From: Paracyclopina nana
Lineage: Eukaryota; Arthropoda; Copepoda; Cyclopoida; Cyclopettidae
DNA length: 64,000 nucleotides
Direction of reading: 5' to 3'
Assembly: GCA_019096065.1 (NCBI GenBank)
Contig: JAGUCH010000006.1
Coordinates: 3,740,001 to 3,804,000, forward strand
Shown: in pieces, positions 1-64,000 of the stretch
Numbering within the stretch: the first letter of the stretch is position 1
How the letters are laid out: the number at the start of each line of letters is the position of its first letter
Made by a program: the position numbers and the translations under genes
Notes under the pieces: model-generated
Database searches by the model: none
Told to the model about the DNA's origin: nothing
Seen by the model: the letters and a program-made list of their open reading frames with translations, nothing else

Positions 1-569
1 AGCGGCTAGCTCAACTCCCGCAGCAATTAAGCGTGAGGTAATTTGCCAACGCAGCCTCGATTGGGCGACAACGCGTGGCCTCGGAGGCCGCCGCGCTTCT
101 GTTTCGAGCTGCACTTCAAGTCAGCAGCATCGTGGCCTCAGAAAAGCATTTTACCGTGAAATTCATAATTCCTACGAAGCAACACGACTGACATTAAGAA
201 TTGAAGACATCACGCGTAGAAGACCTCTTCATTAGTACTGCGCTATGATGAAAAGAGTGAAAATCATAGAGTTGTCACTGTGAGTGAAATATGTTGTGGC
301 TAATGGTGTGAGGTCTGATGAAAGCACTTTTTAGGTCAGCTAGGTGCTCGCAAAAAGCAGTTTAACGCGCTAAGCCTTTTTAGCGGAATGGGTAATGAAC
401 TGTTTTTTCAGACTGTGCCTCTAAATTCTCAGGCTGTCAAGAAGTGAAAAGTTTCTAGCTAAAATACAGCCAAAAACATAATATACAAGTCTAAGTGTTT
501 GCATTTGTTTGCAGGTGTGAGAAGAACATCATGATAAAGCCATGAAAAGTAGATACTGGCTCACTCAAT
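1..569 (+). promoter_or_regulatory. Upstream and 5' leader region of the K2P channel gene
   Basis: No coding exon is visible here. The first 130 bases are rich in CG dinucleotides and include the palindrome GGCCTCGGAGGCC, unlike the AT-rich sequence that follows. A good acceptor (TTTGTTTGCAG, ending at 514) and a possible donor (GTGAGT at 280-285) could define an intron in the 5' leader that ends 55 bases before the start codon. In-frame TGA at 543-545 closes the reading frame upstream of the ATG at 570. The promoter assignment is inference; no clear TATA box was found. Confidence 0.35.
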
Positions 570-2564
570 ATGCACACGACGTACCACAAGATATCTGCTC
601 GTGAAAGGGACACAGCTCCACGCTATTACTACAAGAGGACCAAATCCTACACATGCTGCCAACGTATCAAGAACTTTTTACGTGCCATAATAGCCTTCTT
701 CTTCACGCAAGTCGGTGTCTGTGCCCTCGTTGCAGTCTACATGGTGCTTGGAGCTCACATGTTTTCCAGCTTGGAAGCAGATTCGCAAATGGACTGTGCA
801 GAAGCGGCCAATCTATCGAGAAATGCATTTGCCAAGGAGCTCTGGGAAATCACCATGAGGACGAACGTGCTCTTCCGGAATGAGTGGGAGAACATGACCA
901 ATGATTTGCTCTACGAGTTCCAAAATGTCACTGTGGAAAATGTGAGAAAGGGCTACACAGGCAACGATGTGGGAGTGAAAATCTGGACTTTTTCCTCAGC
1001 TCTGATGTTTTCTTTGACTGTGTTCACAACAATAGGCAAGTAGTCGTTTCAGTTTTCCAGTGTGACAGAAGCACGTCAAGCCTCAAGAGTTGTCAAATGT
1101 GTGTCTGCTGCCTTAATTGCTCAAGCATTTTTCCCCAAGAAATTTTTCATGCTGACTTGGGAAGATGCATATTCAATATGGGTGTTAATGACCTAGCTTA
1201 AGGACAGCCTGCTTTCTCATGCTGCTTTAAAATGTGACATTCGCTTTATCTCAGTAATTAAATTGCAGTTTGGGCGAGAGCTGTCGAATATTCAATGTTT
1301 GTCATATGTGTCAATGGGACAGAAAGCAGACTCACAGTTTTCATATATACAGCATCTTGCTAAAATTGTTTGTTTACCTGCCCATTTACCTTTGAAAATA
1401 GTATATCTTTTCAGGATATGGAACCTTGACACCAAAAACAGACCTGGGCAAACTGATCACCATATTTTATGCTTTGCTGGGCATCCCGTTGATGTTGCTC
1501 TACATGACAACCATTGGTCACATCATGGGGAAAGGCTTCAAGTTTACCTACACAAAATTTTGCAGGTAGAATATCAAAGCTTTCAAAGGAGAAAATTATA
1601 AATTTGCTAATCAGGTGCAAGAAGCCATCAAAGACAATGCCATCAAAGGCAAGCTTGCCATCTGCCCTGGTCGATCCGGGGGACATTCCACCTCAATCAA
1701 TTGATTCCGGAGGCAGACATAGCAAGCAGAGCAGCTCCAGAAGTAAAATGAGCTCCAATTCTTCAAACAATGAAAACATGTCAAAAAGCCCATTTCTGAG
1801 GCCACTCAAAAGTTTCAAGAAAAAGAAGACCAGTGATGAAGAGACATCTAATACTCCAACAAGCATTTCCTATCGCAGGCCAAGTTTGATTGTCACTGAA
1901 GCTATCAATGATGGCAGCGGAGAAAACCAACTCAAGCCTCCAGAGTCTGTCTATAGTCCGCCATCTCCAGCACACTCACTGCTGAAAGCTCCAAATTTTC
2001 TTAAAGTAAAGAATACTCTATTATTTAACTCATAATTTAAAAAAAAACATTTCATAGGGATCAATGACACCTAGCACAATGTCAAGGAAAAGACACTCTG
2101 GATCATTTCCAAGGGATGCTGATGACATCACCACTCCGGACTCGAATCAGAAAATCCCAACTGTGGAATTTAAGCTGGTTGAAGATCTCCGATTGGTGAC
2201 CATTCCAGTTACGTCTTGTCTCATGGTTTTGGTGTCGTACATAGCACTGGGCACTGTCCTCTTTTCAACTTGGGAAGGTTGGAGCTACATGGATGGAGCT
2301 TATTTCTGCTTCATTAGCTTAATGACAATTGGCTTTGGAGATTTTGTGCCTGGTAACAGCTACATTTACATGGTGACTGATGACTCTGATGTGGAGGTAG
2401 CCAATGCCAAATTGGTGATTGGAACAGTCTACATCCTTTTTGGCATGGCAATATTGGGCATGTGCCTCAATTTGATGCAAGAGCAAATTGTTGTGCAAGT
2501 GAGAACTGCGCTAAGAAGGCTTGGTTTAATAAGACCTGCAAGATTTGATGATGATCTGGAATAA
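570..2564 (+). CDS. Two-pore-domain (K2P) potassium channel, complete, 4 coding exons
   Basis: Coding exons are 570-1035, 1415-1565, 1615-2005 and 2058-2564; joined they give 504 residues. The order is M1 (about 38-64), an extracellular cap with N-glycosylation sequons, pore loop 1 with filter TTIGYG (153-158), M2 (about 166-190), a Ser/Lys-rich cytoplasmic loop, M3 (about 382-404), pore loop 2 with filter TIGFGD (426-431) and M4 (about 456-476). Two pore loops in one chain define the K2P family, whose dimers form leak K+ channels that set resting potential at the plasma membrane. The first intron (1036-1414) starts with GC, not GT, and splits the filter glycine codon; the others are 49 and 52 bp. 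The start is ATG 570 because TGA lies in frame at 543. The M2-M3 loop of about 190 residues is much longer than in most K2P channels. Subfamily is uncertain; it is reminiscent of Drosophila sandman-like channels. Confidence 0.93.
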
Positions 2565-2989
2565 ATAGGAAAAAAGATATCTAAGCATCACTCAACCTGC
2601 CAGATTAATTTTATCTCGAATGCACAAACTTTGAAATTAGTTTGCTCGATGAAATTAGATTTTCATAGAAGCAAACTCAAACTCTGTCTTTCAAAGGCCT
2701 TTGCATACACACTTAAAGTGTCTTGAAGATGCCCAAAAATCTTCAAAGGCACATGTTGCACTATTCAGTTATAAGATCAAGTGGAAATAAGCTTATTCAG
2801 AAAACTGGCCTTGATGGCTACGCTAGGAAGATTTAAAGCAAATGAATGCAGCTGCATTTTGCAAGCCTATGTTCATTCTGGTGTTAGCAAGAGCCGCCTA
2901 GCTTCGAATCTTATCTTTGTTCCATACTGATTAGGTCTTTTCAAAGCTATGCAAACAAACCCCCACACTCTCTGCAACACAACAAAATA
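2565..2989 (+). other. Short spacer between the K2P and M6-family genes
   Basis: No gene is seen. An AATAAA hexamer at 2560-2565 overlaps the TAA stop codon of the channel gene; no other AATAAA is obvious before the next start codon. The spacer must hold the 3' UTR of the channel gene and the 5' leader or promoter of the next gene, so the two same-strand genes are only about 425 bases apart. Confidence 0.4.
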
Positions 2990-4184
2990 ATGGATGAAAG
3001 ACAACAGATCCAAACTCCATTCAGCCCCTGCAGTTTTGATTTCTATCCTGGATCTCCAGAAGCCAACAATCATGAGGGCCAAGGTATCCGACAAGTATTC
3101 AGGTTTGCAGGGGCCCCTGACGGCCCTTTGCCCTCAATTCCCTCAGATGAGTCAGACTCGGAGTTGGAGGATTTTGTCGTGATGAGAAGAGTTCCGGAAG
3201 CCACTCGGTCAAAATTTGCCAACTACCCGAAGAAAGAGGAAAAGAAGAAAACGTGGAGAGACTTCCCATTCGTGTGTCTTCTGGCCACAATTTTGTGCAC
3301 AGTTGGAGGCATTATGTATGCAGTGGCCATTCACAAGGTACTTTGAAATTCCTGCTGAATCTTTGCGGATTTTTTTTATCTCTTTGCCAAGGTGACAGAT
3401 CTAATTTTGGTGACTCTCCAAGAGGTCATGCACATCTCTTATGAATGGTTGGAAACAGCACAGATCCTGGGCACAGCAAGTGGTTGCCTTATAGCAGCCC
3501 TGAGCCTCGCGGTTTTTCTAGCTTCCTGTATCTCAACTTACCATTTGAGCACAACCAGTGCCACGCCTCAAATGGTCTTCATTACTTTAATCTACCCTGG
3601 CTTGTTTGTCTGGGGACTGTTTTTGGCTACGAGCATTGGTGCCACATTTGTGTCCTCAGTCATCCAGGGACTTTGCAACACTAATGAAATTTCAAGCATC
3701 TGGACACATTGGAATTCAACGGATGGCAACACAGTGTGCGCAACAATAATGGAGCAGCAAAAGTGTGTCAACTGCATTGATCTGTATCCCTACCACTTCA
3801 TATTTCCACTCAAGGCCAGAAAGGAAGACATGTGGATTTGTGGCAGGGAGCTGGTCCTTTTGTGCCACCAAAATATGCCTCAAATCCAGTCCAGGTACAG
3901 CACCAACATTCATAAGCGAAGCTCTGTATTTTGGGATAAACCCATGCTTGTTTTCCAGGTGGATCATGTGCTTCATAGGCTCTTTGATGGCATTGCTAGG
4001 CATTGCCACTCATTTGCCCGATTTAAGCTACTTGAGGACTCAGATCAAAGAGACTGATAAGCTGAAGACTAACAGGGAATTACGCTATATCAGAAGTCAC
4101 GTAAAGTCTGCCCTTTATAATAGTCGACCCAACTCAACCGCAACAGCAGGGCTTTCGTTTCTAAAGAAAACGGAAAATATGTGA
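2990..4184 (+). CDS. M6 / myelin proteolipid (PLP) family four-transmembrane glycoprotein
   Basis: Exons 2990-3337, 3392-3894 and 3959-4184 join in frame to 358 residues. Four hydrophobic segments lie near 92-112, 138-162, 178-208 and 284-302. The large loop between TM3 and TM4 carries cysteines at 211, 232, 241, 244, 266 and 274. The block CIDLYPYHFIFPL, then EDMWIC and LLCHQ, matches the pattern of the second extracellular loop in PLP/DM20/M6 proteins. Family members are plasma-membrane tetraspan proteolipids of neurons, glia and epithelia, linked to membrane shape and, in flies, to tricellular junctions. The first 90 residues are a hydrophilic acidic tail (SDESDSELEDF) ending in a Lys-rich stretch just before TM1. 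M6 proteins I know have a far shorter N-terminus. Introns are 54 and 64 bp. It diverges enough from canonical M6 that it could be a lineage-specific paralogue. Confidence 0.85.
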
Positions 4185-4611
4185 GTCATTCACATTAATG
4201 ATGTTATGAGCGCCTATCGCAACATCCGCAAAATGTTACGGACACGCGTGCAAATGTCATTAAAGAATGTGCAAACAGATTCCTGGAAAACGATTGATGG
4301 CATGTAAATGATGAGCAGCTATTATTCACCAACCGAAAACCCTCGACAAAAAGGAGCAAACTTTTGCCAAGGCATACTATAGCAGAAACCTGGTGCATTT
4401 CCTAGTCAAATCACGACTTTTGTGGCGTTCGCCTTGGCTTCATCAGGCATGCAAACGAACCAGGTTCGTAGGAAACGAAGGAAATTCGAGGATGGGAAGG
4501 GGGAGAAGGAAAGCTGAGTGAGGGGTTATTTAAATTGTCCAACTTTAAGTTTTTGACAAGTTTGGGGTTAGCAAGCTTGTAGCACATAATGGTGCTCTTT
4601 TCTTATTTTTC
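4185..4611. other. Convergent 3' spacer between the M6-family gene and the secreted repeat protein gene
   Basis: No coding potential is seen. The two flanking genes converge here, so both 3' UTRs must lie in about 430 bases. A possible polyadenylation signal, ATTAAA, lies at 4259-4264 on the + strand. No clear hexamer was found on the - strand. Confidence 0.35.
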
Positions 4612-7198
4612 TCACAATACAAAAGTCCTTTCTTGTGAAAATGATTGCTGCTGTCTTTTTCTCAGCTGAGCAATTTTCTGGAAAAAGTCCTTTCTTCTCT
4701 TTCGTTTCCGTTTCAAGTTCACTTCTGGATTTGGATCCTCAAGCAACAGATCCTTGATGCTACTTTCTGTCGTTTCTTCGACATCTTTCTGCTTTGACTC
4801 TTGAGTGGACAGAAGGAGTGATTGAATGGCTGATATTTTATTCAACTCCAGCTCTTCCAATTCCTCACTGACATTGTCTTCACTGCCATACCCATCCTCA
4901 CTATGATCCTTGGAGTCTTCTTCAGCAAGGTCCTCAATTTCTTCCTCGTTGTCATACTCGTCATCCTCGCCCAAAATCTGCTCCGGAATGTGAGTTTTAA
5001 GTATTTCTTTGGAAATGGCATTTTCTTCGGAGCTCTGAGGAAACACCATTTTCTTCATGGAATCCGCTGACTCCAGGACTTCTTCCAAGGGATCATTCAA
5101 CACATCTCCATTTTGGTGGACAAAACCCTCTGGCAGTTTCAATGAAGGCTTAAAGTTGGCAATTCTCTGGTTTGGATGCACTTTACTGGCGACATTGAAG
5201 TTGGTGTCACGGCTGGGCAAGAAGGGACCATTGCCAACCAATTCGCTTGGAGGATCAACCACTTTAATGGTTGCCAAAGTCGTACGAAACTCCTCTTGTG
5301 CGCGTTGAGAAGATCCGAATTGGGTTGTAAATGCTGCCTGATTACTGGATGTCAATGGTGACACGTAAGAAGCTGGGGCACTTATGGCAGTTGGGCCAAC
5401 AAGGGGCGAGTTGTAATTATTAGGAGCTGAAACAGCAAATGTATTTTGTAACGTAGTTGGAGGCCCAATTACGTTGCCATTTGGTGATCCATAAGAATCT
5501 TCATTTGGAGTACTTGGAGGCAACGGGGGTGGTGGTGCTACCGCACTTTGCATTTCATTGAATGGAGTCAAAGGTGCCTCAAATGCTGAGTTGGCAGAAT
5601 ATGAATTTGGAGCTGGAGCTGCATTGCCAGCATTGGTAGTTGTGTATCCAGAATTTGGAGCTGAAAATGCATTATTGCCAGCATTGGTAGTTGTGTATCC
5701 AGAATTGGGAGCTGAAAATGCATTATTGCCAGAACTTGGTGCATTGTAACCGTTGTTTGTGTTTCCATTGCTGGGAGCTGCATATCCTGAACCAGGAGCC
5801 CCATATCCTGAACTGGGTGCACTATTAGGAACTCCATATCCTGAACTGGGTGCACTATTAGGCGCTCCATATCCTGAGCTAGGAGCTCCATATCCTGTAT
5901 CTGGAGCTTCGTATCCACTGCTGGGTGCTCCATAACCAGAATCAATTCCATTGGTACAAGATGCCAAGTTGTCAGCTTGTCTCGCTTCGTAGGGCAAGCA
6001 AGTGTGCTTCATTTGCTTTTTGGGCACTTGCGTTGGCTTGTTGCCACACTGCTCCTTTCGGATGGGCTTGCACGTGGTTTTGGGAATCCTGTGACACTTT
6101 GTAATTGGTTCGCACTTTTGCACAGGTACTTGCCTGCACTTTTGCGAGTAGCCAGCTGTGTCACATTGGGTTTGATACAACATGGTGCAGGATTGGTCTT
6201 CTACGCATTTGGCAGGGTATTTTGTCTCGCATTTCTCGTCGTACACATCCACACATTGCCTGAAAAATTAATTATTTTCACTAAAAAATGGTTTAAAAGA
6301 AAGGTTAGCTCACCTGACGGATTTCGTTTCAAAAACCGTCTCGTAATACTGTATGCATTTTTGGCACTCAGTTTCCTTCACTTTCATCGGTTTTTCGTGA
6401 GGAATCTTTTTACACTCGCGATGTGAATAAAGTTGCTTGCAGTCGGTTGTATATTCCACAGAGCACTTTGTGGTCCAATACTCTCGGCAAGGACAGTTGC
6501 AATTATCAGCCATCATGGATTTTTTGGCGTTTTTCATAAGTTTACCTGAAAGGCATAAGACACGTGTCAAGCATCACTGAACGTTCACAACCCTTGCCAA
6601 AAAAAGATGTCATCATTAATCATCAAAAAGTCACCTTTGATATGAAGTTGGTAGCCTTCAGAGTTATTGCTGCCCCCTCATTTCACGAGGCATGTAAATA
6701 GTGAAACGAATTTCAAAAGTAAAGTCACTTTTGTAAGATATGTGATCTGTAATCCTATAGGTTCATTTGTCTCATTCCAGTGACTCTGCACATGATTGCA
6801 GATTCATCCTTGTACTTTTGGAAATAAAAACTGACCTACCTACCTAGCATTATGGACGATTTACTGCTGCTCTAGCTTAGGCTGTCCTTCAAACAAAAAC
6901 TATAAATAAATTTTGTCAAGAAATAATAATTCTGCCAAACCGAAAACGCATTATAAAAACATAATTGCCAGACCAATGACATTGTGCATCGATCTTTGCA
7001 GAATTAGATTCACCGCAAAAAGCTATGAACATGAATTATTCTGAGAAGGTGAGTAAAACAGTACTTACTAAACAAGCAGTGGCCATCTTGTATCATGAGC
7101 ATCGTCCAAATGAGCCCAAATGTTGCCAAATGAAGCTAATTAAAATGAAGAAAATAGTTAGAAATTAAAAATGCAGCTAAAACATTATTTACCTTCAT
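4612..7198 (-). CDS. Secreted Cys-rich, resilin-like YGAP-repeat protein with acidic and basic tail
   Basis: Reading leftward, the coding exons are 7198-7193 (only ATG AAG), 7135-7069, 6545-6314 and 6259-4612; phases agree and give 650 residues. Exons 1-2 encode a signal peptide (MKLHLATFGLIWTMLMIQDG). Residues about 38-204 are a Cys-rich module with regularly spaced short cysteine pairs such as CEPITKCHRIPKTTC. Then come GYGAP-SS/NSAP repeats (about 209-275) and two tandem 17-residue units around NNAFSAPNSGYTTTNAG. Next are a Pro/Asn-rich linker, a Glu/Asp-rich segment and a Lys/Arg-rich C-terminus containing KRKRKRRKDF. YGAP repeats are typical of resilin-type elastic and cuticular proteins, so an extracellular matrix or cuticle role is inferred; I do not recognise a named orthologue. 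In-frame TAA lies just upstream of the ATG. Introns are 57, 523 and 54 bp. Confidence 0.82.
6546..7068 (-). other. Intron 2 of the secreted repeat protein gene
   Basis: This intron of 523 bp separates the signal-peptide exon (donor GTAAGTACT) from the first Cys-rich exon (acceptor TATGCCTTTCAG). It is AT-rich and no further exon or repeat is seen inside it. Confidence 0.6.
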
Positions 7199-10100
7199 GA
7201 TGGAGATTATTTAATCGTGGCAATTTCCTTTCATTCGATTATTCCGTATTTTCCCACTTTAGACGACGGTTTCATGGTCAGCATTCGAAACGCACTGTTA
7301 ACACACTGGCTAAACTACGAAATGCAGCTTTGACGCATTTGGCTACCAAGCGCAGCGCGCGGGGCATATCCGATCCTTAATAAAATAGATTCGGATGAAC
7401 ATTTTATCTTGCGCCGTCTGTTCCTATTAGACCGATCGCAATGCTTTTTCAGTGGAAAGAATATTTACATTTTCACAAGCAAACTTAACTATGCGAATTT
7501 ATGCGAACAGGCTGCAGTGATAAACATGATAGTATAATAGACTCATAAGAAATTGCTAAAAATATGATGGATAGGCAGGAGAATTAAGGCATATCTTTTC
7601 AGGCCAGCAGATTCGAGATTGATCAAAGAAATGACGAAATGCAATCAATACTTGATGTAACCCAATTAAGCTTGGGGCAGAAATTTCTCTTACCTAGTCT
7701 GAAAACATAAAATGAAAAGAGCACAGTAGGAGTAAATAGTTCCTTTTTGTTGATTATTGCATGAAAGGCCAAAGTTTAACAATGCAAGTGTGTGTGTTTT
7801 TCAAGTTTTTTGACAAATCGACTGCTCGCGCCTAGTTACTTGTGGTTTTTCTCCTCCTGTTGCAGCATAGAGGAAGTTGAACCTTTCATTGCAGACAGAA
7901 ATGCCTACTTTTCAAGCGCAAATCTGTTCATTGGCTTGGAACATTAATGACTTGCTAGATGGTACTACATTATATACGAGTCCTGTGTCCAAGGTTTCCG
8001 TAACCATATGGTTAACTTTTAACAACTTGGCCATGAAAATTGGTGTGTGAATCAGCTGGTTGATCAAAGCTAAATTGTGTCACCATTATTATGAGCTATG
8101 TCTAACATATGGGCCCCGTGACTGCCTTGAAAGTTTCCGTATGTGATTTATACAGTGTAATGAAAATCTACAAAAAATTGACAATCAATCAAAACTTGTT
8201 ATATTACGCCCTGAGCTTGGAAGTGTGAAAAACGTTCATTCGGCTGTATAATTGGCTATGGTTCACTTAATTAACATCGAAAAGTTGCAATTGCATCTGC
8301 CTCGCAACCTCGAAAGAGCCTAGAAGACTTTTTAATGGTATGAACAGAAAAAAAAGGAAATAATAGAGCCAAAATTGCACAGATTCATGACGAAATCCTC
8401 TTTGACTCAAGCAATTTGGATTCAAAAAGCTCTCATAAATCACGTTGGCTTAAGTCGACGACCTGGCTTTTCTATTTTCTCAAGCTCCATTCGATCTGTC
8501 TCCCCCTTTCTGCAGCATGATCTTGTCTATGTGCCTTTTCTATTTGGCTGACTTATGGCCAATTTTCTGGGAAAAGGTATAAAATATTCACTTCTTTACA
8601 AAAAAGGGAAAATTCTGGTAAGGGGGTGGACAAAACTTACGAGACACTTATAGTTCATTTGACACTTACATTTGGTATTGGGGGCCATTCAAAAGCTCCA
8701 GTCCAATAAGGGATTGAACTGCTGCTGGGTTCAATTTCTGTCCGATTACTTTTTGGCAGCCAATTTTTCTAGCCAACAAGAGATTTCAGTCCCCAAAAGT
8801 GTTGAAAAAAGCTTTTTCCTTGCTGCTTCACAAAAGTACCAAAGCCATATAGGATATCTAGGCAACAGTCATTGCTCCCATGGGAGCTGAGAAACGTGAA
8901 CGTGAGTTCAGCTTTCTGTACAAATGGATAAATTCTATGTAGCAATATTTCAGAGTCATGCTACTACTAGTGCTCCAACCATCCCCCCCCCCCCCCCCCA
9001 TTGTACTACCATGCCATAGCTGGCAGAAAATTAAAGATATGAAAATAAAACATGACTCCTCAGAGACCTTGATATGCATGATATCTCGTATTCCAGCTCT
9101 AATTGAATATAACATGAAACCCCTCCTATTATCAGTAAAGCGCATATAAAAAGCCATGACACACAATAGGGATAGTAGCAGCCACCTTTTCCATTATGTG
9201 AAAAGCTTTCACTTGCTTGAGCAAAAAGCTTTCTAAGACAATAATTGAGAAAAGTTGCTGTAAGGAGGTCAAGTTGGTTTGGCATTTGCACTTTGCATGT
9301 GCATTTAGTTGTACAGCTGCCTTGCTATTAGTAAGCCTTGCATTCCCAGTGAGATTGTGCAAGGATGTCGCTTGATCCAGGAATCGCGGGTCATCAAAGC
9401 AAGAAGATTAATAGGCTCTTTCCCCCTATCCTTCTTCGTCGGCCCCTTTGCTTTGTTGCTACGACTGCTACGTTACGAGATATTCTTTTAATTTGGGGAC
9501 ATGCTTGCACACATGGATATTGTTGCACTTCTCCTTGATGTGAGAGCATCTATGTGTACTTGGCAGCGGATCGAAAACGCCTTTGGACATTGGAAGAGGA
9601 AACATAACATCCCTCTTTCTTACTTTCCTTCTGTCTCCGCTCGTCAGCTTGCCAAACAACCCCAAAGATAACTGCTGCAGTGCGTAATTACAAGTCGGAC
9701 ATATGGAAAAGCCACATTTTCGATTCCCACCAAAGCAAAGCAGCAATTTTTAGCCTGTAAAATAGCTTGCTCTCTTGAAAATAGTGTGTTTGAAAAATCA
9801 ATCTAGCAAAACCATTTCCCCAATTATCTAACGATTCAGTAAGCACAAGATAGGAAAAATAATACTTGATTTTTTAACAAGGAAGGAGCTTGTGTTCTGT
9901 AGGGAGATAGCACTGTAACCCTCTCGAACTGGACTTGAAGACTTTCTAAAGATGAAAAGGATTAAAGTACTTCCACTAGCAAACTGCTGATATCCAGCAA
10001 TGTAGTTGGCAACCAAAGCAAACTTGATTGAAAGCAATCTGCAGACTTACAACATTTCGGCTATACAAGAATTGGCATCTCGATACCTTGAGGTTTGAAC

Positions 10101-10762
10101 TTTCTCGTATATTGGGTGCTTCTTTTTGAGAGCTCTAAAAGGGTGTTGAGATTTGTCAAGCCATGCAACGTTGGCCCTGTTTTGTTGTGCAAAGCACGTA
10201 TAGCCAGTCTCTGTCAAAGTCATCGTTTCAGTCCCCTCAGAGCTGCTTTCACTTTTCCACTGGCAGAGAATGAAAACCATTTTGAGATGACACCACCTTG
10301 TTACCCATTCATGTCGCGTAGCGCACTATCATCACCCACATCGCTTTCATTCTTTAAAAAATCAACGAATACTTTCCACGTCATTTTTCCCATTTTTTCC
10401 GAGCAAAAATGAGGATAGCAGAAGACAGCATCAGCGCGTGGCGAAATGAGATCTCTTGATCCAATTTGTCCTAGGCTCAAGCACCATTGCTAAGAGACTG
10501 ACAATCGATCGAACGTGACAGAGAATACAATGAGATGACTCCCAATTTATTGCGCGTGTCCTATTAAAGCTGCCACTGCTTATCTTTTCAGCGCAATAAT
10601 TGTGCTGCTCATGTACTATTTGAGGACACGTTTTTTTCATACACCCTTCTTCACATCTCTCGTTTTCTCCAGCAAAAAATGAAACCGTAAAAACTGATAG
10701 CAAATAATCATCATGCTAAAATAATTGCATCAAAATACTACTATAATCCCTCTTTTGATATA
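7199..10762. other. Gene-poor region upstream of the secreted repeat protein gene
   Basis: The first 250 bases are the presumed promoter and 5' leader of the leftward gene; a CG-rich patch (around 7350-7370) and AT-rich TATA-like stretches on the - strand (around 7380-7410) are present. The rest holds only short, chance-like open frames and no recognisable domain. One run of 17 C residues lies at 8983-8999. Confidence 0.4.
8983..8999 (+). repeat. Poly-C homopolymer tract, 17 bases
   Basis: Seventeen consecutive C bases in otherwise AT-rich intergenic DNA. Its exact length is uncertain because such tracts are prone to sequencing and assembly error. Confidence 0.9.
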
Positions 10763-10907
10763 GGCTCATTATCTTCCGCGTCTTTGATCGTAGCATGGTT
10801 GCGGTTGTTATCGGTTCTTATTTACTGACGAGGTTGCGATGTCAGTAAATAAGAAGCGATAACAACCGTAAACATGCCACGATCAAAGACGCGGAAGATA
10901 ATAAGCC
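10763..10907. mobile_element. MITE-like long hairpin, 145 bp
   Basis: Two 67-bp arms are inverted copies of each other with 5 mismatches, around an 11-bp spacer. The outer ends are GGCTCATTATCTTCCGCGTC on the left and the complement of a near-identical sequence on the right. ATA lies immediately outside on both sides and could be a 3-bp target duplication, but that is weak. A near-complete hairpin with no coding capacity is typical of a non-autonomous DNA transposon derivative. No homologous autonomous element lies in the window. Confidence 0.75.
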
Positions 10908-13900
10908 ATAGCCCTCTAATTGGCTACATACTATTCTTACGATGATTTCAGGTCGTTATTTTCCACAAGAAGAAATATAATAGAAAATGTCCCTTGGGAA
11001 CTCCTCATTTCCTGTCTTTTGAATTACGAGGCGCGGCTGGAAAAAGTTAGACTTCTCCTGCTGCTGGGGCTTATAAAAAAGGGAGCTGGGGACAGTATGG
11101 GATGGTTACCATATTTGACATAAAAAAGGTGTCTTTCCGCCACAAAAGTGCCGGACATTCAAAGTGGCCATAAAGAGCACCTTCCACTCTCACATTCTTG
11201 CATGTTGAGAGGAAGTCTCAATTGCCAAAAGTGTAACGACCGAAATGAGAAAGGGAAGTAGCAATCACGTCGTCAAAAAATGGCGAAACTTTGAGGTGAG
11301 GAGGGACTCGCTAATGGCTGCATTGTCCACCACGCCATAGCAACACTTGAAAGAAGAAAAGCAAATTCAGCAGCTATGGCACCACCACTTCTTCTTCTTT
11401 TTCGGGGGTGCCAATGCAGCAATAATAATGGACAAGTATTTATCCAAGGATATTTGATACTGCACTCCCTCCTTTTTGAGCCAACATGGCGAAAAAATTG
11501 CACTCATCTCGAGAAAGCAATCATTTTTGCCTTTAATAATAATAATACTCCCTTATAGCCAGTCATCTGGCTAGCTGCACAGGGAAACAATGGAATTTCT
11601 TATTTGGGAAAACGACGTACCCTTTTGGAAAAGAAATATATAGATGAGCCATCTATCTCCATATGAGAGTCTTGACACCCCCAATATTGCAACAACACCA
11701 TTAAGCAAGGAAGAAACCATTTCGGGGTCCTAATATTACTACGTACTTCTTCAATATGCGTTGGGGGTGGTTTTTGGCAACAATGGCAAATGTGCATATT
11801 AGGCATTATACTACTATGGTGATGACATTTGCAGAAGAGCAATTAGAAAGCTCCCGAATTAACGCGTTAATTGTGACTCTTTCGCAAACTTGTGCACCCC
11901 CTCAACTTAGCTTCTCGTCGCGCCCGCTGAAGCTTGTCAAAACGAATCAAGTTTGCTGAAACCTCTCAATAAGTATATTCAATCAAGTCAGCTTTTCAAA
12001 GAAGAGCTCAAGCATCACTCTGTAAGCTTCATCCCCTTTCTTCGGATCCACAGAACTTGTAATCAATTCACCCAGAATTAAAAAGCAAGAGAGAGATGAG
12101 TCAAGAATCTTACAGTCTCCTTTATATAGTGCGCGTACACAAAGTGGGGTGGCTATATGTGAACAAACAAGCTGTAGCTATTCAAGAAGACTAGACTATA
12201 TGCATGAATAGTTTTTCCGCCGTCTTGACTCGGCTTTCATCCCCATTATTGAAGGTAACATTAGCAGTGAATCAAGTAAAATATACTATGGCCATAACAG
12301 CTACTGATTTTGTATACTATGACGCGGAAGATAATGAGCCCATGTTGGAGGATGGCTTAATGGTATTTTTTACCATTTTTGACCCCTCTTGCAGCATACT
12401 ACAATACTGAATGCCTGGAGAAGTCAAAGTCGATTTTCTCCGCCCAGACCAGACACATCACACATATCACAACCTTAGCAAAGTGCGAAAGGGACCCAGA
12501 AGGGAAAAGGGAAAGCTCACTAGTGATTTATCTGTGTATACTACGTGGCACAAAAGCCCGAGGAATTCCACAATCTTTCTGGACAACAAACAAACAGGAG
12601 TTGTGAGTCGAAAAGGAGCCTAGCTCTGAAACCGCACACTTTCCATAATTAATTGATCCAGGAAGCTTTTCCCGTCTACAGTATACGAAGTTGCAAGGTG
12701 AGCAGCCAAAAACAGCATCAGGAGTCTGAGGTAATAGCTCACAATGTGAGTGAGTGCTTTGGGTCATTTGTCACTTCCTGAGTTAAGATACACGACGACC
12801 AGAAAGCCCCAAAATGGAGCCAACTTGAGAATTCATCAGGGCTACCTTGTCGTACATTGCAACATCATCATGATCAGAGAAGAACAATAGCCTTAGGAAA
12901 TGGAGAGAGAAAACACCTAACGAGCATTGATTTTTCCATTCAGGACTGCGCATTACCTGATAGCTTCAATAGCAGCATGCAGGGGGGAAAAGCCTTGGGT
13001 TGTTTTAAATGAGCCTCATTTTGAGCCCTGGGAAAAAGCAGTCTGAGCTACTAGCATTGCCAATGAATGGAAAGTCTGCTGGCTTGACAGAGGGGAATCG
13101 GAAGCTATTGCTTCTTCTTGAATCCTGAGTAGACAATGATGCCCCAAATGCTACTGCAAAAGGTCGTAGCTGTTCCTTTTCCCCAACAGATCGACAGTAT
13201 ACTAGTTATACTACTTGAGAGCTTCCCATCAACTTCTCCTTTTACCTTTTCGCCTTATCAGCGCTACCCATCCTAATGGGAGTCCATTCCATGCAGGCAT
13301 CAGTAGAAGCATATGTATGGATGGTGCGAAAAAAAAGTCGAGAATGGCTCTCAGCAGAAAAGTTTCACAATGATGAGTCAGAAAGTCATGGAAGGTAAAA
13401 GATGGATGACTTTCCAAACCATCAGTTCTAAGTAATGTACTCTGAGCCACTATACGGTATATAGTGAGAGTTTCTGATGCATGTTTGGCTTTCACTCTCG
13501 ATCTTGTGATTAGAGAGCAGCTCTTGATTGAACAAACGCCCTTTTTTGGGAGTTCCTTCTCTTTCTCACCATCTAGGAGCAAATCTGCGCTGATGGTTGG
13601 TGCAAATGCGAATAAAGATCATCAAGTTGCGAATGAAGGAGCTAGAAAGTGATGAATTGTTGGCGACTCAGATAGACTATTCTGAATGGCAGCCAAGGCC
13701 AAGATGTGTGAGCATTTGGCAACATTACATAGCGCACCATAATTGCTTTTTCGACCGCACAAGCAAGCTAGCATCTTGGAGATATCATGAGGCAACTTGA
13801 AAATGCAGCAGCTTGGCACTCATGCCACTTTTCCCCCACTCGAATAATCATATAATAGCAAATGTGTATTATCCAGGGAATTCTGCTGTCATTAAAGTTC

Positions 13901-14839
13901 TCTTCCAATTGTCAGAGCTACTATTACAATCCTCCTCCACTCAGACAAGGATGAAAGTGAAAGCAGTTGGAATTTCAATTTGGGTTGTAATTGAAAGTCA
14001 CAAAACGACTGCACAGTTGGACATCTCAAGAGAGTGTAATATTGTCGTCATTTCAGCCCATTTTCAGAGCACTTTCCAGCAAATGTGGCACCCTACCTAC
14101 AAGTTGTGTCATTAGAGCAGCCCAGCTTGGCCTTCAAATTAATGGGTTTTACTTTTAATCTGCGAGCTGGTTGGAGAAAAAAGGGACCCCGCATCAAATA
14201 TTCAATGTGAACTGATCTGATCTGCTAAACAATTCAATCAGAATTTTATAGGACTTTTTATAGTGAGGCAGGAGGGCCGGAGAGGATGGAGGGGATCCTT
14301 TTCAAACTTTTCAAAAGGGGACACTGTGATATTGGAAATACTTCCAATAGGCTACAACGATATATACCATACCACTACACACGGTGAAACTTCATACAAA
14401 ATACTCATTCCAAGGGCCAATCTGATTCCGATGAAGAAGACGAAAACTTTCATTGAGGCTACCTTTTGCTTCTACAGTAGTTCAAGCAAAAAATAAGGAA
14501 AAAACAAACTTTCATGCTACATTTTTCTGTCCCAATGTGAGTTTGAAAGTTAAGCCGCCTTTTCATAAGGTATTCACCCCCATCATGTATTTGTACTATG
14601 GAGACACATGGCTAACAAGCTCGTACGGTTATATAACTTCCTCATCTCACGGGACTACTAAATAACATCAACTATATAGAGCACAACTACAGCTTTGCAT
14701 TCTGCCTTTGCAGTTAGCAGAGAAAACCTCACAAATCTCTGAGCTCACTGGCGGCAAAAAGTGTACTCTTTCCAAGAGAAGGAAAACGCGGATTTAATTG
14801 TCCTTGAAGCCTCTCTCTACTTTGGTAAGTACACCATAT
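10908..14839. other. Gene-poor intergenic stretch
   Basis: No gene is supported: open frames are short, lack recognisable domains and do not join into exons. The only structure seen is a 20-bp sequence at 12321-12340 that exactly repeats the end of the 10763-10907 hairpin in inverted orientation. Confidence 0.4.
12321..12340. repeat. Solo copy of the 20-bp hairpin-element terminus
   Basis: The sequence GACGCGGAAGATAATGAGCC is the exact reverse complement of the left end of the hairpin at 10763. It is either a relic end of another copy or the far end of a larger 1.58-kb element (10763-12340) with 20-bp perfect inverted ends. No target-site duplication was found for the larger interpretation. 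Confidence 0.6.
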
Positions 14840-15009
14840 TGGCTTAGTCTTTCGCAAGTTTTGCATAGTCACGCTATTTAAATAGCTCATAACATAAAAC
14901 GTATTTAAATAGTAGCTATTTAAATACATCCAGAGGCTATTTAAATACATTTTATGCTATGAGCTATTTAAATAGCGTGACTATGCAAAACTTGCGAAAG
15001 ACTAAGCCA
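14840..15009. mobile_element. MITE-like hairpin, 170 bp, rich in ATTTAAAT
   Basis: The outer arms are perfect inverted copies for at least 50 bases, beginning TGGCTTAGTCTTTCGCAAGT on the left and ending with its complement on the right. The centre contains several copies of the palindrome ATTTAAAT, so the whole unit can fold into one long stem. It has no coding capacity and no obvious target-site duplication. It shares only the initial GGCT with the hairpin at 10763, so it is probably a different family. Confidence 0.78.
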
Positions 15010-17424
15010 GTTTTAGTGGTTGAGAAGCCGTCTAATAAAATTCAAAAGTTACCAACCACAAAGTTCAAAAGCGTGTCTGGCTGTCAGCTTACATGATGAA
15101 CTGACCTCACAAGAGAAAGCCCAATTCTTGTTGACAATTGCAAAAGCTTGTCTGAAAATAAAGTTTTCTGGAGACTGCTGCTGCTGCTATATGCCAGATG
15201 AAAAGGTCTTGAAAAAGGGTCCATCCGAATTTCCAATGGAATGGATGCTTGCCAAATCGTGAGATGGAAAAAGTTGAAACCATAATGAAAGTAAAAGAGG
15301 GAGACGAAGAAGGCCAATTTGTGTGGAAGTCTGCGAAGAGGGCGAAAGGCCAGACATTGGAATAGACAATTGAATATTTATGAAATTGGCACAAATCACA
15401 TCAATGTATTGATGTGGATACAAATGGCCTTTCCTCTTGCAAGGAAAACGAACTTTTTCGAGCTGAAAGTGTAATTTGGCATTGAGAAGTGCAGCCAAAA
15501 GACGAGAGAGTAAAGAGCTATGCAAACTTGAACTTTTTGCCTTCTGACGCGTTACGCTCGAGTAAAGGCCGAGCGCAAAAAACTGTGCAAAATTGCAATA
15601 GCCGCAAAACTGCAATCAAACTCACTGGTGCAATCTTTCCATGTCAAATCAACGTCAAGTGAATCCTCGTTCAAGAAAGGCAATCTTTTTCTGTAGAAAC
15701 AGCTGGCGCCATCTTTGATCAATTGAGCCGGTTACAAACATATGCATAACAGCATAGTAGCCATGACACTTGAAAACTTTGTTACAGGACAAACCATAAC
15801 AAAGCTAACATGCATATACGTAATGGTCGCCTGCCAACACCACCAATGACAGGCGCCTAGCCACAACTTTTCAATTGAGGCAAAGCTTTCTCGTTTGCTG
15901 CGCTCTAGATTTTGCTAGGAGAAACTGCTCGCATTTGTTGTAAAACGCGAATTTAGCTCATACACAAGAAATACCCTCGTCAGCAGCATAAAGTATATAG
16001 CCCAGCAGTGTGTAGCATACTACATAGCCTTGGGGAGCCATGGTAGGTGATTTTCCTTGATTGTAGCCCATTACACCTATTCGTAGCATTTCTGCTGAGT
16101 CTTGGAATTTGCCTTCCCACCCACCCACCAATTCCACCCTCCTTGATTTTCTCCTACTTTTTGCATACTAGCACCCTTCATGAGATGAATGTGCTCCCCA
16201 AAAAAGCAAGAAAAATCTCCTCATCCCAACCTTTTGGCATATGGTTCATCTGCTTTGCTAGTGGGAGTCTGCTCTTCTCTTTGTGGCGGCAAAAAGAAAG
16301 CTGGCAGTTTTGATTATGTAAGAAACCATTATTTCAAGCTCGTTACTTTTTTTAGCATGAAAAAACTGCCGTAAAATAGATGCATGAGTTTTTGGACTTG
16401 CTTTCTTGGGGGATGTGTTGTACCACAGCATACATAGAAGATGGTCGTTAACTTGAAATATTTGAGAGCTTTAGCACATGTGGAACCAGGGTGCAAATGG
16501 TTTCAAGTACGATATTTGTTGTCCAACTACTACTATGTCTACTTGAGGGAAAAGGGTGGTGTGCATTTTCAAAGTGCTTGCTAGCGCAGTTACCATTATT
16601 CCTTTTGTGGAGGTTTCATCATGAAATGAAAAGAGGGACAAAAGTAAGAAGAGAAACATGAAAGGACCCCATGATAAACATTCCGAGGGTGGTGTTTTCA
16701 TCCACGCGGCTACATGTGCATATGGGGGAGGAAAAGGTAAACAAAACGAATTTTCAGCTAATGTTGGGTGCCATCAGCATCAAAAGACATCATTTGAGCC
16801 AACCTCAAAAACAAGGCTAATATTGTAAATTGCAAGTCTGACTTTTAACAGAATAAGTGAAACGGGAAATGAGGAATATAAATAAATTAACTTTGCAATC
16901 TAAACGTTGCTGAATGGTATAGATTCAATACTGGTTAGGGTGGAGAAAAATGATGCAAGAGTTGAGCTCAATCACCCCCTTCGTGTTAAAAGGTCTTCCT
17001 ACGTACACCCACAACCAGGCGTTTTTTTCATGTAAAGAAGGAAAAATGGCTTTGGCTGAGGGAAATTGGTTAATGCAGCCACTGCTGCTAAAGTAGTAGG
17101 GTAGGGATAGGAAATTCAGTGGCGACAGCAGCATGGGGTTTCTTTATTCAATTACTTCCAAAAGGAACTCCCATTCTATGGATCCACGCACGTACCGACC
17201 AAACCTGATGACAAAACGGGCTTTTTTCGCTCACCCCTTATTTTTTTTCCTAGAAGATGACGAATTGCTTTCTTGTTGGCTTTATACAGGATTTTCTTTC
17301 AGTTTGAAGCCTGTGGGCGGATTTTTCTCAAAATTAGCCGTTCTTTATCAGCTCTACAGTTTACAATTTATTTTAAAAAAGTATTTCCTCCATTATGTGA
17401 AAGCCCACAAAAACACATGCATTA
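15010..17424. other. Gene-poor stretch left of the foldback element
   Basis: Nothing beyond short unsupported open frames was recognised. The DNA is ordinary AT-rich intergenic sequence up to the 9-bp direct repeat at 17425. Confidence 0.4.
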
Positions 17425-17433
17425 CTGCAGTGT

Positions 17434-17545
17434 GGTACATACTAAAAACCGCACCCAAAAGCATTATTCCGCACCAAACCGCACCAAACCGCACCATACC
17501 GCACCAAACCGCACCATACTAAAAACCGCACCCAAAAAAAATCAA
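17434..17545 (+). repeat. Left terminal inverted repeat with ACCGCACC motif cluster
   Basis: The stretch starts GGTACATACTAAAAACCGC and contains about eight copies of an (A)CCGCACC motif spaced by AAA, AT or a few other bases. The segment CATACTAAAAACCGCACCC occurs twice, suggesting a short internal duplication of the terminus. The same motif recurs inside every 170-bp monomer as ACCGCACCCA and its inverse, which links terminus and satellite. Confidence 0.75.
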
Positions 17546-17578
17546 TTATAAACTGAAGCTTATTAATAATAAAACTGA

Positions 17579-20500
17579 ACGGCACCCATAGTAGTAAAAA
17601 CAAGGCTAAAGTAGTCAAAATTATTTTGAGGCATCTCAGGGTACAAAAGCTGATGAGACCTCATGCGTTAGGTCCCAGATAGTCCAAAACCAGCCCAAAC
17701 TCAAACACTTTACTACAAGGTGCGGTACGCTAGAGGCCAAAAACGCAGCTAATGCACCCATAGTAGCAAAACAAGGCTATGATGTAAAAATTACTTGAAT
17801 CCATCTCATGGCCCAAAAGCTGATTGGACCTCATGAGTTAGGTCCCAGAGAGTCCAAAACCAGCCCTAACTCAAAAACTTTACTACACGGTGCGGTACGC
17901 TAGACGCCAAAAACAGGGCTACCGCATCCATTGTAGTAAAACAAGGCTGTGATGTAAAAATTACTTTGAGGCATCTCATTGCCCAAAAGCTGATTGGACC
18001 TCATGAGTTAGGTCCCACAGAGTCCAAAACCAGCCCTAACTCAAAAACTTTACTACATGGTGCGGTACGCTAGAGGCCAAAAACGCGGCTACCGCACCCA
18101 TAGTAGTAAAACAAGGCTATGATGTGAAAATTACTTTGAGGCATCTCAGGGCCCAAAAGCTGATTGGACCTCATGAGTTAGGTCCTAGAGAGTCCAAAAC
18201 CAGCCCTAACTCAAAAACTTTACTAAACGGTGCGGTACGCTAGAGGCCAAAAACGCGGCTACCGCACCCATAGTAGTAAAACAAGGCTATGATGTGAAAA
18301 TTACTTTAAGGCATCTCAGGGCCCAAAAGCTGATTGGACCTCATGAGTTAGGTCCCAGAGAGTCCAAAACCAGCCCTAACTCAAAAACTTTACTACATGG
18401 TGCGGTACGCTAGAGGCCAAAAACGCGGCTACCGCACCCATAGTAGTAAAACAAGGCTATGATGTGAAAATTACTTTGAGGCATCTCAGGGCCCAAAAGC
18501 TGATTGGACCTCATGAGTTAGGTCCCAGAGAGTCCAAAACCAGCCCTAACTCAAAAACTTTACTACATGGTGCGGTACACTAGAGGCCAAAAACGCGGCT
18601 ACTGCACCCATAGTAGTAAAACAATGCTATGATGTAAAAATTACTTTGAGGCATCTCATGGCCCAAAAGCTGATTGGACCTCATGAGTTAGGTCCCAGAG
18701 AGTCCAAAACCAGCCCTAACTCAAAAACTATACTACATGGTGCGGTACGCTAGAGGCCATAAACGCGGCTACCGCACCCATAGTAGTAAAAAAAGGCTAT
18801 GATGGGAAAATTACTTTGAGGCATCTCAGGGCCCAAAAGCTGATTGGACCTCATGAGTTAGGTCCCAGAGAGTCCAAAACCAGCCCTAACTCAAAAACTT
18901 TACTACATGGTGCGGTACGCTAGAGGCCAAAAACGCGGCTACCGCACCCATAGTAGTAAAACAAGGCTATGATGTGAAAATTACTTTGAGGCATCTCAGG
19001 GCCCAAAAGCTGATTGGACCTCATGAGTTAGGTCCTAGAGAGTCCAAAACCAGCCCTAACTCAAAAACTTTACTAAACGGTGCGGTACGCTAGAGGCCAA
19101 AAACGCGGCTACCGCACCCATAGTAGTAAAACAAGGCTATGATGTGAAAATTACTTTAAGGCATCTCAGGGCCCAAAAGCTGATTGGACCTCATGAGTTA
19201 GGTCCCAGAGAGTCCAAAACCAGCCCTAACTCAAAAACTTTACTACATGGTGCGGTACGCTAGAGGCCAAAAACGCGGCTACCGCACCCATAGTAGTAAA
19301 ACAAGGCTATGATGTGAAAATTACTTTGAGGCATCTCAGGGCCCAAAAGCTGATTGGACCTCATGAGTTAGGTCCCAGAGAGTCCAAAACCAGCCCTAAC
19401 TCAAAAACTTTACTACATGGTGCGGTACACTAGAGGCCAAAAACGCGGCTACTGCGCCCATAGTAGTAAAACAAGGCTATGATGTAAAAATTACTTTGAG
19501 GCATCTCATGGCCCAAAAGCTGATTGGACCTCATGAGTTAGGTCCCAGAGAGTCCAAAACCAGCCCTAACTCAAAAACTATACTACATGGTGCGGTACGC
19601 TAGAGGCCATAAACGCGGCTACCGCACCCATAGTAGTAAAAAAAGGCTATGATGGGAAAATTACTTTGAGGCATCTCAGGGCCCAAAAGCTGATTGGACC
19701 TCATGAGTTAGGTCCCAGAGAGTCCAAAACCAGCCCTAACTCAAAAACTTTACTACATGGTGCGGTACGCTAGAGGCCAAAAACGCGGCTACCGCACCCA
19801 TAGTAGTAAAACAAGGCTATGATGTGAAAATTACTTTGAGGCATCTCAGGGCCCAAAAGCTGATTGGACCTCATGAGTTAGGTCCCAGAGAGTCCAAAAC
19901 CAGCCCTAACTCAAAAACTTTACTACACGGTGCGGTACGCTAGAGGCCAAAAACGCGGCTACCGCACCCATAGTAGTAAAACTAGGCTTTTGGGTGAAAA
20001 TTACTTTGACACATCTGATGGTCCAAAACCTGACTGGACCTCATGAGTTAGGTCCTAGAGAGTCCAAAACCAGCCCTAACTCAAAAACTTTACTACATGG
20101 TGCGGTACACTAGAGGCCAAAAACGCGGCTACCGCACCCATAGTAGTAAAACAAGGCTATGATGTGAAAATTACTTTGAGGCATCTCAGGGCCCAAAAGC
20201 TGATTGGACCTCATGAGTTAGATCCCAGAGAGTCCAAAACCAGGCCTAACTCAAAAACTTTACTACATGGTGCGGTACGCTAGAGGCCAAAAACGCGGCT
20301 ACCGCACCCATAGTAGTAAAACAAGGCTATGATGTGAAAATTACTTTGAGGCATCTCAGGGCCCAAAAGCTGATTGGACCTCATGAGTTAGGTCCCAGAG
20401 AGTCCAAAACCAGCCCTAACTCAAAAACTTTACTACACGGTGCGGTACGCTAGAGGCCAAAAACGCAGCTAATGCACCCATAGTAGTAAAACAAGGCTAT

Positions 20501-20953
20501 GATGTGAAAATTACTTTGAGGCATCTCAGGGCCCAAAAGCTGATTGGACCTCATGAGTTAGGTCCCAGAGAGTCCAAAATCAGCCCTAACTCAAAAACTT
20601 TACTACACGGTGCGGTACGCTAGAGGCCAAAAACGCGGCTACCGCACCCATTGTAGTAAAACAAGGCTATGATGTAAAAATTACTTGAATCCATCTCATG
20701 GCCCAAAAGCTGATTGGACCTCATGAGTTAGGTCCCCGAGAGTCCAAAATCAGCCCTAACTCAAAAACTTTACTACATGGTGCGGTACGCTAGAGGCCAA
20801 AAACGCGGCTACCGCATCCATTGTAGTAAAACAAGGCTGTGATGTAAAAATTACTTTGAGGCATCTCAGGGCCCAAAAGCTGATTGGACCTCATGAGTTA
20901 GGTCCCAGAGAGTCCAAAATCAGCCCTAACTCAAAAACTTTACTACATGGTGC
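17579..20953 (+). repeat. Left arm: forward array of a 170-bp satellite, about 20 copies
   Basis: Copies of TAGTAGTAAAACAAGGCTAT recur exactly every 170 bases (for example 18101, 18271, 18441, 18611). Diagnostic variants recur every 850 bases: the GATGGGAAAA form at 18781 and 19631 and the GGTCCTAGAG/TACTAAACGG form near 18181 and 19031. The arm therefore has a five-monomer higher-order repeat. The outermost monomers (17579-17920) are the most diverged, as is usual at array edges. No open frame spans the units. Confidence 0.95.
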
Positions 20954-23900
20954 AGCTTTTGGGCCATGAGATGGATTCAAGTAATTTTTACATCATTGCC
21001 TTGTTTTATTACAATGGGTGCGGTAGCCGCGTTTTTGGCCTCTCTAGCGTACCGCACCATGTAGTAAAGTTTTTGAGTTAGGACAGGTTTTGGACTCTCT
21101 GGGACCTAACTCATGAGGTCCAGTCAGGTTTTGGACCATCAGATGTGTCAAAGTAATTTTCACCCAAAAGCCTAGTTTTACTACTATGGGTGCGGTTCGG
21201 TGCGGTAGCCCTGTTTTTGGCCTCTAGCGTACCGCACCGTGTAATAAAGTTTTTGAGTTAGGGCTGATTTTGGACTCTCTGGGACCTAACTCATGAGGTC
21301 CAATCAGCCTTTGGGCAATGAGATGCCTCAAAGTAATTTTTACATCACAGCCTTGTTTTACTACAATGGATGCGGTAGCCGCGTTTTTGGCCTCTAGCGT
21401 ACCGCACCGTGTAGTAAAGTTTTTGAGTTAGGGCTGATTTTGGACTCTCTGGGACCTAACTCATGAGGTCCAATCAGCTTTTGGGCAATGAGATGCCTCA
21501 AAGTAATTTTTACATCACAGCCTTGTTTTACTACAATGGATGCGGTAGCCGCGTTTTTGGCCTCTAGCGTACCGCACCGTGTAGTAAAGTTTTTGAGTTA
21601 GGACTGGTTTTGGACTCTCTGGGACCTAACTCATGAGGTCCAGTCAGGTTTTGGACCATCAGATGTGTCAAAGTAATTTTCACCCAAAAGCCTAGTTTTA
21701 CTACTATGGGTGCGGTTCGGTGCGGTAGCCCTGTTTTTGGCCTCTAGCGTACCGCACCGTGTAGTAAAGTTTTTGAGTTAGGGCTGATTTTGGACTCTCT
21801 GGGACCTAACTCATGAGGTCCAATCAGCTTTTGGGCAATGAGATGCCTCAAAGTAATTTTTACATCACAGCCTTGTTTTACTACAATGGATGCGGTAGCC
21901 GCGTTTTTGGCCTCTAGCGTACCGCACCGTGTAGTAAAGTTTTTGAGTTAGGGCTGATTTTGGACTCTCGGGGACCTAACTCATGAGGTCCAATCAGCTT
22001 TTGGGGCATGAGATGGATTCAAGTAATTTTACATCATTGCCTTGTTTTACTACAATGGGTGCGGTAGCCGCGTTTTTGGCCTCTAGCGTACCGCACCGTG
22101 TAGTAAAGTTTTTGAGTTAGGACTGGTTTTGGACTCTCTGGGACCTAACTCATGAGGTCCAGTCAGGTTTTGGACCATCAGATGTGTCAAAGTAATTTTC
22201 ACCCAAAAGCCTAGTTTTACTACTATGGGTGCGGTTCGGTGCGGTAGCCCTGTTTTTGGCCTCTAGCGTACCGCACCGTGTAGTAAAGTTTTTGAGTTAG
22301 GGCTGATTTTGGACTCTCTGGGACCTAACTCATGAGGTCCAATCAGCTTTTGGGCAATGAGATGCCTCAAAGTATTTTTTACATCACAGCCTTGTTTTAC
22401 TACAATGGATGCGGTAGCCGCGTTTTTGGCCTCTAGCGTACCGCACCGTGTAGTAAAGTTTTTGAGTTAGGGCTGATTTTGGACTCTCTGGGACCTAACT
22501 CATGAGGTCCAATCAGCTTTTGGGCAATGAGATGCCTCAAAGTAATTTTTACATCACAGCCTTGTTTTACTACAATGGATGCGGTAGCCGCGTTTTTGGC
22601 CTCTAGCGTACCGCACCGTGTAGTAAAGTTTTTGAGTTAGGGCTGATTTTGGACTCTCTGGGACCTAACTCATGAGGTCCAATCAGCTTTTGGGCAATGA
22701 GATGCCTCAAAGTAATTTTTACATCACAGCCTTGTTTTACTACAATGGATGCGGTAGCCGCGTTTTTGGCCTCTAGCGTACCGCACCGTGTAGTAAAGTT
22801 TTTGAGTTAGGGCTGATTTTGGACTCTCGGGGACCTAACTCATGAGGTCCAATCAGCTTTTGGGGCATGAGATGGATTCAAGCAATTTTACATCATTGCC
22901 TTGTTTTACTACAATGGGTGCGGTAGCCGCGTTTTTGGCCTCTAGCGTACCGCACCGTGTAGTAAAGTTTTTGAGTTAGGACTGGTTTTGGACTCTCTGG
23001 GACCTAACTCATGAGGTCCAGTCAGGTTTTGGACCATCAGATGTGTCAAAGTAATTTTCACCCAAAAGCCTAGTTTTACTACTATGGGTGCGGTTCGGTG
23101 CGGTAGCCCTGTTTTTGGCCTCTAGCGTACCGCACCGTGTAATAAAGTTTTTGAGTTAGGGCTGATTTTGGACTCTCTGGGACCTAACTCATGAGGTCCA
23201 ATCAGCTTTTGGGCAATGAGATGCCTCAAAGTAATTTTTACATCACAGCCTTGTTTTACTACAATGGATGCGGTAGCCGCGTTTTTGGCCTCTAGCGTAC
23301 CGCACCGTGTAGTAAAGTTTTTGAGTTAGGACTGGTTTTGGACTCTCTGGGACCTAACTCATGAGGTCCAGTCAGGTTTTGGACCATCAGATGTGTCAAA
23401 GTAATTTTCACCCAAAAGCCTAGTTTTACTACTATGGGTGCGGTTCGGTGCGGTAGCCCTGTTTTTGGCCTCTAGCGTACCGCACCGTGTAGTAAAGTTT
23501 TTGAGTTAGGGCTGATTTTGGACTCTCTGGGACCTAACTCATGAGGTCCAATCAGCTTTTGGGCAATGAGATGCCTCAAAGTAATTTTTACATCACAGCC
23601 TTGTTTTACTACAATGGATGCGGTAGCCGCGTTTTTGGCCTCTAGCGTACCGCACCGTGTAGTAAAGTTTTTGAGTTAGGGCTGATTTTGGACTCTCTGG
23701 GACCTAACTCATGAGGTCCAATCAGCTTTTGGGCAATGAGATGCCTCAAAGTAATTTTTACATCACAGCCTTGTTTTACTACAATGGATGCGGTAGCCGC
23801 GTTTTTGGCCTCTAGCGTACCGCACCGTGTAGTAAAGTTTTTGAGTTAGGGCTGATTTTGGACTCTCTGGGACCTAACTCATGAGGTCCAATCAGCTTTT

Positions 23901-26512
23901 GGGCAATGAGATGCCTCAAAGTAATTTTTACATCACAGCCTTGTTTTACTACAATGGATGCGGTAGCCGCGTTTTTGGCCTCTAGCGTACCGCACCGTGT
24001 AGTAAAGTTTTTGAGTTAGGGCTGATTTTGGACTCTCGGGGACCTAACTCATGAGGTCCAATCAGCTTTTGGGGCATGAGATGGATTCAAGCAATTTTAC
24101 ATCATTGCCTTGTTTTACTACAATGGGTGCGGTAGCCGCGTTTTTGGCCTCTAGCGTACCGCACCGTGTAGTAAAGTTTTTGAGTTAGGACTGGTTTTGG
24201 ACTCTCTGGGACCTAACTCATGAGGTCCAGTCAGGTTTTGGACCATCAGATGTGTCAAAGTAATTTTCACCCAAAAGCCTAGTTTTACTACTATGGGTGC
24301 GGTTCGGTGCGGTAGCCCTGTTTTTGGCCTCTAGCGTACCGCACCGTGTAATAAAGTTTTTGAGTTAGGGCTGATTTTGGACTCTCTGGGACCTAACTCA
24401 TGAGGTCCAATCAGCTTTTGGGCAATGAGATGCCTCAAAGTAATTTTTACATCACAGCCTTGTTTTACTACAATGGATGCGGTAGCCGCGTTTTTGGCCT
24501 CTAGCGTACCGCACCGTGTAGTAAAGTTTTTGAGTTAGGGCTGATTTTGGACTCTCTGGGACCTAACTCATGAGGTCCAATCAGCTTTTGGGCAATGAGA
24601 TGCCTCAAAGTAATTTTTACATCACAGCCTTGTTTTACTACAATCGATGCGGTAGCCGCGTTTTTGGCCTCTAGCGTACCGCACCGTGTAGTAAAGTTTT
24701 TGAGTTAGGGCTGATTTTGGACTCTCTGGGACCTAACTCATGAGGTCCAATCAGCTTTTGGGCAATGAGATGCCTCAAAGTAATTTTTACATCACAGCCT
24801 TGTTTTACTACAATGGATGCGGTAGCCGCGTTTTTGGCCTCTAGCGTACCGCACCGTGTAGTAAAGTTTTTGAATTAGGGCTGATTTTGGACTCTCGGGG
24901 ACCTAACTCATGAGGTCCAATCAGCTTTTGGGGCATGAGATGGATTCAAGTAATTTTACATCATTGCCTTGTTTTACTACAATGGGTGCGGTAGCCGCGT
25001 TTTTGGCCTCTAGCGTACCGCACCGTGTAGTAAAGTTTTTGAGTTAGGACTGGTTTTGGACTCTCTGGGACCTAACTCATGAGGTCCAGTCAGGTTTTGG
25101 ACCATCAGATGTGTCAAAGTAATTTTCACCCAAAAGCCTAGTTTTACTACTATGGGTGCGGTTCGGTGCGGTAGCCCTGTTTTTGGCCTCTAGCGTACCG
25201 CACCGTGTAGTAAAGTTTTTGAGTTAGGGCTGATTTTGGACTCTCTGGGACCTAACTCATGAGGTCCAATCAGCTTTTGGGCAATGAGATGCCTCAAAGT
25301 AATTTTTACATCACAGCCTTGTTTTACTACAATGGATGCGGTAGCCGCGTTTTTGGCCTCTAGCGTACCGCACCGTGTAGTAAAGTTTTTGAGTTAGGGC
25401 TGATTTTGGACTCTCGGGGACCTAACTCATGAGGTAAAATCAGCTTTTGGGCCATGAGATGGATTCAAGTAATTTTACATCATTGCCTTGTTTTATTACA
25501 ATGGGTGCGGTAGCCGCGTTTTTGGCCTCTAGCATACCGCACCGTGTAGTAAAGTTTTTGAGTTAGGGCTGATTTTGGACTCTCTGGGACCTAACTCATG
25601 AGGTCCAATCAGCTTTTGGGCCATGAGATGGATTCAAGTAATTTTTACATCATAGCCTTGTTTTACTACAATGGGTGCGGTAGCCGCGTTTTTGGCCTCT
25701 AGCGTACCGCACCGTGTAGTAAAGTTTTTGAGTTAGGACTGGTTTTGGACTCTCTGGGACCTAACTCATGAGGTCCAGTCAGGTTTTGGACCATGCGATG
25801 GATTCAAGTAATTTTTACATCATAGCCTTGTTTTACTACTTTGCTATGGGTGCATTAGCTGCGTTTTTGGCCTCTAGCGTACCGCACCGTATTGTAAAGT
25901 TTTTGAGTTAGGGCTGGTTTTGGACTCTGTGGGACCTAACAGCTTTTGGGGCATGAGATGGATTCAAGTAATTTTACATCATTGCCTTGTTTTACTACAA
26001 TGGGTGCGGTAGCCGCGTTTTTGGCCTCTAGCGTACCGCACCGTGTAGTAAAGTTTTTGAGTTAGGGCTGATTTTGGACTCTCTGGGACCTAACTCATGA
26101 GGTCCAATCAGCTTTTGGGCCATGAGATGGATTCAAGTAATTTTTACATCATAGCCTTGTTTTACTACAATGGGTGCGGTAGCCGCGTTTTTGGCCTCTA
26201 GCGTACCGCACCGTGTAGTAAAGTTTTTGAGTTAGGGCTGATTTTGGACTCTCTGGGACCTAACTCATGAGGTCCAGTCAGGTTTTGGACCATGCGATGG
26301 ATTCAAGTAATTTTTACATCATAGCCTTGTTTTACTACTTTGCTATGGGTGCATTAGCTGCGTTTTTGGCCTCTAGCGTACCGCACCGTATTGTAAAGTT
26401 TTTGAGTTAGGGCTGGTTTTGGACTCTGTGGGACCTAACTCATGAGGTCCAATCAGCTTTTGGGCCATGAGATGCCTCAAAGTAATTTTTACATCACAGC
26501 CTTGTTTTACTT
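20954..26512 (-). repeat. Right arm: inverted array of the same 170-bp satellite, about 33 copies
   Basis: The monomers are the reverse complement of those in the left arm; the switch is abrupt at 20953/20954. A marked variant containing CCTAGTTTTACTACTATGGG followed by a 10-bp insertion (GCGGTTCGGT) recurs at 21171, 21691, 22210, 23069, 23419, 24278 and 25137. The spacings are 520, 519, 859, 350, 859 and 859, so a five-monomer higher-order repeat of 859 bp is present, distinct from the 850-bp one of the left arm. Near the right edge a monomer at about 25940 has lost 15-16 bases and a block is repeated at 499-bp spacing (25831 and 26330). Confidence 0.95.
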
Positions 26513-26514
26513 TT

Positions 26515-27068
26515 ATTGGGCTTTGCTCACGGTGTAGTTACATTTTTCCGAATAAGGTAAAAAAGATGGCATTAGGAGTAACCTCCGATTCTTTTTCAAA
26601 GTCGCTTCAACTAGTTTGTCCCATAATCGTTATCATTTGGCTTTTTGACTCTTAAAAACTCAATATTTGGCGTTCTAGTCAAGAAACGAGTGATTTTCTT
26701 CATTTTACAGATAGCTTCAACGTGTATTAAGCTTGGTTTTCTTGGGCAAAGTGTCCGACAACGCATGCTATAATTATTTATTTTGAGCATAAAATGATTA
26801 CAAAGGTAGATTAAAACTTGCTTTTCAAAAATTAGAAGACTAAAATATTAGAGAAGTAGTTGAAATATATCAAATCTGGTTGCTTTAAAAATTGATCGGA
26901 GGTTCAATATTTTTAGATCGGGGATAGTAGTGGGGCAGGTGCAAACAGAAACAGATCGAAATTCAATTTTCAGCCCGCTTAGCTTACGCTGCTATTAGCT
27001 GGGGTATCATTAGCTCCTCCTGGCGGCAAAAATCATTACTACCAGAGCCTCCGTAAGCAAAGCCCAAT
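26515..27068. mobile_element. Probable nested MITE-like insertion inside the satellite
   Basis: The segment is bounded by 18-bp inverted ends, ATTGGGCTTTGCTCACGG on the left and the complement of ATTGGGCTTTGCTTACGG on the right, differing at one base. Similarity continues weakly inward with gaps. Satellite sequence stops at its left side in TTGTTTTACTTTT and resumes at its right side with GGTGCGGTTCGGTGCGGTAG, which is the matching part of the marked monomer variant. The interior has no recognisable coding sequence. No clear target-site duplication was found, so a structural feature of the host element is the alternative. Confidence 0.6.
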
Positions 27069-27154
27069 TGGTGCGGTTCGGTGCGGTAGCCCTTTTTCGG
27101 CAATTTTTTTACTCTCTGTTATCTAGAAATTTTTTCTTATTAAATTGAATTTTT

Positions 27155-27252
27155 TTATTTCTCTTTTTGTTATGGTGCGGTTTTTAGTATGGTGCGGTAT
27201 GGTGCTATTGGGTGCGGTTTGGTGCGGTATGATGCTGTTTTTTGTATATACG
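27155..27252 (-). repeat. Right terminal inverted repeat with TGCGGT motif cluster
   Basis: Read on the minus strand it starts CGTATATACAAAAAACAGC and then carries the same ACCGCACC-type motifs as the left end, including CCATACTAAAAACCGCACC. Small insertions and deletions relative to the left terminus show the two ends have diverged, which argues that the element is not newly inserted or that its ends evolve quickly. Confidence 0.75.
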
Positions 27253-27261
27253 CTGCAGTGT

Positions 27262-30200
27262 CGTTTTGTCTGATCAATTTTTCTTAGTCATCATCAAATA
27301 AGGGTCCAAAGTTGCCAGCCAAGTCCGGAGTACGAGAAGGAACAAACAGCATTTTTCCTCTAATATTGCGCAAACAAAGTCTGAAAGCTCATTTAGAGCG
27401 TATATAACTGGCATAAAGCAGCATGTGTGCGTAAGCTTTTTACCCTGTTCCATATTTTACGGTGTGTAAAGGATCCAGGAAGAAGGTCTTTTTAAGGGGG
27501 GGAAGGATCGGTGCCATAAAGTGACGACTGTCTCATAACTGCTCGCACTAAATCGATCATATCCTATGCTGAACACGTGTGCGCGATCAAGATTCGTAAC
27601 GAGAATGACCAGCACAGTGGAAAAAAGTGATTAAATTGGTCTGATGCATTAAGCTCTCTCAATACATAATCCAGTGAAAATAAGACGCCAAAAATATTCT
27701 CACAAATAAGAGGAGAAGAATGTTTGCTAAAGTCCTACACCATTGTGCTGTTGCCCTTTTTTTATTGACATACTCTGTTCATCTTTATATACGGCCAAGT
27801 ACTCTTCATAAATGTAATAATCCTGTCACTCAACTATTCCCCATGGGCAAATTATCAGCCTTCAAGACTTCGGGATTTTGAGCATGACAACTGACTCCCT
27901 CCTTAACGAGACATGCTAATTACCACATTGCAACGGGTGCCGGCCATTAACCAAGAAAAGGTCAATGAACACTTGATACTCCAATATGGAGCAACAACCT
28001 TTAAGTACCTAAATTGTGAAACAATGGCTAGTCAGAGGCTTCTGAGCCGCACAAATGTTGCTCCACTGACTAATCCCTGTTGTGGGGGTGGAAGCTGTTA
28101 TATTGCTCAGAAGAGAAAGCAATTGCAATGTGCGCTGTTACTTCGGGGTCAGACTAACGAGCTCGAAGACAGCAGCAGATGATCAACCCCCTTAGATATT
28201 AGAAAAAGAAGAAGGAATTACAAGACCCTAGCTTCCTAAATGTGAAAGCCATCGCCAAGCAAGTAGATATGTCTTTTACCAGAAAAATTACAATGTGAAG
28301 GACAATTTAGTGAAGTGAACTAGTTTCTACTAGGATGTGTTGCTTTCTCAGCTTTTTGGGGCTCCAAGCAACAACAACAAAGGCAAAAGTCCACGTTTTA
28401 TCACCAGTCATTTTCCACCACCCTTCTGTTCTCCTCGAGCAGCTTTCTCTACTTCCAATGAATGGTGTTGGGAGGATCATAAAGACAAAAGTGGTCATTT
28501 CAGTTTATGAGGCTTCTGTTAGGAAGCCACTTTGAGCAAGCTTAGCGAGGTAAAAACAAAAGAAGACAACAAACAAAACTCATGATTTGTTGACAACGAG
28601 GATTGCCTTATAAGAAAGGAATTGGGGGTGCCATGGCCTTAATCCTAGATCCCTAAATTGAGCGTGCGTTTCGCCAAATCCTTTGCCGCAGGACATATTG
28701 CTAACAGCTAACAAGGCAAATATTGTGAGAGTAATTTGCATCCTTTCGCAGCAGAGAAATCTGCACAATTGGATTTTCCGCCTCTAGAGCATCTAGCCTC
28801 CAGGTGCTTTCTTTATCTTTATAAACTTTCCCGGAAGAAGATGGTGCAAGCGTTAATTTGTCTTGACGAGCAAAGCTTGCTTAGTCGAGCACAATGTGTG
28901 TCGAAATGGGCCCTTGAAAATTAAGTCGTACCACTGAGGCCGAAATTGCCTAGAAAAATTCGACTCGTGGGATATGCGGCCAATTAAAAGGGCTTTAATC
29001 TAAATTTGTCCCCATGTGTGTGGGTTTGGCGTGTAATTTATGTCGTCTTATCTCCTGTTTGGTTTCCCACTTCGGTGCTACGATGTGTGTGTTACAAGGC
29101 CTACAACTACTCCTTATCGTGTGACGTGAAGGCTAAAGTTGCCAGAGGAGTGCACGCTGCTTTTGCAGCCCCCCAATTTTAGTCCTATTTAAGAGATAAA
29201 AATCTTGCCTTGATTCTCCTTATCCATGGTGCGAAAAAAGGGGTGCCTAAAAGCCTCATTTGTTTAAATAACACAATTGAAGAGCCTCAGCCTCGGATAG
29301 CTTCCTTTTAAAAGGATCCTCATTTTTCCTCTTCGGGCTGTTTCCTTTTGTTATCTCTCGCCAGCTTTTTTCCTCTTGAGAGCAGCACTTTTCAAATCAG
29401 TCAGGGTCAATCCTATGTGAGGGCTCGCAGCCGCCGCAGTTGACATTCTGGAGGCTGAAAATAGTAAATGGATGTTAATGGGTATGCCATTATGATTACT
29501 TCTGTAATCGGTCCAGTGGTCAGGGCCATTGGTTCCATTCTTAATTTCTCGCATGTTGCTCTGAGCGATCAATAAAAGAGCTTTCACAATTGCCACTTTT
29601 TGAAGTGGAAAGACACATCTGCCAATAATAATAGCAACTTTTTGCAAGAGACATGCAGAGTGTGGTGCAAAAATGCGAGCAGCTGCAACAGAAGAGTGAA
29701 AGCAGAACAACCACTGTGGTTGCCTTTTGTGGCCTAATTTCTAGCCATTACAGCCTTGGTAACCAAGCACACATCGGAACTGATGCCATTGTGCTCTCCT
29801 TGGAAGGAAGAGGGAGGGGGTGATTCTGGAATGGCAGAAACAGAAAAGAACTTTTTGCATCTGAATGACACTCTCTTAAGGCATTCTTTTTCCCGCCTTT
29901 TTTCTGCTACTTGTCCTCCAAGTTGGCACGACACTTTCACCACAAATGCCCACGTACTCTGTAGTAATTTGTGGCTCCTTTTTCAAGTGCATATCAAATG
30001 AAATGTTTGTCTTCTACCTATCTAGCTTGAGTGCTAGGATATGCATGTCTCCACAACGGAAAGCAATAGCTTAATTAGATTTTCGATACACAACCGATAC
30101 ATGAATAATGCGTCTTTGGTCAAGCTTGCGAAACCGAAAAGGGTGACTTTCCTTTGTTGACCACGCAAACCACGATGCACCAACCAAATTATCCTATAAA

Positions 30201-33200
30201 AACATGACAAAATTTGAAAATGGTAGACTCGGATCATCAGTTAGCTACGCAAATTTTGTGGTAAAAAATAATTATAACAATATCTGATACGAATAAACAA
30301 AGCTAGATCAAATACGGCAAATACATTGTATACTGAACGTTGTAATATCGCATTGCAAAATCATAGGGCAGAAATGACAGATGACCAAAACGCGTGCACG
30401 ACTTTTTTGTGGCAAAAAAAATGTCCCACAAAAAACTGTAGAATGGTCCAACTTTCAATTTTGCTAATGGCCACAAATTTAGGGTAATTGTTGCGAAAAA
30501 AAATCTTGCGGGCTAAAAAATCTCCAGGGAGCAAAGAAAGAAAGCTATGGTGGAAATGTCAGTAAAAGTTATGTCTGCCATTGCAGTGGAACAAAGGTGA
30601 CAAGACAAGCATACCAAACAATGTCTTTCTTTTTTGCTCAAGATTGCAAGTAGAGCTGTACTGCATGTACAATCTAAGAGGATGAAAACCACTACTGCTG
30701 CAGTCTAGATTTCACTAGGAAGGAAAGCATGTTTTTACTTTTTTAGAAGACAAATCACTGTCGATCTGGTCGATTGTTAAGGGTGCTTAGCTCAATCGAA
30801 GAAATCCGTTGCTTACTTCTGGTCAAAATCACCTCAGGGAGTCTCAAAGAGAATTCACTTAAAGATCAAAAGATACCAAAAATCCCCAACCACAAAAGGT
30901 ATCTTTTCCCAACAAAAACAAGAGTTTTTCTGCACATTGTAGCCAAGCAGGAGAAAAAAGCGTTTCAAGACCTAGACGACTTTTGATGGAGGGCTCTCTA
31001 TATTCCCCTTGTGGTAATGTAAAGTTTACTTTGGCATTTCGTCTCCTGTCAAAAGCAGTTCAAATCAAAACATGAAGGGTCTGAGACTTGTTTTCCTAGA
31101 CAGAGGAGACAAAAAACATAATCCAATCCTCAGGTGACAGCCATGTTTGTTGTTGTGCACATGAAGGTGGGTTTCGCTGCGCGTTATTGTCCAGAAAAAA
31201 AAGCATTTAGAGGGCTTTCAGCCACAAAATATGGATATTAAAAAAGCGAAGGGGCTTTCACCTCATGGTACGCCTATCTACTCAGCCTCAACTGGACATG
31301 TATGAAAATGTACGGTTATTGTACTAGCAAATGTAAAACACCACAAAGGGTGGTAGGGCTTCACACAAAAATGACTACTTTAGTTCAGCTTCAACTGTGG
31401 TGCACTGCAAAATGCTCAAGTCAACCCCATGGTTCAAAAAGGTACTTTTTAAGCCATAACGGTCCAAAGTGCAGCTTAAGTGGCAGGCAAGGCAAGGATG
31501 ATAGTTATGAAAACTTTTCCAGTTATTCCCCAAGAAAATGAGCATTCGACACGCCGCTTATCAGCCACCATGGAAGCAAAACACAGATGATCCCAAAAGA
31601 AATCCCCCATTTGTGATTACCAAGCACCCTGCGATGGAAGAAAGGATCCTGTAGCTAGCCGCAGAACCTTCAATGTTCTACGGTAATCCCCTTTCCCTTC
31701 TAAAACTAATATTATGCATTTACCCCTTTTTCTTCTTCCTGCGCTTTTCAGCTGCTGCATCATCCCTTTCCCTTCTTCAGTTCTTCTTGTCTGCAGGATT
31801 TTGAATTTGCATCGAGAAATTGTCTTTTCTGGACTTTTGAGGGGGCCTGCTCAAAGACCCTAACCTGGCTAAGGGCAAAGTCCTAAAAGATCCCCTCCTC
31901 CTTTTTGGCTTCAGTTGCGTACGGTTCAGACTTCAGATTTTTAAGGCAAGACCAAGTTCCCCACTTCGTGAATCGCTTGAAGCTGGACTAGATAATAAAA
32001 CTTGATCAGTTTTCTCGAATATTCTTGATTGGTGCGAGTTCATTTTTTAGGAGCACAATTAGAAACTATTTTGAGTGTTTGCATTTTTAAAAGAGAAGTA
32101 TTAGATTTGCTTTTCCAAATTGAGTTTTCAGATTTAAAATATGGGTAATATTTGATCGATATTGTGCTCGTTTTCTTCAGTTTTAGTCGATGCAATGCAA
32201 ATTTGAAATTAATTCAGCTTAAAAAATCGATCCGTTGTCGTCAACTTGTTAAGCTGAACGTAAACAAACATTTGTTTTGATTTCGCCAACTCACGGCAAG
32301 TCGGCGAGAGCGCCACGTGCACATTCTCAAAATGGAACTTTTTTGCCAAAACAAATGCGAAAAAAACCGATTAAAGCAAAGAGCAAACGGTAAAAAGCTT
32401 GGGAAAAGTGAAGAAGCAATTAGTGAATGAAGTACGCAGAATTAAACACTAAGGTAATGCCGTTTAATCATATTTTTATTGAATAGGTCGCCAGGATTTT
32501 CCGCGAAAAGGAAAGGGTGCTCAGGCCAACAGCAGAAAATGGGAAAGAAAGGAGATATCATCCCTCGATCGCTGCTGCAGAACAACAATATTTTGCGAGG
32601 AAATCGATCTAACGTTGGGACGGACTGTCCGAATTGGCTGGACATCGTTCGTCGTGGATAAGACGGATTGCATAAATCCAGATTGTGCCGCACCATGTCT
32701 ATGTGGCTCAAAACGGTGCACGTGACGGCGTTTGTTGCCATTAATTAGGTAACCCGAGATAATGACTCTCTTTGCTTTCACGTGCATATCGATCAAATTC
32801 ATATGCTTGGATGTCAGTACTTTCACTTGGGCCTCTGAATGTAATAGGCAATTTGCGAGGGCTCGTTGTCTCTGTCATGAGCAGACAAGTAAGATATCAT
32901 CTTCAATAAATTACGTTTTCATCATCCATTGTTGGACAGACTCTCGTCTATTACAGCAGCCGGATATTTCTATTTTGAGTCCCTATGGAGATGGATCCAG
33001 AAGCTCTTTGGAGCACTTTGTTTCCAGTGGGAATCAACGACTGCACTGGAGCCCATTATTACCTCTCAATGCTCGATGTATAAGAGAATAACTGAATTTC
33101 TTTCCGAGGAAAAAATGGAGACTTGTCCCATCAGACAGCCATTTCCATTTAGGCTGTAGACGAGACAATATTGTTAATGCTCGCAACAAGTAGATCGTAT

Positions 33201-35229
33201 CAAAACGATGTCCCATTTCTTATCCTACAAGCAGCTTTTTTACCCGAATTAGATCCGAGTTGGGGGTGGAGAGAAAGTCGATCATTTATCCTAGGGTGGA
33301 GCAGCTTCTTATCAGCCTTTCACAGCTGCAAGGCTAACTTTGACGGGGCAATCATCAGGATCAGTCTCAACCAATTGGTCAAGCGGGAGAAAGTTGTCGT
33401 GACCCTTCCCAAGTGTGGCAAAAGTTTTGCTTCTCCGCATCAGAGGGAAACACGACTCGTACTGTTCTTATTAGCAACAAACCAGTATTTTTTATCGACA
33501 AGCAACTGCAAGGTATTGTACATTCCTCATATTCTTGCAATTGATGTTGAGCATATTTTGATTTTCAGATGAGCTGGGTCTGTTGTCATGTCAATGAGAT
33601 CTGTTGGACGGCTGCTACTTGTTATTGATGGTTTCATGCACCATTGTTCATTCTAACCCTTTGATTAACCCCTAGCTGCAAATGAGCGCATATAGCAAGC
33701 AAGCCCAAGATCCTGATCCCTGAACGAACACCCCAGGGACCAGACATACGATGCACACAATTGCATTTCGCATTCATCCGGAAGAACAATAAGATGCAAG
33801 TCACACCAAAGTCTTTTGCCTTGCTGCAGTCTCAGGAGATGGAATTGACACAAATTCCTGTGCAATCATGGATCATGATATGGAGCAAGCTTACATCTAT
33901 TGCCTTCACTTGGCGAGGTAAGTGACTTCTTTTTTTTCTTTTGTAACAATCAATGGGATGTTGGATATCAAAACATTCGCTACCAAGAGTTGACAATTGT
34001 CCCCAGATATCGAGGGACAAAAGCAAACTTTTTACCATCATCCGGGATTTTGGGGAAGTTTTTGGGGTTTACCTACCTCGCCATAAAACTGCGTGCTACT
34101 GCTTCGACATACGTGCATGACTGATCATCAAGTTGTAGTAAAACTTTGGCAGACATGTAAATTTTACATAAGTTTCAAAGGCTCTGTCAGAAAATGAAGT
34201 AGTAGTAAAACTCCCCCTAGTGGTAAAGTTTTTTTGGCACGTTGAGGCATAAAGCCTTAAAGCAATTTGCACTAAAATAGCATACCAGAATTTTTCTTGG
34301 GTTAACTGGGCTGGAAGGATCAAAGAGAGCTGTGACGGCTTTAATGGCAATTTCACCCATAGTGTCAAACTGTTCCCTCACTCCTGGGGAATTCTGGTCG
34401 AAATACAGACAGGATGAAGAACCTCTTCTGAATGAGCAATGGGGCGGAAGAAGGACTTGCCGGGGAGGGTATCAACCTCAAAATAATCTCATGAGTCTAA
34501 ACATGGCCGCTATTGCTAGATCTTTAACTTTTTGAGCAGCTCGTCACGGAGTCATAAAGCGCCACCCCAGGGCGAAATATAAGAGTATTGAGCCACTTGA
34601 GGCAAAAATCCGATGCTGTATTGCACTGTAGCAAGTTGCAAACCAAAAAAGCAATCTTACTTTTTCTTAATTGATTTTTCTCTACTTACAAGTTAAAGCT
34701 GCCGAATTAGAATATTTTTTCGCTGAAACTTGTTTTTGGTACAAACTCTGCATAATTATTTACAGAATCGCAGCTAATGTGGCATTTGAAAAAATTGAGT
34801 TCACACGAGATTTTTGCCATCTATTTTTATAAGCCCTCTGTGGCTGCAGACGGACCAGAACAAACTCTATTGGAAAGTGGGGGATGAAATGTCTCTCGAA
34901 TTGGCGACACTGCTTCGTCTTCCCCCTATTTTGACATACAATAATAAAAGAAGCATCAGACAAAAATCTGAGATTAAAAGAAAACTGTCGGCTACTGCTC
35001 ATACATTGTGCCATTGTTCTTTTTGCAACAGTATTATGGGCCATTGACTCGAAAACGCCCTATTGGGGGATTTGCTCCCTATATTATAGCCATAGCCGAA
35101 ACCCATTTCCTTGAGACGTAGTAGCAGTAGTAGCGAAAAAGCCGAAAGAACCCGCAACAATTCCAGAAAACGAATTTAGTCAGGCCTTATCCCTAAATTC
35201 AAGGGTTTTCTCAGCCACTTTGTGAATTC
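27262..35229. other. Gene-poor region between the foldback element and Ptp99A
   Basis: No gene with recognisable domains or joined exons was found on either strand. A comparatively CG-rich patch at about 32270-32760 contains open frames on both strands without known domains; it could be an upstream leader exon or enhancer of Ptp99A, but nothing in the sequence proves it. Confidence 0.4.
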
Positions 35230-35535
35230 CAATGAGTTGTCGTGCGCAACTTGCCGCTCTCGAGGAAGTAGCCTTTTTATTGACGGCGTTTCGCGTCGCC
35301 CTTCGCGGTTTGACGGAAAAAAGTTATCCGCGCTCACAGTGCTCGCGGTTCCTTCAAGCAACAAGAAAGCTTTCGCAGTGAGTGTTCAGTGAGGAAGAGA
35401 CTTTCACCCAGGAAGGACCTTTCGAATATCAAAGTGATTCAAAGAAGCGAAAAGAACAATCATAACAAGTACAAGACCATCTAAGAAAGATGGGAAAATT
35501 GTGCCATGTTATGAACTAAGTCAGATGCTCCAAGA
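35230..35535 (+). promoter_or_regulatory. Probable promoter and 5' leader of Ptp99A
   Basis: From about 35240 to 35380 the sequence is locally rich in CG dinucleotides (GCGTTTCGCGTCGCCC and neighbours), in contrast to its surroundings. An initiator-like TTCAGTG follows at 35385-35391. The interval from there to the ATG at 35536 has no introns visible and contains an in-frame TGA at 35512-35514, so it is suitable as a 5' leader of about 150 bases. The exact start site is inferred. Confidence 0.4.
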
Positions 35536-38500
35536 ATGAGTGCAATCGTGAAGAAAATTATCAACATGAGCAATTTGCTCATCATCGTTCTACTCCCATT
35601 GGCATTAGAGGCCAAATCCTTAGGTAAGTAATTTGATCTCAAGATTATTTTCATGCATCCTACAAATTGGGTGATGAAAGAGAGAGGATCTTCTAATCAT
35701 TACATCTGCCAAAGAGGTCAGGGCCATTTTATTTCGTTGGTACTTTTTCTTCTTTGCCAAACACGAAACATGTGAAAAATACGTGGAACACATCATTAGC
35801 AGTCCAACTCGCATATAAAAGCTCCGTCCTGTACAACTCCCTTGAGCAATCATCCTCGACCTTCAGTGAACTGTGAGAAATCTGGCCACAAAAAACTTCT
35901 CCTCCTCCCACTCTCTCTCCAAAGAAATCATTCACCACAACTAGTGTGGTAAGCTATGCATGACATAAGAAGTAATATCATGATTATTTTTCCGATTCCT
36001 GGTCTCCATGTGCAAAAAGGCCTCAGAGGCTGGGCTCTAATCGTGCCAAGCTTTTGTTCTATCCCTGCAACATCAGTTTTAGCACAATCAACTTGGGAGA
36101 AGTCACGTAAAAAATAATGGCTAGGAAAGGAGGGTTATTTCATTTCGGTCAGAAGACACATCTTATTATTGCAAAGGGGAAGGAGGAATAGTATTGCTGC
36201 GGTTGGAACATCATCACGCACATTTTTCGCTAGTTGTATTACAAATGTAAGCATGTGACACATACAGCCAGCCGCAGTTGGTACACTGTAGCAAACTGGG
36301 CTTAAGAATAGGTAGGACGAGGGTATTATTACTGGCACGTGATTGCTTGCTGGAGCGGAAACGTAATTTTGCCGTCTGATATCCCCCAGTGGCGGCAGCG
36401 GTGGTGGGTGTTGTAAAGCATTCTTCTTGCCAATGTTATTTTGCTGTAGAGCCACAGAAGTAATGCTACTACTAATGCTGGTCATGTTATTCCCATAATA
36501 GCTCTGAGTGCTTACTCTACTATCAAAGCTTTTTCGCCTTCTAAAGTTAGGGTCAAATGTCAAGATTGAGGAAGTTCCATTCCGCAATTCACTGACCCAA
36601 GTGATGGTGTCAAGCTCAAATGGGTTTGATCCGGCCAAAAACACTTCTTCTTCTTCTTTAGTTCTACATTTATTTTTGGGAGATGGAAAGTCCAATTTTT
36701 TACTTTGGGCCTTAGGAAGCTCTCTTTTTGTCTGTTTTGTGTGATTGACAGTGAGGCTACCCCATCATTACAATTATGTCTGTCAGCAGTGTGTAGAATA
36801 TGATAATAATAGAACCCGTAGGAATTGTCTGTCAAACTTGGTCCTTACTGAAGTGCCAGAAATCCCTCGAAAATTGACACCCAACGTACCCGCCCCTTGA
36901 TTACTGGTGCTTTTCAGAGTAATTTTGACAGACATCATGAAGAGCTTTCGGCACTATTTCTTCATTTTTCATGATGAGCTTCTCACTCTGGCTTGAGACC
37001 TCTGGCTAGTCTAGCTACAGCAACTTGGAAAGCTCGTTTAATCGAGCTCTCTCATTCTTTAATGAGGTGTGGAAAATTGGAGCTCAACATTCAATGCAGA
37101 CTTTATTATAACACACAACATGTTCTGCTCAATTCGTTCTAGCTGCACATAACTAACGCGTGTGCTGAGCCGCTTGTTCTCTGCAGAAATCGCGATAAAG
37201 TATGTGCGGCAATCTGCACGTCAAAACCATGGTCTTGCCAGTTAAGGCTATTTATTTAGCTGTCCAGAAGTTGAACTAATCTCTCCTTCAGTTATAATGC
37301 AAAATGTATTTCATACACTTTTATATAATGAAGAAAAATGAGAGCCAGTAATTACTGCTGCTAAAAACGTGCTGAGTGTTCTTCTGTCAACTCTCCATCA
37401 ACCTGCAGGTGCGAAAGTTGCTCTCCCTTTGTGTTATGCTATTCTACATGGCCTGTGACAGTATCTGGTACTTTTGCAAAGGCACTCTTAGCCAGATATA
37501 ATCCTGCACTTAGCACCCCAATCCTCGCAGCACAACGAAGCTGAAATCTCATCTTTCCAGCAGCACAGTTTGTAGGTCACTATTCTCCTTGTGGGTGGGT
37601 GGTTCTTCTTTAGTGATGCCTTCAGGCTTTTATGTGTTACTTGGGAGAGCTCTTCATCTTCCTTTATTGAGTTGAAAAAGTGCACTTGTATGATATACTT
37701 TCGTGCAAACAGTTTGCCCAAACATTTGCCGAATTTTTTCCCCATCCAAAACTTTTCCAAGTGGCCTCGAAGCAACAAAAACGTGTTGCTGTTTGCTAAA
37801 CAAATCTTTTCAAAGCAAAGTAAGTCTAGGGCTTTGGCCATTAGTCTCCAAAAAGTTTTCCTGATAAAAACGAGTCAAGTTGCTGAAGGGAATAATACAA
37901 AAGTATCCTTCTTCTTGTCTACCTTTGGATTTCTGAGAAAGCCACAAACTAGTTAGATATCTTTTCTTGTAAAAACAAGCATATTTGTATCCTGCAAACA
38001 TAAAATGTTCCATTTAGCTTAAGAAAGTGCTGATAATTGTCTAGCTTACAAGGCAGAAAATTGGGGGACAAGAATGCATATTTGATGCCATCAGGACTGC
38101 AGGGCGAAGGGAAGAAACTCCCTGCTAAAAATGAGTCTTAGGGGAGGTTCTTGCGTATTGTGCACAATCCATTGAGAGTGCATCAATATTGTTGGTGCTC
38201 TGTCCATGCTCCACTGCTCTTCTTTGCAATAGCTAAAGACTTATCTTGAAGTCAAGTGCGCAGAAAAAGACAGGGCAGCAGCTGGCATCATCTGGAAATC
38301 TTTACTTTGCCCTCTCTCTTCAATCTCGATTTAGCATGAAAGGCTGAATAAAGAAGCATGAGGAAGGCTCATTTATCAGGCTGCTAATAGTCTTGAGGTC
38401 AGTCAAGGCCAGTGGAGATGGATTCGTTCAGATTCGCAGTGAGTTGATCAATAATTTAGCCCAGCTTCTTCTGCAGCTTCAGCTATGCCAGTGTTTATTA

Positions 38501-39892
38501 AAAAGTTCTTGTGCAAATAAACATAAGATCAGATGCAGGCAGCAGCAAACGCAGAAGGCAACGAAGCAGCTTGATTGACAGAAACAGATTTTGAAAAAAC
38601 TTTGCCATCATTTTGCAAAGAAAGAGGGGAGAAATTGATGGCCTTTTTTGCCGTGAAGGAAGCGTGCACGTAAAAGAATATATATGGACTCAGGCTCTCC
38701 CACATAATGATGTACCACATGGATACAATGGGACAAACAAGGTCGATCTTTCTATTAGGTCTTAGCAGTCAGAAAGGACAATGATGTTCACTGAGGCCAA
38801 CTGGTGTATTGTGAACATTGCCAAAACTATGATTTGCGCTATGGCAAAGCCATTGCTACTGGTTAGTTCGAGGTCATGCTGTTACGTTTATTGCTGTTGC
38901 CAACTTTGTCAATTAGCCACTGTCATGATAAGATTATCGTCATCTTTTGTAAAAGATAAAAAAGAGTTACTTAAAGGTCACTGGGGGAGCAAAGCTGAGC
39001 GAGGCACCAATTAATAATAGTCCTTTTTCCTCTGTTAGTCAATTTCCCACTGGCCGTATATGTGTCACACATAAGAGAAAGGATTAATGGCTGCGGCACT
39101 TTTAATCGCAGCTTGATAGAGCCCTCCGCTTATAATATTGTCAGGGGAGAGCTGTGATTTGCATGTGCAAGGTCGTATTGTGGCATATTACATTAGAAAG
39201 TAGGACACGTGTAGGGTTGTTTTATGGTTGGCTTTTGTTTCCTGGCTCAGCCTGTCATTTCTCACTGACTTACCTGATATTCTTGAACGCTTTTACTGAA
39301 CTTGTTCAAGCGAGACAGTCGCAATATTAGTAGCTTGGCTAATATCGTATTGAAAAGAAGTTTCATACTGTTGCACTTTCACCAACACCACCCTAAGTAA
39401 AGTCAATACTGTTGTGGCCACAAATACAATTCAACGCCTACAGCAAATGTTTACCTAAGCAGAGTAATGAGGTCCTCTGGCTGATGTAGGAACTGTGCAG
39501 TAGCATAAAATGTTCCATTGCTGTATTTTCAGACCATGTCATGGTGGATGATGTGATGGTGGAAGCTGGCTCGAACGTCTCAATTGGATGCCCTGGCATG
39601 ACAAGGAATACTTTTGTGGTTCAATTAGAATGGCGATGCCGCGGTGAATGTGGGGGAATGCCAACTTCAAAGAAAAGTCTCAATGCTGAGGACAATGTGC
39701 AAGAAGTGATTCTTTTGAAGTATGTCAAAGACCAGGACACAACTGTGCTTTCTAGTCCGGATCGTATCAGGCTAGAAATGGACATGTTTGCTTTGGCGTT
39801 CGACCCTGTCACTGACAAAGATGAAGGAAGATACCTTTGTCTCATCAACAATAGACCTCTGCCAGATGCTGTCATTAAACTCAACGTTTTAG
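35536..39892 (+). other. Ptp99A: Ptp99A exons 1-2: signal peptide and Ig-like domain
   Basis: Exon 1 encodes [20 protein letters not shown] followed by PLALEAKSL, a hydrophobic secretion signal. Intron 1 (35624-39532, phase 1, 3.9 kb) separates it from exon 2, a single phase 1-1 exon holding the Ig fold. This shows Cys in SIGCPG, Trp in LEWRC and the DEGRYLCL motif with the second core Cys. Two additional cysteines (WRCRGEC) may form an extra disulphide. The symmetrical phase is typical of shuffled Ig exons. Confidence 0.88.
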
Positions 39893-42800
39893 GTAAGCTT
39901 CCCCGCTTTTATTAAGCTCACAAAAACGCCGTAACAATGTCTTATTGTGTATGGGCCTTTTCGAATCAATTTCCGTCGGAATAATAACATCTGGTTGCGC
40001 GCACACTCTGTTGTACCATGTTCATGAAATGATTAATGAAGTCATGCTGAACTTGAGCATGCTTACAACAGAATGTGAGGGCTGCTTTGTAGTGTGAATA
40101 GTGAGAACGCACTCAGACACTTAATAAAACATTCACTCTCAGGAAAAAAGAATGAGGAAAAACTGGCCACGCATTTGTTTGCTTGGCTACCCAATAAATT
40201 TGGAAAGAACAAATTGCATTTAGTCGTGAAATATCAGCTAGGACGAGCCGAATTGGCAATTTCATGAATGTTTCATGTCCTGTCAAGAGCTGCGAAGTGC
40301 CAAAATGAGGGGAATGTTGGCAGTAATTGCCAATGCTTCCCTGTGATGTTGCCATTGCTGAGTTTTTGGATAGCTTAAGATGTTTGATGGAGCTTTTGAA
40401 GAGGAGAGAGTAAAGAAAGAAGGTCCCCTTGGAATCTAGGACATGTGGAAAGAGGAAAAATGCAATGTCAGAGATGCAAGGACATTCATTCGATTAATGT
40501 CTTTTGTCTTTTATGCTGTTGGGTTCTTTGAGTGCTTTGTGACCAACAAACTACTTCTGGGATCTTCTATCTAATTACATTTATCTCCTTAACATTGACA
40601 ATGAACATGTGCTCTAAATTTACCTTGGAGAAAACGTTGGACAAATGTTATACCACCGCACAGTTGTTCTTTGGAGGAGACAGATAGAGTGCCAGGATCA
40701 AGAGCTTATAAATAATGCAGAGCTATTTTGCAAAGGAGAAACCTTGCTGGAGGGCATATCGTTCCAGCGTTGTCAGCAAATTTTTGCACAATATGAACCA
40801 AAGTTGCACCAAGTAAGAGAGGACCAATTTGAGAAATGGATATGAATATTTCAAAGGTAGTGAATGACGCCGTGCGGCTAGCCAAGTTCAAAGAATAGAA
40901 AGCCATCGACCTGTCTGTGTTTGCTTGGCACCCCTTGACACTTTTTTGTTGAAGAGAAATCCGTCGGGAACTCGCAAAAGAACCATGAGGAGGGAGACAT
41001 TCCTTGAGAAACCGAAGAGCATCATCCCCTACACTGTTACAGCTGTGGAAACTTACACAAGTGAAGAGACTAGCTCCTTGCTGTACTTTCACTTCATTGA
41101 TGATTGCCTAGAGAAAGCAACCTTAGGTTGGGTTCACAATGAGGTTTGGCATTGAAAAAGCTTGGCATTTCATATCAAATTTGATAATGAGCTTCTACCG
41201 AAACGGTTTGAGAGAAGAATTTGCTCAAAAAGCTGAATCGAATGAGATTGAAATGAGATTTAAGTGAAATGTGTTTTAAAACATGAATTTTTATTGAATC
41301 AATGCCTCCAGTCTTTTTTATCAGCATTCGTGCAGCCTCGCTCAAACTTAGTTTGTTGACCTCCTCGTCGTGATGATCTAAAGCCAAGTTAGCTTGCTCA
41401 CTTTATAATTGACGTAAGAGGATTAATTCCCAATGAAAAAGCAACTCTCGTCATATCCTGAAGGGTGTTGACATGCAAATTTAACGCGTATGGGGAGAAG
41501 AAAGTTCGACTTTGCAATCTGCATATGCAGACAAGGGTGAAAAACTTTCCCATCCGTCTTTCCTCCCCTGCTGGCCAAGATCACCCAAGATGACAGCTTC
41601 AGTCAAACCCACTTACATTCCAAGGGTACCAAAATCCAAGAATAACAGAGAAATCAGGCCAAATGCAAGCTTGATTGCCTCTGCTGCTACATACCTCAGG
41701 CTTCTTCCCAGCTAACTGAATCAAACTTGTGTTTGAAGGTTGTTTTGATGAGCTTGGAGGGGACTGAAAGACAGATAGAGGTATTCTTGCTACGAAACTC
41801 TGCTGATTCTACTTGATTTCTCAACTAAGAATAATGCTGTCAACATTCCAGTTCTCAGGGGAAGTCACTTCACCGAATGTAATGGGAGACAAACCTGCTC
41901 ATGAGCAACTATAATTTAATGATCTGGGAAATAAGGAAACCAAATTGAAAGCAAAGAAGCAACTATCTGTGAATGCAGGGTATGCTACGTCAAGCCTGCT
42001 TTCATTGTTGTTGCTGTGCAACGTGAGGCACCACATCCCATTCTGAGCTTGACAAGAAAATAGGTCATTTTCCAAATCTGAGCCAATTTTGCTACCAACA
42101 TGGTATTTCCATCAGCGGTAGATTTGCTATAAAACGAGGCCAAATTGATTCCATCTTCTTCTTTTTGTCAACAAGGCTTGGCCTATCAGAAACTGGAGCT
42201 CGTTTAAGATACAAGAAAACGAAAAACACCACCCTTGGCTAGAATGGTTGATTGACATACTTCATTATAGCCACTTTTAGGTTAGGTTGTGTTGATGGTG
42301 GGAAAAGGAACGGGCGGAGTCGCCATGTTTCTTAATAATATTATTCCCTCTGACATGACTGTTGTCATGCTTGAAAACCAATGTCCCCATAATAGTCAGG
42401 AAACATTTTGCACACTGACTGACAGGTCTGTGCATTGTTGTCAAATCAGAAAATTATTCGCTACTACACATATTCAGAGTTGCACGGTAAGAAGAGAAAA
42501 TTGCACACTACGTGTGTTCTCCCCCTGCTGTACTTGGTCGTGGCACACTAATGCCATACTATTTTGGGGAAAAATTTGGGGGGGGTCGAAGGATAATTTT
42601 CACGTCCACACATATCTCACCCCTCCATGAGGATTCAAACTTGCTTGACTACTATCTTGCCAAAATTGGTCAGACTGCAACTTTGTGCTACTACTGTACG
42701 ACCATGGCACGTGACCAGATTTGTAGGGAGATATATTGCAAAAGCTACACATAATTTAGGCGCTGCTCATCAGTCGCCCTCCCCTATGTGGATTGTACCC

Positions 42801-45800
42801 GGATACATACACTGGTATTGAGGATTATTAAGGCAAGCTTGCCAAGACTCGACCCTTTAATAAACCATAAGCCTAGCACCGCTTTGGGATATTGTGTCCA
42901 TGCAAGATTTACAAAAAGTCATAAAGCCAAGACCCTAAGCCTGGACCAGATGAGCTTAATTTTGGCAAAAACGTCTGCTAATGATATGAGCAGCTCCCTA
43001 GGATATCATACAAAATGTACCAGTAAGCCATGTTGTACAGTATTACTGTGCACCAAGCAGGCACTTAATTTATGCGGTCTAGACATGGACAAAAAGTGGG
43101 GCCCAAACAAGGAACTCAACTGGAAATCAGAGGCTCGGGTCATCTTTGTACTATGAGGAAATATTTACTAATTGAATATATTGCTTCATCAAGGAAGGGA
43201 TTTTATGCTAGACAACAACTTTGTGTCCCCCCTCTGCTGTAAATGAACAGGTCCAAGTCTGTGGTTAGGCAGACAATAAAGGCCCCAGAGTGAGTTGTGA
43301 GCAAGTAAGCAGAAAGCTTTTGCTCAATTACATCGAAAAAGGAAGGTCTCAAGGGAGGGCAGCTTTGATTGCGATCCATTCATGTCTAGACACGGTGCTT
43401 ACCTCAATAGGAAGCCTGATTGTCATTCCTCTTGAGTTCTCCAAAGTTGTCATCATTTCCTGGTTTGTCAACTTTTTCCTGGCCTTCTCTGGGCAAAAAA
43501 AGGGCTAGGCCAAAATAAGCCTGGCGTGACGCTTTCCTTCACAAAAGTATCAAATTTTTTGCAAAGGATATATGTATGCTGTTGGCGGAAAAGTGTAGGG
43601 TGTTCTTCTTCTCTGAAGAAAAACACTATGGGCATTTGGACTGACAGGGATGACCACGCCCAGAAAAAACTGCCAACAACAGTGACACACCTTTCATTCG
43701 GCTTTGAAAGCTTATTGGGTTTATGTGCCTAGCAGCATAAATGTCGAAGAAAGAAAGGAACAAAGAGATGGCTTTTTCATAGTCCAAAGTGACAAGTGAA
43801 AACCGGAAAAAAAATTGTTTGCCCGAATGACGCTGCAATGGAAGCTTCAACTTTCTGATTAGTTTGAGTCTTGAGAAATGAAGTAAGTCAAAAATGTTGG
43901 CCTTAATGACGAAGATGAAGAAGACGAAGGAGGAGATATGGAAGAATTTTTCGTCGTGTCCCACATATGCTTCATCCCCACGCAAGCCTTCATGCTTGAC
44001 TTGGATGACAAGCTTTAACATATGCGTACTAATATTTCTAATTGTCACTTTTTACGAGGCTCTTTGCCTCTATGCGGAAAATTGCGTTCTTAAATGAAAC
44101 TTTTAAGCTTGTTTGTGCTTAACGATTTTGAACCCGAGAGATAGTATAGTAAATAGTGAATTTTTTACTTATCCCTATATCCGCATCGCGAACTTGATCT
44201 TGCGGTAAACTACGGTTCCCACAAAGACGAACAAGAAGAAGTAGAATAAGAAATAAATTGGGCACAAAGAAGAGAAAGATGATCTGTAACTAGCTAGAAG
44301 TCACGACTCACATATTTTTTTGCTCTTTACAGATGTCCCCGATCCTCCTGGTAGACCAATGGTAACCAGATTCACCTCCAGATCCGTGACACTGTCATGG
44401 ACGCAGACGAAGAAAAACCAAGACTCTCCAATTACTGGCTACATCATCACCACAGGGTAAGCCAATTCTTATATACTGTAGTAATTATGTGTAGAAGTTT
44501 CATTAAAAGAGAACTTTTAATTGGATGTTAATCCCATTCTTTTGGGCCGAAAGTTTTCTCCGCTAAAGAAAATCCAATGGGGCGGGAAAACTGCTACTTT
44601 ACCGAGATTCCGCTGTCGTCTGGGGAAAATTAATTTATACTAGGCAGACAGTTTTAATGGGCTATTTAGCTTATCCAACCACCTAATCTTTATTATCACA
44701 TTGCAGTTGGAGGGCTGTGGTGGAGGATGAGAATGCTGACTTCCAGTACTTGGAGCAAGAAATCCAGACTAATTCATCAATGGCGTCATACACAGTGGAG
44801 CACTTGCAGCCTTACACCGTCTACAGCTTCCAAGTTTCCGCTGTCAACCACGTGGGTCGATCGCGGCCCAGCAAAAATTCCTACCCATCAATAACCCTCA
44901 GAGAAAGTAAGTCACTTTTCATCAAAAGAACCGATTGATCGAAAACAACTTGGGCCATTGAGGAAGTGGCATGGGGAAAGCTTTGCGTGTGCCAACTTTC
45001 TTGCCACTTTTGCTTCAGTGTGCCCTTGTGCAAGGCTACAACAAGTTTTTCCTGCCACCACGCATATATGCTTACTAGCGTGATTTACCTCTCAGGACCG
45101 ATCACATATTCAAACTAAGGTTGAATTTATATTTATGAAAGGCTGAGAGTGTGCACATACTTCATACGTATAATCAGCCAAAGTAAACACAATAATTTGC
45201 GCACTACTCTTAATTCCCACGACTTGATTGCACCCTTTCATAGGATCCTGCAGACTTGTGTGTTTTTCTTGGTGGGTGCCAGCAACTGTCTTAATAGAGC
45301 CTTTCCCCTTGCTAAGAAGGTCCCTTTGAAAATGATTGATGGGAATGAAGCTAGATAAAATAGTTTGACACTGAAAATCCCTTTTCTATTCGAAAACAGA
45401 GCCAAGTGGAAAGCCTCGAGTGACAGCAGCCCACAATACCTCGAGCACTTCACTCTACCTAAGTTGGCAGCCTCCAGAGCCGAACACCATTCACGGAGAG
45501 TTCCTAGGCTACAAGATCTCCTACCGCCCAAGGGACGTCGGAGAGGCGAAAGCTGTCGAGATTCCCATAGATAACCCCAGAGCTACGGTAAGAAAATTAT
45601 CTTTGTGTGTCGGGTCAAAGTTCAGGTCAATCGATTTTGCAAAAGGGTTGCCTTGGAAACAATTGATAAGTTGGCTTGAAATGCAGTAGAATTGCGCATT
45701 TGGGCGTGAAACACATGACTTATTCTTCGTTAGGCTGGAACAGCATGCTCACACGGCGCCCATTGTGAGCCATAAAAAGAGTAATTGATCCGATTAGCTG

Positions 45801-48800
45801 GCCCAACTACTAGAAACGTGCTATATTACTACATGCACAAGTAATGGACGTTTCGAATCTATATTCAAGCTGGCTTCAATAACGAATGTGCTAACCTTGA
45901 ATAGCACGGCTGATAATAGCCTATTGAGTGTTGTGCTGACATAGCAAATGAATAGGCAATGTGAAAACTGAATTGACAAACTGTTTTTTCTTGTGCGTGA
46001 GCAACTGCGCAAACTTTGTTATTATTTTCATGCTGGCCTCTAATTAACTTCAAATATAATGCCAGCCTTCGTCCTCGTCATGAAGAAGGGGTTGTTGCAG
46101 AAGTAGTAGAAATAAATAACCTGGTGAGAAAAGTTGCAAGGAGCTTTCTAATATCAAAAGACACACAAAGCATAGCATATAGCCTGATATTAATTTGGAC
46201 TGTCTATGATACACACAAGTATTTACCCCTCCGTGATTAAAGAGCAGTTCCTTAATGATAGGCTTACACATACTATATAGTGCACAACTACCGGTAGTTT
46301 GGCCCCATTAGCCAGGGAGAATGCATTTGATAGTATCTTGATACATAAAATACGACTACAAATGTAGATTTTGGTGCGCTGCTTTGTACGGCGAGGATTT
46401 ATGAAAGATTTATTATGAATGGAGACAGAAGTAGTTAACTGGGTGGCATTTTTGGGTGGCTGCTGCGATTGGGGCTTAATGATGATGAAAGGGCTCGCGC
46501 ATCTGCCATTTCATCCTTCAGTAATAAATCAGATGGCTACCGAGGGCTCTCAGAATTTCAATGGATGGAGTTGAGTGTTCTAATTGAGCTTCTCCAATCG
46601 GCTGGTATCGATCGGGATCGATAGGGACAGAAATAGTAGTACGCGCTATTACTAAAACTACATGCTGGCTGTAAGTGACACGCCAGCTCTTGTTGTAGCA
46701 TGTAAAGAAGTAGTCCAAAATCGAAGCGGATTAGCGAACAAGAACGATAAATGAGAGTCACTAATCTTATGTCAGGAGAAATCAGAAAACTGCTACATAA
46801 CGAATTGGAAATCGTTTTGCTATTCTCAATCTGAAATCGACTTGACATTTATTGACTTGCAAGTGTTGTATTCGCATGTTGTTATTTTTTTCTCTCGTAT
46901 ATTTGCTGGTGACCGTTCTTCTTTCTGTGTGAACGATGGTTATTGATATGGCCAGAAATAATCAAGCAATTGGTATATATGGCATCTTTGATCAAGTCAT
47001 AATCCCAAATGCAGCAATGTTTGCTTAGTCTCAACGCCGACGCCATGGATAAACAAAGCAGATGCTGTGTAATAAAACAGGGCCCAATATTTGTATGCGC
47101 AGAATATCGAGCCTCCTCTTCTATATGCATTTATGTGGTAAATAGCATGAGTTATGGCCTGATCTTATGCATTTTTCCGGTCTTTGCCTTTTTCATAAAG
47201 TGCCAGAATAATGTGCCATTATATTCTCCATAGACAAGTTCATTTTCGTGCATTGTGTGAAACGACATTGTGGGTCTCTATACCTACCTACTAATTTGAT
47301 TTATAATTCATAAATATCAGCAGTGCGAGCTAGACTGAAGAAAATGACCACAAATTGGCTGTTATAGTAGTATGAAGCTCCCAGCAGGGAACGAAAGTGG
47401 ACCATAAAAACGAACGAGATTGATTTCTTCCACTAGCTAAAAGACAGCAGAAGTTGTTGTTATTGAAAAAATACGACCTTTAACACCTTCTCTGGTGAGT
47501 GTAGAAAATCGGCCATAGCGTGACGAATCTAATTAAAAATGCACGAGCGAGAAACATCATAAATTACAGGACAGCAGCAAAGGAAGGGTAATTTCGCAAC
47601 TGCTGCTTCTTTTATTTTGCCTGTTTTCCACTGAGTAGCGTACAGCTCGATCCCAAGTGCAATTGTGATACATTTTATATTTTGTAGAAACAAGTTGCAT
47701 TCAAATTTCATGAAATGAAAAATTGCTTTCTTACAACGCTAAAGCTTGATATATTGGCTTGAACACAAAGCTCATTGAATTGCGTGAAGCTGACTTTCAT
47801 TGTGGAGATTGTGTAGCAATGGCAAAAATTCTCCATTGTTCTTTCTCTGTTTACTTCTACTCCGTCTTTTTCACCATTTTTTTCGTGAGGCAGGCTCTAG
47901 GCACATAGGGGCAATAGAAGCCTCAAAAAACACCATTGCCTTAGTCAGTATCAATTCTTGGTTATCGGCCTCTTCAAAAATATAGACCATTTTAAAAGAC
48001 TTGGTATTCAAAATCAATACCGGATAGAATACATCATGAGCTCACTTTCATGCTGACAGCCATTCATTAATTTAATAGGACATCATGTCAAAAAATGAAG
48101 GTCGTAAAAAGGCATAAATGTAGCCCTTAGTGGAACAACATGTACTTTATTGTTCCACAAACGCTAAGGAAGATGCTGGTTTACTCTACAGCATCAGTAA
48201 AAGACGCGGCCATTTTATTTAGTTCTTTGGTTGTTCATATAGCATGGCTGCGTGTTGCGAAAAAGGGGCCACAAATGGTCATGTTATTGCACAAGAAAAA
48301 GAAGAAATAGCTGCGCATGCTAGATCATAAAATGACCTATTATAGCTTCTTCCTCGAAGAAGGAGAAACATTTCAAATTTTGCAGCCAACCATAACGGAA
48401 AAACCCACTTTCATCTTTCAGAGCTACACCCTCACTGGCCTGAATACTTACACTCAATATTTGGTGTCCTTGGCAGCTTATAATCCTGCAGGGGATGGAC
48501 CTGAGACCATTGTCGTCGTCATGACAGACGAAGGAGGTAAGAAACGATTTTTTCTCCTTGAAGGCCTTTTGCAGCATTGCTTTGCCAATTTAGTTAATGT
48601 GCCACATTGTTGTCATCAGTGCAGGCTTGTACAGCTTGGAATTGTTGGCTGTCAACAAAAGAATAAATAAGCTTTCTCTGGGCTAACTCAAAGCAGGGAA
48701 ATTCAGATTATCATGTCTTCTTCTCGTCCTCGTTTTTTGCCCTATCTCAGAATGCCCTTTTTTTTACCAAGATTAACCTCCTCTTCCTCATAGGATTTGA

Positions 48801-51800
48801 TATATGTACTTCTAGGTAATTGTAAAAGTAGGATCAATTGATGTTCCTAGCAAGTGGAATTAACCCAAATTTTCTGCTGCCTCCCTCGTCAAAAGAATAA
48901 AGGGTACATTTGGCTAATTCTAATGTTGTCTGCATTAGGAAAAAAAGACTCTTTGTGCTGTTACCAGCACCGAGTCGAGCTAGGAAAAGGATAATGCTTT
49001 TTCTTCCACAATAATAATGATAATGCCGGAGAGCTAAGAAAGACTATGGCATGGTTCACCTGCTCATAATATCTGATATTTTGACAAAATATCGGAGCGA
49101 AATACTGAGAAACTGAGAAATTAGATATTGTTGTAGGATGGCTTTTGGTGCCAAAAGACCGAATTCGAAGAAAAAATCTAAAAAATGACTATGGAAGTAC
49201 CTGATATTTGCAAATATCAGCATAATATCGCTCGATATTTTGATCATAATATTGCAGGTGAACCAGGCCTATAAGAAGTTGCTCGTCGAGTTTCTTTAGA
49301 ATAATTTCTGGCAACGTGCTCAATGTATTTTCTATGAGGTACGCACACTCTTGGAAATGGGCATTTTTATGACGGATGAGATTGTGTGAGGAGCTGGCTT
49401 CAGTGGGCCAAAAAAATCGATCCTTTCAAGCATCAAGCCAATAGATAAGTAGTCAACTTAGGCACATCATTTCCTTTTATGAGAATGAACACCGTTCTCC
49501 TTCGATTTGCATGATTCGGTGGGATAGAAATGCATTTTATCATGTCCCATGAAATATGTAGCTTTCTAGGGCTTTCCATGCCACAGTGTGGTGTTTTATG
49601 TTGGTGCATTTTGCTGAGGAAGCTTTCGTTTAGTTCATTCACGAGCAGAATGAATAGAAGCCAGACAGCAAAAACAAGGTCAGCTTCAGAAAAGTACTGA
49701 TGGATGGGGCAAAAACCGAGGCATTTTTTCCCTTACTATTCTCAGAGCAATAAATTGTGATTTCAATTAGATGCTCTCTGTTGTATTGTTCGATAACTTT
49801 TGGGAGTGTGCACAGCATGCTGTGAAAAAAAAAGGATTAACTGATAAGCATCATTTTTTACGATTTCATTTCCAGCTCCGAGTAAGCCGAGAAATATCCA
49901 AGTTGCTGGAATTACTGATACAACCATCGACGTTTCGTGGTGGGAACCCGCGAGGGCCAATGGAATTTTACAGGGCTACAGAATTTATATGCTTCATCAG
50001 AACTTCACGAGTGTGCAGACTGTGAGAAGCAACAAGTCATCAATGGCTGAAACCCTCACCAGGCTCAGTAAGTGATTTTTCTCTCTCCACAACTAGCTGG
50101 ACAAAAACCAACATGACTTACAAGCTGGCAACAACTGAATTTCAATTGGCCCAGTGTAGTGTGTGATTTATGGCCAACACTTGCAAGTGAGAAGCCATAA
50201 AAAAGCCAACAGTACTACTACTACATTCGATGACAGTTTTTAGATTAATGCCCACATGAAAAAACCCTTTTTAATTAATTCAACCACTTCCATGTCTACT
50301 CAAGATACTATACTGAAAAAAGCTCGACTGAAGAGCAAGGTTTTTTCGTAGGAAACTTTTAAAGTGCAACAGCTCTCCCAATTGGAACTTTTCAGCAATC
50401 AAGACGTAACCTTTAAAGCCAATAAGGAAGATTGGAGTTTTATTGAACTTTTTTAGAATGCAATTATTACCATATGGTTTCATGGAGATTTGGGGTAGCT
50501 GCCATCTGTTGACACTTATATGGTGTCAAAGTCTCACCACCAATCAATCACTGCAATTTCGCCAATGCATATTTGATCACAATGTGAATTTTGCCTGCTC
50601 GAAAAAATCAAGCTTCTACTTTTAGCTTTGTTCCAGAAGCCTCAAAGTAGAGTTAATTTGATTTTCGAATATCGATATCTGCTACTGATGCTTCCCTCAA
50701 AGTTGAAATGGCGAATAAAATCAATATTCCTCTTGAGGCTTAACATGCGTCAAATTGAGTTCTGCTACTGCAGCAGCATATGGCTACTCACAGTATACCA
50801 ACTGCTGTTGGCCAAATATTATGAACTTATTTCAACCAGCAGTAGTATGACATGGACCTCATGCTGTTTACTTTTGACCCATAAAATTGCTGGGCTTCTG
50901 TAGTACTTTTGCCATATTGGATTGCCTAGTTTTCCACCTCGAAACTACTTGTCTAGATATGAGGTACTAAAAGAACAACGAGCAAATTAACCGAATTGGC
51001 CGAAATGGGTTTCCTACCCGAGGAGTCTAGTGAGGTTAGATTTTTTTGGATGATTCCAATTGGCTTGTTGAAAAATTACAACCACTTTCGGCCGCTGCAT
51101 TTTCAATGACACCACGTGCTGTGAAAAATCAGCAGGTCTGCATAAAAGTCGGCTGTGCTTGAAAATCGAAAAAAAATCCGATAAATATGCAAAGAATGCA
51201 CACGTCAAGGGGTGAATATCCTTGACTTGAAGTTGACTGACGACTACACTTAATACATTCCAATATAGCGTTGGCCTAGTGCTTTGAATTGGATCTTTCA
51301 ATCGCCCATACTGTAATATATCGATATTATTGAACTTTCTCGAATGTAAGCCAGGAAAATGACCAAGTGCCATGCACTCAACGATTACTTTGAACCATAC
51401 CTCATTTGTACATTGGATTATCAGGCTGCGAAATCTTGCGGCTTTTCCCACTTTTTTTTTGCTCATTTTCATTTTGTAACAGATATATATTTCGAGCTTA
51501 ACCACGCCACATGGAGCTGGCACATGGGTACGATAAATTACCCAAGTAGGGATCCATTTTTTTTTACTGAATACAAAAACTGGTGCTCTTTTCTGGACAC
51601 GTCGTGCAAATGGCAGCCTATCACGGAAGAATTCATTTACGCAATGGACCCATTCATAACAAAATCTTCCCTATATAAAATACACGAGCCATTATTAATA
51701 TTACATTTTGTGTCATTTGGCCTCGTGGTCGTGCTACGCTCGCGTTTTTCAAAACCCTCCCAAAAAATGTATAATTTGTTGTATATCTGTCATCGCGGCT

Positions 51801-54800
51801 CAGTAATTTTTGATATGATATATGAATTTTTTGACATGATAATGACAAATGACCCCTTCGGCTTTTTTTGCAGAGCCCTATGCGGAATACAAGGTCTGGA
51901 TCAAAGCCTACACAACTAAAAACGAAGGCAAAAGTTCTGAGCCGATTGTCGTAACGACGGATGTGCGAGCCCCGGGAGAGCCGATAGTTGTCAACTTGAC
52001 TTGTCAAAACGGAAACACCCTCTTTTTGAAGTGGCTTAGACCATCGATGTTCTTCAGAACAGTAGACGTATACAATGTCCACTATCGGCCTGAAGGACAG
52101 GATATTTGGGAGCAGCAAGTAGTTGAAACGGTCAACAACACTGTCAACCATATGGTGAGTAATTGTGTGAAATCTGATACCTAGAATCTTTAAAATAGCC
52201 TTACCTAAAATGATGTGATATTCGATGATAATTTAGAGTGCCCCTTTCTTCAATACTCGGATGATGATTCCTGGGGAGGTGACTTTGTATTTCAAGTTAA
52301 TTCATTCAGGAAAGGAATGTCATCGCCAGATACTTGCAGCCTTCGTGGTTTTTGTTGTTAATGGATTTACACCCCCAACTTCGACACACACTGCACGCGG
52401 ATAATTGACTCTCAGGAAATTGTGTCTGACTCACCGTGCCATATTCCAGACTAGCTAGGTTTTTCTCTGCCAAAAAAGAATTAATTTCGTTTCAATTTCC
52501 TTGGTGGCTTCTAATGAGGCTCAGACACTAGATATGGTCTCAAAAGGGGGAAAAGAAAATACGGAAATGTGAGATTTTAGCATAGCATTTGGCACGCCTA
52601 ATTGCTCCGATTATGCAGCCATCATTGTCTTTATTTTTTGTGATGTCTCTCTTCTAGTAGAACTATGACGTCCCAACGGACATCATGGGGAAATGAGACG
52701 GGAGAGGGAATAGAATGGTTGAAATATTGCTGTCTCTACCATTCTAGATAGCACAATTGCACTGAACAAAAAATGCACACAGGGCTTTTTCCTCGAATAA
52801 CCGAGGAAAAAAGGACTTCCTTTTATTCATTAATAAGAGATCCTTTTTCCCATACATTACCAATTGAAATTTGAACGATGAAATGCAATTTCACGCAAGA
52901 GTTTCCGCACTCTTGAACCTGAACAAAAAGCCAACGAGTTTCCCCATGTGAGGGGCAACTATTTTTATATATAGGAGCAGAATGCTATGTCTATTAGAGA
53001 GAGCAGACAATCGACACGTGCTCGCGCTTGATCAAGCATCCCTGTGGAAAAAGTTCATGTCTGGTTGCCGCCATGGCGAAAAAGTTGAGAATTATAATGC
53101 TACTGTGCATTATTGAGAAATAAGCGGTGGGGAAAAATCTGTCATCGGATATCCTCGTTGAACATGCGAATTGCTGCAGCTCATGATCTGATTATCCCTT
53201 GAATTATCACGCATCAGTGAATCACAATTTCGGAACCTATTTTACATAAGGCTTTTCCTAGGAGCAATCATTAGATTAAAATGGCTCCGGCTGAAACACG
53301 AAACGAATATACATTGTACAGAGCAGTGAGAGTCATAAATCCTCGAGAAAACAGTCACAGTTGCATTTGTTCTGTCCTAAAAGTAATGTACATACTACTA
53401 CGTACGAACCTCACACTGGGAATAAGGCTCATAAAAACTCTCACGTCAGCCACCTGCAAACCATACTGATGTTTATCTAAAGGTTTTTTCGTAGACGCAA
53501 ATTTCGAGATTTTTTATTGGCGCGAGCGTGCGTGCTGGGGTTTCCCTGTTTTCCTCCCCACTGTGCTCGCGTAGAAGGTGATCACAACAAAAAGGAACCC
53601 CTATCCTTGCTGCAGCAGGCTGAAAAAGTAATATAAAGAATTCGACATCTGTTCTAAATTATGTAGAAGCAGCTTTTTGAATGCTTTTTGCTGCTGCTTG
53701 CATTCTCTCCTGCTTGATTGAGATGACAATCGCGTGTTGTGATATTTAGCTCAGATGCTAGAATAATGTTTTTTGAGTGTGGCATGATTCCATTTATTGC
53801 ATTTGATCAGCAGAGCATTTTCGTGTCTGCATGTAGAATCAATTGATGAAAATGTCCAATATGACGATTCATTTAATAGAGGAACAGAAAATAGTTATGA
53901 ACCGGTTTTCTGTACATTTCACCCAACATGCATCAAATGTGTGCATGACAATTCTAATATCTAATGATAATATTCACACCTTAGCAAAGGAGAGAAAAGT
54001 TTGACACGATCGATCTAACCAAACCATAGTTGTGTATTCCTAAGGGGTTGTGAGCAACTTTTTCTTTTTGTTCTGACGAAAGTGTCAAAATCACGTGGAG
54101 ACATACTCTTAGCGTATGTCAAAAAGTAGCTTGTGGGGTTGAGGAAATTTTGTGTTTTCCTCAAAATATTGAATATTATTATTAGGGAGGGAGGGAAAGT
54201 GGGGCTATCTTAGAGCCTGTCAAATCCGAGTGGCAGGAATCCATATTGAATTTTTGGGAAAGCATTTTCTTTGATATCACTTCACTCAGTGATAATTGAC
54301 CGAAATAGGGTTGTGGAAGATTCAATCCTTGATTACATCCCAAATGTTCCCTGCAATTTTCCACTATTTTGCACGATATTTTATATACATTTTGCCACTG
54401 TGTGAGTATGAAAGCCTTGCTGATTGTAGTTCTGCATAGATGACAAGCAGTAAGTGGATTTAGCGTTACTCAAAAAGAAAAGAGAGAGAACTTCTTTCAA
54501 AGCCCATCATACTGTGAAAGCATTTTCGAGGATAAAAACACCTCGCACTGGAATATATGAAAGAGTCTTCAGAACAAAAAATATCGAAAGTAGGAAGAGG
54601 AGTGAGGACACAAAGCCAGTCAAGATCCGATGTGCTCAAATTGGAGATTTATTGAAAAAGACTCAGCTCAGTTAGCTTACACAAGCCGGGAGAAAAACGA
54701 TTTCTCTTACTAAAAAGTGGTTGATGACAAATTATCTTCAAATCATCCTCGAAATGAAGTGGGTTTCATTTGGCTTTCTAATTTTCCAGATGTACTTGAA

Positions 54801-57800
54801 CAACTTGACGAGCAACAAGGTTTACGACTTGAAGATTCAGGCCGGCACTCGGTCCCAAGTGGGAGATCGGTTGATGCATTTCGGTCCATTTTGTCAAATG
54901 CAAAGGGTGCTGTTGCAACCAGGATGCGAGGCAATGCGTACGTTTGCTCCCAGAAGCACCGAACAAAGCGATTCCGTGATTCTCATCAATTTGGAGGAAC
55001 ACTTAGGCACCATAGCAGGGGCGGTCTGTGGAACCCTAGGCCTTCTCCTTGCAATTTTCGCATTCCTTCTATGGAGGTAAGTTTTTTCGGTCCACAAGAA
55101 ATGAGGGGTTAAAGTAGTGCAGACAATGAGGTGGATCCCAAGGGGCTTTGGCTTTCTAGTGCGCTAAATTAATTTGCTCGAGCATAATATGCCGCAAAGG
55201 TTTTATGCTAATCCGACCTATTTCTCTTCATGTCCAACTCCTTATTATAGTCTTTGTAAGTGAGCCATCTCATCTTGATGTTCCCTGGATGAACTTTTTA
55301 ACTGCTTTTAAGCCTGTCTCCATTCAAAGAAGGAGCTTGGGGTGAGTAGACTACTAAGACTCTCCCATCAAGCAAGGGCTTTTTGATCATATCAAGGTAG
55401 GAGCAGCAAGATGGCACAAAGGCCAATTTGTGAGCTTCAGGTTTCAGTGAGAAGAGACTGATGGAAAAAGTTTGCTAGGCTTCCAATTTACTGGGTGATG
55501 GATCGAGTCAGTCTTCCAAGGCAAGTCAGATCATCTGGCAAAGGAAAGGGTTCAAGACCCTTATTGCAACCTTTTAGACCAAAGTCTGACCAAACTGAAA
55601 CTTTTAACAGGAAATATGGCTCTTTTATTTTCAAATGCCCTCTGTGTTAAAACATTTTTGTCACACTGTATCATCCATCCGTCAACCTCTTTGATCAAAG
55701 GCTGTCAAAAGAGTGTCCTTCAAATTTAGCTGTATCAAAAAATGTCATCCGTCAATTAAAAGTCGATCGGGAGACATAACTCCGGGGCTGCAAAAATAGG
55801 TCAAAATAGCTGGGGAGACATTTTTTCAATTGTTTTCTCACTTGAAGAAGTTGTTTTTGTCGTTTTGGTATACTATACGGTATATGTTTCCATCTACACT
55901 TCTAAGGGGGAAAAGGGAAAAGAAGGGTTTAGCCACATAGCACTGTGAGAAAACCTGGCAAAAAGCTCACAAGCAAAGGCTAAGGAAAGTGTCAATTGTG
56001 TCCACCCCTTTTCTTGCCTTAAGGGAAAAACAGCTAATGCAGTTTCACTGCATACCAGAAAAACAGCTAACCAATGTTTTATTATGGTTGTCCCAGAGTG
56101 ATTTCTTAGTTTGTGCGGCCTCAATTCTACCACGAAGTTTTTTCAGCATGGGGAGAAACCGTATATTTCATTTCAGTTGTGGGTAGCAAAAAAGAATTAG
56201 CGCGAGGAGCAATAATTCAATTTATTAGCCTGCTGCTTTCTCTTTTTCCAGAAGGTATACCCAAGAGAGCAACACTTACTACTATGCCCATGAAAAGTAT
56301 TTTGGGACTGGTCCAACCCCGGAACTGCCTGGTTGGGACAACAATTCCAGCTCAACTGATGGAGATCATGCAATTCCAGTTCACCTCTTTCCCAAACATG
56401 TGTCTGAGCTCCATTTGGATCAGGTAAGGAGAACATGATTTATGCTCAATTTTCTGAACCTAGGAAATTGGCTCTCATATCCCTTCAAATGAGATCCCTT
56501 GCTCCTCTCTCAAGAATTGCATCATTTTTCAATCGGGTCGATGACACTTGAGAATAGTTAGGCTGGAGAGTGTCTTTTATACAAAATCGTTGCTTCCTTC
56601 TTTGTTGCTAGCTATTTCTTGGCTATTTATTGACTCGTGAGTAGCAGCCAAAGGACAAATAGCCCAGGAGCAGTTTCCAAAAGTATTATTAGGACTCACA
56701 TATATATGGCGGACATGCCTCTTATTTGAAATGGGCAAAAGTGACAAAAGTCCCTTAGCTTTTGAAGTGTTTTTTATGAGGCAATTATTTCCCCAGAGTC
56801 TTATTTTATAGCATCACACGAGGGACACAGTTTTTGGCTGATGAAAGAAGACGAAGAGGGATCTTTTCATTTTCCCTGCTGCCTTCTTTGCCTTAGGCCC
56901 TATAAAACGCAAACTTTTGGCCTTGCCTGTCATTGGCTGTCGGTTCTGCTTCCAAAACGAATGGCTGCAAAAAATACCCTTCTACTTTTATATGAACCTC
57001 TTTTATATTCACTCTATGGGCAAGTGCCTAGAAAACTGCAAACTGCCAATATTTTGGGGCGAGATGACGCAACGTTATGGTGATAGCTGAAAATAGAATT
57101 ATGACGCATGTCCCTTTTAAACTGCCATGTTTCCACATAGTGCTAAAATATGCAAATAAGAAGTATTGCCTTGTTCGTGGAAAAGGGACAAAGAGACAGC
57201 TTTTGGTCGTTTTTCGATCTCACCGAGCAACTAGGTCATTTTTGTGTGCTGAAAACTCCTCTCCGTTCAAAAGTGTTAAAAAGGTACTATGCATACCAAA
57301 AAAGAAAAGAAAGAAAAGAAGATGAAGTTGGGAAAAACAAATTGGAAAGTCTCCTGTTGTTTATAACATTGCCATAAAAGCAACTCATGGCCTGCCCAAC
57401 AAGGTCAATATGAAGCTTCAATATTGGCTGGTGTGAGCTTTAGTAACGCAATTTTATTTCATGTACTCGCTTGCCCATTTGATGAAAAAATAAGCAGAAT
57501 GAACGATCTCCTAAAAATCTCGGCTTCTCTTAGAGAACCAAGGGAGCTTTGCTGTTTGTCTGGTTTAGTTGCACAAGCACTAACGAAATTAAGGTGGTCA
57601 ACTAATAATACAGCAAGGGTGCCACTAAGTAATCAACCACAATTCATTGCAGGACGTTGGATTCAGCAAAGAATACGAGGAAATTCGTGCTGACTCATGC
57701 TTGGACGAGTACACAGCCCAGGATTCTCAACAGCCCGAAAACATGGGCAAGAACAGATACCCCAACATTGTTGCTTGTAAGTCTTCTTCGCATTAGAATG

Positions 57801-60800
57801 TTGTGTGCAAAAGCTTTTAGCTCGCGCCTAACTTTGGCGTAGCTCACCGCAGTGATTATTCATTAGCACCTAATTTACAATGGTTTATGGCATGCATAGT
57901 TGTGCTATATGATGGTGAAGGTCGGAAACTGGTGAGTGAGAGAGGCTCATTAAATATGAATACGGTGAAAAGTTTCCAGCTTTTGTAAAGGGGGGTCGAA
58001 AGGCTAATGGATTTTTTGATCTGAAAATGCACTTATGCAAAGTGTATCGACGTCGTATTCAGTGACTGTACGCAGTATCAAAAGCTGCAGCAGAAGCATG
58101 CCATGTGAAAACTCGATGAAAATTGAGGGCCATGTGAAAGACGGCCAATTGCAGGGCACATGGTCATCAACGATAAAGACAGACATTTTGGTCGTTAGAA
58201 AGCCTTTTTTAGGCTAGCCTACCTTGATGGCTTTCGTAGTCTTCCCATATCCTGTATTTGTCATTTCAGTTCATTTTAAGAGTTTTTGCAGTTGGAAACA
58301 TTTTGCAAGCAAACATTCGTGCCCTTTGAAGCGTCTAGTATGTATTTGAAGAAGAAACTTGGTTTGCGAGGAAGCATATGCGAATTTGCACCCGTAAATT
58401 CGAGGTAGCTCAAGGGCTTTGGATAAAAAGTTCCTTTTGTGCGCGAGAGTGGCTGTACAAATGGAAAAGGCATATGTGCCATGCGAAGGTGTGTCCTCTT
58501 TTTACCGAAAAAAAACAACAAGTTTCTAGCACTTTGTTCTGCTGAGGACAACAACAAAGTTATAGCAGAACAAGTTCAGCTGTAGGACTAGTAGTAGGAG
58601 GCCACTTTAGCCTAATGAAATATACATAGTACCAATGGCTGACAGAATAGGGAGAGGTTACTTTTCAGTTAGGCTTGCAAATAACGCCATTTTTTGCCTC
58701 ATCAACGCGAGGCATGCAGTAATTATATCATACTAATATGCAAAAGGTGGATTACGGCCAACTTTTTCACAGAGAAATCGCCATGGCCTTATTTGCAGTT
58801 GCTGCTTTCTCCTATTCAAGCATTAATGAAATAAAAGAGTTAGTAGTACAAAAATGGCACGACGTATGTGACCTAAATATAGATCAAGTTTCTCCGCTGA
58901 AAGTTATGTATGTGTGTCAAACCCAACTTGGTGTCATATTGAACCAGTACAGTGTTGACTAAAAAACGAGCTTTCTAGCTTTCAATTTTAATCAGATGCA
59001 TCATCCAGAAGTAGTACAACTGCAGAGCAAATTTGGGTCAAAAGCAATTGTCGTTCATTGTAAATGAGGGGCCCCTGGGTCCGGAAACGATGACCATTTT
59101 TCCCTTTTACATGCAAATGCCCCAATAAGGGGTCCAAATGGAACGAGATGTGAAAAGAGAAAGGAAATACCTCATATCCGGATCTGCTGGCTGGCGAAAG
59201 TCCTCATTTCTCACTTGCTAGCTACCAACATTCGTCATCTACTACAGCTAGGAATTTCATCTCTTCATTTCGATGCTATTGAAATTCCAGCCTCGTCGGG
59301 TTTTTTCGCACAGCCAAAAAAATGCTCTCTCATCGTCATCACTTGGGAAGAGAGCTGTAAATCACTCAAAACCTGCTGATGGCTTTTGTGAAGGCAAGAA
59401 AAAGTAACTTTTTTCCCATTGCAGACGATCACACTCGAGTGAGATTGAGGTCAAAAGCGTCCTCCAATAATGACGATAGCGAGAAAGAAGAATACTTGAA
59501 TGCCAACTTTGTCGATGGATTTCGTCAACCACGTGCTTACATCGCCACTCAAGGCCCCATCCAGGGAACTTTTTCAGCCTTTTGGAAAATGATTTGGGAG
59601 CAAAATACTCAAGTTATCGTCATGATCACGCATCTCTTTGAGAATGGCAAACCGAAATGCGACCTCTACTGGCCAGATGCTGGAACTGAAACGTATGGAG
59701 ATATGCTCGTCAGCCTCCTCCGGGAGGACATTTTGGCCTCTTACACGCTGAGGACATTTAGCATCAGGTACTACTTTAACTCTCTCAGGGTCAAGTTTGT
59801 GGAAGGAGGAAAACTTTTAAAAGTTTTCAATTCGAAAGTAGCCTCTTCAAGTCTTTTTCACGTGGAACTTTGGCTTATTTCAGGTATATGAAGCCCAACG
59901 CTACGATGTCCAAGAAAGACATGGCCATCATGGAGAGGACAGTATACCAATACCACTTTACTGCTTGGCCAGATCACGGAGTCCCCCTGCATGCTCTTCC
60001 TTTGGTATCTTTTGTGCGTAACTCTGCTGCAGCAAATGCTATGGACGCAGGCCCCATTGTGGTACATTGCAGGTAAAGCTGTACCCTAAGTAAAGTAGTT
60101 GAAGGGAAAATTGTCATGATCATCTTTAGGGTCAATGTCTTTCTTTGTTCTTCTACCATTCGAGTAGAAGAAAGCTCGCTTTTTTAGCTTCATCGTTCCC
60201 ATGGGACGAAAAGCATATAGCACTATAGGTACTTCTCGAGAATTGAACTCTTCGTTGTTGCTGTAGAAGGGAATGTGCTAAAAGTCGACAACCCACCACC
60301 CTCAAATGAGATCGCCCAACTTTTTTTCCCTCTTCTCTTCAGTTCAAGCTCTACTGTGTAAGAAAAAGGGTCCGGGTTATGGTCTTTAAGCATTTTTCAA
60401 AAATGAAACCACCGGAAGAAACTCAATGTTCACATGTGGCTCAAATTGGTGTTAAAATAAGATAAACTACGTTGGAATCGATTTTTCTCAGAGCAGCAAC
60501 GATAAATGGTTTTTCTGGGTGTGGATTAACGAGCTGCGTTTCGTTTAAAACCTAAAGAAGGCTAGGAAAATTACTGAACCCTTTTTTATGCTATGGAATG
60601 TTGGTGGGCCTCATATAAAGTGTCTTTTCTTTGAGATGAAAAAGAGGAGGAAGATGATGATGCTGTTGGCGGCGGCGACCTTTATGAGTTCAGTTGGCTT
60701 CGTCGTGATAAGCTGCTGGCACACAAAGGGATTCAATATAAAATGAACGAGAGAAGGTCATCAAAAATCCTCGACCTTAGCACGTTCTCGAAAGGCCAGG

Positions 60801-63736
60801 GAAAAAATGACCAAGAAATGCAAATCAATTTTTCTTACATGTATTTTCAGCGCTGGGGTTGGTCGCACCGGATGCTACATCGTTCTCGATGCAATGCTAA
60901 GGGAAATCGAGGCAAGGGGAGATGTGAACATTTTCAGCTACCTAAAACACATTCGAACGCAACGAGCCCATTTGGTGCAGACTGAGGAGCAGTACATTTT
61001 CATTCACGATGCTTTGGTTGAGGTCATCGAGGCTGGCGAAACGCACATCAACAAGACAGCCTTGCCAAGATACATTCACAGCCTCCAGTGCATTGACGTC
61101 ACGGACGAGAAGAACCATCCTCCAAAAGTGTTGGAGAAGCAGCACAAGGTAAAAAAATCAGCTTTTGCCAACTTGATGAGTAAGGAAGAGAGGGGGATCT
61201 TCTGGATCATCGGGAAACTGGGGAAGGACGTTTTGACCAAGTTTTATGTGATCTTCCTGCTATTTGCTTTGAAAAAGATGACACATTTCATCTGTTTCCC
61301 GTAAAGCAGAGGGGAAAAGGGGAACTTTTTGTTTTATGGCCTCGATAAGATGTCTCGTAAAGCTACTGCATGTACTATCCTAAACTTTGACGTCCTGCAG
61401 AGATTCTACAATTAAAGGGAGGCAGAAGAGGAGGGGTAGCTTCGATTTGTCACAAGGACATAAAATGCACTAGTACTTTTTGGAAAGCTAGCCAATTGGG
61501 ACATGTAGAAAAAATATATTGTACGAAAAAGGGCCTAGCCGAACGCATACTTGTGTGATAGTTTGCGATTCTCTTGGAGAGCTTCTTCCTATGCCTAGTC
61601 AATTGGAAAATAGACGTGAAAATTTTGCCAAAGCACTTTGGACACTTTTTCCGCTTGGTTTGCCATAGTGTGAAACTTTCTTGCGAAGAAAAAGTCTTAC
61701 TAGCTTCCATCTCAATGCCTAACGTGCAATAAATTTTCCAAGTTAAAACTGGCAGGGACCAGAATGGATATCATTCTATTCTCTCTCTTTTTTTAAGCAC
61801 ACAGAGGTCATATTTTCTCCATGCTTCCGCGCATAAAGTTTCCAAGAGGAACCAAAATTATGTGTGAAAGCCACATAAATCCTGGGCCAACGCGCGGGGG
61901 GAAATGACCTATGACTTACTGTTGAAAAGATCGTTAAAATTCTCTCTTTAGGACCTTAGAAAGGCTCAACTGTGTTCCACTTTTGAGCCCATTTCAATTG
62001 ACTGTCGCAAAGACATTGAGTTATTTATCTTTGCAAAGTGCATTAAATTCACAGCAAAATGGGGCAAGGTTGCATATAAAAGGGCTCATTCCGCAATGGA
62101 ATTCTGCTATTTATGAGCAGCCTTATTTCTAGCTTCAGCAATTGTCTACAGCAGCATGGAGTGAAAGCAATCTGGGAAAAAATTCAATTTAGCTTTCCGT
62201 AAATATTGGGACACTACATACACCCCTCTCTAAATGGCCACGAGGAGCCATCTAGGTGTGTCTACTAGAAGTGTGTCCCTCCTTGTATACTACTTCTTCG
62301 TTGCTTCTGGGGGTATAAATCTTTCTGCGCGAAACGTCTGCTTTCTTTCCCTTCAAGCTATATAAAAGAGGAGCCGTGAACAACAATTGTTGATCAATAG
62401 ATTGGGGCATTGTGTGTATATTCCTTGCTGCCAGCTGTTGTGCATGCGTGTATATAGATGGCTACAAAAGTGTTATTGCGATTGTCAGGGTCATAATTAT
62501 TACTATACACACACACGAACGGTCAAAGACCTTTAGATTCTTCGATCTAATGCCACGTGTTGTGCGAGTTGTTGACAAAACCGATGATGCAACACCGAAG
62601 ATGTTTGCTTGTAAATTTTCAGTTTTTTTCGTGCAGAAAATGAAAAATGTAAAAGCATCATTCAGAGGAAGTTCTGAAGAAAGTTTGACACGTGCACAAT
62701 CTGTCATAAACTATAGCCTAGCCTCTAATCCAGCGAGGTCGTCATCTGCTTAAGACGAAAGTTGATAATTAGTTCTGGGACTGCATCTAATGTTACGATA
62801 TATCATGTTAATGATGCAGATTATGCACGGCATGGTATAACAGCCGTGATTTGGCATTCAAAGTTATACCACCACACTATAAGCTCTCATTAGTTCGCGC
62901 GCAGTAGCTATACAGCAATAGACCTTGGATGCTACAGTATCACGATTATGATCATTGTGGTTGGCCATTGAAGCATGCCAACTGGCATCATCTTTGCATA
63001 AAAGCAATATTGAAAAGCGCAGCAACTTCTATCTCAAGGATCGAAAGAAAAAAATATTGGCGCCACATTTTCGGCTGATGCCTGAAAAAAGCCCTTTTTC
63101 CTATTATTGGAATGCTGCGAGCAAAATGGGGGCCAACTTCTTTTGGGCTATCGCTGCTTTGTCAAGTATTTCTTGCTAATGTTCACAATGTAGCCAAGTT
63201 TCGTTTCCGCACGAGTGACGCTAATGACGCTGCTGCTACTACTACTAGATATCTGAACTTCTTTTACTACCGCTGTACTAAGAAGCTATACGGGCTTCCG
63301 CTTCGCATTTGCCAGTTTCGCTCTTTCTCTCTCCCTGGAGATTCACTGATACCCAGAAACTCCTCCTGGAAAAAGTCATTTGTCTGCATCCCTTTCTTTT
63401 TACTCCTTGGCTTCGTGCCTTTTGGGGGCTAGCTTCTGGGCTGAAGCAGAGAAAAAGTCGTGAAATGATAGCAGATCAGCGATAATTTAGGAAAAACGAG
63501 GTCAACTATTATCTTACATGGATTTAGCCAGAAATTATAGTATCTTTGCTTCCTCCTCTTGCAGTTGTTGACCAGCTATCACCCGGGCAAGTCTCAGTAT
63601 TCCACGGCATTAAGGGTGATTAACCAGTGCAAAAATCGGAGTCCGGATCTTTTGGCCACGGATTCTGCGCGAGTATTCCTCAATCCTGGAGGCGAAGTCG
63701 ATGGGGACGACTACATCAACGCATCGTGGCTCATGG
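35536..63736 (+). CDS. Ptp99A: Receptor-type tyrosine phosphatase, Ptp99A type (partial, 15 exons, 3' end outside window)
   Basis: Coding exons: 35536-35623, 39533-39892, 44333-44456, 44707-44906, 45400-45587, 48422-48536, 49876-50067, 51874-52154, 54790-55076, 56252-56423, 57653-57776, 59425-59767, 59884-60072, 60851-61148 and 63565-63736. They join in frame to 1044 residues. The order is signal peptide, Ig-like domain (about 30-149), three clear FN3 domains and a fourth FN3-like region (150-about 570), one transmembrane helix (about 589-610), juxtamembrane segment, complete PTP domain D1 (about 670-985) and the start of D2. D1 carries KNRY, the WPD loop (853-855) and [11 protein letters not shown] with catalytic Cys about 887. 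The family dephosphorylates phosphotyrosine on the cytoplasmic face; Drosophila Ptp99A acts in motor axon guidance. The ectodomain has no carbonic anhydrase domain, unlike vertebrate PTPRG/PTPRZ. Start ATG 35536 is supported by an upstream in-frame stop; Met11 is an alternative that gives a more typical signal peptide. Confidence 0.92.
35624..39532 (+). other. Ptp99A intron 1
   Basis: This intron of 3.9 kb has a strong GTAAGTAA donor and a TGTATTTTCAG acceptor. The only notable content is a 187-codon open frame on the minus strand (36695-36135) without an ATG at its start; see findings. No repeat array was seen. Confidence 0.6.
39893..44332 (+). other. Ptp99A intron 2
   Basis: At 4.4 kb this is the longest intron in the visible gene. 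Open frames within it are short and show no recognised domain. No alternative Ig or FN3 exon was recognised. Confidence 0.6.
45588..48421 (+). other. Ptp99A intron 5
   Basis: This intron of 2.8 kb splits FN3-2. Nothing but short unsupported open frames is seen; a small overlapping palindrome of ATCGATCGGGATCGAT type lies near 46606-46622. Confidence 0.55.
48537..49875 (+). other. Ptp99A intron 6, containing a MITE-like element
   Basis: The intron is 1.3 kb and includes a 214-bp inverted-repeat element at 49052-49265, annotated separately. No additional exon is seen. Confidence 0.55.
49052..49265. mobile_element. Small MITE-like element with 12-bp inverted ends
   Basis: The segment starts TGGTTCACCTGC and ends with the exact complement GCAGGTGAACCA. 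Sub-terminal ATAATATC/GATATTTT sequences are also inverted with respect to each other on the two sides. There is no coding capacity and no clear target-site duplication. It sits wholly within an intron. Confidence 0.55.
50068..54789 (+). other. Ptp99A introns 7 and 8 flanking exon 8
   Basis: Intron 7 (50068-51873, 1.8 kb) and intron 8 (52155-54789, 2.6 kb) hold no supported exon, RNA gene or repeat array. Overlapping opposite-strand frames around 51014-52151 are unsupported. Confidence 0.5.
54991..61148 (+). other. Ptp99A: Ptp99A exons 9-14: transmembrane helix and catalytic domain D1
   Basis: The helix [20 protein letters not shown] ends exon 9. Exon 10 encodes the juxtamembrane region ending [10 protein letters not shown]1 then shows [11 protein letters not shown] and KNRYPNI (exon 11), [22 protein letters not shown] and KCDLYWP (exon 12), WPDHGVP (exon 13) and the active-site loop [10 protein letters not shown]. 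The last intron of the loop (60073-60850, phase 2) divides the serine codon next to the catalytic cysteine. All classical catalytic residues (WPD Asp, Cys, Arg about 893, distal QTEEQY) are present, so D1 should be active. Confidence 0.9.
55077..59424 (+). other. Ptp99A introns 9-11 flanking exons 10 and 11
   Basis: Introns 55077-56251, 56424-57652 and 57777-59424 (1.2, 1.2 and 1.6 kb) separate the juxtamembrane and first D1 exons. Nothing else is supported inside them. Confidence 0.5.
60073..63564 (+). other. Ptp99A introns 13 and 14
   Basis: Intron 13 (60073-60850) interrupts the active-site loop of D1; intron 14 (61149-63564, 2.4 kb) lies between D1 and D2. No further coding exon is visible. 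The last 264 bases of the window (63737-64000) are the start of the next intron. Confidence 0.5.
63565..63736 (+). other. Ptp99A: Ptp99A exon 15: start of phosphatase domain D2
   Basis: The exon begins in phase 0 with [15 protein letters not shown] and contains a second, degenerate copy of the N-terminal PTP motifs ([22 protein letters not shown]). Its donor is GTAAGTCG at 63737. The rest of D2, including its active-site loop, lies beyond the window, so whether D2 is a pseudophosphatase as in other tandem receptor phosphatases cannot be judged here. Confidence 0.85.
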
Positions 63737-64000
63737 GTAAGTCGAAAAAGATGTCATACGCATCATTGACAACCGAACGACGAGAGCCATTTTGAAGCGA
63801 ACTAACGTGAATGGATGGATGCATAAAATCCGGAAAGGAGCCAGATCCTCCCCGCCCCATTTTAAATGTACAAGCTGTAATAGCAGTAGTAAAGATGATT
63901 GAATTTAGAGCACCATGAATATCTCCAGCGAGAAAAGTCACGCTGGGGTGAATTCCCTCCAACTGCTCTACAGTTCCTGCGGGGCTTTCTCGCCCTTTTC

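What the first reader, a model, noticed from the sequence alone, without database searches (positions are those of the whole stretch)
17425..27261. A 9.8-kb foldback transposon whose body is a satellite DNA array
The sequence shows a perfect 9-bp direct repeat (CTGCAGTGT) exactly outside 15/19-matching inverted ends, with only inverted arrays of a 170-bp satellite in between. Foldback elements of flies have inverted repeats of tandem units and 9-bp duplications, but arms of about 20 and 33 copies of a centromere-sized monomer with higher-order structure would be an extreme form. It suggests that this satellite travels, or arose, as part of a DNA transposon.
Basis: partly seen in the sequence, partly recalled or inferred. 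Interest (0 to 1): 0.85.

Follow-up and report, generated by a model that had tools for sequence, protein, structure and literature searches.

The report
Foldback transposon with satellite-DNA arms
This stretch is one of a family of jumping DNA elements in a small animal-like genome whose bodies are two facing arrays of a 170-base repeat, which suggests that satellite-like DNA can be carried from place to place inside a transposon.

Summary
In detail: the element runs 17434-27252 between perfect copies of CTGCAGTGT, with 20 and 33 inverted copies of a 170-bp repeat; 26515-27070 is an unrelated nested repeat.

The transposon reading is strongly supported. Ten two-ended copies on seven contigs share the plan end A, plus arm, minus arm, end B (two with extra parts); nine have perfect, different 9-bp duplications. 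For two, other copies of the invaded repeat show the empty site with one 9-mer. Of 577 monomer cores in the assembly, 430 lie in these elements and 527 at the fetched places, each with a whole or truncated end. The repeat is essentially part of this transposon.

A motif, CGCACC, repeats in the ends and occurs twice in the consensus monomer. Its preceding base changes from C to A between two subfamilies, wholly in arrays and partly in ends, hinting at binding sites for one protein.

No transposase was shown between such ends, so Mutator type is inferred. Closest in print: Tm1 and Tetris. An extreme variant of a known kind.

The parts
17425..17433 (.). left copy of the 9-bp target site duplication CTGCAGTGT
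17434..17581 (+). end A: GGTACATACTAAAAACCGCACC followed by ~10-bp subrepeats (CCGCACCAAA); 7 CCGCACC in the first 150 bp
   Evidence: related end at the nine other two-ended copies
17582..20956 (+). left arm: 20 monomers of the ~170-bp repeat
20957..26514 (-). right arm: 33 monomers of the same repeat in inverted orientation, meeting the left arm near 20.95 kb without a spacer
26515..27070 (.). unrelated 556-bp dispersed repeat nested in the right end (not part of the element proper)
27071..27252 (-). end B: reverse complement begins CGTATATACAAAAAACAGCATC; 4 CCGCACC motifs in its last 150 bp
   Evidence: related end at the nine other two-ended copies
27253..27261 (.). right copy of the 9-bp target site duplication CTGCAGTGT

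Best explanation
The window element is a non-autonomous foldback DNA transposon, most likely moved by a Mutator-like transposase (9-bp staggered cut) acting in trans on two unlike ends, A and B. Its two arms are tandem arrays of a ~170-bp repeat that belongs to the transposon. Shown: a family of copies, fixed A/B ends, 9-bp duplications, clean empty sites for two copies, inverted arms of very different length, and central junctions and array blocks shared between copies at different sites. Inferred: the Mutator type of transposase; that the CGCACC motif, present as subrepeats in the ends and twice in the consensus monomer, is the transposase-binding site; that arrays grow and shrink by unequal exchange or slippage and by copying between arms, while the element can still move with kilobases of array.
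For: Nine of ten two-ended copies have perfect 9-bp duplications, all different in sequence: the window, and 8 of the 12 pairings tested; its 4 misses are 3 wrong pairings and the tenth copy, C3:4605525-4608310. Empty sites with a single 9-mer for C5:4711560 and C4:6154541: 23 and 28 listed places span the join, of which 2 and 2 were fetched and aligned. All ten have a plus arm then a minus arm, 4-33 and 8-53 monomers, except that C7:3034535 has a second inner pair of arms and an inner A end, and C3:4605525 a ~600-bp spacer. No stop-to-stop frame over 126 aa in nine of ten; the tenth holds a nested Pao-type retrotransposon. In the typed end lists (75 A, 90 B) the facing pairs within 20 kb are one A and one B in 45 of 45 cases, one of the 45 being the inner A of C7; 75 ends have no facing partner in the lists. 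C5:4711560, C1:12482765, C5:5749363 and C3:9302297 share one central junction, and C3:2329197 and C2:7737764 another. The last two, on different contigs with different duplications and identical 180-bp ends, share in the same order 1,224 bp (99.75%; end A plus ~1 kb of array) and 2,490 bp of array across the junction (97.7%). Motif: eight subfamily-1 elements, ends 83 CCGCACC to 0 ACGCACC, interiors 497 to 0; two subfamily-2 elements, ends 6 to 10, interiors 0 to 226.
Against: No transposase was shown between A/B ends. Of five MULE-domain loci, none has an A/B end string in its 3.3-kb locus except one 11-base string inside the open frame of L062, and no end listed (100 of 135) or 18 (100 of 100) lies within 100 kb of any of them; a diverged B-type end was seen by reading ~0.9 kb beyond the open frame of one, belonging to a neighbouring element. 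The only transposase found between related ends is of another type (PF13359), and its relatives lie away from listed B ends. One two-ended copy has no duplication, and the two short relatives read have only imperfect flanking repeats. Subfamily-2 ends keep 6 CCGCACC, so the motif change is partial in the ends, and it is a single contrast between two lineages. Shared array blocks could also come from gene conversion.
Confidence: 0.88

Rival explanations
1. The satellite is an independent genomic satellite into which, or around which, a transposon's ends were placed; the arrays are passengers.
For: Some monomers lie where no end is listed: among the 100 exact places listed, nine (C1:1156975, C1:11842514, five at C1:4881367-4882225, C2:8561431 and C2:8562271) have no end near them (the A list shows 100 of 135). 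Unassembled DNA was not seen.
Against: 430 of 577 cores lie inside ten two-ended elements and 527 of 577 at fetched places each with a whole or truncated end; those places were chosen through end or satellite hits, but 577 is a whole-assembly count. Monomers carry the motif of the ends and changed with them.
Confidence: 0.06
2. Short foldback elements inserted first and each array grew in place afterwards, so the satellite itself has hardly travelled.
For: Arm lengths vary widely. In several copies nearly every monomer has its nearest relative in the same element: window 51 of 52, C4:6154541 52 of 53, C3:2329197 70 of 81.
Against: Sister copies share junctions and ordered array blocks of 1-2.5 kb. 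In C2:7737764 41 of 46 monomers, in C5:5749363 33 of 43, in C3:9302297 26 of 31 and in C1:12482765 39 of 63 are nearest to a monomer of another element. Growth in place has clearly also happened, so this is a matter of degree.
Confidence: 0.2
3. The copies are moved by a transposase other than Mutator type, for example Merlin (8-9 bp duplications, recalled) or the PF13359 transposase seen between related ends.
For: PF13359 transposase inside C2:2622681-2628343, between A'/B' ends; no MULE shown between A/B ends.
Against: The two closest relatives of that transposase (C3:4800925, C8:348664) lie away from listed B ends, so it looks nested. Nine-bp duplications and unlike end motifs fit Tm1, whose coding copy has a MULE transposase.
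Confidence: 0.2
4. Assembly artefact or segmental duplication.
For: Long tandem arrays are error-prone in assemblies; copy numbers may be off. Not testable here without reads.
Against: Different flanks, different perfect 9-bp repeats and clean empty sites do not arise that way.
Confidence: 0.02

Closest known systems
Tm1, Mutator/Foldback family of Meloidogyne (PMC3169594; abstract, passages, sections 6 and 9 seen)
   Same: Composite inverted ends with tandem subrepeats of variable number; unlike terminal motifs (A1/A2) outside the inverted part; mostly 9-bp duplications; MITE-like forms; M. hapla lacks an intact transposase copy.
   Different: Tm1 repeats are mostly 14 bp, 1-9 units per end, and the elements described are about 1-2.6 kb; end sequences differ; here arms are kilobases of a 170-bp repeat and no coding copy was found.
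Tetris, foldback element of Drosophila virilis (PMC4079207; abstract, first parts of Results and Discussion seen)
   Same: Inverted ends containing ~220-bp tandem repeats that also form satellite arrays; 8-10 bp duplications; non-autonomous; a related MITE (DAIBAM) shares its ends; no transposase copy found; its repeat shares a stretch with the outer end.
   Different: Its ends reach 1,735 bp, 395 of 610 repeats lie in contigs of repeats alone, and its authors suggest that larger arrays may have disrupted transposition; here complete copies with perfect duplications hold up to 86 monomers and most monomers lie inside elements.
Galileo (P superfamily; PMC3688188, passages seen)
   Same: Foldback-like long ends whose tandem repeats carry extra transposase-binding sites, tested by gel shift.
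   Different: P-type transposase with THAP domain; arms a little over 1 kb; 7-bp duplications (recalled).
Rehavkus (PMC6446971, passages seen)
   Same: 9-bp duplications and a minisatellite within a MULE-like element.
   Different: Minisatellite before the 3' end only, and a transposase with PHD finger; here both arms are arrays and no transposase is present.
FB elements of Drosophila melanogaster (recalled)
   Same: Long inverted repeats of tandem units, 9-bp duplications.
   Different: Units of tens of base pairs rather than 170 bp; sequences not compared here.

Membership tests
Foldback-type transposon (structural class) | long inverted arms made of tandem direct repeats, variable in length | tested here: met
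   10 of 10 two-ended copies
Foldback-type transposon (structural class) | ~9-bp target site duplication | tested here: met
   9 of 10 perfect; empty sites for 2 of 9 joined sites
Mutator (MULE) superfamily | 8-11 bp duplications | tested here: met
   9 bp; the range is from PMC6446971
Mutator (MULE) superfamily | MULE transposase encoded by an element with the same ends | tested here: inconclusive
   5 MULE loci by PF10551 and 24 matches to one of them, none shown between A/B ends; the mosaic C4:3916560-3916980 joins MULE pieces, an A end and satellite
Tm1 | unlike terminal motifs at the two ends | tested here: met
   45 of 45 facing pairs in the typed lists are A plus B
Tm1 | Tm1 motif sequences (A1 CGGTTAA, A2 CCTACCC, 14-bp motif C) | tested here: not met
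   by eye: ends are GGTACAT... and CGTATAT..., subrepeat CCGCACCAAA
Tm1 | FLYWCH-MULE transposase | tested here: inconclusive
   four of five MULE loci scanned as single open frames: no FLYWCH hit, two with a RING finger, one of these below Pfam's cut-off; other exons were not modelled, and none lies between these ends
Tetris | sequence similarity to Tetris ends or TIR-220 | not tested
   no Tetris sequence was at hand
Rehavkus | minisatellite at one end only, PHD-finger transposase | tested here: not met
   arrays in both arms; no long frame in nine of ten copies

The most novel reading that the evidence does not exclude
The 170-bp satellite is an amplified array of binding sites for the element's own transposase: the consensus monomer holds two inverted CGCACC motifs like those repeated in the ends, and selection for recognition keeps arrays and ends matched when the motif changes. 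Satellite DNA would then be built and kept by transposition and would move as multi-kilobase cargo, a possible source of centromere-like repeats that a transposase-derived protein can bind.
Probability: 0.3. Interest if true: 0.8.

Novelty: new variant of a known kind. Interest (0 to 1): 0.62.

Why it matters
How satellite arrays start and spread is an old question. The Tetris authors proposed that foldback transposons seed satellites but that larger arrays may have stopped the element moving. Here nine copies with perfect duplications hold 20 to 86 monomers, and sister copies at different sites share array blocks, which suggests that long arrays can travel. The related motif change in ends and monomers gives a directly testable idea of why the repeat is kept: as an array of protein-binding sites.

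Tried and rejected
The nematode SL1 leader (recalled) has 0 exact matches in the 92 Mb. Protein look-ups named no close source: 18 hits without an organism name for a window frame, and 14 for a MULE protein, two named as a glass sponge (Oopsacas minuta) at 34-36% identity. The organism is not identified; 'animal-like' is an inference from the genes.

Autonomous partner: MULE loci L059-L063. C5:6359976 (L061) has CGCAC-rich subterminal repeats and a possible 10-bp direct repeat CATCAGTATG; about 0.7 such 10-mer matches are expected by chance in the space that I searched (my estimate), so its limits are only a suggestion. The PF13359 transposase in C2:2622681-2628343 looks nested.

The right-end search with 603 bp was swamped by the nested repeat and was repeated with 182 bp. 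The satellite search by similarity scored 37 of 60 candidates, and its shown list lacks two known copies (C4:6154541, C1:12482765), so counts rest on the pattern scan. My palindrome score for the arm junctions was crude and is not used; by eye the C3:2329197 and C2:7737764 junctions hold a perfect 32-base palindrome. An earlier count said 9 of 12 pairs matched; the right figure is 8 of 12 there, plus the window.
Full report
What is there. The window lies at C6:3740001-3804000 of an unnamed 92-Mb, 10-contig genome. The 9-mer CTGCAGTGT occurs twice in the window, at 17425 and 27253, immediately outside two related but unlike ends: A, GGTACATACTAAAAACCGCACC..., and B, CGTATATACAAAAAACAGCATC... 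read inward. Between them lie 20 plus-strand and 33 minus-strand monomers of a ~170-bp repeat. The right end is interrupted by an unrelated 556-bp dispersed repeat at 26515-27070: 40 scored matches out of 177 candidates, and the 29 fetched copies L010-L038 align to it.

Family. Searches with the A end, the B end and their patterns found many related sites. Ten elements with both ends were read. One search tested 12 end pairings: 8 gave perfect 9-bp direct repeats, 3 were wrong pairings, and 1 (C3:4605525-4608310) is a two-ended copy without a repeat. With the window that is 9 of 10. The nine 9-mers all differ; read with end A on the left, 5 of 9 begin GTT, a weak hint of target preference noted after the fact. 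All ten have a plus arm followed by a minus arm; lengths run from 2,786 to 18,207 bp. C2:7737764 includes a ~9.6-kb nested element with Pao peptidase and reverse transcriptase domains; C7:3034535 has a second inner pair of arms and an inner A end.

Empty sites. The nine flank pairs were joined with one 9-mer each and searched (40 of 678 candidates scored, 73 rows). Two sites gave matches that span the join: C5:4711560 at 23 listed places and C4:6154541 at 28, the latter often as two arms of one inverted repeat ~650 bp apart. Two places of each were fetched, and alignment shows a single TAGTAGAAG or GTTGTGAAC, with flanks that differ by point changes and a 2-base gap near the join and by small differences at the outer edge. 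These two elements thus inserted into copies of older dispersed repeats, with a 9-bp duplication and nothing else at the join. The other seven sites, the window's included, gave no listed spanning match; since two repeats filled the list, this is inconclusive.

The satellite belongs to the transposon. The 22 bases of the monomer that match most monomers, with up to 3 mismatches, occur 577 times in the assembly, and 0 times for the reversed control. The same rule finds 527 in the window plus the 20 stretches, of which 430 lie inside the ten two-ended elements. The 21 sources make 15 places, each with a whole end or, at C5:7325052, a truncated A end. They were chosen through hits to the ends or to the satellite; 577 is the whole count. 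Of the 50 cores outside, the 100 exact places listed show 16: seven at C2:57153-58193 next to a B end, and nine with no end near them; the other 34 were not seen. No separate large array was seen, but unassembled DNA cannot be excluded.

How arrays evolve. Alignment of 513 monomers (those under 140 aligned positions dropped) shows two subfamilies, with consensus 86.5% identical. Within the ten elements mean identity is 89.8-95.6%, with only weak higher-order periodicity in the seven arms examined. C5:4711560, C1:12482765, C5:5749363 and C3:9302297 share the same arm junction, A ends 97.6-100% and 180-bp B ends 100% identical, yet carry 13/14, 30/33, 21/22 and 16/15 monomers. C3:2329197 and C2:7737764 share another junction; in the same order they share 1,224 bp at 99.75% (end A plus about 1 kb of array) and 2,490 bp across the junction at 97.7%. 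The simplest reading is that elements moved with kilobases of array, which then lost and gained blocks; gene conversion between copies is an alternative. Local turnover is also strong: nearest relatives lie in the same element for 51 of 52 window monomers and 52 of 53 of C4:6154541, but in another element for 41 of 46 of C2:7737764 and 33 of 43 of C5:5749363.

Matched motif. CCGCACC recurs in the ends (~10-bp subrepeats) and, in subfamily 1, once on each strand of the consensus monomer. In eight subfamily-1 elements the ends hold 83 CCGCACC and 0 ACGCACC, the interiors 497 and 0. In two subfamily-2 elements the ends hold 6 and 10, the interiors 0 and 226; the printed subfamily-2 array shows both motif copies of the monomer changed. 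So the arrays changed wholly and the ends in part. Outside the element the window holds one CCGCACC/GGTGCGG in 54,163 bases. This is one evolutionary contrast, not many, but it is what shared recognition by one protein, or exchange between ends and arrays, would give. Binding of a transposase to repeats in long arms has been shown for Galileo (PMC3688188, passages).

Unlike ends and short relatives. In the typed end lists 45 of 45 facing pairs within 20 kb are one A and one B; 75 of the 165 typed ends have no facing partner there. Thirty-five of the pairs are 0.6-1.8-kb elements, mostly with ends GGTACATACTAAATACCGCACA and CGTATATACTAAATACCGCACA. Two of these were read: neither holds the satellite, and both have only imperfect flanking repeats.

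Transposase. None was shown inside such ends. The genome has at least five MULE loci; of four scanned, two also hit a RING finger, one below Pfam's cut-off. The one at C5:6359976 has CGCAC-rich subterminal repeats and a possible 10-bp direct repeat that chance could give, and a diverged B-type end of a neighbouring element starts ~0.9 kb beyond its open frame. At C4:3916560-3916980, 107 and 35 bp of this MULE element, an A end and 49 bp of satellite lie within 421 bp, and a like MULE fragment lies ~1.5 kb from an A-like end on C8. These are leads, not proof.

Comparison with print. Six literature searches were made. Tm1 shares unlike ends, tandem subrepeats and 9-bp duplications but has ~14-bp units. 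Tetris shares the idea of a satellite inside foldback arms, with arms up to 1.7 kb and the suggestion that larger arrays may have disrupted transposition. No title or abstract start in those listings describes complete elements with arms this long, but the library holds only open-licence papers and only the named parts were read.

Verdict. A real, repeatedly transposed foldback family whose arms are satellite-like arrays; an extreme variant of a known kind, with a testable link between array and ends.

Noticed in passing
window 26515-27070: A 556-bp dispersed repeat with matching inverted ends (ATTGGGCTTTGC...), nested in the right end; the 29 fetched copies are 88.6-94.2% identical over their main aligned piece.
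   Followed up: partly
L061 and L066 (C5:6358476-6362500): A MULE open frame with a weak RING-finger hit, CGCAC-rich subterminal repeats and a possible 10-bp direct repeat (chance not excluded); a diverged B-type end of another element lies ~0.9 kb beyond the frame.
   Followed up: partly
L072 (C4:3916560-3916980): Mosaic of pieces of that MULE element, an A end and satellite sequence within 421 bp; a like MULE fragment lies ~1.5 kb from an A-like end on C8.
   Followed up: partly
C2:2622681-2628343 (L067 inside): A 5.7-kb pair of A'/B' ends enclosing a PF13359 (DDE_Tnp_4) transposase frame, probably nested.
   Followed up: partly
L052/L053 (C2:7737764-7755970): Satellite element interrupted by a ~9.6-kb stretch with long open frames, Pao peptidase and reverse transcriptase domains.
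   Followed up: partly
C9:500540, C6:5293195, C5:2142795, C4:8876411, C3:2896751, C1:16033321, C5:6038316, C2:7595443: Eight similar sites with a TGTATATACAAAAAA-type end related to B; not read.
   Followed up: no
target sites of the nine copies with duplications: Read with end A on the left, 5 of 9 duplications begin GTT; a possible target preference, noted after the fact.
   Followed up: no
window 5603-5934: Short tandem repeats (21-51 bp) within a long open frame with a weak mucin-like match below Pfam's cut-off.
   Followed up: no
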